A stretch of 64,000 nucleotides of DNA from Aureimonas phyllosphaerae. Its GTDB lineage: Bacteria > Pseudomonadota > Alphaproteobacteria > Rhizobiales > Rhizobiaceae. The stretch spans positions 1 to 64,000 of the forward strand of contig NZ_FOOA01000014.1 of the NCBI RefSeq assembly GCF_900113065.1. The letters are read 5' to 3'. Of the stretch, positions 1 to 64,000 are shown piece after piece. Under the pieces are notes generated by a model. The model saw only the letters and a list, made by a program, of their open reading frames with translations. It was not told the origin of the DNA and did no database searches. Every line of letters starts with the position of its first letter. Position 1 is the first letter of the stretch. A program made the position numbers and the translations under genes.

Positions 1-438
1 CGCACCGCCGGCAGCGAAGCCCGTAGCGCTGTCGAAGTTCTCGTAGGAAGTGGGAGCCTTGAGGACGATCGTATCGGCCGCAGCGGTGCCGACCACAACG
101 CCACCGACGATCCTCTTGGCAACGATCGTGCAGAAGTAGTCGGCCTGCGTTGCCACGTAGGAGTTTCCGGTGGCGCCGACGATGTCGGTGGTTGTACCGG
201 TCGAACCGAGCGTACGGCGAGCCCACTGGATGGACCCACCAGGCCCCGGATCAGCACTGTAGGTCTGACCAATCGATCCGTCCTTCGTCCTGGTGACGAA
301 GAAAGCTACCGGCACCACCCCGCCACCCGCGCCAGGGGTGACAATCCCCTTCCCGATGTAGGCCGCCGTCATAGGGCCGTTGTACCGTCCGTTGTCAGAA
401 GCCCGCCGGCCGGCATCGCGGCGCGTGAAGTTCGCCAT
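1..438 (-). CDS. Phage tail-spike-like protein, C-terminus outside window
   Basis: The gene starts at the ATG at 436-438, behind an AGGTGG ribosome site, and stays open to the window edge, so only about 146 residues are seen. They begin MANFTRRDAGRR, pass through a small Gly/Ala-rich stretch (TPGAGGGVV) and reach an ENFDSATGF motif. The same arrangement, LGAGGGV followed by ESFDSTTNW, opens the polysaccharide-deacetylase protein at 51051-52949. This one is therefore probably a virion-associated protein carrying an enzymatic or receptor-binding domain beyond the edge. It is the last visible gene of the late operon. The function is inferred from that resemblance only. Confidence 0.6.
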   Translation of the reverse strand, partial: MANFTRRDAGRRASDNGRYNGPMTAAYIGKGIVTPGAGGGVVPVAFFVTRTKDGSIGQTYSADPGPGGSIQWARRTLGSTGTTTDIVGATGNSYVATQADYFCTIVAKRIVGGVVVGTAAADTIVLKAPTSYENFDSATGFAAGGA

Positions 439-451
439 AGTCCACCTCATG

Positions 452-473
452 AAAAAGGCGCCTCACGGGCGCC
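452..473 (-). terminator. Intrinsic terminator upstream of the leftmost late gene
   Basis: Read on the minus strand, GGCGCC, a 5-base loop and GGCGCC are followed directly by TTTTT. The T-run ends 14 bases before the start codon of the gene at 1-438, so it would stop late-operon transcripts from entering that gene unless antiterminated. Confidence 0.6.
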
Positions 474-513
474 GGGAACGTTGGGATAAGCTGCCGATCA
501 GGAGGATCGGACG

Positions 514-714
514 ATGCAGGAAGAGATCGACGAACTCGGTGAGCGGATCGATGGGCTGCGCCTCGTCATCTCCGTTCTGATCGCCGAAATGCCGAACCGC
601 TACGAAGTCATGGCGAAGCTCCAGAAGGCGGAGGCGCTCGCCCGTCAGCGCAATCTGCCGACAGGCGTGCTGCAAGAACTGGCGGACCTGCGCGAAGCGC
701 TCGACGACATGTGA
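514..714 (+). CDS. Small coiled-coil hypothetical protein (moron-like)
   Basis: A 66-residue protein with an AGGAGG ribosome site 9 bases before its ATG. It is predicted to be almost entirely helical (MQEEIDELGERIDGLRLVI..., ending ADLREALDDM), with no known motif. It lies on the strand opposite to all flanking tail genes and ends 4 bases before the converging gene at 718. That is the usual layout of a phage moron. It is probably real because of the ribosome site and acidic/Leu heptads. The function is unknown. Confidence 0.55.
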   Translation: MQEEIDELGERIDGLRLVISVLIAEMPNRYEVMAKLQKAEALARQRNLPTGVLQELADLREALDDM

Positions 715-717
715 GCG

Positions 718-1068
718 TCAGGCCCACCGGTAGAAGGCGGTCGCCGCGGTCATTGCGAAGCGGCGGGCACGCGACACGCCGTCCGCCTTCAGCGCCTCGT
801 TGAACGCCCCGGCCGCTGTCACGCGGTCAAAGCCTCGGCGCAGCAGCTCGTCGTGGAGCGCTGCCGCCTTCAGGTATCGCGGTTCGTGCGGGTCGAAGAT
901 CCAGCGCAGCGCCCACGGAATCGAGACGTCGAAGACCGTGCCGTCCTCGACATACTCCCAGTGATCGGATCCCTTGTGTCCGAGCTCCCAGCTCGTGCGG
1001 CCGTGCTGGCGATACCGGATGCCATCCAGCCGCTCGAAGACAATCGGCGCGTCGGTGTAGGCGCCCAT
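718..1068 (-). CDS. DUF1353-like phage protein
   Basis: 116 residues. It contains the DUF1353 hallmarks: a hydrophobic FDVSIPWALRWIFDP segment followed by YLKAAALHDELL with the conserved His-Asp-Glu. The family is common among siphovirus genes near tail-fibre and lysis modules and its biochemical role is not established. Its ATG overlaps the stop of the collar-domain gene at 1068-1559, which indicates translational coupling in the late operon. Confidence 0.65.
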   Translation of the reverse strand: MGAYTDAPIVFERLDGIRYRQHGRTSWELGHKGSDHWEYVEDGTVFDVSIPWALRWIFDPHEPRYLKAAALHDELLRRGFDRVTAAGAFNEALKADGVSRARRFAMTAATAFYRWA

Positions 1069-1559
1069 CAGCCGCCTTGGCCGGTGAAGACGAAGAGGGC
1101 AAGCGCCAGGTGCGGCGGGGTCGGAAGATCGATCGCTTTCCCCGCCCCTGTCGCGCCCGTCTGAGCCTCGCCAGCGACGACGGACGTCGTCGGCGGCTTT
1201 GTCACGTCTCCAAGGCCGACGCCCGTCAGGATCGCCTTCTGCGACGCTGTGGCGGCCGTCGCCACCTTGTCGATCGCATGCTTGTGCGCCGGCAGCTGGT
1301 CGGCCGTCAGCGTCAGCGTTGATGAGCCGCTCCGCTCACCGACCTTGAGCTTGCCGCCGGCGCCCATCAGGAGCCGATCGCGAGAGTCCGGCAGCGCCGC
1401 CTCGTCGCCGACGATCTTCAGCTTGGCGAAGAACTGCGGATAGGCCTTCCGGGTGATGGTGCGCCCGTCGAGCAGCAGCCAGCCGTCATGGTCGCCCGTT
1501 TGCAGGCCCGGCTTGCAGTCGCCGGGCTGCGCGATGCGCTTGTATCGCTCGCCCGCCAT
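1068..1559 (-). CDS. Tail-collar-domain fibre protein
   Basis: 163 residues. The segment around residues 20-60 (GWLLLDGRTITRKAYPQFFAKLKIVGDEAALPDSRDRLLMG, given here as landmarks only) has the phage tail-collar signature: a W-LDG motif, a Y-FF motif and the LPD-R-L-GAGG landmark. The rest is Ala/Thr-rich with a mid-region helix. Collar domains form trimeric tips on short tail fibres. It overlaps its downstream neighbour by one base and follows the DUF4376 gene by 3 bases. Confidence 0.65.
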   Translation of the reverse strand: MAGERYKRIAQPGDCKPGLQTGDHDGWLLLDGRTITRKAYPQFFAKLKIVGDEAALPDSRDRLLMGAGGKLKVGERSGSSTLTLTADQLPAHKHAIDKVATAATASQKAILTGVGLGDVTKPPTTSVVAGEAQTGATGAGKAIDLPTPPHLALALFVFTGQGG

Positions 1560-1562
1560 GGC

Positions 1563-2216
1563 TCACCCCCAGAGCGCGTCGGCCGTGACGTCGGCGATTG
1601 CCTCCCCCGCGGCGATGCGATCCTTGATGCTTTTCGCGACGAAGATCAGCCGCTGCTTGTGCAACATGGCTGCGTAGCCCATTGCGATCATCGCGTCGGC
1701 ATCGAGCGGCAGCAGGGAGTTGTCGAGCGTGATCCACGCGAAGACCTCCGCGCCCTTCGTAGCGTCGAGCCGCTTTTGCCAAGAGAGCTCGCCTGTCTCG
1801 GCGCCGAGGAGCTTGGCGTCCTGCGCAGCAGACTTTGCGCCGGCGATGTTCTCGCGGTCCTCCGCGCGGCTCTGGATGACCTTGCCGAGGAACGGGAACC
1901 CCGCCTCGATCCGGCGCACCTTCTCCGCCTCGATCGCGGCGCCGACGTCCTCGGCCGGCTCGTCCTCGAACAAGCTGAGCCAGACCGGACGGCCGTTCCG
2001 GTCGACGATGCGCGAGGACACGACCCGTTTGCCCGCCGGCACCGGATCGCCGTCGCCCACCGGGAATACGCCGAACGCCTCCCGCTCGTCCTCGGACCAC
2101 AGCATGATGGTCTCGAACGAGGCGACGACCTCCTCGCCATCGACGCTCGAGCGAACCGGGCCTCCCGAGACGCTGCGCCATTCGCCGTCGATCTTCTGAG
2201 CCTGTGCCATGGTCAA
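1563..2216 (-). CDS. Tail-fibre-associated protein, DUF4376-like C-terminus
   Basis: 217 residues. Residues ~1-85 hold a beta-rich region with WLSLFEDEPAE. From ~residue 95 the helical part has FLGKVIQSRAEDRENIAGA, a central AWITLDNSLLPLDADAMIAMGYA, and a final helix. This is the pattern of the DUF4376 domain found at the end of tail-fibre-related proteins. It overlaps the stop of the glycine-rich gene by 4 bases (ATGA). Its role in fibre assembly or attachment is inferred from position. Confidence 0.55.
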   Translation of the reverse strand: MTMAQAQKIDGEWRSVSGGPVRSSVDGEEVVASFETIMLWSEDEREAFGVFPVGDGDPVPAGKRVVSSRIVDRNGRPVWLSLFEDEPAEDVGAAIEAEKVRRIEAGFPFLGKVIQSRAEDRENIAGAKSAAQDAKLLGAETGELSWQKRLDATKGAEVFAWITLDNSLLPLDADAMIAMGYAAMLHKQRLIFVAKSIKDRIAAGEAIADVTADALWG

Positions 2217-3394
2217 TCCCTGTAGAACGGCGCGAATTCGTACATGTTGAAGGCACTGTAGTTGTCGCGTCGGAACTCGATCGCATCGCCTTTGAAGGCG
2301 TTGCTCCGAATGGTGTCGCCGCTCGTATTGACCGTTCCCAGCCAGCTACCCCAGACGCCATCCTTGCGGATGCGATAGCTCCAGGTCGTCTGCACGTTGC
2401 TCTGAAAGACGAAGCCGAAGAAGGCGCGTTCGCCTTCCGGGAAGCGGATGCGGACGACCGGAAGCGCAGCCGTCGAGACGAGTGCAGGCGTTCCTGTCTG
2501 CGACCGGTCGCCGTCGTAGAGCGCGGGGATGTTGGATTCCGACGTGCCCGTGTTGCCGCTTGCGTCGGAGAGCGAATAGAGCGCGGTCGCGTTGCCCTGA
2601 TGGCCCTCGGCGCTGTCGACGAGGCTCGACGGAAACGCGCGCCCGCCGTTGTCCTGCCCCTTGCCCCAGACGATGCGAAGTACGCCCTTGCCGCCGCGAC
2701 CATGACGCGCACCGCCGCCGCCGTAGAAACCGCCCTGGTCTGTCGTGCTTCCACCTGTCGAAAGCTGCTGACCGCTCTGTCCGTAGGAACCGCCGATACC
2801 AGGATTGCCTGCCGTTCCGCTTGGTCCGGCCGCCCCGCTTGGCCCCTCACCCCATTTGCCGACACCGCCGCCGCCAGACGAACCGGAACCGGATGCCCCG
2901 CCGGCGCCACCACCGCCGCCGCCTTGACCGGCAGTAGCCGCCACGCTCGTGCTGCCGCCGTTGCCACCCGGCCCGCTGTAACCACCAGCGCCGCCGCCAC
3001 CCTGACCGCCTGCGTTGGTCGGCCCGCCTGTGCCGCCGTTGCCCCCGCCGTCGCCGATACCGCCCGATCCGCCGACGGTCCCAACGCCCGGATTAGCCAG
3101 GAGCAACGTCTGTCCGGCGAATGAGAAGCTGGTGACGCCGCCAGCCGCGCCGACGACGACATCATAGGCCTGCCCCGGCTCGACGCGGACGCGGTTCTTC
3201 CAGCGAAGCTCGCCGCCGCCCCCGCCGCTCTGCGAAGCGAGGTACGCGGCGCCACCGGCCACGGCCAGCAGTGCGACCGTGAAGACGCCCGCCGGACATA
3301 TCCACTGGTACGTGCCGGGCGTCTCGTAGACGATGTGGCCGCCGTCGGCCGTGTTGATCGGGATCGTCCCGAGTAGGTTGGAGAACGGCAGCAT
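2213..3394 (-). CDS. Glycine-rich tail adhesin-like protein
   Basis: 393 residues. A conserved head (MLPFSNLLGTIPINTADGG, then a hydrophobic stretch) leads into ~180 residues dominated by GGxGG runs, roughly residues 75-255. A non-repetitive C-terminal domain ends NMYEFAPFYRD. Polyglycine-rich receptor-binding adhesins (such as the gp38 adhesins of T-even-like phages) have this layout, so host recognition is a reasonable inference. Its start codon overlaps the stop of the upstream gene by one base. An apparent longer reading frame upstream is a shadow of the neighbouring gene. Confidence 0.65.
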   Translation of the reverse strand: MLPFSNLLGTIPINTADGGHIVYETPGTYQWICPAGVFTVALLAVAGGAAYLASQSGGGGGELRWKNRVRVEPGQAYDVVVGAAGGVTSFSFAGQTLLLANPGVGTVGGSGGIGDGGGNGGTGGPTNAGGQGGGGAGGYSGPGGNGGSTSVAATAGQGGGGGGAGGASGSGSSGGGGVGKWGEGPSGAAGPSGTAGNPGIGGSYGQSGQQLSTGGSTTDQGGFYGGGGARHGRGGKGVLRIVWGKGQDNGGRAFPSSLVDSAEGHQGNATALYSLSDASGNTGTSESNIPALYDGDRSQTGTPALVSTAALPVVRIRFPEGERAFFGFVFQSNVQTTWSYRIRKDGVWGSWLGTVNTSGDTIRSNAFKGDAIEFRRDNYSAFNMYEFAPFYRD

Positions 3395-4500
3395 TACTTC
3401 AGGTCCCGCTCGAGCGAGCCCCATTCGACGACGAGCCCGCCGCCACGCTGACGGCAGATGCCCGACAGGCGGTCGACGGCGCTCGGCGCCGTCGAGAGCG
3501 TCGGCACGATGCCGCCAGCGAACTTGTGGTAGGTCGCGTTGAACGAGAGCGTCCGGCCGCCGGTCGCATCCTGCAGGAAGTAGAGGACGATCGGCTCGCC
3601 GTCCTTCATGTTGAGGGGCTGCCCGAGCGTTCCGTTCAGCGACATCACGTAGACCCGGTTGAAGGCCTCGCCGAAGTCCGGGGTAATCGTCGTGCCGGCG
3701 CCCGTGTTGAAGAATTTCATGGCGTCGGCCATGACCTTCGGCGTCAGGTAGACGGCATCGTCCGTCAGCGCGCGCAGATCGGTGCCTGTCGCCTTCGTCA
3801 GCTGGGTGCCCCGCGCCGCGATCTTGATCCAGTTCGCCGCGTTGAAGGTCGCCCCCGACGTGTGCGTCACCGTCGCGACGTAGGTCTCGCCGTCGTAGGT
3901 GACGGTCGACCGCGGCGGCACGGCTGAGTAGGTCACCCCGGTATCCCAAGCGACCGGCGACGCCCAACTGTCAGGCCCGACGATGCCGCGGGCACCCGTG
4001 ACGAGGATGTCCCAGTCGGTGCGCGCCGTCGCCGCGCCGACCGCCTCGACCGAGACCGTCAGCGAGCCGGTCGCCGAATTGTAGGCGGTGGCCTTGCCGA
4101 ACATCCAAGAGGCGATCTGCCCGCGCGACTGGATCAGCAGGTTGGTGCCGATCGTGAAGGCCTTGTTCGTCTGCGTGAAGAAGGTGCGGCTGCCGAGCCC
4201 CGGCGTCACGTTGGAGGTTGACGTCCCCTGGAACCGCTCCGCGCTGGCCGCCGCCTGCGTGGCGCTGCCGGCCGCAGCGTTCGCGCTGGCACTGGCGCTC
4301 GAAGCCTGCGTCGTCGCGGTGTCCGCGAAGCCGACTGCCGCGCGGACGAGCGTCACGAAGTCCCGGAGCGCTCGCACGAAGACGCCGCGGCTGTTGCCGC
4401 CACGCGAGAGGCCGTAGGGGTTGTTGATCTCGTCGAACGGGCTGTCGTTGACGAGATCGAGCCGCCCGGCCGCGTCTTCCTGGTCGGTGGTGAGGCTCAT
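3394..4500 (-). CDS. Phage tail fibre/appendage protein with Ala-rich helical segment
   Basis: 368 residues, start at 4500 (MSLTTDQEDAAGRL) overlapping the stop of the previous gene by 4 bases. Residues ~45-90 form an Ala/Ser-rich predicted coiled coil (ASSASASANAAAGSATQAA). Beta-rich modules follow, including a WDTGVTYSAVPPRSTVTYDGETYVA type segment typical of carbohydrate-binding-like tail-fibre domains. The C-terminal part is beta-rich. It sits between baseplate-like proteins and the adhesin, in line with a fibre shaft. Confidence 0.6.
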   Translation of the reverse strand: MSLTTDQEDAAGRLDLVNDSPFDEINNPYGLSRGGNSRGVFVRALRDFVTLVRAAVGFADTATTQASSASASANAAAGSATQAAASAERFQGTSTSNVTPGLGSRTFFTQTNKAFTIGTNLLIQSRGQIASWMFGKATAYNSATGSLTVSVEAVGAATARTDWDILVTGARGIVGPDSWASPVAWDTGVTYSAVPPRSTVTYDGETYVATVTHTSGATFNAANWIKIAARGTQLTKATGTDLRALTDDAVYLTPKVMADAMKFFNTGAGTTITPDFGEAFNRVYVMSLNGTLGQPLNMKDGEPIVLYFLQDATGGRTLSFNATYHKFAGGIVPTLSTAPSAVDRLSGICRQRGGGLVVEWGSLERDLK

Positions 4501-5387
4501 GGAAGACGTTCCTTCAACTGGAATGCGATGTTCGCCATGCGGGGCGCGGAGCGCTCCCACGCCGGCGGCTGGCGGAGGCGAGCGAGGAAGCTGAGGCGGT
4601 GCAGGTTCACCGATCGGCTGTCGTTGACGACGAAGACCTCGCCATCGATACCGATGCGGCGGGCCATCTCGAGGCCGCGATCCAGCGTCTCCTGTTCGGG
4701 CAGGTAGCCATAGTTCAGCTGGTAGACCCGGAACGGCTCGCGACGATCGAAGCTCTCGGCGCCGGACATGGACTTTTCGGCTGTCGTGTCGGTCTCGATC
4801 CCGAGCGAGCTGCCGAGCAGCGGGTTGCGCGCCGGCTGCCAGCCCGACATGCACAGAAGACGTCCGAGATCGATGAAACCGTCCGGGTTGCTCTCGTCGA
4901 GGATCTGGACGTCGAGCACCGACGCACGAACGTCGTCCGGGAACACCGTCCAGGCGTTCTGTGTCAGGCCCTCAAGGTCCTTGCTGAGCGGCTTGCCGTC
5001 CCAGGAGTTTTCGTCCTCCCATTCCAGCTCCTCGGTGAAGCCGATGCCAGGATAGGCGTCGAAGGTCAGATCGAAGGACAGCTCCGTCCGGGCTGCGTCG
5101 TAGTAGCCGACCAGCCGGATCCGGGCGTTCACGCTGAGGTTGGTGTTGCAGAGGAAGAAGGCGGACAGCTTCGCGAGGCTCGTGAAGGCGATCGTGAAGC
5201 GCGCGTCGTCCGCGTCAGCCGAGGCGGTGCGAGCGATCAGGCCGAGCTCGGGATCCTGCAGGTTGGCGAGCGGGATGACCCATGACCCGCCCGACAGGGT
5301 GGCGCCGGGGATCTGGCCGAATCGACCGGCATAGGCCGGGTCCGACTTATTGTCGTAGAACAGCTTCAGGATGCGGGGATCGTTCAT
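4497..5387 (-). CDS. Distal tail / baseplate hypothetical protein
   Basis: 296 residues beginning MNDPRILKLFYDNKSDPA, with no domain recognised by eye. Its composition is that of a globular beta-rich virion protein (LPGATLSGGSWVIPLANLQDPELG-type strands; C-terminal WERSAPRMANIAFQLKERLP). It overlaps both neighbours by 4 bases between the large tail protein at 5384-6922 and the fibre gene. A baseplate or tail-tip role is inferred from order only. Confidence 0.6.
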   Translation of the reverse strand: MNDPRILKLFYDNKSDPAYAGRFGQIPGATLSGGSWVIPLANLQDPELGLIARTASADADDARFTIAFTSLAKLSAFFLCNTNLSVNARIRLVGYYDAARTELSFDLTFDAYPGIGFTEELEWEDENSWDGKPLSKDLEGLTQNAWTVFPDDVRASVLDVQILDESNPDGFIDLGRLLCMSGWQPARNPLLGSSLGIETDTTAEKSMSGAESFDRREPFRVYQLNYGYLPEQETLDRGLEMARRIGIDGEVFVVNDSRSVNLHRLSFLARLRQPPAWERSAPRMANIAFQLKERLP

Positions 5388-6922
5388 GCCCAGACGTCCA
5401 GCGTGGTGAGGTTGGTGCCGTAGGTCGGAGCGATGCCGAGGACGCGCATCAGGCGACCGTCGTTAAGGCCGTAGCGGTTGACCTGAAGCGTCACGCAGTC
5501 GCCGGGCTCGACGCCGGCGACGGTCGGGCTGGCCTGGACGATCTGAAAGCGGCGGCGCGTTGCGCGGTAGATCGCGAGCAGCCGGTTCGCCTCGGCGCGC
5601 GCGTCGGTCTCCGAAACGAGGCACGTCTCGAACAGCATCTCGATCGCGCGGGGGTGCAGCGCGGCCGTCTCCGAGGCCTCGACCTTGACTTGCCGCCACT
5701 CCTCCTTCGCGAAAGTGCGGAACGCGTCATCGCTCGCGACCTCCTTCAGGTCGCTTTCCGAGAACGTCGTGTAGGCACGGCCGTAGCGGACGGTCAGGCT
5801 CTTCGCCGCCATCCCTTCGCCCGGATCGTTGGTCGGCAGACGCGCGAAGCCCTCGCCCCGATCGATGATCCGATTCCGCGTCAGAGCCGCCGTCGGCGTG
5901 CCGGCCGGCAGTTCCAGGCGCCCGGTCGAGAACTTACCGAAGCGGTCCGGCAGCAGCCAGCCGCCGACCGAGCCAAGGATCGTCGTCGCGGCCGCAAGCA
6001 CCGTCGTCTCGCCCTGCGCGATCCACAGGCCGCACTCGGCCGGGTTCGCTGTGTGAAGCGCGTCGAAGGTCGCAGGGTTCACCGGCGCCAGTGTGCCGAG
6101 CATGCGCCGGGCGATTCTGGCGGCCGAGCGATCGGCGATCGTTGCGCCCTCGGCCGCATCCACCGTCAGCGTGCCGTCGGGGCGCGAGTAGGTGCGCAGA
6201 AGACCGAGCGCAAGGCAGGTCGCGTACTGGCCGCCGACCATGCTCGCGGCCTTCAACGCGGCAAGCGTCGGATAGTCCTGCTTGAACTGCAGCTTCACGC
6301 CGCCGTCGCGCACGTTCTCGATCACGGCCAACGCGTTGCTCGCGACCTGGTAGACGTTGTCGAACTGGTCGACGAGAACGGGCGAGATCGACAACGCCCG
6401 GCCGAACAGCATCGGCTTCTTCACGTCCTTCAGGTCGACGTTGCCTTCGGCGACCATCATCCCGCCGCTGGTCGTGGTGCCGAGGTAAGCGAGCGGCTGG
6501 ATCGCCTCGCGGAGGAGCTCAAGCCGGTCCATCAGCCGCACCTGAACCTCGCGGCCGGTAAAGCTCGCCTGATCCATCGTGCCGATCAGCACCGTCTCGC
6601 GCGAGGCCCACGGGCTGTTCGACCGCTTCACCGACCAGATGCGGATCTCGCGGCCGTCGAGTGCGAGGCGGTCGAAGACGTCGAGGCGGCCGTCGGCGTT
6701 GGTGAGGACTACCTCACCGACGCCCACTTCGCTGGCGCCATAGGTCCGGCCTTCGCCGAACAGGTGACGCTCGTAGTTGCCCGGATCCTTAAGCCGCGAG
6801 CGGAACACCGCATTGGCCGGCGTGTCGGTCGGCTTGGTGACGTAGGGCTTCGATCCGAAGCGCAGCGTCATCGCCTCGCCCGACACCTCGTCGACGGCGT
6901 CGATCTCGACGAGGATGATCAT
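5384..6922 (-). CDS. Large tail-tip / baseplate hub-like protein
   Basis: 512 residues, immediately downstream of the tape measure with a 4-base overlap, the usual slot of distal-tail and hub proteins in siphoviruses. The N-terminus (MIILVEIDAVDEV) leads into a domain containing LIGTMDQASFTGREVQVRLMDRLELLREAIQP. The C-terminal half contains TLQVNRYGLNDGRLMRVLGI, resembling the beta-rich domains of hub proteins of gene-transfer-agent and phage tails. No catalytic motif was recognised. The assignment rests on order and size. Confidence 0.6.
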   Translation of the reverse strand: MIILVEIDAVDEVSGEAMTLRFGSKPYVTKPTDTPANAVFRSRLKDPGNYERHLFGEGRTYGASEVGVGEVVLTNADGRLDVFDRLALDGREIRIWSVKRSNSPWASRETVLIGTMDQASFTGREVQVRLMDRLELLREAIQPLAYLGTTTSGGMMVAEGNVDLKDVKKPMLFGRALSISPVLVDQFDNVYQVASNALAVIENVRDGGVKLQFKQDYPTLAALKAASMVGGQYATCLALGLLRTYSRPDGTLTVDAAEGATIADRSAARIARRMLGTLAPVNPATFDALHTANPAECGLWIAQGETTVLAAATTILGSVGGWLLPDRFGKFSTGRLELPAGTPTAALTRNRIIDRGEGFARLPTNDPGEGMAAKSLTVRYGRAYTTFSESDLKEVASDDAFRTFAKEEWRQVKVEASETAALHPRAIEMLFETCLVSETDARAEANRLLAIYRATRRRFQIVQASPTVAGVEPGDCVTLQVNRYGLNDGRLMRVLGIAPTYGTNLTTLDVWA

Positions 6923-9900
6923 GCGGCCTTCCCTGCCTTGATCGCCGCGCGGCGGGCGGCATAGGCCGACTGCTGCGCGTTGCTCGACAGCCGGTTGGTC
7001 GCCTCGATCGAGCCGCCGAAGCCTTCCGACAGCGTGTCGACGATCCGGTCAAGGCGTGCCGTCACCTCGCGCATGTCACCTCGAGACGCGAACGACCCTT
7101 CGGCGTTCACGTTGGCCGCCTGCCGGCGCAGCATCTCGGTGCGCGGATAGGGATCCGGGACGCCGCGGTTGAGACGCGCCACCATCGAGGCGACGCCCGG
7201 CTTGTTCATCGCCGGGGCGTTGATGACGCCCTCGCCGCCAGCCAAGGCGATTTCGCCGCCGCCGGCATAGCGCGCGAGCACGCTGTCGCGGTCCCAGATG
7301 CCGTTGCCGACGACACCGCCGCCCGCGTAGGCGCCGACGATCCCGCCGAAGCGCATGGCAGCCTTCGGCGCGTAGACGGTGCTCCACTTGGCGATGATCG
7401 CGTTGATGACCGCCTGCTGCGATGGCAGCTGCGTCTTCACCCAGTCGAGGAACTGCCCGCCGCCGAAGTTGCCGGTGTAGTCGATGCCCTGCGACTGCAG
7501 GTCCTTCCAGATCGCCTTGTTCTGGTCGGCCATCGCGCCCCACTGGCGGCTGCCGTTGAGGTTCTTCAGCGATGCGCCGAGGTCGGCGACCGCCTTGGCG
7601 ATGTCGAGGTTCGAGCCGGCGATGTCCTTGAGCCAGGACGCCGAGCGCTCCATGGCCGACAACTGACCGGTCGCCTTGCCCTCGGCCGCCTTCAGCGACG
7701 CGCTGACGCTCTCGAAGATGGCGACGTATTTCGGGCTCGACTTGAAATAGTCCTTCGCCTTTGACAGGAGGTCGCCGGCGGCGCCGGTGAGCCCGTTCAT
7801 GGCCTCCTTATCGCCGGCGTTCGCCTTTGCAAGCGTCTCGTCGTAGATCCGCTGCGCCTCGCGCACCTGATCCGCCTGACTGAGGGTCGAGCTGTCGCTG
7901 ACCTTCAGCTGGTCCTGGTAGGATCGCAGGCCGTCACGGAAGCTGAGGACGGTCTGGTAGACGCTCTGGATCTGCGATCGCGCAGCCTCGTAGGCGGTCG
8001 AGTACGCCTGCTGGGCAGCGCGAGCAGCTTCAGCTTGCGTGCGCGTGGCACCGGTGAAGGCGTGGACGACGCCGGAGAGTTCCGGGAAGGCCTTGATCAG
8101 GTCGTCGAAGGCCGAGCCTACGAGCTCAGAGCCGTCGACGAGATCCTGGCTTGCCAGCTTGAACCAGCGGGACACGATCTCCGGATCGACGCCGAGCAGC
8201 TTGGCGTCGTTCATCGCGGTGTCGCGGGCTTTCAGGAGGTCCTTCGCGTCGTTGAGGTAGCTGAGGCCCGACAGATCGTTGATCTGAGCCTGGAAGCCGT
8301 CCGTGAATGTCTCGCCCATCTTGGCGATCGCCTGCTTCAGCCGGTCGTCGATGTCGGTCGCTGCCGCCTCGGCCGTCCAGCCGAGATCGGTGAGCACCTT
8401 CTGAAGCCCGGCGGCCGTGCCACGGAATCCGTCCAAGCTCTTCTCGACATCGGAAGTGGTCGAGGCGGTGTAGAGCAGCGACAGGGCGTATTCGCCGGCG
8501 GCCGTCTTCGCCTCAGCTATCGCCTTGTTCCGCGTTTCCTCCATGGCCTTGGACGCCTCGGTCCAAGCACCATTCACACCGACGCCGATGTCGTCGGATC
8601 CGAACGCGATCGACACGTCGTCGATCATGTCCTTGATGCGCTGTTTTAGCTCCTTCGTGGCCGCACGGCCCTTTGCAAAGGCGCCCTCGTAACCCTCCCC
8701 GGAGGTCAGATCCTCCATGAGGTCGGGAACGCCCTCGCGGTATTCCTTCTGCATCTCCATGAACCGGGTCCACATCTTGGTCCCGGTCGAAGCGAACTGC
8801 GCCGACGAGTTACCCTGCCCGTACTTCCAAGCGTCGCCCCCGACCTTTCGGAACTCGGCGAACTGCCCCTCTTGAGCAGTGATCCACTGCCGCAACTGGC
8901 CGTTGCCATCCCCGGACAGCGACTTGTCGAACGCCTCGTACTGCGGCCGCAGCTCTTCCCACTTGGCAGCCTTGTCCCGATGTGCCTGCTCGCGCTGCTT
9001 GCGGGCGCCAAGAATGCCACCGAGGATGCCGAGCGCGGCACCGCCGACGACCCCGAGGACGCCGCCTGCCATCGGGCCGATGTTGAGAGCGGTCGAGATT
9101 GCGCCGCCTGCCTGGTAGCCTCCGAGCGCGCCCGTGATGCCGCCAGAGACGGGCGAGCCGGACTGGTAGCCCGCGCCAAAAGCGCCGAGCCCTGCGCCCA
9201 GCACCTGCATGCCCGCCTGCCCGCGGGGACCGAAAAGGCCACCCGTCGCGGAAGACGCTCCACCGGGATCGAAACGGCCGGCGGCATAGCTCTCCGGGCC
9301 CAGCTTGCGTTGGTAGTCCTCCAAGCCCTGGCTCACGCCCTTGGCGACGATCTTCTGATCGTTGGTGTCCGTGCCGCTGTGCTTATCCAGCAGCGAGCTG
9401 AACTTCGACCCGTAGGCACTGACGGAGGTCCCGACGACGTCCTTTGCGCCGAGGTTCCGCATCCCGCCTTCACCGGCGAACCACGCCTGCGAAGCGCCGA
9501 CCAGGCCGTACTTGGCAGCGTAGTTGTCCCCGAAGCGGCTCTTGAACACCGCGTCCTGAATTTCCTTGCTGCCGAGGAACTCGACGTTGGAGACGACACG
9601 GCCGATGGCCTGCTTCGACCACTGCGGGATGTTCGCGCCCATCACCTGATAGGCGCCGTAGGCGCGGTCACCGGTCCGGGTGATGGGTCCCAGCGCACTG
9701 TAGTTTCCCGCGGCCGATCCGCTCTCGATCGTCCGGATCGCCTTGGCCGCCGCATCCAGGCTCGCCGTCGCCTTGGTGAGTGCCGGCACCGAATACTTGT
9801 CGGCATAGGGGTAGGACGGCGATTGGTAGCCGGGGCTCGGGGTCGGAACCGGGATGTTCGAGTTGGAAGGGCGTGACGTCGGAATAGGGACGTTGCCGGT

Positions 9901-12900
9901 CACTGCCGCGACAATGGCTCCGACGATCCCGCCTCCGGACCGGTTGTCGTTTGCAGCCGTCCGCCCGCCGGCGGTCGAACCGCCGAGAAGCGCGTCCATG
10001 ATCTTGTCGAGGCCGGAGGCAGCCATCTGCCGGCCGAGACCGGCAAAGGCGTTCGCGAAGGCGCCGAGCGCGTCTTCGCCCGAGCCGATGGAATCGATGA
10101 GTTCGAGGATGGCAGCCTTGCCAGCGTCGCGCATCTCGTAGAGCGCGTCGTTCGTCTCATGCAGACGCTTGTTCAGGCGCAGTTGCGCCGCGTCAGCCCG
10201 TCCCTGCGCACTTTCGAAATCCACGCCGATCGCGCGGAGCTGCTCGGCGATCTGCTGATCTTCGGGCGAGCGCGTGGCCTGCTGACGATCGAACAGGAGA
10301 TCGCGCTCAAAGTTCAAACGCTGCGTTGCCTCCGTCAGGCGGCCGACCTCGGCCGCCTGACGGCGCATCTCGTCCGTCAGCTGGACCTGCGCCTCATCGA
10401 AGCCAGCTGCGCGAGCGGCATCTTTCGCCTGGGCGAGGAGGTCGAACTCGGTGCGCAGACGCGCGACCTCGCCTGCGGACCTGCCGACAAGGTCGTATTC
10501 CAGCTGCGCCTGTTCGATCTGCCGCTGCGTTGCTTCGGTCTGCTGGCGACCGGCCTCGGAAAGCTGCTGGCGCGCCTCGGCCATGGACAGAGTGGCGGCT
10601 TCGGCTTGCCGGTCGCGAGCATAGGCTTCTGTCTGCCCTGCTGCGACCGCCTCGTTGTAAGCCTGCTGGCCAGCGGTCGCCGCGCGCTGCGCAGCCGTCA
10701 CGTCGTTGATCGAAGCAAGCTGGAGCTTGTAGGCGGCCTGACGAGCTTCTTCCGCACGACTGGCTTCAGTGCGGACGATGCCGAGCGCCGCCTCCTTCTC
10801 CTTCAGGAGGTCCGCCAGTCCGGCAGCGTCGTTCGTCGAACGCTTGTAGGCTTCGATCCGACGATCGTACTCCTGCGTCGTCTCGGCGATCTGCCGCTGG
10901 AGCGGCGAAAGATCGAGATTGCTCAGGCTGTCTTGGACCGCCTTGAGCGATTCCTTCGCGGGCCGGGACAGTTCGGCCAGCGCCTGGTCACGCTGACGCC
11001 GCGCGGTCTCCCGCAAGCCGTCGCGATCAAGGGCCTTATCAGAACCGATGGACTGGTTAATGCTCGCCAGCGCTGCGAGATAGGCGCGCTCGACCCTCTG
11101 CACTTCGCTGACGTCTGGCAGCATCGCTCCCAGACCGTCGAAGGCCTTGTCCATCCGCAACTGGGACGCCTCGACCTTCATGCGGCGGAGGGCCTTCTCG
11201 AACCCTTCGATGTTGCCGCCGGCCTCGACCGCCGCGTTCGCAAAGGCGAGTACGCCGTCGACCGCTTCCTTGAGGTAGTTCGGCACCCTCCCCGCAGCCT
11301 GCAGGGCGAGCAGTTCGGAGCGAAGCGTTTTCGCGGTCTTCGATCCACGGAGAAATCCGTCTGTCAAACTTGCCAAACCGACCTGTGTTAGGTCGTCGCG
11401 ACCCATGAGGTTTCCCCCAAGGCCGAAGAGTTCGCGCATGCCGCCACCAGTACTCAGGGCGGCTTGAGCAGCACCCTGACGGGCTTCTTCGATGGCACGC
11501 TGCTGTGCCTTGATGTCGGCGGCCATTTTGTTCGCGGCGTCACCGGGCGTCAGCTTAGAAGCCGATGCAGCGATCTGCTCGATGGTGTCCGCGAGACCGG
11601 CATTGCTATCTCGGATGTCCGCGAGCGTCCTCCCGAAGCCCTCGGCAGCCTTGTTCACGCGCTCCATGCGGTCTTCGGCGCGCGTTCCGAACAAGGTCGC
11701 GGCAGCTGCAGCGGCCGTCAGACCGGCCACAACCCAACCGCCCGGCCCGATGAAGCTGAGGGCACCCTTCGCCATGTCGCCGATAGCGGTCAACGATCCG
11801 CGCAGCCCCGGGCCATCCTGCAGAGCCTGAATGACCTGACCGGCTTGCGTCGCCATGATCTGGAACGGGCTGGAGCCGCTCAGATACATCGTCACCACAT
11901 CGTTGGTCTGGTAGCCGAGGTTCCGCATCTGCTCGGTGGTGAGCTTCACCTTGCCGTTGAGGTCAGGCAGCCCCTTTGCCGTATCGTCGAAAGCCTTCCG
12001 AGCTTGGCCGGTCGCCAGCGCGAGTTCGTCGGACGTGATCACCTGCCGACGAGCCATGTCCTCGTAGGTCGCAATCTGGGCCGTCATCTTCTCGAAGGCG
12101 GCGCCGAGCGGGTTGATCTCGGCACGCAACTGGGCGACGGCGCGCGCTTCCTCCTCGAAGACAGACGCGATTTCCTTGGCTGATCGAGAAAGCCCGTCCG
12201 GCTGGCTCGCAAGCCAGCTGCTCCCTTTCCCCGCAACCCCTAACGACGCGGGTGCCGTGTATCGAGACTGCCCCTCCTCGGCCGACCGGCGGGCGTCCAT
12301 CGCCGCGTTCGCCTGCATCTGCGCTTCGCGAGCCTGGCGGACGAAGTCGTCCTGCGCCTGAAGCGCCTGTCGTGCGGCCCGGCCGGTCTCATCGTACTTA
12401 TCGACAAGCCGATCCAGCGCAGCGGCATAACCGCCTGTGATCTGGATGCCTTCCCGCTCCAGCCGAGCCAAGCCTTCCAGCTCGCTGTTCAGCTTCTGGG
12501 CCGAGGCGTAGGCGGGATCGTAGGCGGCGCGGAGGTTTTCGATCTCGGCGGAGTAGCGCGCCGTCTCTCGGGCAAGCGCCTCCTGTCCACGAGCCAGCTC
12601 CGCATCCGCGAGCTGCTTGGCCTGGGCGGTGCGAAGGAGATCGTTTGTCGCCTGACGCGTGGCCGCAGACACCTTCTGCGTGGCGCCAAGCATCTCGGCC
12701 AGGCCGGAGGTATCGACATCCATGCGCAACTGCGGCGCAACGACACGCTGAAGCTGCTGCTGTAGCTGCTGGATGGAACGCTGATACTCCGCGACCGTGA
12801 GCTTGCCGGCTTCCAGACCACTCGAAGCTGCACGCATTCCGCGCTCATAGGCCGTCCAGGCGGCCGGTGCGCCGGCGAGCTGACGCTGGAGGCGATCGAC

Positions 12901-13077
12901 CTCACGTTCAATGGTGCCGATCTTCTTCGCGGACGTATCGGTCGATCGAGTGAAATCGTCCGTCGCCTTCGCGGCGCCCCCAGCCGCACCCTGCAGCTTT
13001 CCCAGCGCGGCAGCGGTCTGCTCGACCCCCTGCTCTTCGGCTCGGAAGGTCGCAGTCGTGATGGTCTGGTTGCTCAT
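6919..13077 (-). CDS. Tape measure protein with embedded lytic transglycosylase-like domain
   Basis: 2052 residues with start chosen at 13077 (MSNQTITTATF) because a terminator hairpin occupies the sequence just upstream. The N-terminal ~430 residues are coiled coil. A hydrophobic Gly/Ala segment lies near residues 440-475 (GPGGWVVAGLTAAAAAATLF). Long Gln/Ala/Glu helices run to about residue 1060. Residues ~1105-1235 look like a lysozyme/transglycosylase-type domain (IESGSAAGNYSALGP, RAYGAYQVMG, AWFAGEGG). A second Gly-rich hydrophobic stretch spans ~1290-1360. More coiled coil and a basic C-terminus follow. It sets tail length, and the embedded domain probably opens peptidoglycan locally during DNA injection. 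Confidence 0.9.
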   Translation of the reverse strand: MSNQTITTATFRAEEQGVEQTAAALGKLQGAAGGAAKATDDFTRSTDTSAKKIGTIEREVDRLQRQLAGAPAAWTAYERGMRAASSGLEAGKLTVAEYQRSIQQLQQQLQRVVAPQLRMDVDTSGLAEMLGATQKVSAATRQATNDLLRTAQAKQLADAELARGQEALARETARYSAEIENLRAAYDPAYASAQKLNSELEGLARLEREGIQITGGYAAALDRLVDKYDETGRAARQALQAQDDFVRQAREAQMQANAAMDARRSAEEGQSRYTAPASLGVAGKGSSWLASQPDGLSRSAKEIASVFEEEARAVAQLRAEINPLGAAFEKMTAQIATYEDMARRQVITSDELALATGQARKAFDDTAKGLPDLNGKVKLTTEQMRNLGYQTNDVVTMYLSGSSPFQIMATQAGQVIQALQDGPGLRGSLTAIGDMAKGALSFIGPGGWVVAGLTAAAAAATLFGTRAEDRMERVNKAAEGFGRTLADIRDSNAGLADTIEQIAASASKLTPGDAANKMAADIKAQQRAIEEARQGAAQAALSTGGGMRELFGLGGNLMGRDDLTQVGLASLTDGFLRGSKTAKTLRSELLALQAAGRVPNYLKEAVDGVLAFANAAVEAGGNIEGFEKALRRMKVEASQLRMDKAFDGLGAMLPDVSEVQRVERAYLAALASINQSIGSDKALDRDGLRETARRQRDQALAELSRPAKESLKAVQDSLSNLDLSPLQRQIAETTQEYDRRIEAYKRSTNDAAGLADLLKEKEAALGIVRTEASRAEEARQAAYKLQLASINDVTAAQRAATAGQQAYNEAVAAGQTEAYARDRQAEAATLSMAEARQQLSEAGRQQTEATQRQIEQAQLEYDLVGRSAGEVARLRTEFDLLAQAKDAARAAGFDEAQVQLTDEMRRQAAEVGRLTEATQRLNFERDLLFDRQQATRSPEDQQIAEQLRAIGVDFESAQGRADAAQLRLNKRLHETNDALYEMRDAGKAAILELIDSIGSGEDALGAFANAFAGLGRQMAASGLDKIMDALLGGSTAGGRTAANDNRSGGGIVGAIVAAVTGNVPIPTSRPSNSNIPVPTPSPGYQSPSYPYADKYSVPALTKATASLDAAAKAIRTIESGSAAGNYSALGPITRTGDRAYGAYQVMGANIPQWSKQAIGRVVSNVEFLGSKEIQDAVFKSRFGDNYAAKYGLVGASQAWFAGEGGMRNLGAKDVVGTSVSAYGSKFSSLLDKHSGTDTNDQKIVAKGVSQGLEDYQRKLGPESYAAGRFDPGGASSATGGLFGPRGQAGMQVLGAGLGAFGAGYQSGSPVSGGITGALGGYQAGGAISTALNIGPMAGGVLGVVGGAALGILGGILGARKQREQAHRDKAAKWEELRPQYEAFDKSLSGDGNGQLRQWITAQEGQFAEFRKVGGDAWKYGQGNSSAQFASTGTKMWTRFMEMQKEYREGVPDLMEDLTSGEGYEGAFAKGRAATKELKQRIKDMIDDVSIAFGSDDIGVGVNGAWTEASKAMEETRNKAIAEAKTAAGEYALSLLYTASTTSDVEKSLDGFRGTAAGLQKVLTDLGWTAEAAATDIDDRLKQAIAKMGETFTDGFQAQINDLSGLSYLNDAKDLLKARDTAMNDAKLLGVDPEIVSRWFKLASQDLVDGSELVGSAFDDLIKAFPELSGVVHAFTGATRTQAEAARAAQQAYSTAYEAARSQIQSVYQTVLSFRDGLRSYQDQLKVSDSSTLSQADQVREAQRIYDETLAKANAGDKEAMNGLTGAAGDLLSKAKDYFKSSPKYVAIFESVSASLKAAEGKATGQLSAMERSASWLKDIAGSNLDIAKAVADLGASLKNLNGSRQWGAMADQNKAIWKDLQSQGIDYTGNFGGGQFLDWVKTQLPSQQAVINAIIAKWSTVYAPKAAMRFGGIVGAYAGGGVVGNGIWDRDSVLARYAGGGEIALAGGEGVINAPAMNKPGVASMVARLNRGVPDPYPRTEMLRRQAANVNAEGSFASRGDMREVTARLDRIVDTLSEGFGGSIEATNRLSSNAQQSAYAARRAAIKAGKAA

Positions 13078-13084
13078 GAGGCCC

Positions 13085-13113
13085 CAAAAGAAAAAGGCGC
13101 TCTTTCGAGCGTC
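13085..13113 (-). terminator. Intrinsic terminator in the tape-measure leader
   Basis: On the minus strand a GACGCTC-GAAA-GAGCGCC hairpin (one mismatch) is followed by TTTTTCTTTT. It ends 8 bases before the tape-measure start codon, just before the ribosome site GGGGCC. It would separate tape-measure transcription from the head and tube genes upstream. Confidence 0.55.
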
Positions 13114-13150
13114 TCGCTGCATTCTGAACTATGGACACCAAGCGATTGCC

Positions 13151-13169
13151 GTGGCGGATAGAACGCCAC
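13151..13169. promoter_or_regulatory. Inverted repeat upstream of the plus-strand gene at 13185
   Basis: GTGGCG, a 7-base spacer (GATAGAA) and CGCCAC form a perfect 6-bp inverted repeat that ends 6 bases before the ribosome site of the plus-strand gene. It could be an operator or an mRNA hairpin. No convincing -35/-10 pair was seen. Confidence 0.35.
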
Positions 13170-13184
13170 ACGCTGGAGGTGATG

Positions 13185-13481
13185 ATGTACGATCCCAATC
13201 ATGCGCAACGAAGCGAAGGCCAGGAAAGGCCCAGCCCTCGAAGCTTCCTGATAGGGGTGACGTGCGTCGTGCTAATTGGAGCGGCGGCGTACTTCGTGTT
13301 GATGGACCGTTTCGATCGCGCCGCCCGAGCGCCAGCAGATGCCAAAGCTGCCGTGGAAAGAGCAGCTCGCGCGTACATCGAAGAGTGCGAACAGCGCTTG
13401 GCGAATGTTCGCCTTAAGGAGGCAAGCGGGTTTCGTGACCCAACAGCCTACGGTGTCGATGGCCGCCTCAAAGGGTGCTGA
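13185..13481 (+). CDS. Small single-pass membrane protein (moron-like)
   Basis: About 98 residues. Either of two adjacent ATGs (13182, 13185) could be used; the GGAGGT at 13175-13180 is better spaced for 13185. A basic N-terminal region is followed by one transmembrane helix (FLIGVTCVVLIGAAAYFVLM), then a helical periplasmic or cytoplasmic part with two Cys (EECEQRL and the C-terminal Cys). It is on the strand opposite to the surrounding tail genes, between tape measure and chaperone, so it is probably expressed from the lysogen. The function is unknown. Confidence 0.6.
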   Translation: MYDPNHAQRSEGQERPSPRSFLIGVTCVVLIGAAAYFVLMDRFDRAARAPADAKAAVERAARAYIEECEQRLANVRLKEASGFRDPTAYGVDGRLKGC

Positions 13482-13519
13482 GAGCTAGACGACAAGCAGA
13501 TCCTCGACAGCTTCGTCCC

Positions 13520-14160
13520 TCACGGCGCAGGGGCAGCGCGCCTGAAGCGTGCCAGCGTCTGCCGGAACTGCGCATTGAACTCCTCGTCCGTCTGCGGTTC
13601 CGTCTCGTCTTCCGGCTCCGGGACGTCATGCCCAGCGATCCGGGCCCGCTGGCGCCAGTCGGACGCGATTCTGTCGTTCGCCGACTTGATCGCGGCATGA
13701 AGCCTGAGAAGGTCGCAATCCACGATGGCGTCGTCGGACCAGCCGGGCAGCGCGAAGATCGCCGCCCGGTAGGTCGATTCCAGCGCCTCTTCAGGCGTGA
13801 TTAGCCGTTTCCCTCGGCGCCCTCTTCGGCCTTCTCGGCTTCCTCGCCTTCGAGGTCCGGATCGCGGCCGCCGTTGGCGAGGCGGGTCACGTAGCTCATG
13901 ACGTCGCCCATCAGATGGCGCGTGCCGGCCAGCCAGACTACCTCGTCGAGGTCCTTGCTGGAAATATCGCGGAGCGGCACGCCCTGACGCACCACGAACT
14001 GTATGGCGGCGAGATCGGAGCCGGCGACGGCCGCAAGAGCGTTGGCGAAACCGCCGAAGCGGTTGGAAACGGCTGTCGCTGCCTTCAGCGAAGCCTTGAG
14101 CTCGTATTCTTCATCGCCGAGCGTGATGGCGACACCGGCGGAGAGGGTCTGCTTGGACAT
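13520..14160 (-). CDS. Tail assembly chaperone, -1 frameshift fusion (lambda G-T type)
   Basis: Joining the 0-frame from 14160 to 13807 with the -1 frame from 13807 to 13520 gives a protein of about 213 residues (118 + 95). The shifted frame has no ATG, only a GTG at 13721-13723. It is open from the slippery site to its stop and encodes RLITPEEALESTYRAAIFAL then a helical, acidic tail. This is the classic arrangement between tail tube and tape-measure genes, in which a minority longer product binds the tape measure during tail assembly. The fusion is inferred from the heptamer and frame geometry. Confidence 0.75.
13801..14160 (-). CDS. Tail assembly chaperone, short (0-frame) form
   Basis: 119 residues (MSKQTLSAGVAITLGDEEYELKA...), ending in an acidic tail EGEEAEKAEEGAEGNG. 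The fold-defining LKASLKAATAVSNRFGGFANAL stretch resembles GTA/HK97-type tail assembly chaperones. It lies between the tail tube gene and the tape measure, the expected position. It is terminated by TAA three bases after the slippery heptamer, so most ribosomes would make this form and some the fusion. Confidence 0.8.
   Translation of the reverse strand: MSKQTLSAGVAITLGDEEYELKASLKAATAVSNRFGGFANALAAVAGSDLAAIQFVVRQGVPLRDISSKDLDEVVWLAGTRHLMGDVMSYVTRLANGGRDPDLEGEEAEKAEEGAEGNG
13807..13813 (-). promoter_or_regulatory. Slippery heptamer GGGAAAC for -1 frameshifting
   Basis: Codons of the chaperone end GAG-GGA-AAC-GGC-TAA, so G-GGA-AAC is in the exact X-XXY-YYZ phase for simultaneous slippage. Lambda uses GGGAAAG at the same place. 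After slippage, reading continues CGG-CTA-ATC into the downstream frame. Confidence 0.8.
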
Positions 14161-14239
14161 CGGAGGATCCTGTCGGGTTCATTGATGGTGCCGGGGATCG
14201 GGGGTGGACGGACGGCGCCCCGACAACGCCGCCCGCCCG

Positions 14240-14253
14240 TCTCTCGCGAGAGA
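14240..14253. repeat. 14-bp perfect palindrome between tube and chaperone genes
   Basis: TCTCTCGCGAGAGA lies 15 bases past the stop of the tail tube gene. It can form a short hairpin in the transcript, but no T-run follows, so it is more likely a processing or stability element than a terminator. Confidence 0.4.
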
Positions 14254-14267
14254 GTTCAGGAGGTCGA

Positions 14268-14723
14268 TCAGACGACCTCGATCGGGGCCTCGTTCGGCTG
14301 CAGGGTGAAGGTCACCGTCTGCGTGTCGTTCGGACCGCCGCGGCCACGCGGCTTGCCCATCACGAGGGCCGAGATGTACGTGACCGAGAAGGTGCCGTCG
14401 GCGTTCGGCTCCTCGATCTTGAAATTGAAGGACGCGAGGCTGTCGGCGGCCGCCTGGCAGGCGATCTGGCCGACGTCGGTCGCACGGCGCGAGCAGACGA
14501 TGTCCATCGCCTGGGCGCTGGCCGTACCCTTGGCGAAGCGCGCACGGGCGTCCTCGACCTCTTCGACGGTGATCGACTGGTAGGTGTCGCCGGTGCCCGG
14601 CACCGAGCGCACGCCTCCGATCTTCTTGTAGGTGTCCGCCGCGAGCGCCGTCTGCGTGTAGTCGGCCGTCGGGCCGCCGATCGAGATGCGCGTGCGCGCG
14701 ACCGGCAAGGGGTTGTTCGCCAT
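14268..14723 (-). CDS. Major tail tube protein
   Basis: 151 residues (MANNPLPVARTRISIGGP...). Length and order (connector genes, tube, chaperone, tape measure) match the major tail protein of HK97/GTA-like siphoviruses. The sequence is beta-rich with one central helix (QAMDIVCSRRATDVGQIACQA) and a C-terminal VTYISALVMGKPRG strand typical of tube monomers. It has its own leader with an intrinsic terminator just upstream, suggesting separate dosage control for this high-copy protein. Confidence 0.75.
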   Translation of the reverse strand: MANNPLPVARTRISIGGPTADYTQTALAADTYKKIGGVRSVPGTGDTYQSITVEEVEDARARFAKGTASAQAMDIVCSRRATDVGQIACQAAADSLASFNFKIEEPNADGTFSVTYISALVMGKPRGRGGPNDTQTVTFTLQPNEAPIEVV

Positions 14724-14747
14724 GACCTTGTTCCTTCTGACGATGGC

Positions 14748-14774
14748 AAAGAAAAAGCCGCCTCAGAGGGCGGC
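14748..14774 (-). terminator. Intrinsic terminator in the tail-tube leader
   Basis: On the minus strand GCCGCC-CTCTGA-GGCGGC is followed by TTTTTCTTT. It lies 25 bases upstream of the tail tube start codon and after the 78-residue gene at 14816, so it bounds the head/connector transcript. Confidence 0.6.
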
Positions 14775-14815
14775 CATGGGTCTCGCGGGATGCGAGATGC
14801 GGGAGCGGCGAGCCG

Positions 14816-15052
14816 CTATTCGGCGGGCTTCTCGGCGCCGGCCGTGACCGGCGATTTCTCACGCGCGGCCTTCGCCGCCTGGCGCTCATTGCCGCCCAGT
14901 TCGATCAGCCGGGCGGTCACCTTTGCCTCGACGTGAGGATTGTCGCGGTCGACGTCGACGTTGGCGTGTTCGCCTGGCTGGATCTCGTGGACCTCGCCGG
15001 CCTTGTCCGTCAGACGCTGGACGATGTGCGAGATGTTGGCGACCTGGACCAT
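14816..15052 (-). CDS. Small phage structural-region protein
   Basis: 78 residues (MVQVANISHIVQRLTDKAGEVHEIQPGEHANVDVDRDNP...) with an Ala/Lys/Pro-rich tail. The N-terminal half is a predicted small beta domain (EIQPGEHANVDVD). It lies between the tail terminator-like protein and the tail tube gene, where several siphoviruses carry small tail-completion or scaffold-like proteins. The family was not recognised. Confidence 0.55.
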   Translation of the reverse strand: MVQVANISHIVQRLTDKAGEVHEIQPGEHANVDVDRDNPHVEAKVTARLIELGGNERQAAKAAREKSPVTAGAEKPAE

Positions 15053-15061
15053 GATGGTCTC

Positions 15062-15457
15062 CTATCCGATGATGATGGTCTGGTAGGGAACGGTTATCTC
15101 GAGGCGGAAGTAGCCGGCCGCGTCGTTCCGGTCGTCGCTGGCGGGCGACTGCGGCGCGTAGCATTGCACGCCGCCGAAGGCCGTCCCGCGGAACAGCGTC
15201 GCTAGATCCGCGAGCCAAGCGCGGGCGTCTTCGGTGCTGCGGCCGGCCTTGACGTGCAGCCGCAGGCGGAAGCCGCCCTCTTCCAAGAACTCGTCATCGC
15301 TCTGCCACTGCGAGCGCGACCACGGGAAATCGAGAAGGAGCCACGGACCGCCGTCTTCCGGCGTGCTGGCGGAAGCGTTCTCGGTCACGATCGGGCAGTG
15401 GTCGAAGCCGCCTCGCAGACGAGCCGTGACAGCAGTAACGACGTCGGGGTGCGCCAT
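15062..15457 (-). CDS. Tail terminator-like protein (DUF4128 type)
   Basis: 131 residues. It starts MAHPDVVTAVTARLRGG, passes GPWLLLDFPWSRSQWQSDDEF and ends YFRLEITVPYQTIIIG, a pattern seen in tail terminator proteins that cap the tube and join it to the head. It shares one base with the previous stop and sits just upstream of tube and chaperone genes, which supports the role. Confidence 0.55.
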   Translation of the reverse strand: MAHPDVVTAVTARLRGGFDHCPIVTENASASTPEDGGPWLLLDFPWSRSQWQSDDEFLEEGGFRLRLHVKAGRSTEDARAWLADLATLFRGTAFGGVQCYAPQSPASDDRNDAAGYFRLEITVPYQTIIIG

Positions 15458-16110
15458 CAGTAGGGCCAGACGATGATGGCCGGATGGGAATACCCCGTCA
15501 CGGCGTCGTAGTTGTTCAGGGTGTAGAGGATCTTTGCGACCTCGCCGAAGCGGGTCTGTGCCACGGCGGCGACGGCGGCATAGACGCCATCCGGTGCTTG
15601 GTAGGACTGGCCGACGTCGGTCTTCTTGTGCTTCCGGAACTTGCGCCGATCACCGAAGAACGCCCGCTCCGCGATCGTGCGTTCGCGCGGTTCGATTTTG
15701 CGGGCGTAAGGCTGCGTGTTGCGAAACACGTATCGCTCGCCGTCCGGCATCGGACCGATCGCGTCCCAGGCGACGCCGTCGATCTCCAAGACGTGGCTGC
15801 GCTGATACTTCCCGGTGAGCCGCGGGCTTTCCAGAACGAGCTGCTCACCGATCCATTCCAGAGCGCCGCGCACCGGGTCGAAGTTCGCGACGATCACGCC
15901 GTCCGGCCGGACGCTTGTCAGGGGCGCGCCCTCGCGCCCATCGACATAGACGCGCGGCATCGGGTCGGCGCCGGTCAGCGCGCGGTTCGACTGGCGGATG
16001 TCGGCAATCCCTTCCTCGGCCACCTGGGCGAGGCGCGCCGAGCGCGCGGCCGGCGACTTCAGGTCGCTTGTGAAGACCGCGACCTGCCGATTGAACGCCG
16101 CGAGCTTCAT
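15457..16110 (-). CDS. Head-tail joining / tail completion protein
   Basis: 217 residues beginning MKLAAFNRQVAVFTSDLKS. It contains a helix-rich N-terminus and a central GKYQRSHVLEIDGVAWDAIGPMPDGERYVFRNTQPYARKIE segment (landmarks) like the HK97-gp10-type neck proteins, though longer than most. It overlaps both neighbours by one base. The assignment combines gene order with the weak gp10-like pattern. Confidence 0.5.
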   Translation of the reverse strand: MKLAAFNRQVAVFTSDLKSPAARSARLAQVAEEGIADIRQSNRALTGADPMPRVYVDGREGAPLTSVRPDGVIVANFDPVRGALEWIGEQLVLESPRLTGKYQRSHVLEIDGVAWDAIGPMPDGERYVFRNTQPYARKIEPRERTIAERAFFGDRRKFRKHKKTDVGQSYQAPDGVYAAVAAVAQTRFGEVAKILYTLNNYDAVTGYSHPAIIVWPY

Positions 16111-16451
16111 CAGCTTCCCACCGCCACGCCGTCGTAGGCCAGCAGGACGGCGCCGTCGCGATGCGTCTGATCATCGGGCCGAGCTATGAACGTCAGCCGA
16201 AGGTTGTCCATCAGCACATCGTCGCTCTGTCGCAACGGCCGGAACGTCTCCGGCACGTCCGCGGCGAGGATCAGAACTTTGCGCTCGGCGGAAGTGTTGC
16301 CGGCCGAGACCTCGATCGGATCGGTGCTCCCACCCTGAACGCGGGCTCGCACATTCGGAACCCGCACGGGTGCGCCATCCACGTAGCGTTCGAGCGTGAC
16401 GCGCCGGCCGGCGACATCGAACAGGGCGGCATATTCGGCCGCGACGCTCAC
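16110..16451 (-). CDS. Head-closure-like connector protein
   Basis: 113 residues, small and beta-rich (VTLERYVDGAPVRVPNVRARVQGG, then ERKVLILAADVP). It lies directly after the gp6-like adaptor with a 4-base overlap. That position and length suit the head-completion (stopper) protein of HK97-like phages. No diagnostic motif was recognised. Confidence 0.5.
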   Translation of the reverse strand: MSVAAEYAALFDVAGRRVTLERYVDGAPVRVPNVRARVQGGSTDPIEVSAGNTSAERKVLILAADVPETFRPLRQSDDVLMDNLRLTFIARPDDQTHRDGAVLLAYDGVAVGS

Positions 16452-17011
16452 GCGTAGACCCTTAGCGGCTGAAGGAGGTTCTCGACTGCTTGCGTGCGAA
16501 CTCGAGCGACGACCTCGGGGCTGTTGAACTGGCGGGAAAAGGCGCCGTCGACGGTGAAGGCGCGGAGGCCGCCGTTGGCCTCGGTCGTGGAAGCGAGACC
16601 CATGGCCATCAGGATGACCGCAGCCTTCGCGCTGGCGGGTGGCTCTTCGTAGCCCGCGCGGTACCGGATCCTAACGTCGCCCATGCGACCGCGCACATCT
16701 GGGAGATCGACGAGTTCGGTCAGGTCCGCGACGGGAAGCGTCTGCTCGACACCGGCCGGATTGATGAAGTGCACCGAAAGCACCTCGATGAGCGGCGGGT
16801 ACGGGAGCACGACCGGCCACGGCCAGTCGCAGCCAGACCATTCGAGCGTCTGCACGCCCAAGCACCGCCCGAGCCAGCCTGGTGGGCCGTCGATATGCGC
16901 TTGTGCGGCCGCGATCATCAACGTCATCAGCGGGTCGTTCGCAGCGTGAGCGCCCGGCATGTCAGCCGGCGTCGCGATGAGCGCCGGCTCGTCGATGACC
17001 ACGACAGTCAT
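16448..17011 (-). CDS. Head-tail connector (gp6-like adaptor)
   Basis: 187 residues. It has the adaptor pattern: helical N-terminus (DPLMTLMIAAAQAHIDG), the GWLGRCLGVQTLEWSG segment, PYPPLIEVLSVHFINPAG, RIRYRAGYEEPPASAKAAVILMA and a C-terminal helix ENLLQPLRVYA. This is characteristic of the phiE125 gp8/gp6-like family that docks onto the portal. It is the first connector after the capsid region, as expected. Confidence 0.75.
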   Translation of the reverse strand: MTVVVIDEPALIATPADMPGAHAANDPLMTLMIAAAQAHIDGPPGWLGRCLGVQTLEWSGCDWPWPVVLPYPPLIEVLSVHFINPAGVEQTLPVADLTELVDLPDVRGRMGDVRIRYRAGYEEPPASAKAAVILMAMGLASTTEANGGLRAFTVDGAFSRQFNSPEVVARVRTQAVENLLQPLRVYA

Positions 17012-17014
17012 GGC

Positions 17015-17533
17015 TTACTTCGCCTTGTCGGACGGCTTCGGGGCCGCCTTATTCGGCGGCTCGGAACCGTTCTTGTGGTCCGGGATCTGACTGGCCTTTT
17101 CGGCAGCCTCGCTCACGCGGCGCTCATGAGCAGCGATCGCCTCATCGGCCGCCGCCTTGGCGGATGTGACGCGGGCCTCGTGCTCGAGGATGGCGTCGTC
17201 GGCAGCCGCGCCGGCGGACGTGACGCGGGTCCCGTGTTCGGAGATAGCCCTGTCGGCAGCCTCGCCAGCTGCGAACGCGCGCGCTTCGTGCTCGGCGACA
17301 GCCCTGTCTGCAGCCTCATTCGCCGCGGAGACGCGCTGGTTAGCAGCGGAGATCGCCGCCTCGACGTCGGAGTGCTCGTCACGCGAAAAACCGCCGACGG
17401 CTTCCACCAGACCGTTTGCCTTCAAGTCGGCGTAGCGCTGCCGCGTCACCTCGAAGGGCTCGCTGAGTTCGTCCTTCAGCGCATCGCCGTTGTCGAACGG
17501 GCGAAGAGCCTTCACGGTCACCTTGTCGGTCAT
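17015..17533 (-). CDS. Repetitive helical capsid-region protein
   Basis: 172 residues, start at 17533 (MTDKVTVKALRPF). Residues 1-60 are a small domain also found at the start of phage head-fibre and decoration-like proteins. Residues 67-138 are four 18-residue repeats (pattern RVxxAxxAADxAIxEHEA) that would form a long helix or coiled coil. The C-terminus is Lys/Pro-rich. It lies between capsid and connector genes, where head decoration or connector accessory proteins are encoded. The role is uncertain. Confidence 0.55.
   Translation of the reverse strand: MTDKVTVKALRPFDNGDALKDELSEPFEVTRQRYADLKANGLVEAVGGFSRDEHSDVEAAISAANQRVSAANEAADRAVAEHEARAFAAGEAADRAISEHGTRVTSAGAAADDAILEHEARVTSAKAAADEAIAAHERRVSEAAEKASQIPDHKNGSEPPNKAAPKPSDKAK
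17120..17335 (-). repeat. Four 54-bp tandem coding repeats
   Basis: In the 172-residue gene, four consecutive 54-base units encode 18-residue helical repeats, each containing AADxAI/V and EHEA/EHGT-like ends. A partial fifth follows. Confidence 0.7.
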
Positions 17534-17556
17534 CTGTTCGTCTCCTGTGGGAAGGT

Positions 17557-17576
17557 GGGCCGCCATGAGGCGGCCC
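17557..17576. terminator. 8-bp perfect hairpin after the capsid gene
   Basis: GGGCCGCC-ATGA-GGCGGCCC is a very stable GC hairpin between the capsid gene stop (17611) and the next start (17533). There is no T-run, so it may be a pause, partial terminator or mRNA-stability element that raises capsid mRNA over downstream genes. Confidence 0.45.
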
Positions 17577-17610
17577 GTGTCGTCTCTGGCGCCCGTTCGC
17601 GCGTCGCCGA

Positions 17611-19035
17611 TCAGGGGGTCGGAGTGACTAGGCCCTGGACGAACGCCTCGGGACGATAGACGGCGAAGGCGAGCCGCTCCTCGGCACGGATCGTCATCAT
17701 GTTCCGCTCGAAGTCGTCGGCATTCTCGGTGGAGAGCAGGACCTCGATCTCGAGACGATCGAAGATCTGCGCCGCCATGTTGAAGGCACCGGTCAGGAAC
17801 CGGTTCTGCGGCATTGCCTGGGTGGCGACCACCGGCAGGTTCCACAGACGCGGCTGCGTGCCGTCCTGCGGGTTCCCGATGATGTAGTTGCCGCCGGCAT
17901 CCTTCGTGAGCTCGATGCTTGCCCAGTCGATCGCGTTCAGGACGAACGCCGACGCCGGGTACTCGGCGATGATCACCTGCAGGATCGCGATGCGCAGACG
18001 ATCGATGGCGGTCATCGAAGCGACGGCCGCCATGCCGGAGGGCACCGCGAAGGGCGTTGCCTGGGGGATCAGGCCGAGAATGTTCTGCCCGGTCCCGTCA
18101 CCGCTCAGAAGCTGCGCTTCCTCCTTGAACTGCAGGCCGTAGGTCGCACGGCCGTCGATGTAGGTGCGCAGCGCCGGCGCGTCGTCCATGATCTGGCGCG
18201 ACGCCTTGAAGATGTGCGCGAGCGTGCGAACGTTCGCGGTCTTCAGGTCGAACGTCAGGTCCGACTTGGGCTTCGTGGCACCTTCGGCCACCATGGCCGC
18301 GTTGTTCACAAAGCCCGTTTCCTGCGGATACTCGATCGACGCGGCGGAGGTTTCGCCCGGCATGACGAGGTCGCGGATCGTCATGGCGCGCTGAGGCGGG
18401 GCGATGATCGTCGCCTGGCGATCGCCCGGCACCAGCGAATTGCCGGGGCTGCGGCCGGTGCCGACGGTGCCGTTGCCGCTGGTGATGTCCTTCCGGCTCA
18501 TCTGGACGCGGAGCGACTTGCGGGACGAGCTGGTCATGCCGCCGGTCTTGAACGCCTCGTCATCGATGACGAGCTGTCCGAGCGACTTGCGCTCGACGTC
18601 GCCATCACCGGGCTCGCGGGCGCCCTTCTGCTCGAGCTCGGCGACGCGGCTCTTCATCTCGTTCATGCCCGAGAGAGCCTCGTCGATCTGCTCCTTCATA
18701 CTGGTCGAGAGCTGCTCGCCCTTCTCCAGCTTGCCCTTCACGTCCTCGGCGAACTCGCGGACCTTGTCGGTGACGAGGCCGAGCTTCTGGCTGATGGAAG
18801 CAAGATCGCCCTCGCCGCCCGTGCCGCCAGCGGCGTTCTTGCGGCCACGCTCGAACGCGAGCGGATCGGAAACGGCGCCGAGCGCGAAGACGCTGGCCAT
18901 GAGGACGTCCGAGACGCCAGCGGGATGGGTCAGCGCCGGCAGGAAGGACGCGGCAGCGGCAGGGTCGACGTTCGTAAGGCCGAGCGCGACCAGCGCGATC
19001 GCCATCATGGCGAGCGCGGGGAAAAGGTTTCGCAT
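17611..19035 (-). CDS. HK97-fold major capsid protein with signal-like N-terminus
   Basis: 474 residues. Residues ~1-60 are strongly hydrophobic (MRNLFPALAMMAIALVALGL...) and resemble a signal peptide. Residues ~75-140 form the coiled-coil delta domain (SISQKLGLVTDKVREFAEDV). The HK97 fold follows: a QATIIAPPQRAMTIRDLVMPG E-loop region and SIEYPQETGFVNNAAMVAEGATKP, through FAVYRPEAFVQG at the end. The start is supported by GGAG 8 bases upstream. The delta domain and hydrophobic leader are presumably removed by the adjacent protease. Confidence 0.9.
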   Translation of the reverse strand: MRNLFPALAMMAIALVALGLTNVDPAAAASFLPALTHPAGVSDVLMASVFALGAVSDPLAFERGRKNAAGGTGGEGDLASISQKLGLVTDKVREFAEDVKGKLEKGEQLSTSMKEQIDEALSGMNEMKSRVAELEQKGAREPGDGDVERKSLGQLVIDDEAFKTGGMTSSSRKSLRVQMSRKDITSGNGTVGTGRSPGNSLVPGDRQATIIAPPQRAMTIRDLVMPGETSAASIEYPQETGFVNNAAMVAEGATKPKSDLTFDLKTANVRTLAHIFKASRQIMDDAPALRTYIDGRATYGLQFKEEAQLLSGDGTGQNILGLIPQATPFAVPSGMAAVASMTAIDRLRIAILQVIIAEYPASAFVLNAIDWASIELTKDAGGNYIIGNPQDGTQPRLWNLPVVATQAMPQNRFLTGAFNMAAQIFDRLEIEVLLSTENADDFERNMMTIRAEERLAFAVYRPEAFVQGLVTPTP

Positions 19036-19048
19036 GGAAATGCTCCGG

Positions 19049-19756
19049 TTAAAGACTGGGGAGGGAGAAGCCGTCGAGCATGGTGTTCAAGCGCTCGATC
19101 TCGGCCTTCTGTTCGCCGGCGCCCTCGGACTCGCTCCGGAGCAGGTGTGGCAGTCCACGGTTGGCGACCACCGCGGCCTGCGTCTTCGAAAAGCCTGCCT
19201 CGCGCAGGAGCCGCTCGAATTCTGAAATGGAAGGAAGCTGGCCGTGAGCGAGCTTCATCTTGATGGCGTCGACACGCGCCTCGTCGTTCGCGGGGAACGT
19301 GACGAGCGAGATCTCGACGAGGTCGAGCTTCGTCAGCGTGCGGATGCGCGTCACCTCATCGTAGGTCGAACCGCGCACCCAGTAGCCGATCGACAAGCCG
19401 GTGACGGCGCCGGCGCTGAGGAGCGCATGGGCTTCGGAGGCCAGCGCGATCTTTTCCACCAGGAGCCGGCCCTCACCGCGCAGCCCACGTTCGTCCTCGA
19501 CGAGTTCATCCCAGACGCCGATCGGCTGGCCGGAGCGGTGCTGCCAAAGGACGGGCACCGGCCGGCCCTTTGCCTTGATCTCAGCCAGGCTCTCAGCGAA
19601 GGCGCCGGGGGCGACGATCTCACCGTAGCTGTCCTCGACGCCGAAGACCGAACCGTAGCCCGAGAACTTTCCGTCTTCGCCGACAGCCTTCACCGACAGG
19701 TCGAAGTCGCGGACCTTCATCGCGCCCTGCTTCGTAGCGCCCTGCTTCGTCTTCAT
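19049..19756 (-). CDS. HK97-type prohead protease
   Basis: 235 residues. It matches the gp4 family: FSGYGSVFGVEDSYGEIVAPGAF, then LWQHRSGQPIG with catalytic His73, and AGAVTGLSIGY with catalytic Ser122. It removes the capsid delta domain during prohead maturation. It sits between portal and capsid and overlaps the portal stop by 4 bases. The C-terminal ~70 residues (ISEFERLLREAGFSKTQAAVVANRG) are the helical extension seen in several relatives. Confidence 0.9.
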   Translation of the reverse strand: MKTKQGATKQGAMKVRDFDLSVKAVGEDGKFSGYGSVFGVEDSYGEIVAPGAFAESLAEIKAKGRPVPVLWQHRSGQPIGVWDELVEDERGLRGEGRLLVEKIALASEAHALLSAGAVTGLSIGYWVRGSTYDEVTRIRTLTKLDLVEISLVTFPANDEARVDAIKMKLAHGQLPSISEFERLLREAGFSKTQAAVVANRGLPHLLRSESEGAGEQKAEIERLNTMLDGFSLPSL

Positions 19757-21084
19757 GGATCGTTCTCCGGGGGCTGGTCGCCCTTGTGTCCGGCGAGTGC
19801 GCCTTTGACCGCTTCCGCGAGGACGTCACCGATGCCGAGCCAGTTGAGGAAGGCCGAGCGCGCCTGCTGGTCGCCGCCGGCCATATTCGCCCCCAGCTGA
19901 TCCAGCGGGACGAGGTTGGATTGCACCGTGAGGACGTCGCCTCCCGGCAGCGGCGGAAGGTTTTCCTTCTGCCGGATCTCGTTGCGCGTCCGGATGCCGT
20001 TCTGCGCCATGACATTCCAGATCGCGGCGCGGCCCGCGCTGTCGGCGCGCATCAGACCGTCCAGGATGAACTCGGCATAGAGATCGGCGCGGTCGACCGG
20101 TCCCAACAGCTGCTTCTTGACCGCCTGCTCGATGCGCGAGAGGTACGGACGCAGCGAGAAGGTCAGGAACCCGATCATCTGCTGTTCAATGCCAGTGCCC
20201 CAGCTCGACGTCTTCTCGGTGTGCCCGATCATGAAGGGCGGTATGCGGAACCACCTGCAAAGCTCCTCGACCGCGAATGAGCGGCACTGGAGGAGCTGAA
20301 GATCCTCGGGCGGCATGCCCTTGGTCTCCTTCCAGTCCATCCCCTGCTCGAGGATGCCCGCCTTCGCAGTCGCGTTCGGCCCAGTGATGGGGTCGATGAA
20401 CGTCTCGCGGAGGTCCTTCTTCTGCTCCTTCGTGGGCTTGCCCGGCACGACGAGGAAGCCGCCCGGTCGCGCGCCGTTGCGCATCGCCGCCGAGGCGGCG
20501 TCGTCTGTATCGATCGCCAACGCCAGCGTGCGCCGGGCGTATCCGATCGGCGACAGACCGACGTCTCCTCCAATGCCGAAGCCCCGCACGTGGAACATGC
20601 GGGCTTCGGGCACCGTCCGGCGCTTCGTCTTGTCGACGACGGTGTAGACACGCTCGCCGGCTTCGTTTCGCTCGACCTTCACCTTGTCCGGGACGAGGAA
20701 GTTGAGGGCGACGATCTGGCCCACACCGTTTCGCTTGATCTCGGCGTAGGCATTGCCCCAGAGGCAGAGCGAGGCGACGATGGATTCCCAGAACTCCGCC
20801 GCTGTCATGTCGGCGTTCGGACTGTCGTGCAGAATCGCATAGAGCGGGTGCGTCGCATCGACGTCCCGCCCGCCCTTCTTGTCCTTCCGATAGAGCAGCA
20901 GCGGCAGCGTGCCGATCGTCTCGGACAGCAGTCGAGCGCAAGCCCAGACCGTGCCGAGCTGGAGCGCCGAATCGATGGTCACCGGGCGCTGACCCTCGCG
21001 CGGGCCATCCAACGGCGCACCTTCGCTGCGGCGGACCGGGCGCCAGAAGCTCCCGAACCACTCGCTCAGCCGAAATGTCGCCAT
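19753..21084 (-). CDS. Portal protein (HK97 gp3 type)
   Basis: 443 residues from the ATG at 21084 (MATFRLSEWFGSF); an apparent longer frame upstream is terminase in another frame. Portal landmarks are SALQLGTVWACARLLSETIGTLPLLLY, WESIVASLCLWGNAYAEIKRN, GLSPIGYARRTLALAID, CRWFRIPPFMIGHTEKTSSWG and NEIRQKENLPPLPGGD. It forms the dodecameric DNA gate. The ATG overlaps the terminase stop (ATGA). Confidence 0.92.
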   Translation of the reverse strand: MATFRLSEWFGSFWRPVRRSEGAPLDGPREGQRPVTIDSALQLGTVWACARLLSETIGTLPLLLYRKDKKGGRDVDATHPLYAILHDSPNADMTAAEFWESIVASLCLWGNAYAEIKRNGVGQIVALNFLVPDKVKVERNEAGERVYTVVDKTKRRTVPEARMFHVRGFGIGGDVGLSPIGYARRTLALAIDTDDAASAAMRNGARPGGFLVVPGKPTKEQKKDLRETFIDPITGPNATAKAGILEQGMDWKETKGMPPEDLQLLQCRSFAVEELCRWFRIPPFMIGHTEKTSSWGTGIEQQMIGFLTFSLRPYLSRIEQAVKKQLLGPVDRADLYAEFILDGLMRADSAGRAAIWNVMAQNGIRTRNEIRQKENLPPLPGGDVLTVQSNLVPLDQLGANMAGGDQQARSAFLNWLGIGDVLAEAVKGALAGHKGDQPPENDP

Positions 21085-22910
21085 CAAGCCACCACCGCGT
21101 TCCTGATCAGATCGTCGAAGTCGATCGACCCTCCACCCATTTCGTTCAGAGCCGCTCCGACCCCCATGGCGACAGTCACCATGCCGTCGATGCGGCCCCG
21201 TGAGCGCTTCTTGTCGAAGGCCCGGTTCTTCATGCCGTCCGAGATGACGTGCGCGTTGGCGGCGCACGAGTAGGTCACCGGCGAGCGATCGATCACGATC
21301 GACTTCTTCAGGATGCGGTCCTCGAGCCGCTCGATCGAGCGCGGCATCGACAACGCCTTGTCCTCGAAAATGACGCGCGTCCCCTGCCCATGTGCGACCA
21401 GCTTCAGACCGGCGCCCTGAGGCTCATCCGGTCCTTTGAAGCGCCAGGTCTCGAAGCCGATGTGCTCACAGGCGGCCTCGAAATCCGCCATCCCGGCAGA
21501 ATCGAAGGCCATGAACTCGACGTCATGTTCGGCGCAGATGCGCGCGACCTCGGCGGCGACGAACGTCTTGTCGATCACCGCACCGTCGACGGCCGTCAGG
21601 TACTTCTGCTCGACCCACAGATCGTAGGGCGCCTGATCCTTCCGCACCCGGTCAGCCAAGCCGTCCTTCGTCGTCCAGTACCAGGTCTTCACGTAGAGCC
21701 GGCCGTCCGGTCCCAGCCAGACGGCCGTGAGCGCGGTCAGGTCATTCTTCTGCGACAGGTCGAGCGAGAGCCAGCACTTGCAGCCCTTCAACGTCTCCGG
21801 GTCGACCTCGCCCTGGACCGCGTTCCACGCCTCCTCGGCGATCCAAAACTCGGACGCACCGATCGGGATGCCGAAATAGAGGCGCTTCACGAAGAGCGCC
21901 GTCGAGAGCATCTGCCGGGCCGTGTTGACCTGACCGCGGATATTCTCGATCGGGAACGTGATGCCCAGCGCTGGCAGCGCCTTCTGCCAGCACGCTTCGT
22001 TGTCGAAGACCGTCTCGCGGTCGGCCTTGTCGACGCGGGCGATGAAGGAGAACGCCTCGTCGTCGCGGATCTCGCCGCGGGCCACTTTCTGGTAGAGCTC
22101 GCTGTAGTCGGTGCCGACGAACTGGGTGGACGCCGGCGTGTTCGTGCCGAGCATCATCAGCGCGTCGCCCGGCATCTTCGCGATGGCCGCGCGCCAGATC
22201 TCCAGGCTCGTGTTCGACTTGAACTCATGGATTTCGTCGGCGCAGACCAGCGTCGGCTTCGGGCCCGACGGCGCGTCGCCGTTCGCCAGTGCCTGGAACA
22301 GCGAGCCCGTCTCCGGGTGCTCAATCTTCCAGGCGTTATCGCCCTCGCCGCGGATGATGACGTCGCCGTTGGCTTCCAGCGTGTCGCCGTCGTCGACTTC
22401 CTCGCCCTCCTCAACCGGGATCGGAGCGCGGCACATGGCAGCCGCATCCTTGAAGAGGACGTTGGCCGTGTTCCGGTCCTGCCCGATGGCGAAGATCTTC
22501 GCCCGCGGCACGCCGTACCAGCCCATCATGTAGAGGCCGACGCCTGCCATCAGCGGCGACTTCGCCTGCCCCTTGCCGGTCTCCATCCAGGCTGAGCGCC
22601 AACGCATGCGGTCCGACGCGGTGCGCCAGCCGAAGAGCGAGCCTATCGCGAAGGTGTGCCAAGGCAGCGGGTGAAAGGGCTTGCCGGCCTTCGCGCCCTC
22701 GGTGATGGAGAGCACAGCCGGAAAGAACGCCAGCGCTCGCGCCGCTTTCTCCGGTCGCCAGTGCAGGCCGCGCGCGGCGCCGTCGCGGATGTCTCGGAGG
22801 TGTCGCTCGGCTGCTAGTCGGACGAGTTCGCCGGCGACGATCTCTCCATCGACGACATCCTGCGCCCAAGCCGACGTCGGGTCATTGGGCCACCGGCTTG
22901 AGGAAGGCAT
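21084..22910 (-). CDS. terL: Terminase large subunit
   Basis: 608 residues. The N-terminal ATPase has a deviant Walker A (METGKGQAKSPLMAG, residues ~109-123) and Walker B VCADEIHEF (~220). The C-terminal RNase-H-like nuclease has WLSLDLSQKNDLTAL (~380) and MAFDSAGMADFE (~470) supplying acidic residues. This is the Terminase_1 (YmfN/HK97 gp2-like) family. It overlaps the small subunit stop by 29 bases and the portal start by one TGA/ATG. Confidence 0.93.
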   Translation of the reverse strand: MPSSSRWPNDPTSAWAQDVVDGEIVAGELVRLAAERHLRDIRDGAARGLHWRPEKAARALAFFPAVLSITEGAKAGKPFHPLPWHTFAIGSLFGWRTASDRMRWRSAWMETGKGQAKSPLMAGVGLYMMGWYGVPRAKIFAIGQDRNTANVLFKDAAAMCRAPIPVEEGEEVDDGDTLEANGDVIIRGEGDNAWKIEHPETGSLFQALANGDAPSGPKPTLVCADEIHEFKSNTSLEIWRAAIAKMPGDALMMLGTNTPASTQFVGTDYSELYQKVARGEIRDDEAFSFIARVDKADRETVFDNEACWQKALPALGITFPIENIRGQVNTARQMLSTALFVKRLYFGIPIGASEFWIAEEAWNAVQGEVDPETLKGCKCWLSLDLSQKNDLTALTAVWLGPDGRLYVKTWYWTTKDGLADRVRKDQAPYDLWVEQKYLTAVDGAVIDKTFVAAEVARICAEHDVEFMAFDSAGMADFEAACEHIGFETWRFKGPDEPQGAGLKLVAHGQGTRVIFEDKALSMPRSIERLEDRILKKSIVIDRSPVTYSCAANAHVISDGMKNRAFDKKRSRGRIDGMVTVAMGVGAALNEMGGGSIDFDDLIRNAVVA

Positions 22911-23313
22911 CGCGCGCCCGTTCGACCTTCTTGTGCTTCACGACCTTCGTCGTCTTGCCGCGGCGCGTCGGCGGAATGCCAAGCTCGACCTCGAGGATGC
23001 GGATCTCTTCGCCGGCCTGCCGCATCACCGTCCAGCACGGATGGATCTGGGGAACGCCAGTGCGCTTCGCCTTCACGATCGGGCCGTCCTCGGCGACCTG
23101 GCGCGACGCGCGCTCGAACTGGACGCGGTAGAGGACGAGGCGCTCGATCATGTGACCGTTCGCCATCGAGAGCGTGCCCATGTCCTGCAACTCTCGCAGC
23201 ACCTTGCCCCACTGCTCGCTTGCCAGGGCGATATCGAGGACGTCGACGTAGAGTTGCTGCCAGTCCGGCTCGGGCGGCACGCCCTCACCGCCGGCGATCG
23301 GCGTGAAGTTCAT
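22882..23313 (-). CDS. terS: Terminase small subunit (P27 family)
   Basis: 143 residues. P27-family features include PEPDWQQLYVDVLDIALASEQWGKVLRELQDMGTLS, ERLVLYRVQFERASRQVAEDG, and HPCWTVMRQAGEEIRILEVELGIPPTRRGK, with a basic C-terminus. It recognises the packaging site and recruits the large subunit. A non-coding stretch with two GC hairpins lies directly upstream and is the natural place for the cohesive-end site. Confidence 0.88.
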   Translation of the reverse strand: MNFTPIAGGEGVPPEPDWQQLYVDVLDIALASEQWGKVLRELQDMGTLSMANGHMIERLVLYRVQFERASRQVAEDGPIVKAKRTGVPQIHPCWTVMRQAGEEIRILEVELGIPPTRRGKTTKVVKHKKVERARDAFLKPVAQ

Positions 23314-23317
23314 GGGT

Positions 23318-23439
23318 CATCCCCTACGGGGATGGCGAAACCCCCCTTCCAAAAATCTTGCTCAGTGCGAAGGAAGCTGCCCCACGGGTCTAGCCCCCCA
23401 AGGCCCCAGAGATCCGACCCACCCCTCCCCCTGCGGGGG
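23318..23439. other. Candidate cos region (non-coding, two hairpins)
   Basis: Between the small terminase start and the gene ending at 23440 there is a gene-free stretch. CATCCCC-TAC-GGGGATG (23318-23334) and CCCCC-TGC-GGGGG (23427-23439) form perfect hairpins on either side of a C-rich strand. In HK97-like phages cos lies between the HNH gene and terS, exactly this position. The nick positions cannot be read from sequence alone. Confidence 0.4.
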
Positions 23440-23697
23440 TCAGGCGGCCTCGTCGGGCGTCGGCCCGACCTCGAGCATTACGGGCGGATGGCCCGTGCCC
23501 AGGATCCTCAGGTGGACCGAGGCTCCCGCGTTAAGGCGCGCCAGCTCGGCCGGCGTCGGCTCCCAAGCGGTGATCATCGCGGGCGTCTCGGGCCCGTTGA
23601 CGGCACAGTCGATCGTCACGTCACGGATCGACAGGCCGAGGTAGCCTTGGCTCCGCCCGATGCAGCGCGTCTCGCCTTCGATGCGCTTCGAGATCAT
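23440..23697 (-). CDS. Small hypothetical protein in packaging module
   Basis: 85 residues (MISKRIEGETRCIGRSQGYLGLSIRDVTI...), beta-rich, with PVMLEVGPTPDEAA at the end. Its ATG overlaps the HNH stop (ATGA). The start upstream in the same frame is a shadow of the HNH gene. No family was recognised. The location suggests a packaging or head accessory role. Confidence 0.5.
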   Translation of the reverse strand: MISKRIEGETRCIGRSQGYLGLSIRDVTIDCAVNGPETPAMITAWEPTPAELARLNAGASVHLRILGTGHPPVMLEVGPTPDEAA

Positions 23698-24026
23698 GTC
23701 GGGGCTCCGCGGCGCCATGGATGGTTCGGATCGAGCGGGCGTCCGTCCACGTCGCTGCCGGCGCGATAGCCTCGACGCTCCTCCGCCTGCTTGTCCTGGT
23801 CGTGGTGCGGCTTGCACAGCGGCTGCCAATTCCCGCGATCCCAGAACAGCTTCTGATCGCCCTTGTGGGGCTCGATGTGATCGACCACTGTCGCAGGCTC
23901 GACGACACCACGTTCGTGGCATCGGCAGCAAAGTGGGTGCTCGACCAGGAAGAGTGCTCGTGCCTTCTGCCAGCGCGAGCCATAGCCACGCTCGGCGGAC
24001 GAGCCGCGGCGGTCCCGTACCGTCAT
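23694..24026 (-). CDS. HNH endonuclease
   Basis: 110 residues. HNH core: CCRC (residues 33-36) with C71 and H74/H75 for zinc, VVDHIEPHKGD (D49, H50, H54) and the Asn in GNWQPLCKPHHDQD (N66). HNH proteins next to terminases (HK97 gp74 type) assist cos cleavage in packaging. It overlaps the genes on both sides by 4 bases in the packaging operon. Confidence 0.9.
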   Translation of the reverse strand: MTVRDRRGSSAERGYGSRWQKARALFLVEHPLCCRCHERGVVEPATVVDHIEPHKGDQKLFWDRGNWQPLCKPHHDQDKQAEERRGYRAGSDVDGRPLDPNHPWRRGAPT

Positions 24027-24322
24027 TCCGCGCTCGGCCTCAACCCGATCCGCTCGACGCGCAGAACCATGTCCGCGTCGAGCAGCACGACCGACGCGCG
24101 GTAGAAGCCGCGGTCGTCGAGACGCTTGCGCAGCGCGAGCTGCATACGGATCTCGTCCACTCGCCTCAGGCTACTACCCATCGTCAGGGTCAGGATGTCG
24201 CCGTCAGCGACCTCGATGCGCGCTAAGAGGGCCGCAGCTGCGAGTGAGGCAGCGCGTTCGGAGATGATGCGACGCACACGCGCCAAGGGCGTCTCGATGC
24301 GTCGACGCCACGAGGGTCTCAT
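24023..24322 (-). CDS. Hypothetical Arg-rich phage protein
   Basis: 99 residues starting at 24322 (MRPSWRRRIETPLARV), supported by GGAG 7 bases upstream. Alternating helices (LARVRRIISERAASLAAAALLARIEV) and a beta-rich C-terminus (YRASVVLLDADMVLRVERIGL) are predicted. It is the first gene of the packaging operon and overlaps the HNH gene by 4 bases. No domain was recognised. Confidence 0.5.
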   Translation of the reverse strand: MRPSWRRRIETPLARVRRIISERAASLAAAALLARIEVADGDILTLTMGSSLRRVDEIRMQLALRKRLDDRGFYRASVVLLDADMVLRVERIGLRPSAE

Positions 24323-24852
24323 GCTGCGCTCCATCAATGCCGGCTGTCCCTCCGCCCGCGTGTCCCCGTGCCTCCTTGGACCGCGAGGGCAAGGACTGAC
24401 CGCTCTCCCGAGCTTCCGGCGCGTCCCCTGCCACCACGCCGGCGTTGCAGGGCCGATTGTCGCGCTTCTACCCGCCTGTAGGCGCGGCGTGCGCGCCGGC
24501 TCCTCGCGTTCGCCACCCAGGAGGAACCGGAAAGTGCCTGGGGAACTAGCCCGGCGGAACCGGGCGGGGGAAACTGAAATGCGCGTCGCGCGTTGACGCC
24601 TCATATCCGGTCGCATGTTGGGAGAGGCAGAACCGTGCCGGGTTCGCCTCTCCCGCTGCAACATGCACCGGCCGGGCGTCTCGCCGCGGGACCATCCCTG
24701 CGGCAAGCTCGAAGGCGACGCGTCGGCGCGCCGCAAACCATCAAACGGATACGAAAAAGGCCGAAGGCGCGTTCTCGACGCAGCTTCCGACCGTGGACAA
24801 TCTATGCCCTTAGCGACCCCCGATGTCAACTCGGCATCTGCGCGAGGCGATT
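24323..24852. other. 530-bp non-coding block with a large stem-loop
   Basis: No convincing gene in either strand. It separates the late packaging genes from the leftward early genes, so the late promoter and the end of the early transcript should lie here. A short GCC-TTC-GGC hairpin followed by TTTTT on the minus strand (about 24752-24770) is a weak terminator candidate after the 64-residue gene. The main feature is the stem-loop at 24613-24666. Confidence 0.5.
24613..24666. repeat. 54-nt extended stem-loop
   Basis: Arms GCATGTTG/CAACATGC (8 bp), GGAGAGGC/GCCTCTCC (8 bp) and GAACC/GGTTC (5 bp) nest in order, leaving a 6-base apical loop, one unpaired A and a 5-base bulge. Twenty-one pairs in 54 bases is far more structure than chance. 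It could be an RNA element, part of a packaging site or a protein-binding site. Confidence 0.65.
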
Positions 24853-25047
24853 CTAGCCAGTTCGCGCTTCTTTTCGATCGCTCGTCCGCAGTTTCCCCGC
24901 CTCTTTCCGGAGGGCCGCAACGATCTCGGACCGCTCTTCGAAGAACGCCTCAGGATCATGTCGCGAGACGCTCAGGCGATCGACCCGGCGCGCCAGGTCG
25001 TCGAGGGTGTCGGCTTGACGGCGAAAGGGAGCGGTCGGTTCAGCCAT
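24853..25047 (-). CDS. Small charged helical protein
   Basis: 64 residues (MAEPTAPFRRQADTLDDLARRVDRLSVSRHD...), predicted helical with many Arg/Glu. The ATG overlaps the previous stop by 8 bases. It is the last gene of the leftward early operon before the non-coding block. No family was recognised. Confidence 0.5.
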   Translation of the reverse strand: MAEPTAPFRRQADTLDDLARRVDRLSVSRHDPEAFFEERSEIVAALRKEAGKLRTSDRKEARTG

Positions 25048-25717
25048 CGCGCTGCTTCGGCTTTCCGAGGCCGAGGACATCGGCCAGCCTATCGAGCGCC
25101 GCGAGCAGTCGGCCCTTGGACGTCCCCTTCCGAACTTCGAGCACGCGATCGAGCTCACGCAGTGAGCGTCCTTCTCCACACACGAAGCGCACGACGTTAT
25201 AGTCCGCTTCCGTCATGGCCTCTGAAATAATGCGCAGCTGCCGCGAGGCACGGGCCCGACCTTCGGTGAAGGCATCTGGCGCCGATCCTCCATCGACGCG
25301 CTCCTGAATGAACGATGGGGAAGCCTGACCAGCCATCATCCGCTCATAGACCTGCCGGAACAGATGCCCGGCTCGCGCTTGTCGCGGGTCCAGAGAACCG
25401 ATCATCTCGAGGCGGACAAGCGGGCTCTCGTTCGAGTTCCGGGCTGCCGCGATCTTCCGTGGGTTGGTCGGATCTTCCGCCTCATCCTTGTGCGCGCGGG
25501 AGTAGTAGGGATTGTCGACCTCCGCCATGCGGACGTCGACACCAAGGTTGGTGAACTGGACGGGCTGCGCCAAGCGCGGCCTGTAGTGGGTGATGGGTGA
25601 CTTGGCAAAGCTGCCCGTGGCGATGCGAACGCCAGCGCCGGTCAAGCGCGAGATCGCCGTCTCCTGCTCAGGAGCGGCGGTCTGATCCCCGGTCGAAGGG
25701 TGGGAAAAGTCGGGCAT
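25040..25717 (-). CDS. Hypothetical protein with C-terminal winged-helix-like domain
   Basis: 225 residues from 25717 (MPDFSHPSTGDQ). The N-terminal ~90 residues are low complexity. The central helices are DPRQARAGHLFRQVYERMMAG. The C-terminal part, EADYNVVRFVCGEGRSLRELDRVLEVRKGTSKGRLLAALDRL (landmarks), resembles the small HTH/DUF6456-like domain of alphaproteobacterial proteins. DNA binding is plausible. It has a 140-base leader with a promoter-like sequence at 25768-25796. Confidence 0.5.
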   Translation of the reverse strand: MPDFSHPSTGDQTAAPEQETAISRLTGAGVRIATGSFAKSPITHYRPRLAQPVQFTNLGVDVRMAEVDNPYYSRAHKDEAEDPTNPRKIAAARNSNESPLVRLEMIGSLDPRQARAGHLFRQVYERMMAGQASPSFIQERVDGGSAPDAFTEGRARASRQLRIISEAMTEADYNVVRFVCGEGRSLRELDRVLEVRKGTSKGRLLAALDRLADVLGLGKPKQRDG

Positions 25718-25767
25718 GCTGGCCTTGCTCCTCGGCACTGGAGCCGGCCGTTGTATGTTGCGCGTCA

Positions 25768-25796
25768 GATATGCCCGACCGAACGCTTTTGCGCAA
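25768..25796 (-). promoter_or_regulatory. Promoter-like sequence upstream of the 25717 gene
   Basis: On the minus strand TTGCGC, a 17-base spacer and CATATC fit a sigma-70-type promoter, about 50 bases upstream of the start at 25717. Pattern match only. Confidence 0.3.
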
Positions 25797-25856
25797 ATCC
25801 GTTCACGGTTCGATCTCGTCCGAAGCCACTCCCGAGAGGGCCGAGCAGAGTTTCGC

Positions 25857-26393
25857 TCAGCAGAACTTTGCGCGCCAATCCGCACCGTAGGTTTCAGCCA
25901 TCAAGCTGGGTGAGAGCGATCCAGTCCGTCCGCGCCGGCGCTCTTCCGCGCCCCAAATGGTCAACGCGGCCTTCAGCGGCTTCACCGGCAGCGGGTTCTC
26001 GCCGAGGATATGCTGGCGGCGCATCCAGTCGGTCGCGACGGGAATGGGGACGCCGAGCCACTCGGCATAGGCGATCGCGTCCTCTAGGCGGCCTTCAAAG
26101 CTGTGCGCTTCGGGCAGCAGACGGAAGAACGTCTCCTCGAGATTCTCGGCGGCCTCGCGGCTCGTCCATTCCCGCCCTTGGATGCTGCCGCGGAACTGGT
26201 GCGACGACAGCATCTGGATCTGCCACGTGAAGGTTCGGGTGCCAGCTGGAAACGTGCCCGACAGGTCCGCGACATAGCCGATAGCCCAAGGCCCATCGAA
26301 GGCGCGCCAGATCGTCTGGCCGCGCTCTTCCTGTCGCTTCACCCAGCGCAGGCGAAGGGGATAGGCTGGCTTATGGGTCTGGCGGGTCTGCAT
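25857..26393 (-). CDS. Hypothetical phage protein
   Basis: 178 residues from MQTRQTHKPAYPL; a start 5 codons upstream (26408) is equally possible. It is Trp/Arg-rich, with TIWRAFDGPWAIGYVADLSG, FTWQIQMLSSHQFRGSIQGREWTSREAAENLEETFFRLLPEA and a C-terminal TYGADWRAKFC. The composition suggests an alpha/beta nucleic-acid-region protein but no family is recognised. It lies in the leftward early operon. Confidence 0.5.
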   Translation of the reverse strand: MQTRQTHKPAYPLRLRWVKRQEERGQTIWRAFDGPWAIGYVADLSGTFPAGTRTFTWQIQMLSSHQFRGSIQGREWTSREAAENLEETFFRLLPEAHSFEGRLEDAIAYAEWLGVPIPVATDWMRRQHILGENPLPVKPLKAALTIWGAEERRRGRTGSLSPSLMAETYGADWRAKFC

Positions 26394-26432
26394 GGCACGA
26401 CAGAGCACACGCCGAGCGAGTCAGGCAACGGG

Positions 26433-27137
26433 TCAGGCGCTACGTTTCAGGGGCTGGAAGGTAGCCGCCAACGGACGCATAGAACCATCTCGAGCCGGAG
26501 CGTCCGGCACGCCGGCCGCATCGAGCGCTTCGGGAGTGATGGGCGTCGTGTCGACGTAGACCTTCTCTTGAGCCGCACGCGATCCCTGTCCTAGAAGCCT
26601 GCGCTTGGCTTCAGCGCTCGCCCGCAGCTCTTCCACCCGGCGCCGGCCGCGCTCGCGCGCCTCCTCACTGAGCGGACCGGGTTCGTCGCTGCGAAACGAT
26701 CGACGCTCGTCGAGCTGCCGCTGGGCTCGCCCGAGCCGCGCGCGATCGGCATCGACCCGGCGCGCGCACTCTCGGCCGAAGACGGCGCTGTTGGGCGAAA
26801 AAGGTCCGCTGTGCTCGGCCACCCGGCCGCCGATGAAGGCATCTCGCGTTTCGAGCACTGCCCACTTGGGGAAGCCCCGCAGCGCAAGGCGGTAGCTCTC
26901 GATGAAGACGTCCTCGGCCTCTCGCAGTTGATCGTCCGTCATGCCGTCTGCGCTCATGCCCATCGGCAGGATGCGGAACATGTAGGCCACCGCTGCGACG
27001 GCGTCGTCCTCGGTTGCGGGCGCCAAGATCAGGGCGAGGCGTGAAACCTCAGCGGCCGGATCGGACTGCGCACCCATGCTTCGAGCTCGGGCGATATCGG
27101 CGGCGTTGGGCGATCTAGCGACGACAGAACGCGACAT
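26433..27137 (-). CDS. Hypothetical early protein, replication region
   Basis: 234 residues from MSRSVVARSPNAADI. The N-terminal half is helical, with YRLALRGFPKWAVLETRDAFIGGRVAEHSGPFSPNSAVFGRECARR, a segment that recurs in alphaproteobacterial phages next to replication initiators. The middle is Arg/Glu coiled coil. The start lies 23 bases inside the replication-initiator-like gene. A helicase-loader or replication accessory role is a guess based on position. Confidence 0.55.
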   Translation of the reverse strand: MSRSVVARSPNAADIARARSMGAQSDPAAEVSRLALILAPATEDDAVAAVAYMFRILPMGMSADGMTDDQLREAEDVFIESYRLALRGFPKWAVLETRDAFIGGRVAEHSGPFSPNSAVFGRECARRVDADRARLGRAQRQLDERRSFRSDEPGPLSEEARERGRRRVEELRASAEAKRRLLGQGSRAAQEKVYVDTTPITPEALDAAGVPDAPARDGSMRPLAATFQPLKRSA

Positions 27138-28110
27138 CGATGACGTCTCCTGTGGTTTGGGGGTCTGGATCAGCTTCCGCCTGCGGCTCGTCGCCGTGCC
27201 CGAAGCGCTCCTGGATGCGGTCGAAGACGCGGTCGCCCATGCTGCGGCGCTTGGGTCGAGGAACCGCAACGGCGGGCACGGGCCGGCCGGCCGATGCGTC
27301 GAGCGGTGCCGGGAGCGCCGCGGCAAGGCGTCGGTCCCTCGCCTGCCGAACGGCTTCCGCGAAATACCGCCACGACTTGATCCCGGTGACGCCGGGCCGA
27401 GCGCACATGCCGGCGATGGTCGGCAAGACGTCGAAGTGCAGGTCGCACCCGGCGTCCAGCCAGCCGAGCGGTTCGGTCAGGATCCTCAGTCCAAGGCGCG
27501 CTGCCATGGGGTCGAGCGCAGCGCCGGCCGCCTGGATGAGACGATCCTCTAGCGCGTCGACGTCGATCTGCGAGGTCGGGACGGCACCCGGCGCCTTCGC
27601 AACCGGAACGGCATCCGGCTGGGGATCGATCTTCGGCTGGTCGTTCGCCGGCGCGGCGCGCGAGGCAGCATAGCTTCTGTTATCGGGGGTCTGTTTATTA
27701 GATGTGCCGCTAGTCGGCACAACAGATGTGCCCTCTGACAGCACAACAGATGTGCTCTTTTCGGCACGTTTCGCGACGCGCGGCTTGGCCTGCCTTGGTG
27801 CTTCACGCGCGTCGAACAGGCTCATCTGACCAGCCGACGCTTCGCGCACGAGGACGCGGTACTGAAGGCTCCGTTTCATACCGGCGCGCTGATGTGTGTC
27901 GACATAGCCCAGCTGCACGAGCTTGGCGATCGAGCGGTTCACGCCACTCCGATCCGAGCCAATTTCCTCGGCGATGGCCTCCTGCTTCCGGGTGCAAATG
28001 CCCGTCCGGCCGTCTGCATGCGTGCACAGGATACCCAGGACACGCAGGTCGCGGCGTGTCAGGCGATCGTCGAGGAAGACCTCGCGAGGAACCTTGCCCC
28101 ACTCGCTCAT
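27115..28110 (-). CDS. Replication-initiation-like winged-helix protein
   Basis: 331 residues from 28110 (MSEWGKVPREVFLDDRLTRRDLRVLGILCTHADG). Residues ~1-95 form a winged helix of the phage replication-initiator type (RKQEAIAEEIGSDRSGVNRSIAKLVQLGYVD). A disordered Ser/Pro linker follows, then a C-terminal domain with SWRYFAEAVRQARDRR, common in phage replisome organisers. It probably binds the phage origin. It shares 4 bases with its upstream neighbour. Confidence 0.65.
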   Translation of the reverse strand: MSEWGKVPREVFLDDRLTRRDLRVLGILCTHADGRTGICTRKQEAIAEEIGSDRSGVNRSIAKLVQLGYVDTHQRAGMKRSLQYRVLVREASAGQMSLFDAREAPRQAKPRVAKRAEKSTSVVLSEGTSVVPTSGTSNKQTPDNRSYAASRAAPANDQPKIDPQPDAVPVAKAPGAVPTSQIDVDALEDRLIQAAGAALDPMAARLGLRILTEPLGWLDAGCDLHFDVLPTIAGMCARPGVTGIKSWRYFAEAVRQARDRRLAAALPAPLDASAGRPVPAVAVPRPKRRSMGDRVFDRIQERFGHGDEPQAEADPDPQTTGDVIDVAFCRR

Positions 28111-28649
28111 GCTCCCTCCAGCCAGGAGAGCGTCTTGTCGACCCACGCAAGGAGTTCGATCTTGGCGTGTCCGACGACGCCCGGCCGCCTGATGCCGCAG
28201 AACTCCATGGTGGCATCGCCGGTCAGTTGCGCGAACTGAAGGCGCGTGCGAGCTACGCGACGGATTTCGATCTTGCCGTCCGCGATGTCTCGCTTCAGCG
28301 AAGGGCAATGACGAACGGACAGCGCTGCGCACTCCCGGTGCATCAGCGGCTCGACCTGCAGGATAGCTGGCCCTTCGGCCGCGTTCATGCGCAGGCTGGC
28401 ATGGGATAGAGAGACCCGCGTCCGCCCGCGAAGGAGCCGGCCGCACGTATCGCATAGACCTTGCTCCATCGCCTGCCGCTGGCGGACCATGTGCGGCTTG
28501 CCGAACAGCGGCTTTCCCTCGCCGGCCGACGATGGTTGGCACACCGCCTCATGGCCGCGGGCAAAGCGGCAAGGCGCGATGAACATCGCGGCCTCGCTCG
28601 TCCACGATGCGGTGAAGGGAACGGGGACCGAACCGAAATGCAGCATCAC
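28107..28649 (-). CDS. Hypothetical protein with zinc-ribbon-like CxxC
   Basis: 180 residues. GLCDTCGRLLRGRTRVSLSH (C66, C69) with a later HREC and HCP suggests a zinc-binding module. The N-terminus repeats Cys/His in weaker form (CRFARGHEAVC). It overlaps the PAPS-reductase-family gene and the initiator-like gene by 4 bases each. The function is unknown; co-expression with DNA-modifying enzymes suggests a nucleic-acid role. Confidence 0.5.
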   Translation of the reverse strand: MMLHFGSVPVPFTASWTSEAAMFIAPCRFARGHEAVCQPSSAGEGKPLFGKPHMVRQRQAMEQGLCDTCGRLLRGRTRVSLSHASLRMNAAEGPAILQVEPLMHRECAALSVRHCPSLKRDIADGKIEIRRVARTRLQFAQLTGDATMEFCGIRRPGVVGHAKIELLAWVDKTLSWLEGA

Positions 28650-29866
28650 AGCATCAGCGGCTGCACCGAGCCGTCCCTGAAAACGCTATCGAGCGGGGTG
28701 TCGGCTGTCGGCTCGTCGCCGTCCCAGCCGTTCGGCCAAGTGCCGGCGGAGATCAGTTCGCGGATGCGCGTGGCCTCCTCGATGCTGAGGATGTCCACGC
28801 CCGGCCGGCCGCGCCGATCCGCTGCGTCGTTGCACATCGCCTGGATCGTCTCGATGCGCGCCAGCGCCATGCGGCGAGCCTCGAAGGTGAGTGGCCCCAT
28901 GCGCTGCTTGTTCTTGCCCGTCGCCAGTTCACCGGCTCCGCCGAACCCGGTCTTCTTCAGCCGGTGGCGCGGCTCGCGCAGCTCGCGGTAGAGCGGCTTG
29001 AGCCCGCGCAGCGGCGCGAGGTGCTCCCAGCCCGGCGAGCGCAGGATCGTTTCCAGCGCCAGCTCCTGGCTGGCCAGCGGGCAGCCGATGCAGCCTGTGC
29101 GCGCGGCAATCTCGGCTGCCTCGTCGCCCCCATATGCGTCAGCGATCGCGGCCGTCGCCCAGCCGCCATAGGCCGGCATGGGCGCGTAGATGCGGAGCCA
29201 GTCCCAGACGTTGCAGACGCGCCAGTGCAGAAGGGGGGCGAGGGTCGCGATCCGGCCGCGCACGCCCTTCGCGTTCGGCAGGACCTCCTTAAACCAGCCC
29301 TGCCCGCACTCGGCGCCGTCCTTGCCGCAGGACATGACGATGCGCTGGTCGCGCACCGCGCTCTCGCCCTGGCGCACGCCGGTGAGCATCAGGATCTTGC
29401 CGTCGAGCTCGTTGAGGCGCGCTTCGACGGCCGCCGCCATTGGGTCGACCTTGATCTGCCGGGTGCACCAACGGAACGTGTTGTTGTTTGGCGGCGGCAC
29501 GCCGCGCCCGAGCATGTAGACGAGGAAGCGTTTGTCCAACGGCGCCATCACCACCTCGCAGCGGATGCCGCGGGCGGCGAGCTGCGCCATGATCGCCTTG
29601 GCCGACGCCTGGAGCGGCGGCAGCTCCTGCCGGGTGTCGGCGTAGAAGACAGTGAGCGAGCGCGGGGCGGCGATCCTGCCCGCGTCGATCAGGTGGACAA
29701 CGAGCGTCAGGAGAGCGGAGCTGTCCTTCCCGCCCGACCACGCGATGCACCAGTGATCGTGTGCTTGTCCGTAGGCCTGCAGCGAGGCGATCGTCAGCTC
29801 GACCGCTTCGTCGTAGACGAGCCGCTTTGAGCCGTCGAAGAGGGAGGGCTGGGTGCGGGCGCTCAT
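28646..29866 (-). CDS. PAPS-reductase-family (DndC-like) protein
   Basis: 406 residues. PP-loop ATPase motif SGGKDSS at residues 44-50; the family's conserved FRWCTRQIKVDP at ~132 and Cys-rich CIGCPLASQE at ~258, plus MSCGKDGAECG, suggest an iron-sulfur or thiol role. The closest general families are PAPS reductase and DndC, which activate sulfur or tRNA/DNA modification substrates. No DndA/B/D/E is present, so complete phosphorothioation is not supported. It lies in a run with two DNA methyltransferases. Confidence 0.8.
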   Translation of the reverse strand: MSARTQPSLFDGSKRLVYDEAVELTIASLQAYGQAHDHWCIAWSGGKDSSALLTLVVHLIDAGRIAAPRSLTVFYADTRQELPPLQASAKAIMAQLAARGIRCEVVMAPLDKRFLVYMLGRGVPPPNNNTFRWCTRQIKVDPMAAAVEARLNELDGKILMLTGVRQGESAVRDQRIVMSCGKDGAECGQGWFKEVLPNAKGVRGRIATLAPLLHWRVCNVWDWLRIYAPMPAYGGWATAAIADAYGGDEAAEIAARTGCIGCPLASQELALETILRSPGWEHLAPLRGLKPLYRELREPRHRLKKTGFGGAGELATGKNKQRMGPLTFEARRMALARIETIQAMCNDAADRRGRPGVDILSIEEATRIRELISAGTWPNGWDGDEPTADTPLDSVFRDGSVQPLML

Positions 29867-30225
29867 TCGTCTGCCTCGCTGCCCAGCTTCTGGCCCACAA
29901 TACCGAGCACGCGGATACCCCCCCGCCAGCCGCCGAGCGGGCTGGCGACGATCGCATCGCCGTCGGGCTCGTAGTTTTCCAAGGCGTAGGCGGCGGCGAT
30001 CAAGCGGTCTGCCGGAACGGCGATGACCCCGTAGCTACCGCCGTGCTCGCGCGCGTGTTCCCGCCGCCGTTCGGTCTCCTGCTGGCAGCAAGCCACCGCC
30101 TCGAGCATCTCGGCGAGCGAGACGCCGGCCAGCGAGCCGACATCCTTCGGCTCTATGAGACCCATCGGCAGGAAGGAACGCTGGTTGATCGCTTTGACGA
30201 TTTCGAGAGCACGATCGAGGGTCAT
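29863..30225 (-). CDS. Hypothetical early protein
   Basis: 120 residues (MTLDRALEIVKAINQRSFLPMGLIEPKDVG...) with a mid helix SLAEMLEAVACCQQETERRRE and a C-terminal GGWRGGIRVLGIVGQKLG. It overlaps the C5-methyltransferase stop and the DndC-like start by 4 bases, so it is translated with the modification genes. It could be a partner of either, but no family was recognised. Confidence 0.55.
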   Translation of the reverse strand: MTLDRALEIVKAINQRSFLPMGLIEPKDVGSLAGVSLAEMLEAVACCQQETERRREHAREHGGSYGVIAVPADRLIAAAYALENYEPDGDAIVASPLGGWRGGIRVLGIVGQKLGSEADE

Positions 30226-32174
30226 TCCGCGGCCTCAAGCACTTGATTGGCGAGGTGCCCGCAGTTCGCCGCCACCAGCGCCGCAGCGAGCGGCGGGCAG
30301 ACGGAGTTTCCGCAACACGAGCCCTGTACGGTCGCGGTGATGGGCGAGCCGTCCGGTCGGCGATCGATGATGTAGCTGTCGGGGAAGCCCTGCGCGCGGA
30401 AGCGTTCGCGGGGCGTCAGCATGCGCATGCCGATGTCGGCGATTGCGTGAGGCTCGCCGTCGATGTCTACGGTGACGAGGCCGAAGCGATCCTTCGTCGT
30501 GTCGGTGTGAAGCGGGACGTCCACGGCCGCGCCGTCGCCGGTACCGTAGTACTTCGTCAGAAAGCCCGAGATCAGGGCGGATTTGTTGACCGTCGCGGTG
30601 TCTGTGTGCGTCGGCTCGTCCAATTCGTGGCCGATGCTCGTCCCGAACTGGCGCATCATGTGTGCGGCAATCACCGTCTGCTGCGCGCCCGTCGCGGTGA
30701 CGGTCGCCAGCGGCTCGCTAGCCTCGCGTCCGGGGTTCACCCCGCCGATCCGGCGGCTGTCGTTGTTGTGCTGGGCGAGGAATGCCGAGACGACGCCGAA
30801 CTTCGGCGCGCCGGCCATGACCGTGTCGACAGGCTCGTCCATCGCCGAGCCAACGCCGTTCTGAGTGAAGCGCGACAGGCTGGCGGCGACGACCGCATGC
30901 TTTGCCGCACCGCCGACCTGCGTCCCGATCGGGGCCTCGAGGTCGAGGCAGCGCGCCGCCTGCCCATCGCGCTCACCGTACCCGGTCTGCACCATGGTCG
31001 CAGCGATGACGGCGTTCTGATCCTTCGGGCTGGCGGTGATGGTGTGGATCGGAGCGTCGGCCGAGCGGACGGACCCGCCCTGCTGCGCGGCGGTGATGAC
31101 CGGGGCGAGCAGGGCCAAATTGCCGCCGCCGGCATGAATCGTCCGCGTTGGCTCGTCGACCGGATACTCGCGTCGGACGCCCCCAGCGCCATCGCCATGC
31201 GCCAGCCCGACGATAGACGGCACGACGACGCCCAGCGGCGCAGCGCCGCCGGGGCGCTTCACGTAGCTGTTGGCCGTCACCGTCGCGAGCGGCTCGTCGA
31301 TCGCATGACCGGTCGATCCGGTCTGATACTTCACGACGAATGGCTTCGGCGCCTCGAGCACGTAGCGCACGACGCCGCGGGCGATCCGGCGCATGGTGGC
31401 GTCTGCAAGCGGTCGCACCGCGCGCACGCCGTAGCGCGCCATGATCTCGGCCGAGGTGTCGAAGATCGACGGGCACGGCAGCGACCAGTCAATGATCTCG
31501 GCGGCCGTGCGCCACGGCTTCAGCTTGCCCTTGGCGATCAGCTTCGCGTCCTCGGCCTTCTTCGGATCGCCGTGCGTGCGCTTCGGCCAGACGATCGGCA
31601 TGCCGTCGCGGCGGGCGATCATGAAGAAGCGCCTGCGGATCGTCGGCGCGCCGTAGTCGCAGGCGCGCAGCTCGCGCCACTGCACCTTATAGCCCGCGCG
31701 CTTCAGCCGGCCCGTCCACTCCTCGAAGGTGTGTCCGCGCAGCTCGACGATCGGCTTGCCGTCCTCGTAGAGCGGGCCCCAGGTGCGGAACTCCTCGACG
31801 TTCTCGAGGATGATGACGTCGGGCTTCGCTTCCTCGGCCCACCGGACCACGACCCAGGCGAGGTCGCGGATGTTTCGGTCCATGGGCTTGCCGCCCTTGG
31901 CCTTCGAGAAGTGCTTGCAGTCGGGCGACGCCCAGAACAGGCCGAGCGGGCGACCCTTCGTCACCTCGACGGGCGAGACGTCCCAGATGTTCGAATCGAG
32001 GTGGACCGTGTCGGGATGGTTGACCGCGTGCATGGCGAGCGCGTCGGCCGAATGGTTGATGGCGACGTCGGGCGAGCGGCCGAGCGCCATCTCGATGCCG
32101 GTCGAAGCACCGCCTCCGCCAGCGAAGCTGTCGACGATCATCGGGCGCGTGAGGTCGAAAGGATGCGCGTTCAT
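30222..32174 (-). CDS. C5-cytosine DNA methyltransferase with eight internal repeats
   Basis: 650 residues from 32174 (MNAHPFDLTRPMIVD). Motif I FAGGGGASTG; the catalytic Cys is in ASPDCKHFSKAKGG (a PDCKH variant of the usual PC loop); ENV in ILENVEEF; QRRRF-like TIRRRFFMIARR; C-terminal TPRERFRAQGFPDSYIID. Between about residues 275 and 565 the target-recognition region consists of eight degenerate ~30-40-residue repeats around a D-E-P-x-x-T-[VI]-T-A motif. It presumably methylates phage DNA to evade restriction. Confidence 0.9.
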   Translation of the reverse strand: MNAHPFDLTRPMIVDSFAGGGGASTGIEMALGRSPDVAINHSADALAMHAVNHPDTVHLDSNIWDVSPVEVTKGRPLGLFWASPDCKHFSKAKGGKPMDRNIRDLAWVVVRWAEEAKPDVIILENVEEFRTWGPLYEDGKPIVELRGHTFEEWTGRLKRAGYKVQWRELRACDYGAPTIRRRFFMIARRDGMPIVWPKRTHGDPKKAEDAKLIAKGKLKPWRTAAEIIDWSLPCPSIFDTSAEIMARYGVRAVRPLADATMRRIARGVVRYVLEAPKPFVVKYQTGSTGHAIDEPLATVTANSYVKRPGGAAPLGVVVPSIVGLAHGDGAGGVRREYPVDEPTRTIHAGGGNLALLAPVITAAQQGGSVRSADAPIHTITASPKDQNAVIAATMVQTGYGERDGQAARCLDLEAPIGTQVGGAAKHAVVAASLSRFTQNGVGSAMDEPVDTVMAGAPKFGVVSAFLAQHNNDSRRIGGVNPGREASEPLATVTATGAQQTVIAAHMMRQFGTSIGHELDEPTHTDTATVNKSALISGFLTKYYGTGDGAAVDVPLHTDTTKDRFGLVTVDIDGEPHAIADIGMRMLTPRERFRAQGFPDSYIIDRRPDGSPITATVQGSCCGNSVCPPLAAALVAANCGHLANQVLEAAE

Positions 32175-32572
32175 GGGGTTTCGCCCTCGGCCATGTGTTC
32201 TGAAAGGAGGAAGCGGGGACGTCGCTCGCGGCGGCGCTGGGCGCGCGGGTGCCAGCCCTGCGCGGTGTGGTGGCCCGGCCGGCAAAGGTTGGCCCCGTCG
32301 ACAACCGTCGTGACGAAGCCCTCTCGGCAGGCGAGCGCGAAGCCGGCGCGCTGGATGCGGCTTGCACCGAGGATGACGGCCGCCTCGAGGTGCCGCGGCA
32401 GGATCTCGGCAGCGACCTCGGCGAGCGTCTGGTTGAGCATCGCGCAGCCGGCCTTCGCCAAGCCATGATCCGAAGCACCCTCGCCGGCCGCCTGACGGAT
32501 CTCGCTCTCGTCGAGAAGCCGGACCCGCGTCAGGTAGCGGATGATCGCGTGGGAGGTGACGCGGACACTCAT
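32171..32572 (-). CDS. Hypothetical early protein
   Basis: 133 residues from 32572 (MSVRVTSHAIIRYLTRVRLL). The start is set by a CAT at 32570-32572; the longer frame upstream is antisense of the helicase gene. The central helix ILPRHLEAAVILGASRIQRAG and the basic C-terminal tail WHPRAQRRRERR suggest nucleic-acid binding. It overlaps the methyltransferase start by 4 bases. Confidence 0.5.
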   Translation of the reverse strand: MSVRVTSHAIIRYLTRVRLLDESEIRQAAGEGASDHGLAKAGCAMLNQTLAEVAAEILPRHLEAAVILGASRIQRAGFALACREGFVTTVVDGANLCRPGHHTAQGWHPRAQRRRERRPRFLLSEHMAEGETP

Positions 32573-32730
32573 TGCACGGCCAGCCAGAAGGCCTGCGCGA
32601 ACGCGAGCGCGCCGGCCAGCATCATCGCGACGCCGGCGCCGCGCTCGCTGAGACGCTCGCCGTCGTAGGCAAGGCTCGATCCGCCGCCGAAGAGGATCGC
32701 CGCCGCCGCGAGGGTCAGGAGCGCGGCCAT
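32569..32730 (-). CDS. Small membrane protein
   Basis: 53 residues from 32730 (MAALLTLAAAAILFGGGS...): two hydrophobic segments separated by a charged loop (YDGERLSERGAG). It is coupled by ATGA overlaps on both sides (32569 and 32730). The function is unknown; single-gene membrane peptides are common in phage early operons. Confidence 0.5.
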   Translation of the reverse strand: MAALLTLAAAAILFGGGSSLAYDGERLSERGAGVAMMLAGALAFAQAFWLAVQ

Positions 32731-35258
32731 CACTCCGCGGCCTCGGCCGGCATGGCCGCGTCCAGCAGCTGGAACAGGGTCGGCACCGCAAGCCGCCGCT
32801 CCTGGTCGCGCAGGAGACGCAGGCCGTCGCGGTAGTAGCCGTCGTTCAGTTCCACCGCGACGCCGCGCCGGCCGAGCTGGATGGCGCGGTTCGGCACCGT
32901 GAACAGGCCGCCGAAGGGATCGAAGACCGTCTCGCCCTTCATCGAGTACCGCTCGATCAGGCGATCGACGATATCGAACTGCAGCGGGCAGATGTGCTTC
33001 TCGCGCCCCTTGGCCGCCTGCTCGCCGTTGAGCGTGCGCATGCGGGTGACGTCGTGCCAAATGTCCGGATCGGTCGAGCCCGGCGCCACCGCCATGAAGG
33101 TTGTCGGCAGTGCGTCGCGATCCTGGAGCGCTTGCGCGACCTGGACGTGCTCGCGGTAGTCGTAGACCCGCTTCTGCGTCTCCTTCGGGAAGACACGCGC
33201 CAGGACGTCGGTTCGCAGGCGCGACAGGTCCTCGACGGTCAGGAAGCGGTCGCCGCTGGAGCGCCAATGCGCGTGCGCGTCGATCTGCCAGCGGGCGAGC
33301 GGATAGTCCTCACGGTCCTTGGCGATCCGCACGTCGGCGTAGCCCTTCGAGCGGTCCGTCTGCGGCTTGAAGAACAGGAGGACGTATTCGGGCGAGCCGA
33401 CGCCCATCTTCGAGCCGTCCTTCAGCATCTCGGAGTAGGACAGCCGGTAGGTGCCGTTGTTCTCGAACACGACGTCGGTGTCGACGGTGATCATCCCGCA
33501 GAAGACGAAACCGTGCCGGATGAAGTGGAAGAGAGCTTCCGCGTGGAAGGGCGAGACCGACGGCCGGCCGTAGCCGGTCACGTTGCCGAACAGGATCCGG
33601 TCCTTCACGTGGATGGCCGCGATGCGGCCCGGTTCGAGGACGCGGAAGAGCTCCGGCGTCAGGAAGTCCATCTGCGCCCAGAAGTGCGCGTTGTCGTCGG
33701 TGTGGCCGAAGTCGTTGTAGCTCGGCGTGTATTCGTAGTGGTTGGCAAAGGGGATCGACGTCACGATCAGGTCGACCGAGGCGTCTGGCATCGCCCGCGT
33801 CTCCTCGACGCAGTCGTTGTTGGCGACACGCCAGCCGTCGCCGGCCGCCTCCTGCCGCTCGATGCCGATGGCCCGCTGCATCTCGCTGGCCATGTTCAGC
33901 TGCTCCAGGCCGAACTCGCGGATGATCGCGCTCATTGTCTCCATCATCTCCTCGTGCTGGGTCCACTTCTCCATGAGGATGCGCATCGTCCCGCGCTCCT
34001 GATCTGTGTGGACGATGTCGATGCGGACGGCGTACGTCTGGCCGAAGCGCAGGATCCGGTGGACCGCCTGGAACCAGTCGTTGAACTTCGGGCTGATGCC
34101 GGTGAACACGGCGCGGTGGCAGTGGTGCTGCAAGTTGGCGCCCGAGCCGAGCATCACCGGCTTGGCGGCGATGTGCTGCAGCCGGCCTTCCGCGAAATCC
34201 GAGACGATGCCTTCGCGCTCGTCGAGGTCCTGCGAGCCGAACACGGACCGGACGCCCGGTACCGCCTTCTCGATCGCGCGGCGTTCATCCTCGAGATCGT
34301 GCCAGAGGATGAAGTGGTCGGCCGGGGCGGCGGCGACGATCGCGGCCGCGGTCGCAATGCGCTCCGCGAGGCTCGACCGCTTCTCGCGCGCGGCCGCTTG
34401 CAGGTCGTTGCCCTCCTCGCGCAGCAGGCGCCCCTGCCCGTCCCGTTCGAAGCTGCCGTCGAAGATCTCGGTCGCGATCTCGTGGAAGCGCACGTCGAGC
34501 GGCGGAAGGTCATAGCCCTCATCCGAGAAGCCGAGGTCGGACGGCTTCTGCAGGAACACCGCCCAGGTGTTCACCCACAGCCAGAACTCCCGCTCCTTGT
34601 GCGGGTAGAGCGTCAGGTTGTTGGCCCGCTCGCTGTCGCGCTGGAAGAAGCGCGTGAGCGCCTGACCGGTGTCCATCACCCCGAGGAACCCGGCGTAGTG
34701 GATCAGCTCCTTCAGCCGGTTCGGCGAGGGCGTCGCGGTCGCGACGAAGCGCAGCGGCACGGCATCGAACAGCTGCAGGAACGTCTGATAGGTCTTCGAG
34801 CCGTAGGAGCGCAGGACGCTCGCCTCGTCGAGGCTGACGACCTGGAACAGCGCGGGGTCGAGCCGGCCGTCGCGCACGGTCTCGTAGTTCGTCAGATAGA
34901 TCCGGCAGGCGGCCGGATCGATCTCTGCGGCCGAGCGGATGAACCGGACCTCGATGCCGAGCAGCGCCGCTTCCTTCACGAACTCCAGCCGGACGCCGTA
35001 GGGCAGCACGATCAGGCCGACGGCCGTCTCGTCGAGATGCTCCAGCGTCTCGCGCAGGGTCTCGAGCTGCATGCCCGTCTTGCCGAGACCGAATCGGGAG
35101 AAGATCGCGCGCCGGCCGCCGCGGACCGCCCACTGGCAGATGGCGCGCTGATGGTCCTTCAGCCGGGGATGGAAGGCGCGGTGCGAGACGTCGAAGCCGA
35201 GCCGAGGCGCGATCTTCGTCTTCGAGCGGAGGAAGTCGGCATAGCTGGGCGCAGTCAT
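32730..35258 (-). CDS. Helicase-adenine/cytosine methyltransferase fusion
   Basis: 842 residues. Residues ~1-480 are an SNF2/DEAD-like helicase: Walker A SRFGLGKTG (54-62), VVSLDEAS in place of DEAD/DEAH, ATATPSPN (motif III), and late Arg-rich VHRILRFGQT. Residues ~490-842 are an N6A/N4C methyltransferase with an unusual motif IV TSIPF (~501) where most have DPPY/SPPY, followed by ETVFDPFGGLFTVPN (FxGxG, ~775-790). Such fusions may travel along DNA while methylating. It starts 4 bases before the gene at 35255. Confidence 0.88.
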   Translation of the reverse strand: MTAPSYADFLRSKTKIAPRLGFDVSHRAFHPRLKDHQRAICQWAVRGGRRAIFSRFGLGKTGMQLETLRETLEHLDETAVGLIVLPYGVRLEFVKEAALLGIEVRFIRSAAEIDPAACRIYLTNYETVRDGRLDPALFQVVSLDEASVLRSYGSKTYQTFLQLFDAVPLRFVATATPSPNRLKELIHYAGFLGVMDTGQALTRFFQRDSERANNLTLYPHKEREFWLWVNTWAVFLQKPSDLGFSDEGYDLPPLDVRFHEIATEIFDGSFERDGQGRLLREEGNDLQAAAREKRSSLAERIATAAAIVAAAPADHFILWHDLEDERRAIEKAVPGVRSVFGSQDLDEREGIVSDFAEGRLQHIAAKPVMLGSGANLQHHCHRAVFTGISPKFNDWFQAVHRILRFGQTYAVRIDIVHTDQERGTMRILMEKWTQHEEMMETMSAIIREFGLEQLNMASEMQRAIGIERQEAAGDGWRVANNDCVEETRAMPDASVDLIVTSIPFANHYEYTPSYNDFGHTDDNAHFWAQMDFLTPELFRVLEPGRIAAIHVKDRILFGNVTGYGRPSVSPFHAEALFHFIRHGFVFCGMITVDTDVVFENNGTYRLSYSEMLKDGSKMGVGSPEYVLLFFKPQTDRSKGYADVRIAKDREDYPLARWQIDAHAHWRSSGDRFLTVEDLSRLRTDVLARVFPKETQKRVYDYREHVQVAQALQDRDALPTTFMAVAPGSTDPDIWHDVTRMRTLNGEQAAKGREKHICPLQFDIVDRLIERYSMKGETVFDPFGGLFTVPNRAIQLGRRGVAVELNDGYYRDGLRLLRDQERRLAVPTLFQLLDAAMPAEAAE

Positions 35259-35647
35259 GCGGCCCTCCCGCGGTCGTTGGCGGCGAAGGGCACGCTGAGT
35301 GCGCCGGCCGCGTAGGCGCGCACCGTCGCCGCGATCAGGGCGTTCGCTGGCCAGCGGGCGCTGGAAACGATGGGTGAAGCCGCGCCTACCGGGATGAGGA
35401 CTGCGTGCGCTTCGGCCGCATCGCTGCGATCCTTCGCCTTGCCGACCGCCCAATACGCGCCGGGAAAGAGGTCATCGACGAGACGCTCGGCGCCGCTCAG
35501 ATCGCCGACCATGCCGCGCGCATGGCGCAGCCAAATGTCGCTGCGGCCCATGCCGACGTGATCCGCCAGCCAGTCGAGCATGTCCCCGTCGAGCGCGAGA
35601 TCGACCCGCTCGGCGAGCTCGAGGCGATGGACGAGAATCATCGTCAT
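35255..35647 (-). CDS. Hypothetical early protein (possible phage ABA-sandwich)
   Basis: 130 residues (MTMILVHRLELAERVDLALDGDML...) with ALIAATVRAYAAGAL near the end, a pattern seen in some phage ABA-sandwich proteins, but the match is loose. It overlaps the fusion gene start by 4 bases. Confidence 0.45.
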   Translation of the reverse strand: MTMILVHRLELAERVDLALDGDMLDWLADHVGMGRSDIWLRHARGMVGDLSGAERLVDDLFPGAYWAVGKAKDRSDAAEAHAVLIPVGAASPIVSSARWPANALIAATVRAYAAGALSVPFAANDRGRAA

Positions 35648-35656
35648 GCGCCGCTC

Positions 35657-35998
35657 TCAGGCCGGTGCGCCAGCGAGGATGGTGAGGCGCGGGAGGGTGA
35701 CGCCCGGATGCTCCGGGTGCCGCCAGTGCCGCGCCTTCCAGGCGGCGGTGCGCGCCGAGTGCTCGGCGGCGTCCGCGGCCTCGCGAACCGCCTGCGCTTC
35801 GGCGAGCCGACGCCGGCCCTCCTGAAAAGGCGATGAGAACTGCACCGTCGCCGGCCGGCGCTTGATCCCGTGATCGCGCAGGAGCGCGGCGGCCACCGCC
35901 TCCGGTGTCTCGCCAGTCGCGCTCATCGTCTCGATCTGGTCGAGGATGACCGTCGGCAGCTTATGCAGCGGCGTGCGGGCGTGATTGTTCAGCGTCAC
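35657..35998 (-). CDS. Hypothetical helical early protein
   Basis: 113 residues; the N-terminus MTLNNHARTPLHKLPTVILDQIETMS leads into Ala/Arg helices (REAADAAEHSARTAAWKARHWRHP). No family was recognised. It lies 9 bases after the 130-residue gene in the same operon. Confidence 0.45.
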   Translation of the reverse strand: MTLNNHARTPLHKLPTVILDQIETMSATGETPEAVAAALLRDHGIKRRPATVQFSSPFQEGRRRLAEAQAVREAADAAEHSARTAAWKARHWRHPEHPGVTLPRLTILAGAPA

Positions 35999-36011
35999 GA
36001 GGCCTGTCCTT

Positions 36012-36164
36012 TCAGGTCAGCCGCGTCGCGACCCAGACCAGGCCGAGCAGGATCAGGCCGAGCAGGAGGTCGAGCGTCGTGGGGAGGATGATCTGGAGGG
36101 CGAGAAGGACGCCGGCGGCGGTGAGAACCACCGCCCGCGCCTTGGCTTTCAGAAAGCCGATCAT
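36012..36164 (-). CDS. Small membrane peptide
   Basis: 50 residues from 36164 (MIGFLKAKARAVV). A basic N-terminus precedes a long hydrophobic stretch (LTAAGVLLALQIILPTTLDLLLGLILLGLVWVATRL), consistent with one or two membrane segments. It lies between the TerB-like gene and the next early gene. Confidence 0.4.
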   Translation of the reverse strand: MIGFLKAKARAVVLTAAGVLLALQIILPTTLDLLLGLILLGLVWVATRLT

Positions 36165-36171
36165 CGGCGGC

Positions 36172-36603
36172 TCAGAGCCCGACCGACGCGAGGCTGAGGC
36201 CGAGCCGCTTGGCCACCTCTTCGAGCACCTTGCGCTCCGCATCCTGAATCGAGCCGTCCGCTTCAGAGACGTCGACAGCGGCGAGAAGAACGAGCTCGGC
36301 GATCTCGGCATCGGCCGCGACCTGCTCGATTTCCTTGTAGAGACCCATGCGCCCAACCCGGCCGCCCTCGGCGCGATCCAGCATGCGCTGCGCGACCGTC
36401 TCGATCGTGCGAGCGTCGAAGGCGGCGGCGAGGCTCGCGTTCGCCTTGATCGCCTTCAGCGTCGCCGCGATCTCCTTCTCCGCGATGTCGCCATCGGCAG
36501 CGGCCACCAGCGCGGCAGCGGCGCAGACGGCTTCGAGGGCATCGGTACGCCCGGACAAGCGCGAGGCGCCGCCGAGGAGCTTCTGTTTCAAACTGGCCAG
36601 CAT
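36172..36603 (-). CDS. TerB-like protein
   Basis: 143 residues with the TerB helical pattern: EAVCAAAALVAAADGDIAEKEIAATLKAIKANASL and AELVLLAAVDVSEADGSIQDAERKVLEEVAKRLGLS (acidic AADGDI and EADGSI loops are the TerB hallmark). TerB-family proteins occur with tellurite resistance, and also with phage-defence and stress modules, so its role in this operon may be host modulation. A stable GC hairpin lies in its leader at 36701-36734. Confidence 0.75.
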   Translation of the reverse strand: MLASLKQKLLGGASRLSGRTDALEAVCAAAALVAAADGDIAEKEIAATLKAIKANASLAAAFDARTIETVAQRMLDRAEGGRVGRMGLYKEIEQVAADAEIAELVLLAAVDVSEADGSIQDAERKVLEEVAKRLGLSLASVGL

Positions 36604-36700
36604 GGCAGTCTCCGTTTTCGGGTAAGGGGCTGCCGTTCACGCGCCGGGGTGCGGAGCGAGGTGGGCGAGCCGAAAGGCCCGGTTTCATCCGGGATGGGGT

Positions 36701-36734
36701 GCCGGGCCGCCTGGGAGGAGGATGGCGGCCCGGC
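36701..36734. repeat. 11-bp perfect inverted repeat in a leader
   Basis: GCCGGGCCGCC, a 12-base loop and GGCGGCCCGGC form an all-GC 11-bp stem between the TerB-like gene and the gene at 36765. There is no T-run on the minus strand. It could attenuate or stabilise the early transcript. Confidence 0.6.
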
Positions 36735-36764
36735 GGTCACGCGGCGGGAGGGCGCCGCGCGCAG

Positions 36765-36980
36765 CTACCGAGGCGACGCGCGGGCGCGCGGTCGGGTGGC
36801 GTGCTCGACGTGCTGCTGTGCCGCACGATCGAGATGGTCAGTGAAGATGATGCCCGGCTGGTCGTTCGGCAGCGCCGGCCGCGGGTTCGTATGCTCGACG
36901 ACGAGGTCGGCGGGCTGCACGCGCCGCAGGGCCGATTCCATCGAGCGGCGCCGGCCGAAGGGCGGGGTCGCGGCGCTCAT
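36765..36980 (-). CDS. Hypothetical early protein
   Basis: 71 residues (MSAATPPFGRRRSMESALRRVQPADLVVEHT...), basic and Arg-rich; the ATG overlaps the stop of the CII-like gene (ATGA). No family was recognised; coupling suggests it is genuinely translated. Confidence 0.4.
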   Translation of the reverse strand: MSAATPPFGRRRSMESALRRVQPADLVVEHTNPRPALPNDQPGIIFTDHLDRAAQQHVEHATRPRARASPR

Positions 36981-37456
36981 GACAGGTCGATCTTCCGCAC
37001 GAGCCGCGTGAACAGCGCGATGACGTCGACGAACTCCTTGCGCAGCTCGGCGCGGTCGGCCGCGTCGATCTTCCCGTCCGCCTTGGCGCGGATTAGGGCG
37101 CCGGCGGCCTGAGAGTGCTCAAGCGCCATTTCAGCGACGTGCTCGTAGGAGAGAGGATCGAGCGCCGTGGTCGGATCGGTCTCGGCCGTCTCGGTCATCC
37201 AGCGCGTCAGGACAGCCGCACCGCAGAGCCGCTCGAGCTTGAGGACCGCCGCCATCGGAATGAAGGCTGGCGACTTCTCACCGTCCGGAATGCGCGGGTG
37301 GCACCATTTCGAGACGAGGGCTTTCGAGACGCCGAGCGCCGCCGCGGCGGCACCGTTGCCGCCGCACTGATCGACGAGCGCAGCCGTCATCAGCTTCATC
37401 GCGCGCTCGTCAGCCGTCAGCTCGCGCGGCTCTTCGGTCGGGCGGACGGCGCTCAT
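36977..37456 (-). CDS. CII-like / HTH early regulator
   Basis: 159 residues. An HTH near residues 30-75 (NGAAAAALGVSKALVSKWCHPRIPDGEKSPAFIPMAAVLKLERLCG) resembles phage CII-type and related regulators in lysogeny decisions. The C-terminal half is helical (QAAGALIRAKADGKIDAADRAELRKEFVDV). It follows the Xre gene with a 4-base overlap in the leftward early operon. Confidence 0.6.
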   Translation of the reverse strand: MSAVRPTEEPRELTADERAMKLMTAALVDQCGGNGAAAAALGVSKALVSKWCHPRIPDGEKSPAFIPMAAVLKLERLCGAAVLTRWMTETAETDPTTALDPLSYEHVAEMALEHSQAAGALIRAKADGKIDAADRAELRKEFVDVIALFTRLVRKIDLS

Positions 37457-38097
37457 CGGGCACCCCGTGAACGACTGGCCGGCGATTTCACGTGAACGCC
37501 GCGACGTCCCGCCGCAATCTCGCCAACAACAGGCAGGTCAGGCGAACCATGAAACGCATCGCGAAAATGCAGGGACCGTTCGGCGCGAAAGAGCGCGCGT
37601 ACGTCCTCTTCGGTGACGCGGGCCGCACCATGCGGGCGATCGGCGGTCAGCGCAGCGGCGACGGCGGCATGGGAGCGACCTTCCACTACCAGCATGCGGT
37701 AGGCACGGGCCTGCTCGGTCGTGGACAAGGTAGTGCTCCCGCGAAGGAGGGCGGTGCGAGCGGATGGAAGCTGGCGGCGAGCTGCCGCCTGCGCGGTCGG
37801 CTCAGGCTTGGCCACCGCTTCGATCTCGGCGGATGCCTCTCGATCGAAAGCGGCAGATGTGCCGCATTCCGAGAGAGGAGCGGCGAACAGGGCGAACCCA
37901 AGCGCGTCGGCCCAGCGGATAAGATCCTGGCTCGACGGATCGCAGCTGCCGTCCTCCCAGCGCTGAACGGTGCGGCGATCGACGCCGAGGCGGTCCGCGA
38001 GCTGCTGCTGGGTCAGCTTCGCGGCACGCCGACCGCGCAGGAGCGAGACATGCATGGTGATGAGGCGCGAGCGCCAAGAGTGATCAGCGCCGATCAT
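37453..38097 (-). CDS. Xre-family regulator with C-terminal extension
   Basis: 214 residues. Residues ~15-65 are a helix-turn-helix (RGRRAAKLTQQQLADRLGVDRRTVQRWEDGSCDPSSQDLIRWADALG). The C-terminal ~130 residues are Ala/Arg-rich with unknown role. The start at 38097 overlaps the Cro-like stop (ATGA), which fixes it. It is probably a second layer of lysogeny control. Confidence 0.65.
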   Translation of the reverse strand: MIGADHSWRSRLITMHVSLLRGRRAAKLTQQQLADRLGVDRRTVQRWEDGSCDPSSQDLIRWADALGFALFAAPLSECGTSAAFDREASAEIEAVAKPEPTAQAAARRQLPSARTALLRGSTTLSTTEQARAYRMLVVEGRSHAAVAAALTADRPHGAARVTEEDVRALFRAERSLHFRDAFHGSPDLPVVGEIAAGRRGVHVKSPASRSRGAR

Positions 38098-38354
38098 GCC
38101 GCAGCCCCGTTCGGAGCCTGCATCTCGTGACCCGCAGCGCCGGGCGCGCCTTCCAGCGGGTAGAGATCAGGCCGAAGTTCGTAGCGACTGACGCCGCTGC
38201 AACGCTCGACGATCAGGACCCGCAGCGGCGGGCAGATTTCCCATTGGCCGACGGCCTGCTGGGAAATGCCAGCGGCCAGACCAATAACGCTCGGGCCACC
38301 GGCCTTGCGAATTGCGCGTCGAAGCGCGTCTCTCATGTCGTCGAGTTCGCTCAT
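38094..38354 (-). CDS. Cro / YdaS-like repressor
   Basis: 86 residues from 38354 (MSELDDMRDALRRAIRKAGGPSVIGLAAGISQQAVGQWE). YdaS-type HTH with the second helix ISQQAVGQWEICPPLRVLIVERCSGVSRYELRPD. It is the first gene of the leftward early operon. The putative -10 lies only 6 bases before the ATG, so the mRNA would be leaderless. It probably acts as Cro on the shared operators. Confidence 0.75.
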   Translation of the reverse strand: MSELDDMRDALRRAIRKAGGPSVIGLAAGISQQAVGQWEICPPLRVLIVERCSGVSRYELRPDLYPLEGAPGAAGHEMQAPNGAAA

Positions 38355-38360
38355 GAACCT

Positions 38361-38390
38361 GATAAAAGCACAGCTTTCATTGCAGAACAA
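38361..38390 (-). promoter_or_regulatory. Leftward early promoter (PL-like)
   Basis: On the minus strand TTGTTC (-35), an 18-base spacer and TTTATC (-10) end 6 bases before the Cro-like ATG. It overlaps two repressor-operator-like palindromes, so it is expected to be repressed in the lysogen. Confidence 0.55.
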
Positions 38391-38424
38391 GCGAGACTTT
38401 TATGGACGAAAGTTGAGCTTTCGC
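38361..38424. promoter_or_regulatory. Operator cluster OL: three palindromes
   Basis: Three 19-base sites share the imperfect palindrome core GAAAGnnnnGCTT: 38362-38380 (minus strand, ATGAAAGCTGTGCTTTTAT), 38385-38403 (minus, ATAAAAGTCTCGCTTGTTC) and 38406-38424 (ACGAAAGTTGAGCTTTCGC). Centres are 23 and 21 bases apart, about two helical turns. They cover the leftward promoter and the start region of the repressor transcript. Confidence 0.7.
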
Positions 38425-38438
38425 CCCACAACTCTGTG

Positions 38439-39113
38439 ATGACGACTGTAGGTGAAGCGATCAAGGAGGCGCGGAAGCGTCGCGGGCTGGTCCAGAAGGA
38501 CGTTGCAAAAGCCGTCGGCGTTTCTGTTGCCGCGGTCGGTCAGTGGGAGCGGAGCGATAACGCTCTCACGATGGAGAACCTCCGGGCAGTCTGCGGCTTC
38601 CTGAAGATCGACCCGGTCTCGGCCCACCGCGGCGAGGTGCGGTATCTGGAGGAATCTCCGGATCTAAACGAGGTCGAACAGGTCACCGATCCTGGTCCCG
38701 TCGCGTTCGGCCCTCGCGATGTTCCAGTGGAAGGCGTCGGCATCGGTGGAGATGGAGCCGATTTCGAGTTCATCGGCGACGTCATCGACTATGCGCGCCG
38801 ACCGCCTGGCATAGCCGCGGTCCGCAACGTCTTCGCGATCCATGTTCTCGGAGACAGCATGTCTCCTCGCTTCGAAGTTGGCGATCTCGCCTATTGCGGT
38901 GGCCGGCATGCCGTGCCGGGGGACGACGTAGTCATTGAGCTGCAGGGTGAGCCTGGCGGATCCCGGCGCGGATATGTGAAGCGCCTCGTTCAGCGAACGG
39001 CGAAGGAGCTGATCGTTCGCCAGTTCAACCCTGCGATCGAGCTTCGTTTCCCCATGAAGGAGGTGAAGGCCATTCATCGCGTCATCCCCTTCAAGGAGCT
39101 CCTCGGCTTCTGA
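38439..39113 (+). CDS. CI-type lysogeny repressor (HTH + S24 peptidase-like)
   Basis: 224 residues from 38439 (MTTVGEAIKEARKRRGLVQKDVAKAVGVSVAAVGQWE). The N-terminal HTH is followed by a linker. The C-terminal S24-type domain has VLGDSMSPRFEVGDLAYC with catalytic Ser (~140) and RRGYVKRLV with catalytic Lys (~181). No obvious Ala-Gly cleavage pair is seen, so SOS self-cleavage is likely but the site is unclear. It is divergent from the Cro-like gene, between the two operator clusters. Confidence 0.85.
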   Translation: MTTVGEAIKEARKRRGLVQKDVAKAVGVSVAAVGQWERSDNALTMENLRAVCGFLKIDPVSAHRGEVRYLEESPDLNEVEQVTDPGPVAFGPRDVPVEGVGIGGDGADFEFIGDVIDYARRPPGIAAVRNVFAIHVLGDSMSPRFEVGDLAYCGGRHAVPGDDVVIELQGEPGGSRRGYVKRLVQRTAKELIVRQFNPAIELRFPMKEVKAIHRVIPFKELLGF

Positions 39114-39360
39114 GCCACCTGACGTCATTCGCGACACCTCCGGCCTCTGCGACATACCTCGGCGTAACGGAAATGTTCTCGCCTGGCTGACCGTCGGCCT
39201 TGCAGGTCTGACAGCGAAGGCTTTGAGCGAATCGGGGAAATGGAGTGTCATCTCGAACCCCATGCCTGCGTAGATCGATCAGGCGCAGCCAACGCTCACG
39301 CCCACAATCAGCACACTCGACGGCGACAGACCTGACATCCTTCATCGTTACGCTCGTCAT
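39091..39360 (-). CDS. Small CxxC-CxxC zinc-binding-like protein
   Basis: 89 residues on the strand opposite to the repressor, tail-to-tail with it (23-base overlap). CADCGRERW (C16, C19) and LRCQTCKADG (C50, C53) make a CX2C-X30-CX2C pattern like a zinc finger of alphaproteobacterial small proteins. Its promoter would share the operator region at 39438-39480. Plausible but not certain. Confidence 0.5.
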   Translation of the reverse strand: MTSVTMKDVRSVAVECADCGRERWLRLIDLRRHGVRDDTPFPRFAQSLRCQTCKADGQPGENISVTPRYVAEAGGVANDVRWLRSRGAP

Positions 39361-39437
39361 ACGCCCATCCGTTCATGCTTCGTTCTATTGTTGATTCTCC
39401 ACACGTCAGAGTCGATAGATCGCCAATGGATTCTCAC

Positions 39438-39479
39438 ATGAAAGTTTCGCTTGCACGAATATGAAAGCAGTGCTTTTAT
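39438..39479. promoter_or_regulatory. Operator cluster OR: two palindromes
   Basis: ATGAAAGTTTCGCTTGCAC (39438-39456) and ATGAAAGCAGTGCTTTTAT (39461-39479). The second matches the leftward site at 38361-38380 (read on the minus strand) at 18 of 20 bases. Centres are 23 bases apart, the same spacing as on the left. Confidence 0.7.
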
Positions 39480-39480
39480 T
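39451..39480 (+). promoter_or_regulatory. Rightward early promoter (PR-like)
   Basis: TTGCAC (-35), an 18-base spacer and TTTATT (-10): the same architecture as the leftward promoter. It is embedded in the two right operators, about 33 bases before the first gene of the rightward operon. Confidence 0.55.
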
Positions 39481-39512
39481 TCTGCATCGCCTTCGCGTTG
39501 TGGAGAAGCACC

Positions 39513-39983
39513 ATGGCATCCGCCCGCCGCACCATCGACCGCTCGACCGCCCAGCCCTTCCAGCCGGACGAGGACTTCTCCCAGGCGCTGCCGGAGGAGT
39601 TCGACGACCTCGCCTTCGATCAGGATATCCGCCGCAGCTTCGAGGAAGCCGAGACCTCGTCCGACTTCCTCGCCCAGGCCCGCTTAACCAATGGCAACGC
39701 TGGCCACGTAGGTGTTGCGAGGCCGGTCGCCTCGTCGGTTCGCTGCATGGCCGTCGAGGGCGGGTATCGCGTGGAAGCCAGCTTCCCCGGTGGCCAGATC
39801 ATTTCGGACGTCGTCCCGGACGACGCATCGGCGGAGATCGTCGAGCAGGTCTTCGGCGCGATCGCTGACGCCGGCACGGCGGAACTGGCCCGCCGCCGCA
39901 TCCGCAACATCCACCTCGATCCTCGTTTCGGCTCCGCCAGGGATCGCGCCGCGCTCGCCGCGAAGCACGTCCACCGGGCCTGA
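39513..39983 (+). CDS. Hypothetical rightward-operon protein
   Basis: 156 residues from 39513 (MASARRTIDRSTAQPFQPDED), after the GGAGAAG ribosome site. The acidic N-terminal ~55 residues (DDLAFDQDIRRSFEEAETSSDF) precede a beta/alpha domain containing GYRVEASFPGGQIISDVVPDDASAEIVEQVFGAI. First gene of the operon under the right promoter. No family was recognised. Confidence 0.6.
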   Translation: MASARRTIDRSTAQPFQPDEDFSQALPEEFDDLAFDQDIRRSFEEAETSSDFLAQARLTNGNAGHVGVARPVASSVRCMAVEGGYRVEASFPGGQIISDVVPDDASAEIVEQVFGAIADAGTAELARRRIRNIHLDPRFGSARDRAALAAKHVHRA

Positions 39984-39986
39984 CCA

Positions 39987-40223
39987 ATGCTCGAGCCAGC
40001 ATTCAGGCGGCGCGGCCGCGCGGTCACTCCCGATCGCGACGAGGACCTGACCCTGGAGCACTGGGTTCAGGCGCGGAAGGACTGCGCCCTCCTGATCCGC
40101 CGGCACGGCAAGACCGAAGTCGCCATCGCCTGGTGGCGACGCTGCAACGCCGCGATCGAGCGCCTCCTCGCCGGAGACGACATCGATCGCGAGATCAACC
40201 TCGTCCTCGGAGATGCCGCATGA
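39987..40223 (+). CDS. Small hypothetical protein
   Basis: 78 residues (MLEPAFRRRGRAVTPDRDEDLTLEHWVQARKDCALLIRRHGKTEVAIAWWRRCN...), helical. It ends in a 4-base overlap with the Xre gene. No family was recognised; placement suggests a small regulatory or accessory protein. Confidence 0.5.
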   Translation: MLEPAFRRRGRAVTPDRDEDLTLEHWVQARKDCALLIRRHGKTEVAIAWWRRCNAAIERLLAGDDIDREINLVLGDAA

Positions 40224-40651
40224 AACCTGAACGTGATCCCATGGACGTTGCCGTCGGTGCGAAACTGCGGAAGCGCCGCCTGGCCGCGCGCCTGAGCCTC
40301 GCCGATGTCGGCAAGGGCGTTGGCGTGACCTATCAGCAGGTCCAGAAGTACGAGAGCGGCGCGAACCGCGTCGCCTTCGCGACGGCCGTGCGCCTCGCCG
40401 AGTTCATCGGCTTCGACGGCGACGAGCTGGTGGCAGCCGCCGTCTCCGCGGTCGAGACGAGCGAGCACGCCCGGCCTCGCGCGCCGTCCGCTCGGGCTTT
40501 GGCGCTTGCTCAACGCGTTGATCGACTGCCGGCCGGCCAGCGCACCGCGATCGACCGCATCGTCGAGGCGATCCTCGACAGCCCGAACAACCGCTCGGAC
40601 CTCGCCGAGGTCGCCCGCGACGGCCACCCGGCCCTCTCCTACGCGCACTAA
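40220..40651 (+). CDS. Xre-family HTH regulator
   Basis: 143 residues from 40220 (MKPERDPMDVAVGAKLRKRRLAARLSLADVGKGVGVTYQQVQKYESG). HTH residues ~12-65; the C-terminal half is helical. It overlaps the previous stop (ATGA). It probably regulates the phage or the host from the early operon. Confidence 0.75.
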   Translation: MKPERDPMDVAVGAKLRKRRLAARLSLADVGKGVGVTYQQVQKYESGANRVAFATAVRLAEFIGFDGDELVAAAVSAVETSEHARPRAPSARALALAQRVDRLPAGQRTAIDRIVEAILDSPNNRSDLAEVARDGHPALSYAH

Positions 40652-40692
40652 GCGCGACGCCTCCCCCATCCCCGACACAAGGAACACGGCTC

Positions 40693-41571
40693 ATGGCCAT
40701 CCGCCTCGCCGCTTTCGCTGCGGCCACCCTAATGGGCGCCGCGGCGCCCGCCCTCGCCGACGCTCCTCTGCGCGTCTGCACCGCTTCCAAGAGCGGGAAC
40801 TACTTCGCCTTCGCCGAGCAGCTGCGCCGCACGCTCAACGGAGCCGTCGTCGTCGAGCCCATCGCGACGGAAGGCTCCTGGAAGAACCTCGACCTTCTGA
40901 AAAAGGGCGACTGCGACGCAGCCGTGATCCAGTCCGACGCCGACACGGTCTATCGGTCGAGCAACGCCGGCGCCGGCCTCGCCGTCCAGCGCGTCGGCGC
41001 CGTATTCAAGGAGACGCTCAACCTCGTCTGCAACGCTTCGCTCGGCATCGACGATCTGGGCGACCTGATCTCGAAGAAACCGAAGGTCGCGATCGGCAAG
41101 TTCGGCTCGGGCAGCTGGGTCTCGTGGAACGGCCTCGTCCACGCGGACAAGGTCGAGGGCGGCGACGAGTATTCAGTCATCCCGACCGAGCCGGTGGGCG
41201 ATGCGCTCGCACTCACCCAGATCGTCGACGGCTCCGATGTCGGCTGCATGTTCTTCACCTCGGCGAAGAACTCTGACTTCGTGGCGCGCATCGCAAGCGT
41301 CGCCGGCAAGGGTTCGGTCCTCGACTTCGTGGACGTCGTCGACAAGGACTTCAACGACACGCTCGATGCCAAGGGCAAGCCGCTCTACGAGCCGACGGCC
41401 GTGAAGTACGAGGGCTTCGGCCACTGGGGCTCGACCGATACCCTGTCGGTGACCGCCCTCTTCTACGTGTCCGACGCCTGGATCGCGGCGAACCCCGACG
41501 CCTTTGATGACGTCGTCTCGTCCTTCCTGCCGGTCGCGGCGAACCTGCGCGCGGCGCGCGGGCTCGATTGA
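40693..41571 (+). CDS. TAXI-type periplasmic solute-binding protein (phage-borne)
   Basis: 292 residues with a signal peptide (MAIRLAAFAAATLMGAAAPALADA). The mature part follows the TAXI/periplasmic-binding fold: LRVCTASKSGNYFAFAEQLRR, then GDCDAAVIQSDADTVYRS, VFKETLNLVCNAS, KVAIGKFGSGSWVSWNG and ALTQIVDGSDVGCMFFTSAKNSD. TAXI proteins normally deliver substrates to TRAP transporters, but no TRAP permease is near. In a prophage early operon this is unusual; binding a small ligand or a surface component at the periplasm is inferred. Confidence 0.75.
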   Translation: MAIRLAAFAAATLMGAAAPALADAPLRVCTASKSGNYFAFAEQLRRTLNGAVVVEPIATEGSWKNLDLLKKGDCDAAVIQSDADTVYRSSNAGAGLAVQRVGAVFKETLNLVCNASLGIDDLGDLISKKPKVAIGKFGSGSWVSWNGLVHADKVEGGDEYSVIPTEPVGDALALTQIVDGSDVGCMFFTSAKNSDFVARIASVAGKGSVLDFVDVVDKDFNDTLDAKGKPLYEPTAVKYEGFGHWGSTDTLSVTALFYVSDAWIAANPDAFDDVVSSFLPVAANLRAARGLD

Positions 41572-41822
41572 GCGAGCCGGATCCGGCCGGCGTCCGGTTT
41601 CTCGATCGGCGCGCCGGCCAGTGCGCCTGGCCTCTCTGGGGCGAGGACGTGCCGCTCGGCGACAAGCGCTGCTGTGGCCGCTCCATCCCTCTTGAACGCA
41701 GCTACTGCGCCCAGCATCGGGCGCGGGGCACCAGCCGGGGCACGCCGTCCGAGCGCGCGGCCGACCAGACCCTCCTCACCCGAGCCGCGAAGGACACCCT
41801 GTCATGCGTGAGCGAGAAGTGA
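41568..41822 (+). CDS. GcrA-like C-terminal zinc protein
   Basis: 84 residues. GQCAWPLWGEDVPLGDKRCCGRSI and PLERSYCAQHRARG match the C-terminal zinc-like region of GcrA, the alphaproteobacterial cell-cycle regulator (Cys19, Cys35/36, Cys47, His50), but there is no N-terminal HTH. It overlaps the TAXI gene by 4 bases, so the two are co-translated. It could bind the sigma-70 interface like GcrA and interfere with cell-cycle transcription; that is inference. Confidence 0.6.
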   Translation: MSEPDPAGVRFLDRRAGQCAWPLWGEDVPLGDKRCCGRSIPLERSYCAQHRARGTSRGTPSERAADQTLLTRAAKDTLSCVSEK

Positions 41823-42010
41823 TCCTCGCCGAGAACCAGGCGCTGCGGAGGATCCTTAAGTCCGCTGCGCACGCCCTTCGCTCCTACGAGTTCGGGAACG
41901 GCTCGCCGGATCTGGCGCGGAAGGTCGCTGCTGAGGCGGAGCTCGCGCTCGCCATGGCCAATCAGCGCGAGGGCGCCGTGGCCACCGAGGTTGTGGAGGG
42001 TAGGTCGTGA
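41804..42010 (+). CDS. Small helical hypothetical protein
   Basis: 68 residues (MREREVILAENQALRRILKSAAHALRSYEFGNG...), predicted helical. It overlaps the GcrA-like gene by 19 bases. No family was recognised; the first ~30 residues look like a short coiled coil. Confidence 0.5.
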   Translation: MREREVILAENQALRRILKSAAHALRSYEFGNGSPDLARKVAAEAELALAMANQREGAVATEVVEGRS

Positions 42011-42249
42011 TCACGCTCGAGCACCTCCACGCCGCCGCGGTGAAAAGCTGCGTTCGCCACAACGAGAAGGTTCAAGCCAAGCGGCGTGAGGAAGTCGACG
42101 GCGTCGCCTGGGCGCTCGCGAATAAGACCTCGCATTCCGACAGCGCTTGGAAGGAGCGGCATGCCGCCGAACTCCGACTGCGCGCCGCGCTAGCCATCGA
42201 GGAAGTGCTCGCCGGTCTCATGCGCGAAGCCGAAGGGTCCGCTCGATGA
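42007..42249 (+). CDS. Small helical hypothetical protein
   Basis: 80 residues with a GTG start inside the preceding stop (GTGA). Predicted helical and charged (KAKRREEVDGVAWALANK-type). No family was recognised. Coupling of starts and stops in this stretch is continuous. Confidence 0.5.
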   Translation: MITLEHLHAAAVKSCVRHNEKVQAKRREEVDGVAWALANKTSHSDSAWKERHAAELRLRAALAIEEVLAGLMREAEGSAR

Positions 42250-42341
42250 AGGACCTGACCATCCCCCAGATCATGCTCGCCACGACCGGCAGCGTCCTGA
42301 TCCTCGTCGGTCTCGCCATCCTCCTTTCCCTCTACGTCTGA
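42246..42341 (+). CDS. 31-residue membrane peptide
   Basis: MKDLTIPQIMLATTGSVLIL then VGLAILLSLYV: one transmembrane helix over most of its length. The ATG overlaps the previous stop (ATGA). Small phage membrane peptides often modulate host membrane machinery, but nothing here proves it. Confidence 0.5.
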   Translation: MKDLTIPQIMLATTGSVLILVGLAILLSLYV

Positions 42342-42355
42342 CCCTGGAGCGCGCC

Positions 42356-43405
42356 ATGTCGCATTTCACCGTTCTCGTCGTCATGGACGAGCCACCGACC
42401 CATGAGACGATCGCTCCGATCCTTCAGCCCTGGCACGAATACGAATGCACGGGGATCAAGGATCAGTATGTAATCGAGGTCGACGTCACCGATGACGTGC
42501 GCGAGACCTTTGAGAGCAGTGTTTCTGCGGTCAAGCTGGCCGACGGCACGTTCTCATGCCGGTACGACCGGAAGTTCTACACCAGCGCCACAGACCCCAA
42601 CGACGTCTTCAGTAGGCCGGGCTTCGAGTTGCCCGATGGCGCTGAGGAGGTCGAGCTTGCGGCCGACGAAGCACGCCAGCACGGGCTTGGCCACGCAACT
42701 ATGCGCGATGCAGCGATCTACGAACATGGCGACAGCATAATCGAACGCGACGACCGCTTCTATTATCTGACCAACCCGAACAGGAAATGGGACTGGTGGG
42801 TGATCGGCGGGCGCTGGTCAGGCTTGTTCCGCTTGAAGCCCGGCGCGGCGTCGGGCGTGGTCGGCGGACCAGGCCTGATGCGGCCGGGCGCGCCATGCGG
42901 CACCTTCGATGGCGGACGCATGGAGGACATCGACTGGTCGACTATGAAGTCGACTGAAGTGGCGCAGCGCCGTGCCAAGCTCGCGGAGATCGCACAGAAA
43001 ACCGGTCTGACGACCGAGCAGGTGGTGGCGGCCTGCATCCTCAATGATGCGGCCCATGCAGCGTGGATGGAACTGCCTGGCGAGAAGCCACGCGGGGACG
43101 CTCATGGGGAATGGCTCGTCTCGCTCTACGGCGAAGCCGGTGAGCATCTGAAGAAGGTACACCGCGCCACCTGGAACGATCCTCCCAAAATGGTTGAGGG
43201 TCAGACAGCTGACAGCTGGGCCCAGGCGGCGGCCGCGCTCATCACCTATGCCGTCGTCAAGGATGGCCAGTGGTACGCGCGCGGCAGCATGGGCTGGTGG
43301 GGCATATCGTCCGGCGAGACCGACGACTGGGACGCCAAGTTCACAGAAATGCTTGCGATGGTCCGGCTGGATCAGTTCGTCGTCGTCGTCGATTGCCACA
43401 TCTGA
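42356..43405 (+). CDS. Conserved phage protein of unknown function (MSHFTVLV family)
   Basis: 349 residues. The start MSHFTVLVVMDEPPTHETIAPIL, the HEYECTGIKDQYVIEVD segment and the NPNRKWDWWVIGGRWSGLF motif mark a family that recurs in phages and prophages across proteobacteria without known function. A mid helix and a second WYARGSMGWWGISS segment are conserved. It follows the membrane peptide by 14 bases. Confidence 0.6.
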   Translation: MSHFTVLVVMDEPPTHETIAPILQPWHEYECTGIKDQYVIEVDVTDDVRETFESSVSAVKLADGTFSCRYDRKFYTSATDPNDVFSRPGFELPDGAEEVELAADEARQHGLGHATMRDAAIYEHGDSIIERDDRFYYLTNPNRKWDWWVIGGRWSGLFRLKPGAASGVVGGPGLMRPGAPCGTFDGGRMEDIDWSTMKSTEVAQRRAKLAEIAQKTGLTTEQVVAACILNDAAHAAWMELPGEKPRGDAHGEWLVSLYGEAGEHLKKVHRATWNDPPKMVEGQTADSWAQAAAALITYAVVKDGQWYARGSMGWWGISSGETDDWDAKFTEMLAMVRLDQFVVVVDCHI

Positions 43406-43414
43406 CAACCGACG

Positions 43415-43909
43415 ATGACCGCCGTCTTCTCCTCCTGCCGGACGTGGCGGTACCGCCTCGAGCGCGTCTGGGACGCTGCCCTGCCCCGCGTCGCCTTCAT
43501 CCTGCTCAACCCGTCCACGGCCGACGAGACCAACGACGATCCGACGATCCGCCGCTGCATCGGCTACGCCAGGGCCTGGGGCATGGGCTCGCTCGTGCTT
43601 GGCAACATCTTCGCCTACCGGTCGACTAGTCCGTTCGCGCTGCGCGAAGTCTGCGACCCGATCGGCCCCGACAACGACCAGCACCTCGCCGAGATCGCCG
43701 TCGCCTCGTCGATCGTAGTCTGCGGCTGGGGCGCGCACGGCCGTCTGCACCAGCGCGACCGGCGTGTCGTCGAGCTCATCGCCGAGGCCGGCGGCCGGCC
43801 GCACGCTCTCAGGCTAACGAACGGCGGCGAGCCGGGCCACCCGCTGTACCTGCGCAAGGACCTCCAGCCGCGCCCCTACACCATGCCGCGCGAGGGGTTC
43901 ACACGCTAA
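43415..43909 (+). CDS. DUF1643 protein
   Basis: 164 residues. DUF1643 landmarks: RVAFILLNPSTADETNDDPTIRRCIGYARAWGMGSLVLGNIFAYRSTSP and VVCGWGAHG, then GHPLYLRKDLQP near the C-terminus. The family is widespread in phages and bacteria with no assigned activity. It overlaps its downstream neighbour by one base (TAATG). Confidence 0.85.
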   Translation: MTAVFSSCRTWRYRLERVWDAALPRVAFILLNPSTADETNDDPTIRRCIGYARAWGMGSLVLGNIFAYRSTSPFALREVCDPIGPDNDQHLAEIAVASSIVVCGWGAHGRLHQRDRRVVELIAEAGGRPHALRLTNGGEPGHPLYLRKDLQPRPYTMPREGFTR

Positions 43910-44313
43910 TGGTCGCCTTCAATTTTCAGGGCCGGTTCGTGCCCCTCATTGAGAACCTGACGAAGCGTCAGACGATCCGCCAGACGGCGCGCGCCAAACC
44001 CGGCGACCGCCTCCAGCTCTACACCGGGCAGCGGACGGCCGCATGCCGCAGGCTGGTCGATCCTGACCCCGTCTGCGAACTCGTCCAGTACGTCGCGCTG
44101 CGACCCGAGTACGTGACCTTCGGCAATCTGGCCGCCCTGCCTCCCGAGTTCGAGGACCGGGACGAGTTCGCCCGCGCCGATGGGTTCGCGGACTACCGCG
44201 AGATGCTCGACTGGTTCGAGCAGCAGTACCGCACCCGCTATTTCGTTGGCCGCCTCACGCGGTGGCGGCCCTGGCTCGAGGATCCCATACTCTCAGAAAG
44301 GATCGCCGCATGA
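43909..44313 (+). CDS. ASCH/PUA-like protein
   Basis: 134 residues. VPLIENLTKRQTIRQTARAKPGDRLQLYTGQRT is typical of ASCH/PUA-like RNA-binding folds; the remainder is helical with FVGRLTRWRPW. It may bind nucleic acid. It is coupled by one shared base to DUF1643. Confidence 0.65.
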   Translation: MVAFNFQGRFVPLIENLTKRQTIRQTARAKPGDRLQLYTGQRTAACRRLVDPDPVCELVQYVALRPEYVTFGNLAALPPEFEDRDEFARADGFADYREMLDWFEQQYRTRYFVGRLTRWRPWLEDPILSERIAA

Positions 44314-44672
44314 GCGAGCAAACCAGCCCTGCCGGCGATGAGCCGGCCGCCGACTGGATGATCATTGAGGTATTCGGTCATCGTCGGCACGCCGGCCGGG
44401 TGCGTGAGGAGGAGCGGTTCGGTGCGAAGATGCTACGCATCGACATCCCAAAGGTCGAGCGCATCGATCTCCCAGGTGATGAACGTCCGGTTCCAAGTGT
44501 TACCGTCACGTCCTGGACGACGCACTTCTACGGCGGCGCCGCGATCTTCTCCGCCACCTTCACCGACGAGGCGTCGGTGCTCCGGATGAATACGCCTTAC
44601 GTGGCGCCCTCCCGCATGTCGCTTCCTGCCCCGATCGGCGATCGCGACGAAGACGAGGAGCGCCCCTTCTGA
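44310..44672 (+). CDS. Conserved alphaproteobacterial phage protein
   Basis: 120 residues from 44310 (MSEQTSPAGDEPAADWMIIEVFGHRRHAGRVREEERFGAKMLRIDIPKVE). Beta-rich core with GGAAIFSATFTDEASVLRM. No function known. Its ATG overlaps the previous stop and its own stop overlaps the next start by one base. Confidence 0.5.
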   Translation: MSEQTSPAGDEPAADWMIIEVFGHRRHAGRVREEERFGAKMLRIDIPKVERIDLPGDERPVPSVTVTSWTTHFYGGAAIFSATFTDEASVLRMNTPYVAPSRMSLPAPIGDRDEDEERPF

Positions 44673-45784
44673 TGGCCGACGGTACGAAGATCGAATGGAC
44701 TGACGCGACCTGGAACCCGATCACAGGCTGCGCGGTCGTCTCGCCTGGCTGCACGAACTGCTACGCGATGAAGCTCGCCGGCACGCGACTGAAGCACATC
44801 CCGTCGCGCACCGGCCTGACGCGCGACACGAAAGCGGGCCCGGTCTGGACCGGCGAAATTCGCTTCAACGCCGAGTGGCTCGACCAGCCGCTGCGCTGGC
44901 ACCGGCCGCGCATGATCTTCGTCTGCGCGCACGGAGACCTCTTCGCCGAGGGCGTCACGGATGAGATGCTCGATCAGGTCTTCGCGGTGATGGCGCTCGC
45001 CCCGCAGCACACGTTCCAGGTCCTGACGAAGCGGCCGGATCGGATGCGCGACTACTGCCGCCGGGTTGACGAGCGCGGCCGTCATCCGTCCATGAACGCT
45101 GCGGCTGCGCTGGCGGCCACCGGCTGCTGGAACACTCCCGCTCTAGACCTGCGCGTCTGGCCTTTGCCGAATGTCTGGCTCGGCGTTTCGGCAGAAGATC
45201 AACGCCGCGCCGACGAGCGTATCCCGGCGCTTCTCGACACGCCAGCGGCAGTCCGTTGGGTCAGCGCCGAGCCGATGCTGGGGCCGATCGATTTCACCAG
45301 CATCTCGCTCGGCGAGAAGGCGGGCGTGGTGCTCGGTGAGGATGGCGAGCCGGATCGACCGGAGACTTTCCGCGTCGATCGGAACGCGCTCCAAGACTGC
45401 GACGGCGCCTTCGAGCGCATCGACTGGATCGTCGTCGGCGGCGAGAGCGGTCACGGCGCCCGCCCAATGCATCCCGATTGGGCTCGGGCGATCCGCGACC
45501 AGTGCGCGAAGGCTGAGGTGCCATTCCTGTTCAAGCAGTGGGGCGAGTGGGGTCTTGCCGCGCCGCGCCCTTCGGGCATGCCTGGCGACTTGGCTCTCGC
45601 GACGGCGCCCCCTTACACGGACTCCTGCCCGCCGATGGTCGTGCAGATCGACCATTACCCCCGTCAGATCGACCTCTTCGGGGGTGCCTCGGTCTTGGAG
45701 CGCGTCGGCAAGAAGGCCGCCGGTCGCCTCCTGGATGGCGTCCAGCACGACGGATATCCGCCGGCCGAAGAGATCTTGTTCTGA
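44672..45784 (+). CDS. DUF5131 (phage Gp37/Gp68) radical-SAM-like protein
   Basis: 370 residues. KIEWTDATWNPITGCAVVSPGCTNCYAMKLA gives a CX6CX2C cluster (C20, C27, C30), the Gp37/Gp68 family hallmark and an unusual radical-SAM-like iron-sulfur site. Also FQVLTKRPDRM, WLGVSAEDQ, VVGGESGHGARPMHPDWARAIRDQC and LFKQWGEWG. The substrate is unknown; nucleic-acid modification is a common guess. Coupled by one base each side. Confidence 0.85.
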   Translation: MADGTKIEWTDATWNPITGCAVVSPGCTNCYAMKLAGTRLKHIPSRTGLTRDTKAGPVWTGEIRFNAEWLDQPLRWHRPRMIFVCAHGDLFAEGVTDEMLDQVFAVMALAPQHTFQVLTKRPDRMRDYCRRVDERGRHPSMNAAAALAATGCWNTPALDLRVWPLPNVWLGVSAEDQRRADERIPALLDTPAAVRWVSAEPMLGPIDFTSISLGEKAGVVLGEDGEPDRPETFRVDRNALQDCDGAFERIDWIVVGGESGHGARPMHPDWARAIRDQCAKAEVPFLFKQWGEWGLAAPRPSGMPGDLALATAPPYTDSCPPMVVQIDHYPRQIDLFGGASVLERVGKKAAGRLLDGVQHDGYPPAEEILF

Positions 45785-46152
45785 TGCCGTCCGATCTCAA
45801 CCTCAACCTCGACCGGGTCACGGCCGCGCTGCGCTCGCGCCGCATGCCGGTCGACACGGAAGCGCGCCTGCAAGCCGAGATCGGCGCCGTCCTGGCCGAT
45901 ATGGGAATTCCCGTCACGGCCGAGTATCGGCTCGACCAGCGCAACCGGATCGATTTCTTCGCCGATGGCATCGGCATCGAGGCGAAGATCGGCGGCGGCC
46001 GCCTCTCAGTCTGGCGCCAGCTCGAGCGCTACGCCGCCTTCCCGTCCATCACCGCACTCGTCCTGGTCGGCACCGTCGCCGTGCCGTCGAGCATTTCCAC
46101 CTGCGGGGGCAAGCCCTTCCGCCATGTTTCCGTCGGAGCCGGCTGGCTGTGA
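45784..46152 (+). CDS. PD-(D/E)XK nuclease (VRR-NUC/HJR-like)
   Basis: 122 residues. The core E32, D57 and E66-x-K68 in RIDFFADGIGIEAKIGGG fits a PD-(D/E)XK nuclease. With the adjacent SNF2 helicase it makes a recombination or replication-fork module. The start overlaps the DUF5131 stop (TGATG) and its stop overlaps the helicase GTG. Confidence 0.7.
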   Translation: MPSDLNLNLDRVTAALRSRRMPVDTEARLQAEIGAVLADMGIPVTAEYRLDQRNRIDFFADGIGIEAKIGGGRLSVWRQLERYAAFPSITALVLVGTVAVPSSISTCGGKPFRHVSVGAGWL

Positions 46153-47822
46153 GAACCTATGGAGCCCTCGCCCGCTTGGGCGAACGTCAGTGGGTCGTGG
46201 AGCGCGCCGAGCCGCACGTCGTCATGAAGCTGAAGCGCGTCTTCCCGAAGGTGGCGACGACGGCGACGCCGCCGATCGCGTTGTACGGCGCGGACGATCT
46301 GGCGGCCGACCTCCTGTGGTTCATGGAGCGCTACCCGCTCCAGATCAGCCCGGAGGACCGAGAAGCGCTGGAGCACGGCCGCGCCCGGCTCTTTCAGGAT
46401 CAGGCGCAGATCGACGCGATCCTTCTGCCGGACTGGCAGCCGACGCGGCCGATCTCGTTCCGTGAGGGGCGCACGCCCTATCCCTACCAGGCGCGCGCGG
46501 CGGAGATCGCGCACAAGCGCGGCCGTCTCCTCCTCCTCGACGACGTCGGCCTCGGCAAGACGATCTCGGCACTAGCGGCCGTCGCCAACAAACGGCGCCT
46601 GCCGGCGGCGATCGTCGTCCAGGCGCATCTGGCGACGCAGTGGGCGAAGGAATACGTCGAGAAGTTCACGACGCTGACGGCGCACATCATCAAGGGCACC
46701 AAGCCCTACAGCCTGCCGCCGGCCGACATCTACATCTTCCGCTACTCGAACATCGCCGGGTGGACCGATATCGCCGCGCGCGGCACCTTCGCCTCGGTCG
46801 TCTACGACGAGGTCCAGGAGCTGCGGAAGGGTGTCCAGACGCAGAAGGGGCGCGCCGCCGAGGTCTTCACCGATTCCACCGGCATGGCCATGGGGCTGAC
46901 CGCCACCCCGATCTACAACTACGGCTCGGAGATCTACGATGTCCTCCGCTTCATCGCGCCCGGCGAACTCGGCAGCTTCGACGAGTTCTGCCGCGAGTGG
47001 TGCCGGTGGACCGGCAAGCACTGGATCGTCAACAATCCTGACGCCCTCGGGACCTACCTCCTAGAAACCGGCCTGACCCTCCGCCGCACCGAACACGACG
47101 TCGAGACGGACCTGCCGCCGGTCAGCACGATCCTGCGCAGCGTCGACACCGACGAGCGGATCGTCGAGAGCGCACACGCCGAGGCTCGCGCCCTGGCGCT
47201 GCGAGTGACCACCGGCGATTTCATGCAGCGCGGTCAGGCGGCCCGCGAGCTCGACATGTTCGCCCGCCGCATCACCGGCCTGTCGAAAGCTCGGTCGGTC
47301 GCTGCGATGGTCCGCATGATCGTCGAGAGCGGCGAGCCCGTGCTCCTCGCCGGCTGGCACCGCGACGTCTACGACATCTGGATGGACGTTCTCGCCGACC
47401 TTAAGCCGGTCCTCTACACGGGCACGGAATCGCAGTCCCAGAAGGACAAGGCGAAGGCGACGTTCATGGAGGGGCGCACGAACCTGATGATTATCTCGCT
47501 GCGGTCGGGCGCTGGCCTCGACGGTCTGCAGCATCGGTGCGCGACCGTCGTCTTCGGCGAGTTCGACTGGTCACCACAGGTCCACAAGCAGGTGGTCGGC
47601 CGAGTGCGCCGGCCGGGCCAACGCCGGCCGGTCGAGGCGATCTACCTCCAGTCCGAGGACGGCTCCGACCCGCTGATCATCGAGACGCTCGGTCTGAAAT
47701 CCAGCCAGTCGCGCGGTATCCTCGATCCGATGAAGGGCGCCGAGCACATTCACACCGACGACAGCCGTCTGCAGAAGCTCGCGGCGCAATACCTAGAGAA
47801 GGCGGATGAGCGTCAGAATTAG
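46149..47822 (+). CDS. SNF2-family DNA helicase
   Basis: 557 residues with a GTG start in the GTGA overlap. Walker A DDVGLGKTIS (residues ~132-141), VVYDEVQ (DEVQ in place of DEAH), GLTATPIYN (III), and the C-terminal SLRSGAGLDGLQH and QVVGRVRRPGQ arginine-rich motif VI. It lacks a methyltransferase domain, unlike the fusion at 32730. It works with the adjacent nuclease, probably in phage replication or repair. The end overlaps the convergent gene by 4 bases with no terminator. Confidence 0.85.
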   Translation: MRTYGALARLGERQWVVERAEPHVVMKLKRVFPKVATTATPPIALYGADDLAADLLWFMERYPLQISPEDREALEHGRARLFQDQAQIDAILLPDWQPTRPISFREGRTPYPYQARAAEIAHKRGRLLLLDDVGLGKTISALAAVANKRRLPAAIVVQAHLATQWAKEYVEKFTTLTAHIIKGTKPYSLPPADIYIFRYSNIAGWTDIAARGTFASVVYDEVQELRKGVQTQKGRAAEVFTDSTGMAMGLTATPIYNYGSEIYDVLRFIAPGELGSFDEFCREWCRWTGKHWIVNNPDALGTYLLETGLTLRRTEHDVETDLPPVSTILRSVDTDERIVESAHAEARALALRVTTGDFMQRGQAARELDMFARRITGLSKARSVAAMVRMIVESGEPVLLAGWHRDVYDIWMDVLADLKPVLYTGTESQSQKDKAKATFMEGRTNLMIISLRSGAGLDGLQHRCATVVFGEFDWSPQVHKQVVGRVRRPGQRRPVEAIYLQSEDGSDPLIIETLGLKSSQSRGILDPMKGAEHIHTDDSRLQKLAAQYLEKADERQN

Positions 47823-48592
47823 GCGGCGGCGCCGGTAACTTCCCGCACAATCCGGGCAACTGCGGCCTCTTCGTCGTCGCGGAAGACAGGTACCGTTGTA
47901 AGGCGATTGCTCGCTCGACGGCGGAGGTCAGCCGGAACTGAGTTGTCCTGCTCAAGGAGTGCGACGACTGAAAGCGGGACATGCACTTCGTAGGCTGCAG
48001 CCTGATGCAGGAAGATGGCATCGTGGATACGATTGGGCGTATTGCCGAAGAATACGGCAACAGGCTTCTGCCCCCTCGCTTCCAGGACCATATCCGCCTT
48101 CACCTCCTTTAGCTTCCGATCGACGATCTCATTTTCGCGAATGTCAGCTTTCCCCTCCAACGCATCGCGTATCGCGGCGGCGGCGTCCTCACGGAACGTC
48201 GATGCCGCCTTCTCCTGCGTGAGGAGTAGGAAGTCGTTCATCCTGATCATCACGCCAATGAAGGCTAGCGCACGGCTGGGCAGTTCGAGTTTCGGAAAGG
48301 GGAGCGTCCTGACGGTTGCATCATCGTGATCAAAGAAGGCGCCGACACCGGAGAGGAGCGTGTCTAGGGCTCGCTGACGCGTGTCGGTTCCAAAGTCGAC
48401 GCCGGCTTGCTCCAACATCGGTATCGTCGCGCCATCGTCTTCGAGATGCACGAGGCCGTCGCTCCTGTCGACGACGTAGAATGCTATGCGGTCCCCGTCG
48501 TCACGGATGAACGCCGTGCTGACCGCGAGGCCAGCTGGAACAACGGTAACGGTGATGTCGTCACAGAACGCTTTGCAGAGTTCGGCCTTCAT
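47819..48592 (-). CDS. DUF1828 protein
   Basis: 257 residues. The N-terminal half matches DUF1828: LCKAFCDDITVTVVPAGLAVSTAFIRDDGDRIAFYVVDRSDGLVHLEDDGATIPMLEQAGVDF. The C-terminal part is a second alpha/beta domain (KADMVLEARGQKPVAVFFGNTP). DUF1828 genes are often near mobile-element cargo. It overlaps the gene at 48589 by 4 bases and converges on the SNF2 gene with overlapping stops. Confidence 0.7.
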   Translation of the reverse strand: MKAELCKAFCDDITVTVVPAGLAVSTAFIRDDGDRIAFYVVDRSDGLVHLEDDGATIPMLEQAGVDFGTDTRQRALDTLLSGVGAFFDHDDATVRTLPFPKLELPSRALAFIGVMIRMNDFLLLTQEKAASTFREDAAAAIRDALEGKADIRENEIVDRKLKEVKADMVLEARGQKPVAVFFGNTPNRIHDAIFLHQAAAYEVHVPLSVVALLEQDNSVPADLRRRASNRLTTVPVFRDDEEAAVARIVREVTGAAA

Positions 48593-49083
48593 ACGATGCC
48601 TCCCCCTTTATCCAGGCCGAAAATGTCGACCGCGCAATTGAACGCATTCGCGGCAGATAGCACGTCCCGTTTGAAACGGAACTCCACCCGTCGGTGATGT
48701 GAGTTGGCTTTCGGGATCCTCTGCCCACCAAAGCGATTAAAGGACGCGCTCAGGTGCCGGAACTCGTCGCATCTCGCGTGACAGTGCCAGCCGGGTTCTG
48801 ATGCGTGCCACTCGTAGTCGCAGATCGAGATCGTTTCGCCGGAGACGACCACGCCAAGCGACGCACGGAATATCTGCTTGTCCTCATTCAGAAGCAGGCG
48901 AACACGGCAGTCATGTCCGGAGCAGGCGAACGTGACGATCCGCCACTGGTAGAGAGGGCCATACTTGTAGGCCTTCGCTTTAGCGCGCTTGGACGGCCAC
49001 TGCACACGTGGGATCTCGCCACGACGCCACTCGCCAGTCTTGATGCTCTCCTTGGGCGCCGAGATGATTGATCGCAGGTCCAT
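48589..49083 (-). CDS. Hypothetical partner of the DUF1828 protein
   Basis: 164 residues from 49083 (MDLRSIISAPKESIKTGE), chosen for the GAGG site just upstream; a start 10 codons earlier (49113) is also possible. Domain landmarks: PLYQWRIVTFACSGHDCRVRLLLNEDKQIFRASLGVVVSG and WHASEPGWHCHARCDEFRHL (Cys/His pairs). It overlaps the DUF1828 gene by 4 bases, so they form a two-gene unit near the prophage end, consistent with a toxin-antitoxin or anti-phage cargo. Confidence 0.6.
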   Translation of the reverse strand: MDLRSIISAPKESIKTGEWRRGEIPRVQWPSKRAKAKAYKYGPLYQWRIVTFACSGHDCRVRLLLNEDKQIFRASLGVVVSGETISICDYEWHASEPGWHCHARCDEFRHLSASFNRFGGQRIPKANSHHRRVEFRFKRDVLSAANAFNCAVDIFGLDKGGGIV

Positions 49084-49113
49084 GACGCCCTCTTTGTCGC
49101 CGGACGCTAGCAT

Positions 49114-49482
49114 GAGTCGGCTCGCAGAGGAGCGCCGATTTCAATCCGTGGATGTGGTCTCTGCTCAACAGCGGGGACGGGTGAGCCCGCCTCGACAACA
49201 ACTACGGAGGGCCTTTGGGCTCGCACCGTATTGCGTCATCGCGTCAAGCGTGCGCATATGGTTCGAGTTCACCGCCTGTTCCGTGCGACAAACCGTGCGA
49301 CAATGCGAGGGGCTGCGATGCTCGGCGTGTCAGCGCAATTGCCTGCGGCGTAGGGATTTTAAGGTTCGGAGCGCTCGCCTCCCGAATCCCCCTCCCTCCG
49401 CCAGATCTCATCTCCCATTGACCGCCAGATTTACTGCGTGGCAGTGGCCTACCCCCCATCAGGGGGCCCGGTTCGAATCCGA
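49114..49482. other. Non-coding junction with tRNA-3'-end-like sequences
   Basis: No gene was found. About 49379-49409 reads as CGAATCCCCCTCCCTCCGCCA, close to the 3' end of a tRNA-Ser (compare CTCTCCGCCA) but with a mutated T-loop. At about 49470-49480 a GGTTCGAATCC T-loop-like run follows. These may be a right attachment remnant, later disturbed by the insertion element starting near 49483. No full tRNA can be folded from either. Confidence 0.3.
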
Positions 49483-49486
49483 TGCA

Positions 49487-50388
49487 TTATGGGCTTGTCG
49501 GCCACGGCTGAGGTGGCCGGCGAAGTGGGTCGGGGTGGCGCAGTTTGGCATGGCACGGCGCCAGGTGCCGGCGGACGGTAACTAAGGCTCGAGCAAGTCG
49601 CCGTTTGTTGTATTGCTGCCGCCAGCTCTCGATCACGATCCGGGCCTCGGCGAGGCTATAGAAGATCTCGCCGTTCAGGAGTTCGTCCCGAAGCTTGGAG
49701 TTGAAGCTCTCGCAATAGCCGTTCTCCCATGGGTTGCCGGGTTCGATGAACGCGGTCCTGGCCCCGACCGCTCCGATCCAATCGCGCACCGCCTTGGCGA
49801 TGGACTCCGGGCCATTGTCTCAACGAACGTTGCCGGGCACACCGTGCGGAATGAAGAGGACATCCAGGACGTCGGTGGATTTGAGCGCCCGATCGATCCG
49901 GATGGCCAAGCATTCGCGGGAGAACTCGTCGATCACATCGGCGCAAACGCGTAGCGTTTGTCGCTGAGCATTCGGAACTTACGGCCGTCATGGGTTCGAC
50001 CCTCCACGAAGCCATAGGACCGGACATGGTTGGGATGCTCAAGCCGAAGCCGAACGCAGGACCCATCGTTCAGCCAGAGCCGACCGCGCTTGGGCTGCCT
50101 GGCCGGTACCTTCAGACCTTCCTGGCGCCAGATGCGCTCGACGCGCTTTACGTTGACCACCCACCCGGCATCTCGCAGCAGGGCCGTGATCCGGCGATAC
50201 CCGTAGCGCCCATACTGCGTCGCCAGCTCGATGATGTCGGCGGTTAGTGCCGCATCGTCGGCTCGCCCCTTGGGCGCCTTGCGCTGCGTCGATCGGTGCT
50301 GCCCCAGAACCCGGCATGCCAGCCGCTCCGACACACCGGACTTACGCAGGGTGTGGTCGATGTAACGCCGCCGCCGGGCGGGGCTCAC
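49487..50388 (-). pseudogene. IS3-family orfB transposase, frameshifted
   Basis: From SPARRRRYIDHTLRKSG through SYGFVEGRTHDGRKFRML, the first catalytic Asp of the DDE triad is Gly (SYGFVE instead of SYDFVE). A frameshift follows (to CADVIDEFSREC), then an in-frame TGA in the D-N-G-P-E stretch (VR*DNGPE), and another frameshift near the C-terminus that would restore SLSYRPPAPG. The domain ends with ENGYCESFNSKLRDELLNGEIF. It is non-functional. Confidence 0.75.
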
Positions 50389-50389
50389 C

Positions 50390-50681
50390 AGTTTAATAGA
50401 TAGCGGCCTCTTTCAGGATCAGCTTCTCCAAGGTCAAGTCTGACATGGCCTTGCGCAGCTGCTCGCTCTCCTTCTCGAGGTCCTTCGGACGCTTCACTTG
50501 GTCGGACTTCAGCTCACCGAACTCTTTCCGCCAGCGAAGTCACGTGAACGGCGTCACGTTGGTCATGCGGATCGCTTCCGCCACGGGGCGACCCTGCGAA
50601 AGCAGAACGTCAACCTGCCTCAACTTGGCGACGATCTCTTCCGGGCTCGGCTTCTTCTATCCTATCTTGTCATCCTCCATC
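50390..50681 (-). pseudogene. IS3-family orfA, two in-frame stops
   Basis: The translated frame reads MEDDKIG*KKPSPEEIVAKLRQ, then TPFT*LRWRKEFGELKSDQ, to LTLEKLILKEAAIY*. The first stop (TAG) is near the start, and the second (TGA) replaces the residue before LRWR in the HTH region. Otherwise the sequence is the IS407-type orfA pattern, so it is recently dead. Confidence 0.75.
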
Positions 50682-50831
50682 GGCTCGAGAGCCGACTTCA
50701 AAGAGGGCCACCTTTCAGGAGGCAGACCAGGATCTCCTTCGAGGGTGATGCAACAATGGATGCCGCTTTTACACGGTCAGTAAACAGCCCTACCCTCCGC
50801 TATCACCCGGGCGCTACCAGGAGACATGCCG

Positions 50832-51305
50832 ATGGGCCGGCCTCCGCTGAATGTGGGCGCCGTTGTCGTGCAGCTGCCGAACGATATGTCTGCGCGTGTT
50901 GACGCCGTGGTCGGCAAGCACGGTCGGTCGAAGTTCATCTGCGAGGCGGTCGAGCACGCGTTGAGACTGCCGGAAAGCGCGCTGGAACATAGAGACCAGC
51001 GCCCCTATTCGGTTGCGCCCCCCTACCAGATGAGTTGCGGGCGACGCTTATTAGGCGGGGAATGCCAGCGGGTTGGCGCAATCGCGAAGCCACCACTGCG
51101 AGACCGTCAGGATGTCGATGTTGCCCGCGTCACGCTCGGCCGCGAGGAAGTCCATGCCAGCACGGAAGTCGGCCGTCTCCTGGTTGATGAGACCGCCGCC
51201 CAAGTCATGGCCATACATGAACACCGTGGAGCCCGTCCGCTTCGCGTGCCCGACGACGGTCTGATAGGTGGACAAGGTAGCCTGCGACAACGTGTAGGAC
51301 GGTAG
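50832..51305 (+). CDS. Ribbon-helix-helix protein, 3' part reading into antisense
   Basis: GRPPLNVGAVVVQLPNDMSARVDAVVGKHGRSKFICEAVEHAL is an RHH (CopG-like) DNA-binding domain; start at 50832 with AGGAG 9 bases upstream. After about residue 70 the frame continues through the antisense of the deacetylase gene up to 51305, so the natural C-terminus seems lost, probably by the rearrangement that formed this junction. A truncated protein of ~70 residues could still be made only if a stop were gained. Confidence 0.4.
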   Translation: MGRPPLNVGAVVVQLPNDMSARVDAVVGKHGRSKFICEAVEHALRLPESALEHRDQRPYSVAPPYQMSCGRRLLGGECQRVGAIAKPPLRDRQDVDVARVTLGREEVHASTEVGRLLVDETAAQVMAIHEHRGARPLRVPDDGLIGGQGSLRQRVGR

Positions 51306-52949
51306 CACCAAGCCCTGATCGAAGATGCCGTGCTTCGAGAAGATCGGGTTGCCGATCGTGGTGCGGCCCGTCAGGAAGCCCGCAGCCTTCAGTGCCGCCG
51401 GCAGCTTGCCGGTGTGGAACGGATGCGAGGTCTCGATGAACGTGACGGATCCCGTCTTGGTCGCCGTGGCGCTGGCGGACAGCGTGACCTGCGTCGCATT
51501 CTCGATCGACTGGATCGTGGCGTAGTCAGGAATACCAATACCCTGCGAGAAGGCGCGCGCACCGACCATGAGATCAGCCGAAGACGTGACAGTGAGGACA
51601 GGGCTACCCGACGTCATACTCGTATCAGTCAGCGTCGAGACGTTGCCGCGCCAGAGCTTCGCCGCTCCTGCGGGGACCGCCCGGTTTAACTGGAGCTGCG
51701 TCGCGCTGATGACGACGGTAATCCACGTACCTGCGGGTACGTTGTCGCCAAAAATCGGCTGTCCAGATTGAGAGTTGGAGTGCGACCCGACCGTGATGAC
51801 GTTCGACCCGTCCGTGACAGGATTCGGGAGCGCAACGCGCGGACCTGCCGAACGATGCAGGCCGTTGGGATAGCAAAAGTGACGAGCATCGGAATTGAGC
51901 CCGTTGTCGGCCAGCCACTGCTTCCCTTCCAGAAGTTCGGTCACAGCCGCAGCAGCGCTCGCCCGGTCGATCATCGCCCCGTCGTCGCAGGTGCCGTCGA
52001 GCTGAATATCGTGCCCAAGCGCCTTCATGTCCTGAAGCTGCGAGAGCGTCAGTCGATTAAGCTGCCCGACCAGAGCCCACGGGATGTAGAGCGTTACCGG
52101 AATGCGGCGGTCTGCGAGATACTGACGCTTGGTCCACGGACCAACTCGCCCATCATCGAACGTGAGGACTACAGTCGGGCGACCGCCGTCCGTCGCGATC
52201 AGTGCGTCGACCTTCGGGGCAAAAGGGCTGGTGAAACCACCAAAAGCTCGCACGCCCATCGGAGCACCGTCCACAAGGTTGACGCCAGCAGTTGCCATGT
52301 CAGCTGCGCTCGTGAACCTGACGTGCTTGCCGGGAATCATATTGCCGAAGAGAGCGCCGTTCAGATCGGGATATTTCCCGATATTCGCGCCGGCGGGATA
52401 GTTCACGCCGTTCGCAGCCTGCCCGAGACGCAGATCCGCGCCGTTGCTGAGCTCGGGATCGTTACCCTTGTCCACGAGGTAGGCGAAAACTTTGTGCTTG
52501 GAGGCGTCGTAGTTCGGGTAGCCCGTCGTCTTCGTGACTTGGGGAGCCCCTGTGGTGCCTGGTGTGAAGACTGCACGTCCGGCCCCTTGATCCTTTCCAA
52601 CTGTGTCGATCGTTTGCGAGCCGGAGCCAGCCGCGACGGCGGACCAGTTCGTGGTGCTGTCGAAGCTCTCGATCAGGATCGATGCGGGGTCTGGCTGGTC
52701 GCTCGCATTCACGGTCGGCCTCATTCCCAGAGTGCGACCGGCACTGGTCGTGAGCGTCGCCGCGAATGTGCCGGCGGCGACCGCGCTGGCACCGACCAGC
52801 AGATTGCGTCGCGTAACGTCCAACGCAAGCCTCCCATCGTTCGGCATCCCGGAGGCGATGGTCTCGCCGCTTCCCAAGCCAATGATGGCAGCTACCAGCG
52901 TTCCGGACGTCGCACCAGCGGTGAGGGATGCCGTCAGCGGGCCGAGCAC
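51051..52949 (-). CDS. Phage polysaccharide-deacetylase tail protein, 5' end damaged
   Basis: 632 residues from the GTG at 52949; the frame is open back to 53043 but contains no ATG, so the true start seems lost. Residues ~1-80 mirror the window-left gene (GAGGGV before the start, ESFDSTTNW after). The catalytic NodB motif VLTFDDGRVGPW lies at ~260, then DARHFCYPNGLH, an inserted Ig-like module (~390-500), and the rest of the deacetylase fold (FMYGHDLGGGLINQ). It probably degrades or modifies host surface polysaccharide. Confidence 0.65.
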   Translation of the reverse strand: MLGPLTASLTAGATSGTLVAAIIGLGSGETIASGMPNDGRLALDVTRRNLLVGASAVAAGTFAATLTTSAGRTLGMRPTVNASDQPDPASILIESFDSTTNWSAVAAGSGSQTIDTVGKDQGAGRAVFTPGTTGAPQVTKTTGYPNYDASKHKVFAYLVDKGNDPELSNGADLRLGQAANGVNYPAGANIGKYPDLNGALFGNMIPGKHVRFTSAADMATAGVNLVDGAPMGVRAFGGFTSPFAPKVDALIATDGGRPTVVLTFDDGRVGPWTKRQYLADRRIPVTLYIPWALVGQLNRLTLSQLQDMKALGHDIQLDGTCDDGAMIDRASAAAAVTELLEGKQWLADNGLNSDARHFCYPNGLHRSAGPRVALPNPVTDGSNVITVGSHSNSQSGQPIFGDNVPAGTWITVVISATQLQLNRAVPAGAAKLWRGNVSTLTDTSMTSGSPVLTVTSSADLMVGARAFSQGIGIPDYATIQSIENATQVTLSASATATKTGSVTFIETSHPFHTGKLPAALKAAGFLTGRTTIGNPIFSKHGIFDQGLVLPSYTLSQATLSTYQTVVGHAKRTGSTVFMYGHDLGGGLINQETADFRAGMDFLAAERDAGNIDILTVSQWWLRDCANPLAFPA

Positions 52950-53257
52950 TCCGCCGCCCGCGCCAAGGGTGATGGGACGGCGCGCTCTAGCAGCGGCCTT
53001 GACGAAGGGGCTCTGCCCGACAATCGACTGCGATTTGTGGGCTCACAGCGGGCGTGTGACACGGTCTTCGACCTTTGCGGCTGCCAGCTTGCCGGCGCAA
53101 TTCGGATCGAAGCGTACGGGGCCTATCAGCGGTTGTAGTTGCATGCACCGAGGTGATCAAATGGGGGCGATGATCCATACCCACCTCAGTACTCGTCCGT
53201 CCGCATGATCGTCATCGCCCGTGCCGTCACCGCCGGATCGGCGGGTCCGGCGAAGCC

Positions 53258-53987
53258 ATGACCCGCCATGCCCGTTCCGTGCGGGCCGAACTCGGGCGAA
53301 CCGTCGGCGAGATCGCGGCCCTCGCCTCCGGCTATGCGGGCACGCTGCGCGTCGGCGCGATCCCGAGCGCCGTACCGATCCTGGTCGCCCGGACGATCGC
53401 CGTCCTGAAGCGGCGCCACCCGCGCCTGCGGATCTCCGTCGAGGTAGCGACCAGCAACCACCTCACGGCAGCCCTTGCCGAGGGTCGGCTGGACCTTGCC
53501 CTCGGCCGGGTGCTCGATGCGGACGCCGGGTCCTCATTTGCGGTCCACGCGACGGTCGACGAAGGTCTCGTGGTCTGCTGCCGGCGCGATTACCCGCTCC
53601 GCCTCACCGGCGAACGCGCAAGTTGGGTGGAGCTCTCGCGCTGGCCCTGGGTCGTGCTGCCGGAGGGATCGCCCATGCGGCAGATCCTGTCGAGCGCCTT
53701 TCGCGGCGGCGGCGCGCACGAGCCCGACGACGTCACGGAGACGGCCTCGTTCCTGATGGTGATCTCCCTCCTCGCCGAGAGCGAAGCGATCTCGCTTCTG
53801 CCCCGCGACATGCTCGCCAGCCCCTTCGGGCGCCCGACGATCGACGCGCTCCTCGTCGACTTCCGTCCGTCGATGGGACCTTACACCGCGCTGACGCGGA
53901 GGGATCGGGACAGTGAGGCTTCGGTCGCCCTTTTTTATCGAAGCGCTGAACCACGTCCTCCAGGAACGCGCATCACTGGACACTTGA
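53258..53987 (+). pseudogene. LysR-family regulator remnant
   Basis: The substrate-binding domain (TLRVGAIPSAVPILVARTIAVLKRRHPRLRISVEV ... DLALGRVLD ... WPWVVLPEGSPMRQILSSAF) is clear, but the N-terminal HTH is missing: upstream of MTRHARSVRAELGR the sequence no longer resembles LysR. At the 3' end a +1 shift near the TTTTTT run at 53931-53936 moves the frame off FFIEALNHVLQERASLDT*, whose stop is 53985-53987. Both ends are damaged, so it is not functional. It may once have regulated the sugar operon downstream. Confidence 0.7.
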
Positions 53988-54428
53988 AAGAGCCGCCAGG
54001 AGAGACCGTCATGGTCGGCTTTCCCTCTAACCGCCCGTCGCGCCCCGATCCGAGACCGAAATGCGCCTGACGGCCCGACAGAAGGCTGGTCGACCTTTAC
54101 CAAACAAGGCCCTGCGAAACCGGACAGTCCGGCAGCACCTCGTCCGGCCTCGGACAGCCGTGCGAGCGAACGTCGGAAAGTGGGCCATTCGCAAACGCCC
54201 AAGATCGCCGATCCGGCGGAACGTGACGCCTTGGATGCTCGCATCGTCCGATCATCACTCGATGCGCCACGGCGGAACGTCGGGGCAGCCTTGGGGTCGG
54301 CGTTAGAGCTGTCATGGTCGGAGCGACGCTTCGTGCGGATCCCTTCTTCGCCTCCTCTCCGGGGCGCCGCCGTCATGCCCTCCGCACCACGCACCGAGTC
54401 GCCCACGAAAGGCCGACGAGCCAAAACT
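53988..54428. other. Intergenic region before the sugar operon
   Basis: No coding sequence seen. Short GGACAG/CCGG-type direct and inverted segments occur near 54130-54170 without clear function. The operon promoter and operator are at its downstream end. Confidence 0.4.
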
Positions 54429-54438
54429 TGACGAGTTC

Positions 54439-54450
54439 ACGAATATTCGT
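54439..54450. promoter_or_regulatory. Palindromic operator of the sugar operon
   Basis: ACGAATATTCGT is a perfect 12-bp palindrome. Counting one mismatched pair at its edges it extends to 18 bp with TT/AA flanks. It lies 28 bases before the isomerase ATG and within the putative TTGACG-N17 promoter (54429-54457). The likely binder is the RpiR regulator encoded in the operon. Confidence 0.55.
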
Positions 54451-54478
54451 AAAGTTAAGTCAACCGAGCGGAGCTTCC

Positions 54479-55465
54479 ATGTCCCTTTCCCGATTCGCCA
54501 CCCGTCTGAACTCCTTTGGCTCCGCACCGCACCTCTACTGGCCCGACCTGTCGGGCAAGCCGACCTTCATGCAGATGGCAGAGCGTGCGGCGACTGCAAA
54601 GGGTTTGACGGACGTCGATCTGAACTTCCCGGACCACGTGAAGGACGATCCGGCAAGCGTCGGCCGGCGCATCAGGGACCTCGGCCTGTCGGTCAACGGC
54701 CTTGCGATGCGCTACTACACCAACCCGGCTTTCAAGCTCGGCGCCTTCACGAATCCCGACAAAGCCGTGAGGCGGGAGGCGATCGACATGACCAAGCGCG
54801 GCGTCGATGCCGCGCGCGCCATGAGCGCCGACCTGATGACGCTCTGGCTCGGCCAGGACGGCTTCGACTACAACTTCCAGCTCGACTATGCGGAAGCCTG
54901 GGACCTCGAGATCGCCGGCATCCGCGAGATCGCCGAGCACGATCCGGCCTGCCAGATCTCGATCGAGTACAAGCCCGACGAGCCGCGCGCCCATGCGCTC
55001 CTGCGCGACTGCGCGACGACGCTGCTGGCGATCGGCGAGATCGGGGCGCCGAACCTCGGCGTGACGCTCGATTTTGCCCATGCGCTCTACGCCGGCGAGC
55101 AGCCCGCCTATGCCGCCGCCCTCATCCACCGCCGCTCGAAGCTCCTCGGCGTCCACCTCAACGACGGCTACGCCAAGCGCGACGACGGGCTGATGGTCGG
55201 CGCGGTGCATCTTCGCTCGACGCTGGAGCTCCTGCGCCAGATCCGCCGCGACGGCTACCGCGGCGCCCTCTACTTCGACACCTTCCCCGACGCATCCGGC
55301 CTCGATCCGGTCGCCGAGTGCGAGACCAACATCGAGACCGTGCAGCGGCTTCTCGGCGTCGCCGACCGTCTCGACGCCGACAACCGCCTCGGCGAGGCCC
55401 AGAGCCGCCAGGACGGCGTCGCCAGCCAGAGCATCGTCAACGCCGCGATGATCGCAGCGGCCTGA
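54479..55465 (+). CDS. Sugar-phosphate isomerase/epimerase (TIM barrel)
   Basis: 328 residues from 54479 (MSLSRFATRLNSFGSAPHLYW), behind GAGCGGAGC. Xylose-isomerase-like TIM barrel: FMQMAERAATAKGLTDVDLNFPDHV, SADLMTLWLGQDGFDYNFQLDY, QISIEYKPDEPR (metal-binding Glu), GVTLDFAHALYAGEQ (Asp/His), GVHLNDGYAKRDDGLMVG (His/Asp) and GYRGALYFDTFPDASGLDPV. It interconverts a sugar or sugar phosphate. First gene of the operon. Confidence 0.85.
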   Translation: MSLSRFATRLNSFGSAPHLYWPDLSGKPTFMQMAERAATAKGLTDVDLNFPDHVKDDPASVGRRIRDLGLSVNGLAMRYYTNPAFKLGAFTNPDKAVRREAIDMTKRGVDAARAMSADLMTLWLGQDGFDYNFQLDYAEAWDLEIAGIREIAEHDPACQISIEYKPDEPRAHALLRDCATTLLAIGEIGAPNLGVTLDFAHALYAGEQPAYAAALIHRRSKLLGVHLNDGYAKRDDGLMVGAVHLRSTLELLRQIRRDGYRGALYFDTFPDASGLDPVAECETNIETVQRLLGVADRLDADNRLGEAQSRQDGVASQSIVNAAMIAAA

Positions 55466-55530
55466 CCGCCAGACCGCGCGCCGGGCCGCGAGGCCAGCCC
55501 GGCATTTGTCCAACGGGAGGAACCAACCCC

Positions 55531-56586
55531 ATGACGATCCGACTGAAGGCCCTCGTGGCCGGCTGCGCCCTGTCGCTCCTCGGCGCCAGCGCCTTCGCCC
55601 AGACGCTCGCGCCCCTCAACTCCGACACCGAGACCGACCGCATCGAGTGGTCGCAGCTCGACGCCAAGTTCGGCGCGGTTCCGGCCGCCCCCGCTGACAC
55701 CCGCATCGGCGGCGTGTCGAAGACGCTGACGAACGAATACTGGCGCTCTCTCGGCGAGGGCTACGAGGCCTATGCCAAGAAGGCCGGCGTCGAGGTCGTC
55801 TACCAGGCGGCGCAGTCGGAGGGCGACCAGCTCGGCCAGCTCTCGATCGCCGAGAACCTCATCAGCCAGGGCTTCGCCGCGCTCCTCCTGTCGCCGCAGA
55901 CCGACAACAACCTGCAGCCCGCGCTGGAAAGCGCCGAGGCGCAGGGGATTCCGGTCGTCAACGTCAACGACGCCGTGATCCCGAGCGTGAAGCATTATGT
56001 CGGCAACGTGCAGCGCGACAACGGCGTGCGCGTCGCCAAGTGGTTCCTCCAGAACCGGCCCGAGGGCGGCAAGGTCGCGGTGATCGAGGGCCAGGCGGGC
56101 GTCTTCGCCGCCGGCCAGCGCACCAAGGGCTTCTCCGAGACCGTGGTCGAGGGCGGCAAGTTCCAGGTCGTCGCGAGCGTTCCGGGCAACTGGGACCGCC
56201 AGGTCGCCTACGACGCGGCCGCCACGATCCTCCAGCAGAACCCCGATCTCGTCGGCTTCTACGCCAACAACGACGGCATGGCGCTCGGCGTCGTCGAGGC
56301 CGTCAAGGCGGCGGGCCTGCAGGATAAGGTCGTGGTCTTCGGCACCGACGGCATCTCGGACGCCTATGCGTCGATCCGTGCGGGCGAGCTGACCGGCACG
56401 GTCGACTCCTTCCCGGTCCTCACTGGTGAGGTCGCGATGGAGGCGGCTCTGCGCCTCGTCGGCAAGCAGGCGCTGCCGCGCGTCGTCTCGACGCCCCAGG
56501 CGCTGATCACCAAGGACAATGTCGAGGCCTATGCCGTGAAGGGCGACGCCCTGCGCGCGGTTCTCCTGAAAGAAGCCGCCAAGTGA
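55531..56586 (+). CDS. Sugar ABC transporter periplasmic substrate-binding protein
   Basis: 351 residues, signal peptide MTIRLKALVAGCALSLLGASAFA. Periplasmic-binding fold with RIGGVSKTLTNEYWRSLGEGYEAYAKKAG and AALLLSPQTDNNLQPALESAEAQGIPVVNVND, then GFYANNDGMALGVVEAVKAAGLQDKVVVFGTDG, the ribose/galactose-binding pattern. GGGAGG ribosome site. The ligand is unassigned, but the isomerase, kinase and RpiR genes suggest a pentose, hexose or related polyol. Confidence 0.85.
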   Translation: MTIRLKALVAGCALSLLGASAFAQTLAPLNSDTETDRIEWSQLDAKFGAVPAAPADTRIGGVSKTLTNEYWRSLGEGYEAYAKKAGVEVVYQAAQSEGDQLGQLSIAENLISQGFAALLLSPQTDNNLQPALESAEAQGIPVVNVNDAVIPSVKHYVGNVQRDNGVRVAKWFLQNRPEGGKVAVIEGQAGVFAAGQRTKGFSETVVEGGKFQVVASVPGNWDRQVAYDAAATILQQNPDLVGFYANNDGMALGVVEAVKAAGLQDKVVVFGTDGISDAYASIRAGELTGTVDSFPVLTGEVAMEAALRLVGKQALPRVVSTPQALITKDNVEAYAVKGDALRAVLLKEAAK

Positions 56587-56648
56587 TCGTCCGGCCGGGG
56601 CCGCACCTGCGGTCCCGGCTGACCGCGACGTCTCCGGGAGGGAGCGCC

Positions 56649-58184
56649 ATGACCACCTCGTCCGCCCCACGCCTCAGCCTCGACGGCATCGGCAAGATCT
56701 TCGGGACGCTGCGCGCCCTCGACGGCGTCTCGATGGACGTCGCGCGCGGATCGGTCCATGGCCTCCTCGGCGAGAACGGGGCGGGCAAGTCGACGCTCCT
56801 GCGCATCCTGTCGGGGGTGATGGAGCCGACCGGCGGCATCGTCTCGGTCGACGGCGTGCGCGTCGCCGGCCACGGGCCGCTCGGCGCGCGGCGCGCTGGC
56901 ATCGCGATGATCCACCAGGAGCTCCAGCACGTTCCCGAGCTTACCGTGGCGCAGAACATGTTTCTCGGCCGCCCGCTCCGCATGGCAGGAGGCCTCCTCG
57001 TCGACCGCCGGGCGCAGGAGCGCGCCGCCCGCGCGGCCCTTGCCCCACTCGACGCGTCGATCGACCCCGCCGCCCGCATCAACACCCTCAAGGTCGCGCA
57101 GCGCCAGATCGTCGAGATCGCACGCGCCCTGATGGAGGATGCGCGGATCATCGCCATGGATGAGCCGACGTCCAGCCTGACGCCGGCCGAGTTCGATCGG
57201 CTCGCCATCCTGATCCGCGACCTCGCCGCACGCGGCGTCTCGATCATCTACGTCAGCCACAAGATGGACGAGGTATTCCGCGTCTGCGACCGGGCGACGA
57301 TCCTGCGCGACGGGCGCAAGGTCGCCGACGTCGCCTTGGCTGAGACCACCGAGGCCGAGGTCGTCTCGCGCATGGTCGGGCGCGAACTCGCGCAGGCCGA
57401 GCACAAGGGTTTTGCGACGGACGCGGTGGCGCTCGACGTCGAGAACCTCTCTCGCGGCACGGCCGTGCGCGGGGCGAGTTTCCAGCTGCGGCGCGGCGAG
57501 GTTCTCGGCATCTCCGGGCTGGTCGGCGCCGGCCGGACCGAACTCCTGCGGCTCGTCGCGGGCGTCGACCGCCCCGACGGCGGCACGATCCGCGTCGATG
57601 GCAGGCCGCTCGCCCTCGGCAATCCGCGCAAGGCCATCCGCGCCGGGCTCGGCCTCCTGCCCGAGGAGCGCAAGCGCGACGGCATCGTCGCCCGCCGCTC
57701 CATCCGCTCCAACATCGCCCTGTCGTCGATGAAGCGCTTCTCGCGCGCCGGCTTCGTACGCCGCCGCGCGCTCGCGGCCGAAAGCCTCAAGCTGATGCGC
57801 GACATGAACCTGCGCCCCCTCGACGTCGAGCGCCCGATCGGCCAGTTCTCCGGCGGCAACCAGCAGAAGGCCATCATCGGCCGCTGGATCGCGGCGGGCG
57901 CGCGCATCCTCCTGTTCGACGAGCCGACGCGCGGCATCGACGTCGGCGCCAAGGCGGAGATCTACGCGCTGATCGAGCGGCTGGCCGCCGAAGGGCGCTC
58001 GATGATCGTCGTGTCCTCCGAGCTGCCGGAGATCCTGCGCGTCTCCGACCGCGTCCTCGTCATGCGCGAGGGCGCCGTCGCCGGCATCCTGGAGCGGGAC
58101 GCGATCAGCGAGGAGGCGATCGTCGCCCTCGCCGTGCCGCAGTCCGCCAGCGCCCCCTCCCATTCCTCCCGATCGGGACACTGA
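56649..58184 (+). CDS. Sugar ABC transporter ATPase (dual domain, RbsA-like)
   Basis: 511 residues from 56649 (MTTSSAPRLSLDGIGKIFGTLRALDGVSMDVARG), behind GGGAGGGAG. First half: Walker A GENGAGKST, signature-like LKVAQRQIVEIARAL, Walker B IIAMDEPTSSL. Second half: degenerate P-loop GLVGAGRTELL, SGGNQQKAIIGRW, LLFDEPTRGIDVG. The asymmetry is the norm for carbohydrate-importer ATPases. It energises the binding protein and permease. Confidence 0.93.
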   Translation: MTTSSAPRLSLDGIGKIFGTLRALDGVSMDVARGSVHGLLGENGAGKSTLLRILSGVMEPTGGIVSVDGVRVAGHGPLGARRAGIAMIHQELQHVPELTVAQNMFLGRPLRMAGGLLVDRRAQERAARAALAPLDASIDPAARINTLKVAQRQIVEIARALMEDARIIAMDEPTSSLTPAEFDRLAILIRDLAARGVSIIYVSHKMDEVFRVCDRATILRDGRKVADVALAETTEAEVVSRMVGRELAQAEHKGFATDAVALDVENLSRGTAVRGASFQLRRGEVLGISGLVGAGRTELLRLVAGVDRPDGGTIRVDGRPLALGNPRKAIRAGLGLLPEERKRDGIVARRSIRSNIALSSMKRFSRAGFVRRRALAAESLKLMRDMNLRPLDVERPIGQFSGGNQQKAIIGRWIAAGARILLFDEPTRGIDVGAKAEIYALIERLAAEGRSMIVVSSELPEILRVSDRVLVMREGAVAGILERDAISEEAIVALAVPQSASAPSHSSRSGH

Positions 58185-58189
58185 CGCCC

Positions 58190-59164
58190 ATGACCTCGAC
58201 CGACAGCCTTTCCGCAACGCCGAAGCGCGGCCTGAAGCTCGGTTTCGGCCTGCGCGACGCCGGAACGCTCATCGGCCTCCTGGTGATCGCCGGCGTCTTC
58301 GCCGCGCTCAGCCCGAATTTCCTGACCGAGCGCAACCTTCTCAACATCCTTCAGCAGTCGTCGATCAACGCCTGCGTCGCGCTCGGCATGACGCTCGTCA
58401 TCATCTCGGGCGGCATCGACCTGTCGGTCGGCCCGACCGCGGCGATCGCCGCCGTGGCGGCGGCCGCCATGATGGTCGGCGGCGCGCCGATCGTCCTCGC
58501 CATTCCCGCCGCGATCCTCTTCGGCATGGCGGCGGGCGCGGTGAACGGGGCGCTCGTCGCCTATGGCGGCCTGCAACCCTTCATCGTGACGCTCGGCACC
58601 CTGTCGCTCTACCGCGCCTCGGCCCTCATCTACACCGGCGGCAACCCAATCTTCGGCATTCCGCCTGAGTTTCGCGCCCTCTTTAACGGCGACATCCTCG
58701 GCGTACCAACGCCGGTCGTGCTCGTGGCGGTTCTCGCCTTCGCGGTCTGGGTCGTTCTCAACAAGACCCCGCTCGGCGAATACTTCCTCGCGGTCGGCGG
58801 CAACGAGGAAGCGTCGCATATCGCGGGCGTGCCGGTCGCCATGACGAAGATCTCGGCCTACGTGATCTCCGGCGGCCTCGCCTCCATCGCCGGCCTGATC
58901 CTTGTCGGGCGGCTGGGCGCCGCCGACCCGACGCTCGGCAACCTCTGGGAGCTCGACGCGATAGCGGCGGCGGCGATCGGCGGCGCCTCGCTGATGGGCG
59001 GCAAGGGCTCGGTGGTCGGCACGATCCTCGGCGCCATCATCCTCGGCTCCCTGCGCAACGGCCTTACCCTCCTCAACGTCCAGGCCTTCTACCAACTGCT
59101 CGCCACCGGCCTTATCATCCTCGTCGCCATGCTGATCGACCGCGCGACGAGGGGACGGGGATGA
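58190..59164 (+). CDS. Sugar ABC transporter permease (RbsC-like)
   Basis: 324 residues with 8-10 hydrophobic segments. Family landmarks: FLTERNLLNILQQSSINACVALGMTLVIISGGIDLSVG, the PFIVTLGTLSLYRASALIYTGG loop, VPVAMTKISAYVISGGLASIAGLILVGRLGAADP and IGGASLMGGKGSVVGTILGAIILG. It forms the channel. Its stop overlaps the RpiR start (ATGA). Confidence 0.9.
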   Translation: MTSTDSLSATPKRGLKLGFGLRDAGTLIGLLVIAGVFAALSPNFLTERNLLNILQQSSINACVALGMTLVIISGGIDLSVGPTAAIAAVAAAAMMVGGAPIVLAIPAAILFGMAAGAVNGALVAYGGLQPFIVTLGTLSLYRASALIYTGGNPIFGIPPEFRALFNGDILGVPTPVVLVAVLAFAVWVVLNKTPLGEYFLAVGGNEEASHIAGVPVAMTKISAYVISGGLASIAGLILVGRLGAADPTLGNLWELDAIAAAAIGGASLMGGKGSVVGTILGAIILGSLRNGLTLLNVQAFYQLLATGLIILVAMLIDRATRGRG

Positions 59165-60030
59165 ACATCACCTTCAGCGATCCGAGGACCATCGGACCTC
59201 GGATCCGCATGATGATGCCGCAGCTGACGCCGCTCGAGGCGCGCGTCGTCGAGATGATCCTCGGGCGGCGCGACTTCGACGAGACCACGGCACTGCGCAC
59301 CGTTGCCGAGGATGCCGGCGTGTCCGACGCGATGCTCGTCAAGATCGCCAAGAAGCTCGGCTTCTCGGGCTTCAAGGAGTTCCGGGCCGGCATCGCGGAC
59401 TACAATCGCCTGCCGACCGCCGACCTGCATCAGGAACTCTCGCCCGACGACAGCGGCGCCCAGATCGCCCAGAAGGTCTTCCGCACCTCGATCCACGCGC
59501 TCGAGGAGACCCTCTCGATTCTCGATCCGGACGCCTTCGAGCGCGCCGCGGACCTGATCTTCGCCGCGCGTCAGCGCGACCTCTACGGCATCGGTGGCTC
59601 GGCCCAGATCGCGCGCGACGTCGCCCACAAGTTCCTGCGCATCGGGGTGCGCACCAACGTCTTCGACGACGCGCACATGATGCTGATGTCGGCCGCCCTC
59701 CTGTCGGAAGGCGACGTCGCGATCGCCTTCTCGCATTCCGGCCAGACCACGGCGGTCCTCGAGCCGCTCGAACTCGCCCGCAAACGAGGGGCGCGCACGA
59801 TCGCGCTGACCAACTACGCCACCTCCCCGATCGCGGAGATCGCCGATGTCGTGCTCTGCTCGACCGCGCAGGGATCGCCGCTGCTCGGCGAAAACGCGGC
59901 CGCGCGCGTCGCCCAGCTGATCATCCTCGACGCCGTCTTCGCAGCGGTCGCGCAGCGCGATCTGAAGGCCGCCGAACGCAATCTCGCGGCTACGATGGGA
60001 GCCGTCAAAACCAAGCGACGAAACACATGA
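59161..60030 (+). CDS. RpiR-family transcriptional regulator
   Basis: 289 residues. N-terminal HTH_6 (DETTALRTVAEDAGVSDAMLVKIAKKLGFSGFKEFRAGI, residues ~40-80) and a SIS domain (~125-265) with the phosphosugar loop FSHSGQTTAVLEP and GIGGSAQIARDVAHKFLRIG. It senses a sugar phosphate and probably controls the operon through the palindrome at 54439-54450. The start overlaps the permease stop. Confidence 0.88.
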   Translation: MNITFSDPRTIGPRIRMMMPQLTPLEARVVEMILGRRDFDETTALRTVAEDAGVSDAMLVKIAKKLGFSGFKEFRAGIADYNRLPTADLHQELSPDDSGAQIAQKVFRTSIHALEETLSILDPDAFERAADLIFAARQRDLYGIGGSAQIARDVAHKFLRIGVRTNVFDDAHMMLMSAALLSEGDVAIAFSHSGQTTAVLEPLELARKRGARTIALTNYATSPIAEIADVVLCSTAQGSPLLGENAAARVAQLIILDAVFAAVAQRDLKAAERNLAATMGAVKTKRRNT

Positions 60031-60902
60031 ACACTCCCGCCAAGCCCGTGATCGTGGTCGTCGGCAGCCTGCACTACGACATCATGGTCGATGCGCCCGA
60101 CAGGCCGCGCAAGGGCGAGACGGTGACGGGGCACGCCTGGGCGCCGAAGTTCGGCGGCAAGGGCGGCAACCAGTCGGTGAGCGCATCTCGGGCGGGCGCG
60201 GAGGTCCGGATGGCAGGCGCCGTCGGCGATGACGAGTTCGGCCGTTTCCTGATCGCCGCGCTGGATGCCTCGGACGTCGATGCCACCCGGGTCGCCAGGC
60301 TGCCGGGGATCGGCTCGGGCATGAGCGTCGCGATCTCCGACGCCGAAGGCGACTACGGCGCCGTGATCGTGTCGGGCGCCAACCTGGAGATCGATACGGC
60401 TGCGCTCCGGCAGGCCGATCTCTGGAAGGGTACAAAAGCCCTGATCCTCCAAAACGAGGTGCCGGACGCCGTGAATCTGGCAGCCGCCGCAGCCGCCCGC
60501 GAGGCGAAAGCGATCGTCTGCCTCAACGCGGCCCCGTTCCGTCCGCTTCCGGACGAACTGGCCGCCCTGGTGGATGTCCTGATCGTGAACGCGATCGAGG
60601 CGGAGCAGCTTTGCGGATGTCGCGTCACCGATCTGACTTCGGCAGCCGCCGCGGCGACGGAGCTTGCGAAGCGCTTTCCCAGCGTGATCGTCACGGCCGG
60701 GGGAGACGGCGTTGCAGGCGTTCGCACCGGCGAGGCACCGGTTTCGCTGGGAGCCCTGCCCGTGCGTCTCGTCAGTACGCATGGGGCCGGCGACGCTTTC
60801 GTCGGCGCCCTCGTCGGTTCGCTCGCCACCGGCTCGCCGTTCGGGGAAAGCCTGTCTGCCGCAAACGAGGCGGCAGCCCGGCATGTTTCCGCACGTCCAT
60901 GA
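60027..60902 (+). CDS. PfkB-family carbohydrate kinase (ribokinase-like)
   Basis: 291 residues. N-terminal GSLHYDIMVDAPDRPRKGETVTGHAWAPKFGGKGGNQSVSASRAGA (PfkB signature 1 region) and C-terminal STHGAGDAFVGALVG (signature 2, catalytic Asp). It phosphorylates the imported sugar or derivative, providing the ligand that RpiR senses. Coupled to the RpiR stop by ATGA. Confidence 0.9.
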   Translation: MNTPAKPVIVVVGSLHYDIMVDAPDRPRKGETVTGHAWAPKFGGKGGNQSVSASRAGAEVRMAGAVGDDEFGRFLIAALDASDVDATRVARLPGIGSGMSVAISDAEGDYGAVIVSGANLEIDTAALRQADLWKGTKALILQNEVPDAVNLAAAAAAREAKAIVCLNAAPFRPLPDELAALVDVLIVNAIEAEQLCGCRVTDLTSAAAAATELAKRFPSVIVTAGGDGVAGVRTGEAPVSLGALPVRLVSTHGAGDAFVGALVGSLATGSPFGESLSAANEAAARHVSARP

Positions 60903-61189
60903 CGGTTCGGGACCATCGATGCCGGCCACGCCGGAATCCGCCTGATCGGCTGCGATCGCACATCTGATGGCGAGCGACCGAGCCCTCGCCCTGTTGGTTG
61001 ATCGCCTGATCCTACCGATCGGCGCCCCGGAAACGAATGCCCGACACGAGCCTTGCGCCGGTCGCGAACACGAATGAACAGCGCACGGGGCGTTCGTCCG
61101 GGGCAGTCACGTGGTGGTGATCGCCGAAGCCGACGTCGAAGCCCGTTCGTATCTTTCTGTGTTTTCGAAACCGAACACGGGAGTGGGAC

Positions 61190-61603
61190 ATGAAGAAGAG
61201 CGCGATCCTCATCGCCGGAACGCTGTGCCTGATGGCGTCGTCCGCCTTTGCCCAGCAGACCATGCAGGGCGTGAAGGCCGTCGATCAGGATGTTTCGAAC
61301 GGCATCGTCAGCGCCGACACCGTCATGGCCGCGAAGAACGGTTGGCTCGTCGTCCACCGCACGGACGCTGCGATGAAGCCGGGTCCGGTTGTCGGGCATG
61401 CCCCGATCCGGGCCGGCACCACGAACGACGTCGCGGCGATCCTGACCGAGGACGTGAAGCCCGGCGACATGCTGATGCTGATGGTTCACTCGGAGGACGG
61501 CGGCACGAAGAAGGGCGTGTTCGAGTACACGCTGGGTGCCAAGGAGGACGGACCGGTCCGCGTTGACGACAAGCTCGTCATGACGATGATCAAGGCCCAG
61601 TAG
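61190..61603 (+). CDS. Periplasmic DUF7282-like protein
   Basis: 137 residues with a signal peptide (MKKSAILIAGTLCLMASSAFA). The mature part contains VSNGIVSADTVMAAKNGWLVVHRTDAAMKPGPVVGHAPIRAGTTNDVAAIL and GTKKGVFEYTLGAKEDGPV, the DUF7282 pattern of small periplasmic or surface domains. GGGAG ribosome site. It is monocistronic, with a hairpin terminator after the stop. Confidence 0.7.
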   Translation: MKKSAILIAGTLCLMASSAFAQQTMQGVKAVDQDVSNGIVSADTVMAAKNGWLVVHRTDAAMKPGPVVGHAPIRAGTTNDVAAILTEDVKPGDMLMLMVHSEDGGTKKGVFEYTLGAKEDGPVRVDDKLVMTMIKAQ

Positions 61604-61612
61604 TCCTCTGGG

Positions 61613-61636
61613 GCCCGCCGGCATCCGGCGGCGGGC
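61613..61636 (+). terminator. Probable terminator after the DUF7282-like gene
   Basis: GCCCGCCG and CGGCGGGC pair around an 8-base loop beginning 10 bases after the stop, followed by TCTTCGTCC. The T-run is weak, so strength is uncertain. The next ~265 bases to 61901 hold no gene that I can support. Confidence 0.5.
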
Positions 61637-61901
61637 TCTTCGTCCAGCGACCGCATTGTCGCGAGTTGCGCCGCTGCCATCGGCGGCTTCGCCGGAAAAC
61701 TGCGCGTTGAGGCAGACGCTCGATGTCGGCAGTCGGAACGCGACGCCGATCCCGATCAGCCTTGATGCGCCGAGTGCGATCCTACTTGCGGGATTTGCCG
61801 ACAGGCTTCGCCGAGAAAACGCCACAGGGCGCCACGGTCGGCAGATGCACGACGATCAGCCGCTTATGAAGCCCCTTTCACGGGCCAGCGGAACGACGCC
61901 C

Positions 61902-62915
61902 TCACCGAGCCCGCGCCTTCAACCAGCGGTCGAAGGCGACGGCAAGGATCAGGATCAGGCCGATCACCACCTGCTGCGTGTAGGACGAGACGTTGTTGAG
62001 CACGAGGCCGTTGACGAGGACGCCGATCAGCGCTGCCCCGATCACCGTGCCGCCGACGGTGCCGACGCCACCGAAAAGGCTGGTGCCGCCGATCACGACG
62101 GCCGAGATGACCGTCAGCTCGTAGCCGATACCCGCCACGGCCTCGGCCGAGTTGAGGCGCGCCGAGAGGACGAAGGCGGCCAGTCCGCAGAAGAAGCCGA
62201 CGATGAGGTAGACCGAGACGAGGATCGCATCGACCTTCAGACCGGACAGGCGCGCCGCCTCGGCATTGCCGCCTACCGCATAGACCGCCCGCCCGTAGCG
62301 CGTGTAGCGCAGGACGACATGGCAGAGGATCGCGGCCACCGCGAAGATGATGACCGGCACCGGCACCGGCCCGATCAGCCCGGCGCCGAACCAACGCATG
62401 GACGCGTCGAACCCTGAGATCGGGCCGCCGTTGGAGAGCGTCAGCGTCAGCCCGCGGAAGATCGTCAGCCCACCGAGCGTCACCACGAAGGGCGGCACCT
62501 TCAGCCGGGTGATGGCGAGGCCCTGGATCGCGCCGCAGAGCGTGCCGACGGCAAGGGCTGCGAGGAGCGCGGCGAACCAGCCGTAGCCGCCCGCCGCCGC
62601 CCCCCCAAGGGACAAGGTGTTGGCCGCCCCGCCCTTGAACACGATGGCCGCCACCATGCCCGACAGCGCCACCAGCGATCCCACGGACAGATCGATGCCC
62701 GCCGTCAGGATCACGAAGGTCATGCCGAGCGCGATCAGGCCGGTGATCGAAATCTGGCGCAGCACATTGAAGAGATTGGTGGGGTTCAGGAAGTTCGGGT
62801 TGACGAGGGCGAAGACGGCCATCAGCACGACGAGGAAGAGCAACGGCCCGAAGGTCTTGAGGACGCGGAAGAGATTGACGCGGGGGCGTGTCGCCGGCTC
62901 GTTGGCTGCGGTCAT
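61902..62915 (-). CDS. Ribose-type sugar ABC transporter permease (second system)
   Basis: 337 residues, hydrophobic throughout. RbsC landmarks are LFNVLRQISITGLIALGMTFVILTAGIDLSVGSLVALSGMVAA, PPFVVTLGGLTIFRGLTLTLSNGGPISGF, RYTRYGRAVYAVGGNAEAARLSGLKVD and TAVIGGTSLFGGVGTVGGT-like ISAVVIGGTSLFGGVG. It is divergent in strand from the first operon. It overlaps the ATPase by 4 bases. Confidence 0.88.
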   Translation of the reverse strand: MTAANEPATRPRVNLFRVLKTFGPLLFLVVLMAVFALVNPNFLNPTNLFNVLRQISITGLIALGMTFVILTAGIDLSVGSLVALSGMVAAIVFKGGAANTLSLGGAAAGGYGWFAALLAALAVGTLCGAIQGLAITRLKVPPFVVTLGGLTIFRGLTLTLSNGGPISGFDASMRWFGAGLIGPVPVPVIIFAVAAILCHVVLRYTRYGRAVYAVGGNAEAARLSGLKVDAILVSVYLIVGFFCGLAAFVLSARLNSAEAVAGIGYELTVISAVVIGGTSLFGGVGTVGGTVIGAALIGVLVNGLVLNNVSSYTQQVVIGLILILAVAFDRWLKARAR

Positions 62916-64000
62916 GGGCGGGGCTCCGTCCGGGTTCCGAGCGCCATCAGCGCCATGAGGGATTCTTCGCTGGCCTCCGATGCCGGCATCTCGCCGGTGA
63001 TGCGGCCCTCGCGCATGGTCACGATGCGGTCGCTGACCGCCAGGATCTCCGGCAGTTCGGACGAGATGACGAGCACGGCGATACCGCGCGCGGCCAGCCC
63101 CACGAGGATCTGATGGACCTCCGCCTTGGCTCCGACATCGACGCCGCGCGTCGGCTCGTCGACGATCAGCACCTTCGGATCGCGCGCCAGCCAGCGGGCG
63201 AGGATCACCTTCTGCTGGTTGCCGCCGGAAAGGCCGGCGATCAGCTGATCCGGGCCGGCCATGCGGATGTTCAGCATCTTCCTGTAGTCGGCGAGATCGC
63301 GGCGCTCCCGCCCCTCGGCCATGAAGCCCAGCGCCCGGGCATAGGTCTTCAGCGACGCGACGGAAAAGTTCGGCTGGATGCCGAGCGCCGGGAAGATCGC
63401 CTGATGCTTGCGATCCTCCGGCACGAGACCGATCCCCAGAGCGATGGCATCGGACGGCGCGGCGGGGGCGATCGGCCGCCCGTCGAGCCGGATTTCGCCG
63501 GCCGCGCGCCGGTCGGCGCCGAAGATGGCCCGCGCCAGTTCGGTGCGACCCGACCCGACGAGACCGGCGATTCCGAGGATTTCGCCGGCTCGAAGATCGA
63601 GATCGACGCCCTTGAGGACGATCGCGTGCGGCGCCTCGGGATTGCGGAGCGTGGTGAGGCCCCGCACCGACAGGCGCACCTCGCCGGCCTTCGCCCGCTC
63701 GGCCGGCCGGGCATAGAGCTCGGAGGCGGCGCGCCCGACCATCCGTTCGATCACGGCCGGGACGGGAATGGGATCCGTCCCGCGCTCCAGTTCGCCCGCC
63801 AGCCGCCCGTCGCGCAGGACGGTCATGCGGTCGCAGACCTCTGAGGCCTCCTCCAGACGATGGGTGACGAACATGATGGAGACCCCGGCCGAGCGGAGCT
63901 GGCGCATGATGCCGAGAAGGCGGCTGACCTCGGCTTCCGAAAGAGCGGATGTCGGCTCATCCATCACGATGACGCGCGAGCGAAGCGAGAGCGCGCGCGC
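62912..64000 (-). CDS. Ribose-type sugar ABC ATPase (second system), partial
   Basis: The 5' end lies beyond the right edge; the visible frame enters at ARALSLRSRVIVMDEPTSALSEAE (first-half Walker B). The second half is complete: GLVGSGRTELARAIFGADR, LSGGNQQKVILARWLA, VLIVDEPTRGVDVGAKAEV and SSELPEILAVSDRIVTMREG. It is the energising subunit for the neighbouring permease. A binding protein for this system is not in the window. Confidence 0.9.
   Translation of the reverse strand, partial: ARALSLRSRVIVMDEPTSALSEAEVSRLLGIMRQLRSAGVSIMFVTHRLEEASEVCDRMTVLRDGRLAGELERGTDPIPVPAVIERMVGRAASELYARPAERAKAGEVRLSVRGLTTLRNPEAPHAIVLKGVDLDLRAGEILGIAGLVGSGRTELARAIFGADRRAAGEIRLDGRPIAPAAPSDAIALGIGLVPEDRKHQAIFPALGIQPNFSVASLKTYARALGFMAEGRERRDLADYRKMLNIRMAGPDQLIAGLSGGNQQKVILARWLARDPKVLIVDEPTRGVDVGAKAEVHQILVGLAARGIAVLVISSELPEILAVSDRIVTMREGRITGEMPASEASEESLMALMALGTRTEPRP

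Follow-up and report, generated by a model that had tools for sequence, protein, structure and literature searches.

Results

An Aureimonas Prophage Encodes an Exported Protein with a TAXI Fold

The window, by which we mean the whole stretch of DNA analyzed, covers 64,000 nt of Aureimonas phyllosphaerae (contig NZ_FOOA01000014.1, positions 1 to 64,000). The features discussed below are listed by position.

36012..36164, minus strand: 50-aa hydrophobic protein (2TM), two membrane segments by eye, start 7 nt past the TerB stop
36172..36603, minus strand: TerB-like protein (PF05099, 45.3 bits, cut-off 24.4; phrog_632)
38094..38354, minus strand: Cro-like HTH, first gene of the leftward operon, putative role from position and sequence
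38363..38379, minus strand: operator-like dyad TGAAAGCTGTGCTTTTA, ahead of the leftward operon
38439..39113, plus strand: CI-like repressor (HTH_3 and Peptidase_S24 profile matches), start by eye
39462..39478, plus strand: second dyad copy TGAAAGCAGTGCTTTTA, ahead of the rightward TAXI operon
40220..40651, plus strand: HTH (Cro/CI-like) regulator directly upstream of the TAXI gene, ending 41 nt before its start
40693..41571, plus strand: gene for a TAXI-family solute-binding protein of 292 aa (ORF, profile and predicted fold)
40693..40758, plus strand: Sec-type signal peptide, residues 1-22 of the TAXI protein, from the sequence, cleavage after ALA by eye
41568..41822, plus strand: small GcrA-C-terminus-like protein (18.2 bits, below the Pfam cut-off of 26.9), TTG start overlapping the TAXI stop

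The TAXI gene is real and had been correctly read (40693-41571, plus strand, 292 aa) in the original prediction. Its placement in a prophage also holds, since the surrounding element carries genes for a terminase, a portal, a major head protein and a tape measure, and an IMG/VR virus record (window ~241-49113) spans it. The product matches the Pfam profile NMT1_3/PF16868 with 47.6 bits, above the curated cut-off of 27, and phrog_6856 with an E value of 4.4e-43. The NCBIfam profile TRAP_TAXI (TIGR02122) is matched with an E value of 6e-13, but the score of 48.3 bits is under the curated cut-off of 84.35, and the window protein is thus a divergent relative; the other three phage members that we scanned likewise fall under this cut-off.

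The signal peptide that had been predicted is evident as a Sec-like N terminus (MAIRLAAFAAATLMGAAAPALA/D), and 108 of the 110 phage TAXI ORFs longer than 230 aa (three shorter ones of 113 being excluded) pass a simple Sec rule of our own. An AlphaFold model computed from a 31-sequence alignment has a mean pLDDT of 87.7 and a pTM of 0.84. When this model was compared with the PDB using Foldseek, ranks 1-7 were all TAXI chains (E values from 4.1e-15 to 2.1e-13), including VcGluP with glutamate and a Thermus protein with L-glutamate. A sequence profile search recovers the same PDB proteins, two of which are labeled immunogenic protein. The binding-protein fold that had been proposed is therefore predicted to be that of TAXI proteins and, with an export signal present, neither of the outcomes set against the proposal, a missing fold or a cytoplasmic protein, arose.

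The Ligand Site Is Near-Invariant in Phage TAXI Proteins

Glutamate in VcGluP is contacted by Y45, S75, Q93, E125 and the main chain of G156, among others, with Y45 and Q93 described as the most important residues (PMC11574862). The window protein has Y37, S62, Q80, E107 and G140 as equivalents, as judged from alignments in which these five contact positions were compared and Y200 and M201 left out. Among 91 unique full-length phage proteins, Y, S/T and Q are each found in 91/91, and E and G each in 90/91; in the alignment of TAXI sequences given in PMC11574862, Y45 occurs in 78% and Q93 in 54%. Y, Q and E are jointly present in 25/25 phage vs. 5/30 cellular proteins, a count in which six cellular rows are gapped at Y, partly from trimming. 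Phage TAXI proteins have kept these VcGluP-type contact residues near-invariant, and binding of glutamate itself is predicted.

Cysteines in the 91 phage rows occur in pairs: 46 rows have Cys29 with Cys74 and 44 have Cys113 with Cys185. Both pairs are present in 44 rows, and 45 rows have none of the four. This pattern of co-occurrence fits two disulphides, which we count towards a periplasmic location. Sensing of a periplasmic metabolite, one of the roles raised in the original prediction, gains from the near-invariant ligand site.

Phage TAXI Proteins Form a Separate Lineage

The statement that phages rarely encode periplasmic binding proteins stands by number, tblastn having matched 58 records out of 50,697 from phages at E ≤ 10, of which the weakest are probably chance hits. 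The gene nevertheless turns up repeatedly in phages that are not related to one another, and there constitutes a separate lineage. We read TAXI stretches from Rhizobium phage RHph_I1_18, Bradyrhizobium phage BDU-MI-1, EBPR siphovirus 2, Sinorhizobium phage PBC5, Agrobacterium phage Atu_ph08, Pseudomonas phage Lana, Erwinia phages SNUABM_6, SNUABM_9 and Wellington, Klebsiella phage FBKp24, Achromobacter phage Motura, Pseudaeromonas phage KLEP7 and Rhodobacter phage RcXuper, and pattern-limited scans of IMG/VR contributed 54, 28 and 15 more loci. The carriers are virulent jumbo phages, alphaproteobacterial temperate phages and lambdoid prophages, the lambdoid type being rare in E. coli (3/5426 genomes with one DNA query).

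When 25 phage and 30 cellular TAXI proteins are placed in one tree, 24 phage proteins and one plasmid protein split off with a support of 100/98, and the same separation is seen in a tree with 7 cellular rows. The phage proteins share the fold and most ligand-contact residues of VcGluP (VC0430) and TtGluBP, but differ from both in belonging to a separate lineage under the NCBIfam TRAP_TAXI cut-off. Labels such as “TRAP transporter solute receptor” and “hypothetical protein” conceal this lineage. In the open-licence literature that we searched, no phage TAXI module is described and no paper reports experiments with a phage TAXI protein; in a report on Ralstonia jumbo phages, a TRAP solute-receptor-like gene is merely listed, after ABC transporter subunits (PMC5468394).

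The TAXI protein of phage Motura is on the cellular side of the tree, where long branches meet and its placement is unsure, and may be a separate capture; in this locus (L022 2019-3852), TAXI comes after the gene of a predicted membrane protein with a coiled coil, recognized by eye, and before that of homospermidine synthase. The TAXI protein of Methylobacterium indicum plasmid pVL1_2 (L019 4914-5897) groups with the phage lineage, and a ParA-family gene is found ~1.5 kb away. A prohibitin-family gene lies near TAXI in RcXuper (L024 2905-4964), and two vWA-domain genes lie within 6 kb of it in RHph_I1_18 (L012 1303-12298).

No Transporter Partner Was Found in the Tested Hosts

Both VcGluP and TtGluBP are TAXI-TRAP proteins, VcGluP having a fused permease, and TAXI-TRAP systems are reported with fused DctQM (PMC5812351). 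In contrast, a profile search of the Aureimonas host genome gave no fused TRAP permease over the cut-off, and no TRAP gene is among the matches of the window ORFs scanned, in agreement with the earlier remark that the gene lacks a TRAP partner. The TRAP_fused profile scores over its cut-off in 0/3 genomes with a phage-type TAXI (host included), where weaker matches exist, and in 5/5 tested genomes with a cellular TAXI, out of seven such genomes, near the TAXI gene in each. GltS is similarly found in 0/3 genomes with a phage-type TAXI, host included, and a search of the host genome for a second PF16868 protein found none over the cut-off. The host does score over the cut-off for DctM, with seven matches of which six are strong, and this leaves room for an unorthodox partner.

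These results bear on the most familiar role of a binding protein, namely that TAXI is an auxiliary metabolic gene product which scavenges glutamate or a relative and docks to a host permease, in the manner proposed for cyanophage PstS and phosphate. Such a role would make use of the intact ligand site and perhaps of one of the host DctM proteins, and has precedents both in pstS of cyanobacterial viruses (PMC3429862) and in the pairing of a TAXI protein with another secondary transporter, GltS (PMC12344293). Since fused TRAP permeases over the cut-off and GltS are absent from the three tested host genomes, TAXI-TRAP is reported with fused DctQM (PMC5812351), and the recurrent tiny membrane neighbors described below are too small for a known permease, we regard uptake as improbable. 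The BP0403-GltS pair is alike in that a TAXI protein is linked to a non-TRAP membrane protein, and differs in that GltS was not found in the tested hosts; moreover, BP0403 is a dimer and carries an additional domain (PMC12344293). Although a binding protein is normally taken for a component of an uptake system, the phage lineage keeps its site without a transporter found in the tested hosts. What these phages encode is very probably a secreted protein of separate lineage, with an intact site and without a known transporter in those hosts.

Small Membrane Proteins and TerB Recur Near Phage TAXI Genes

A hydrophobic ORF is directly downstream of TAXI in 61/113 loci vs. 10/563 control genes, the latter drawn from a single query (phrog_2045 loci) and with flank lengths that differ from those of the TAXI loci. 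The small-TM ORFs were defined as having 34-75 aa and starting −20 to +80 nt from the TAXI stop, with a hydropathy cut-off that is by itself no proof of two membrane segments. When the loci are clustered at 70%, such an ORF is seen in at least half of the members in 9/22 clusters (p = 7e-11), a statistic that weakens in 50% clusters (3/12, p = 0.001). A functional linkage of TAXI with 2TM is, on balance, probable.

The window TAXI gene is without an adjoining small TM gene, its 2TM being 4 kb off, beside TerB. This TerB-linked protein scores 33.6 bits against an HMM made exclusively of 21 TAXI-linked small proteins, the best of 50 of its own shuffles reaching 6.9. All 50 of their own shuffles are beaten by 9/16 TerB-linked small proteins against the TAXI-linked HMM and by 10/21 TAXI-linked small proteins against a TerB-linked HMM built after dropping L243 and L270, which looked unrelated. 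The TAXI-linked proteins that pass are mainly of the PBC5-like group, plus one lambdoid, and those that fail include most lambdoid small proteins and those of FBKp24 and Lana; the protein of L115 passes yet scores higher reversed. In a first kinship test, which used a redundant HMM of 24 sequences, 25 TAXI-linked small proteins were above all 111 control small ORFs, and the TerB-linked ones of phages Evi and JP1 were below several controls. For part of the set, kinship of TAXI-linked and TerB-linked small proteins is well supported by these comparisons. A single 2TM family across all phages is not claimed, as the stricter shuffle test backs only part of the set. Another small protein, of 35-36 aa and starting MVIA(I/V)(L/M)NNLP, follows TAXI in L125 and L126, and one of this type is upstream of TerB in Sinorhizobium phage phiM5 (L110 3606-3716).

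Of the Ter proteins, TerB is present in the same element as TAXI (36172-36603), and TerC, TerD, TelA and TerF are not among the profile matches of the window ORFs scanned. TerB is nearby in 16/113 TAXI loci vs. 0/79 control loci (Fisher p = 0.0018), two of the 16 (the window and L018) having supplied rows to the TerB HMM, and it is found in 4/22 TAXI clusters. It exceeds the Pfam cut-off in 5/20 TAXI genomes or records, one of which is the host genome, and in 0/10 TAXI virus records. The five Erwinia-type jumbo loci with TerB (L018 1489-3006; L020, L041, L048 and L088) have the three genes in a row, TerB-2TM-TAXI. In loci found through TerB, a small hydrophobic ORF directly follows it in 29/43, and TAXI is within the fetched flank in only 4/43, the window prophage and three on contigs already in the set. 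TerB-2TM is thus common without TAXI, and we would put a functional linkage of TAXI with TerB at a little under an even chance.

Ter stress and phage-inhibition systems, as well as phage TerB/TciA, have TerB in common with some TAXI neighborhoods, that of the window included. The TerB of Erwinia jumbo phages listed as standalone by Iyer et al. (PMC7824862) is here part of the TerB-2TM-TAXI row of five loci. The main text of that paper has no word beginning TAXI, solute, substrate-binding, TRAP or periplasm, and TAXI is not named in the Ter-system literature consulted, including PMC7824862 and PMC12054061.

The TAXI Gene Is Predicted to Be Expressed in Lytic Growth

The leftward operon runs from the Cro-like gene to genes for a CII-like protein, TerB and 2TM, and the HTH and TAXI genes follow the CI-like gene on the rightward strand. 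The CI-like gene is flanked by the longest inverted repeat found in 36000-41800, a 43-nt pair that is 79% complementary. Within the window, the dyad core TGAAAGCWGTGCTTTTA is confined to 38363-38379 and 39462-39478, each copy pointing along its operon, while 0.2 matches would be expected, an estimate made after the fact with a pattern written from the sites themselves. A second operator pattern occurs at chance level, and in a scan of 38000-41700 no sigma-70-like site was found and terminator-like sites are near chance. A. ureilytica, in which we found the closest homolog of the window TAXI, shares the layout over two contigs and has another dyad pair, which differs in sequence, at comparable positions (L106 1477-1499 and 2997-3019; 23 nt, 91% complementary). 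We infer from this layout that, in the lysogen, both operons are kept silent by the CI-like protein, and that lytic growth is when TAXI, TerB and 2TM are produced, all three together. The early operon of the original prediction fits this arrangement, TAXI being downstream of a CI-like repressor and an operator-like dyad, with its expression a prediction from sequence. A Cro/CI-type HTH is just upstream of TAXI in 14/113 loci, as judged with an HMM built from 5 of those 14.

This layout matters for superinfection exclusion, in which TAXI and 2TM would block DNA entry or adsorption of competitors and ligand binding would be secondary. Virulent and temperate phages alike carry the gene, Iyer et al. 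suggest that phage Ter genes counter superinfecting phages (PMC7824862), and ter insertions in plasmid R478 reduce phage inhibition and colicin resistance, with terA, C, D, Z, E and F named and terB not (PMC12054061), all of which would suit a role in exclusion. Plain blocking would, however, need no near-invariant ligand site, and, from the operator layout, the gene is predicted to be little expressed in a lysogen, so that exclusion, if any, would act in lytic growth and not as lysogen immunity. We hold exclusion to be unlikely, and masking of a receptor by TAXI, as had been suggested, has no support here. The open-licence literature searched yielded no prophage periplasmic binding protein with superinfection exclusion.

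Comparison with A. ureilytica also speaks to whether TAXI is neutral or fortuitous cargo acquired from bacteria. Identity to the window proteins is 71% for TAXI, 68% for 2TM, 55% for TerB (83 aa present) and 58% for a gp37/68-like protein vs. 27-50% for the repressor, CII-like and HTH genes. That TAXI is better conserved than its regulatory neighbors and has a near-invariant site weakens the idea of an operon hitchhiker. Cargo would account for the variable slots in which TAXI is found and for its absence from the 79 control loci, but hardly for a separate lineage, purifying selection (dN 0.26 and dS 0.76 between the window and A. ureilytica copies), a near-invariant site and recurrent neighbors, and we consider it very improbable.

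Lambdoid TAXI Genes Lie Upstream of Lysis Genes

In other phages TAXI is in different positions, yet these again point to lytic growth. In lambdoid prophages (L095 12001-12998; L049-L094), lysis genes are found downstream of TAXI, which is in most cases accompanied by a tiny hydrophobic ORF. An endolysin match is found within 4 kb downstream in 38/43 of these loci, using six endolysin queries taken from these very loci, of which four had been identified by eye; the first two alone gave 19/43. In an annotated E. coli locus, a DUF1133 gene and a tRNA are followed by TAXI and then by two holin genes and a glycoside hydrolase 19 gene. In coliphage Evi (L109 4001-4596), the lysis genes are preceded, at the corresponding site, by TerB and a small hydrophobic ORF, and in EBPR siphovirus 2 an annotated lysozyme gene is 3.1 kb downstream of TAXI, on the other strand.

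Such positions would be expected if TAXI and 2TM were an antiholin-like pair that times or delays lysis on a periplasmic signal, and the lambdoid loci, the gene order before two holins, Evi and EBPR siphovirus 2 can all be read in this way. However, the best endolysin matches are spread over the six queries and represent several types, as expected of a cargo slot rather than a matched regulator, and no lysis gene is annotated in the stretches around TAXI in PBC5, whose annotation has almost no function names, in Atu_ph08, or in one Erwinia and one Klebsiella jumbo phage. Lysis control therefore seems to us quite improbable.

Discussion

The interpretation that we favor, tentatively and at somewhat less than even chances, is that phage TAXI proteins are part of a module that monitors or protects the envelope during lytic growth, and that they do not serve nutrient uptake. 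In such a module, a TAXI protein of the phage lineage would be exported to the periplasm, where it would close on a small ligand resembling an amino acid, with L-glutamate or one of its close relatives as the likeliest candidate, and feed no transporter. TAXI would be the periplasmic arm and 2TM a tiny inner-membrane part, with TerB as a cytoplasmic part in some phages, including the one in the window, and the three may be in contact. Made during lytic growth, the module would most likely report on, or stabilize, the inner membrane of the infected cell. For example, periplasmic glutamate released through the membrane breach of a superinfecting phage or from lysing neighbors could be the trigger, and the response would go through 2TM/TerB. 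A trans-envelope chemosensor, in which TAXI, 2TM and sometimes TerB sense a periplasmic amino acid and adjust the envelope or the course of infection, is a form that we consider unlikely. To our knowledge, it would be without precedent among phage-encoded small-molecule sensors in facing the periplasm via a binding protein.

The frequent company of TAXI with a tiny membrane protein, and sometimes with TerB, hints that phages watch over or protect the envelope of their host cell. Cyanophage PstS is comparable in being a phage-encoded periplasmic binding protein, and differs in serving phosphate uptake. PstS is of a different binding-protein family from TAXI, and we know of no TerB or 2TM link for it. 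TAXI, a tiny membrane neighbor and TerB are a concrete set of three genes that can be tested, and could connect an outward-facing ligand with the unexplained Ter phenotypes of phage inhibition and colicin resistance.

Several minor observations concern the prophage itself. Among PADLOC defense models, TAXI and 2TM were unmatched and TerB reached only 13-16 bits; nothing convincing was found among phage-defense models, the HTH giving 12-23-bit RmrA matches. The contig of the window has no match to Phage_integrase (PF00589, E ≤ 1e-5). Just past the right end of the IMG/VR record, at 49487-50388, are transposase-like ORFs recognized by eye, and within the prophage there is a phosphoadenosine phosphosulfate reductase-like gene (28646-29866; phrog_12882).
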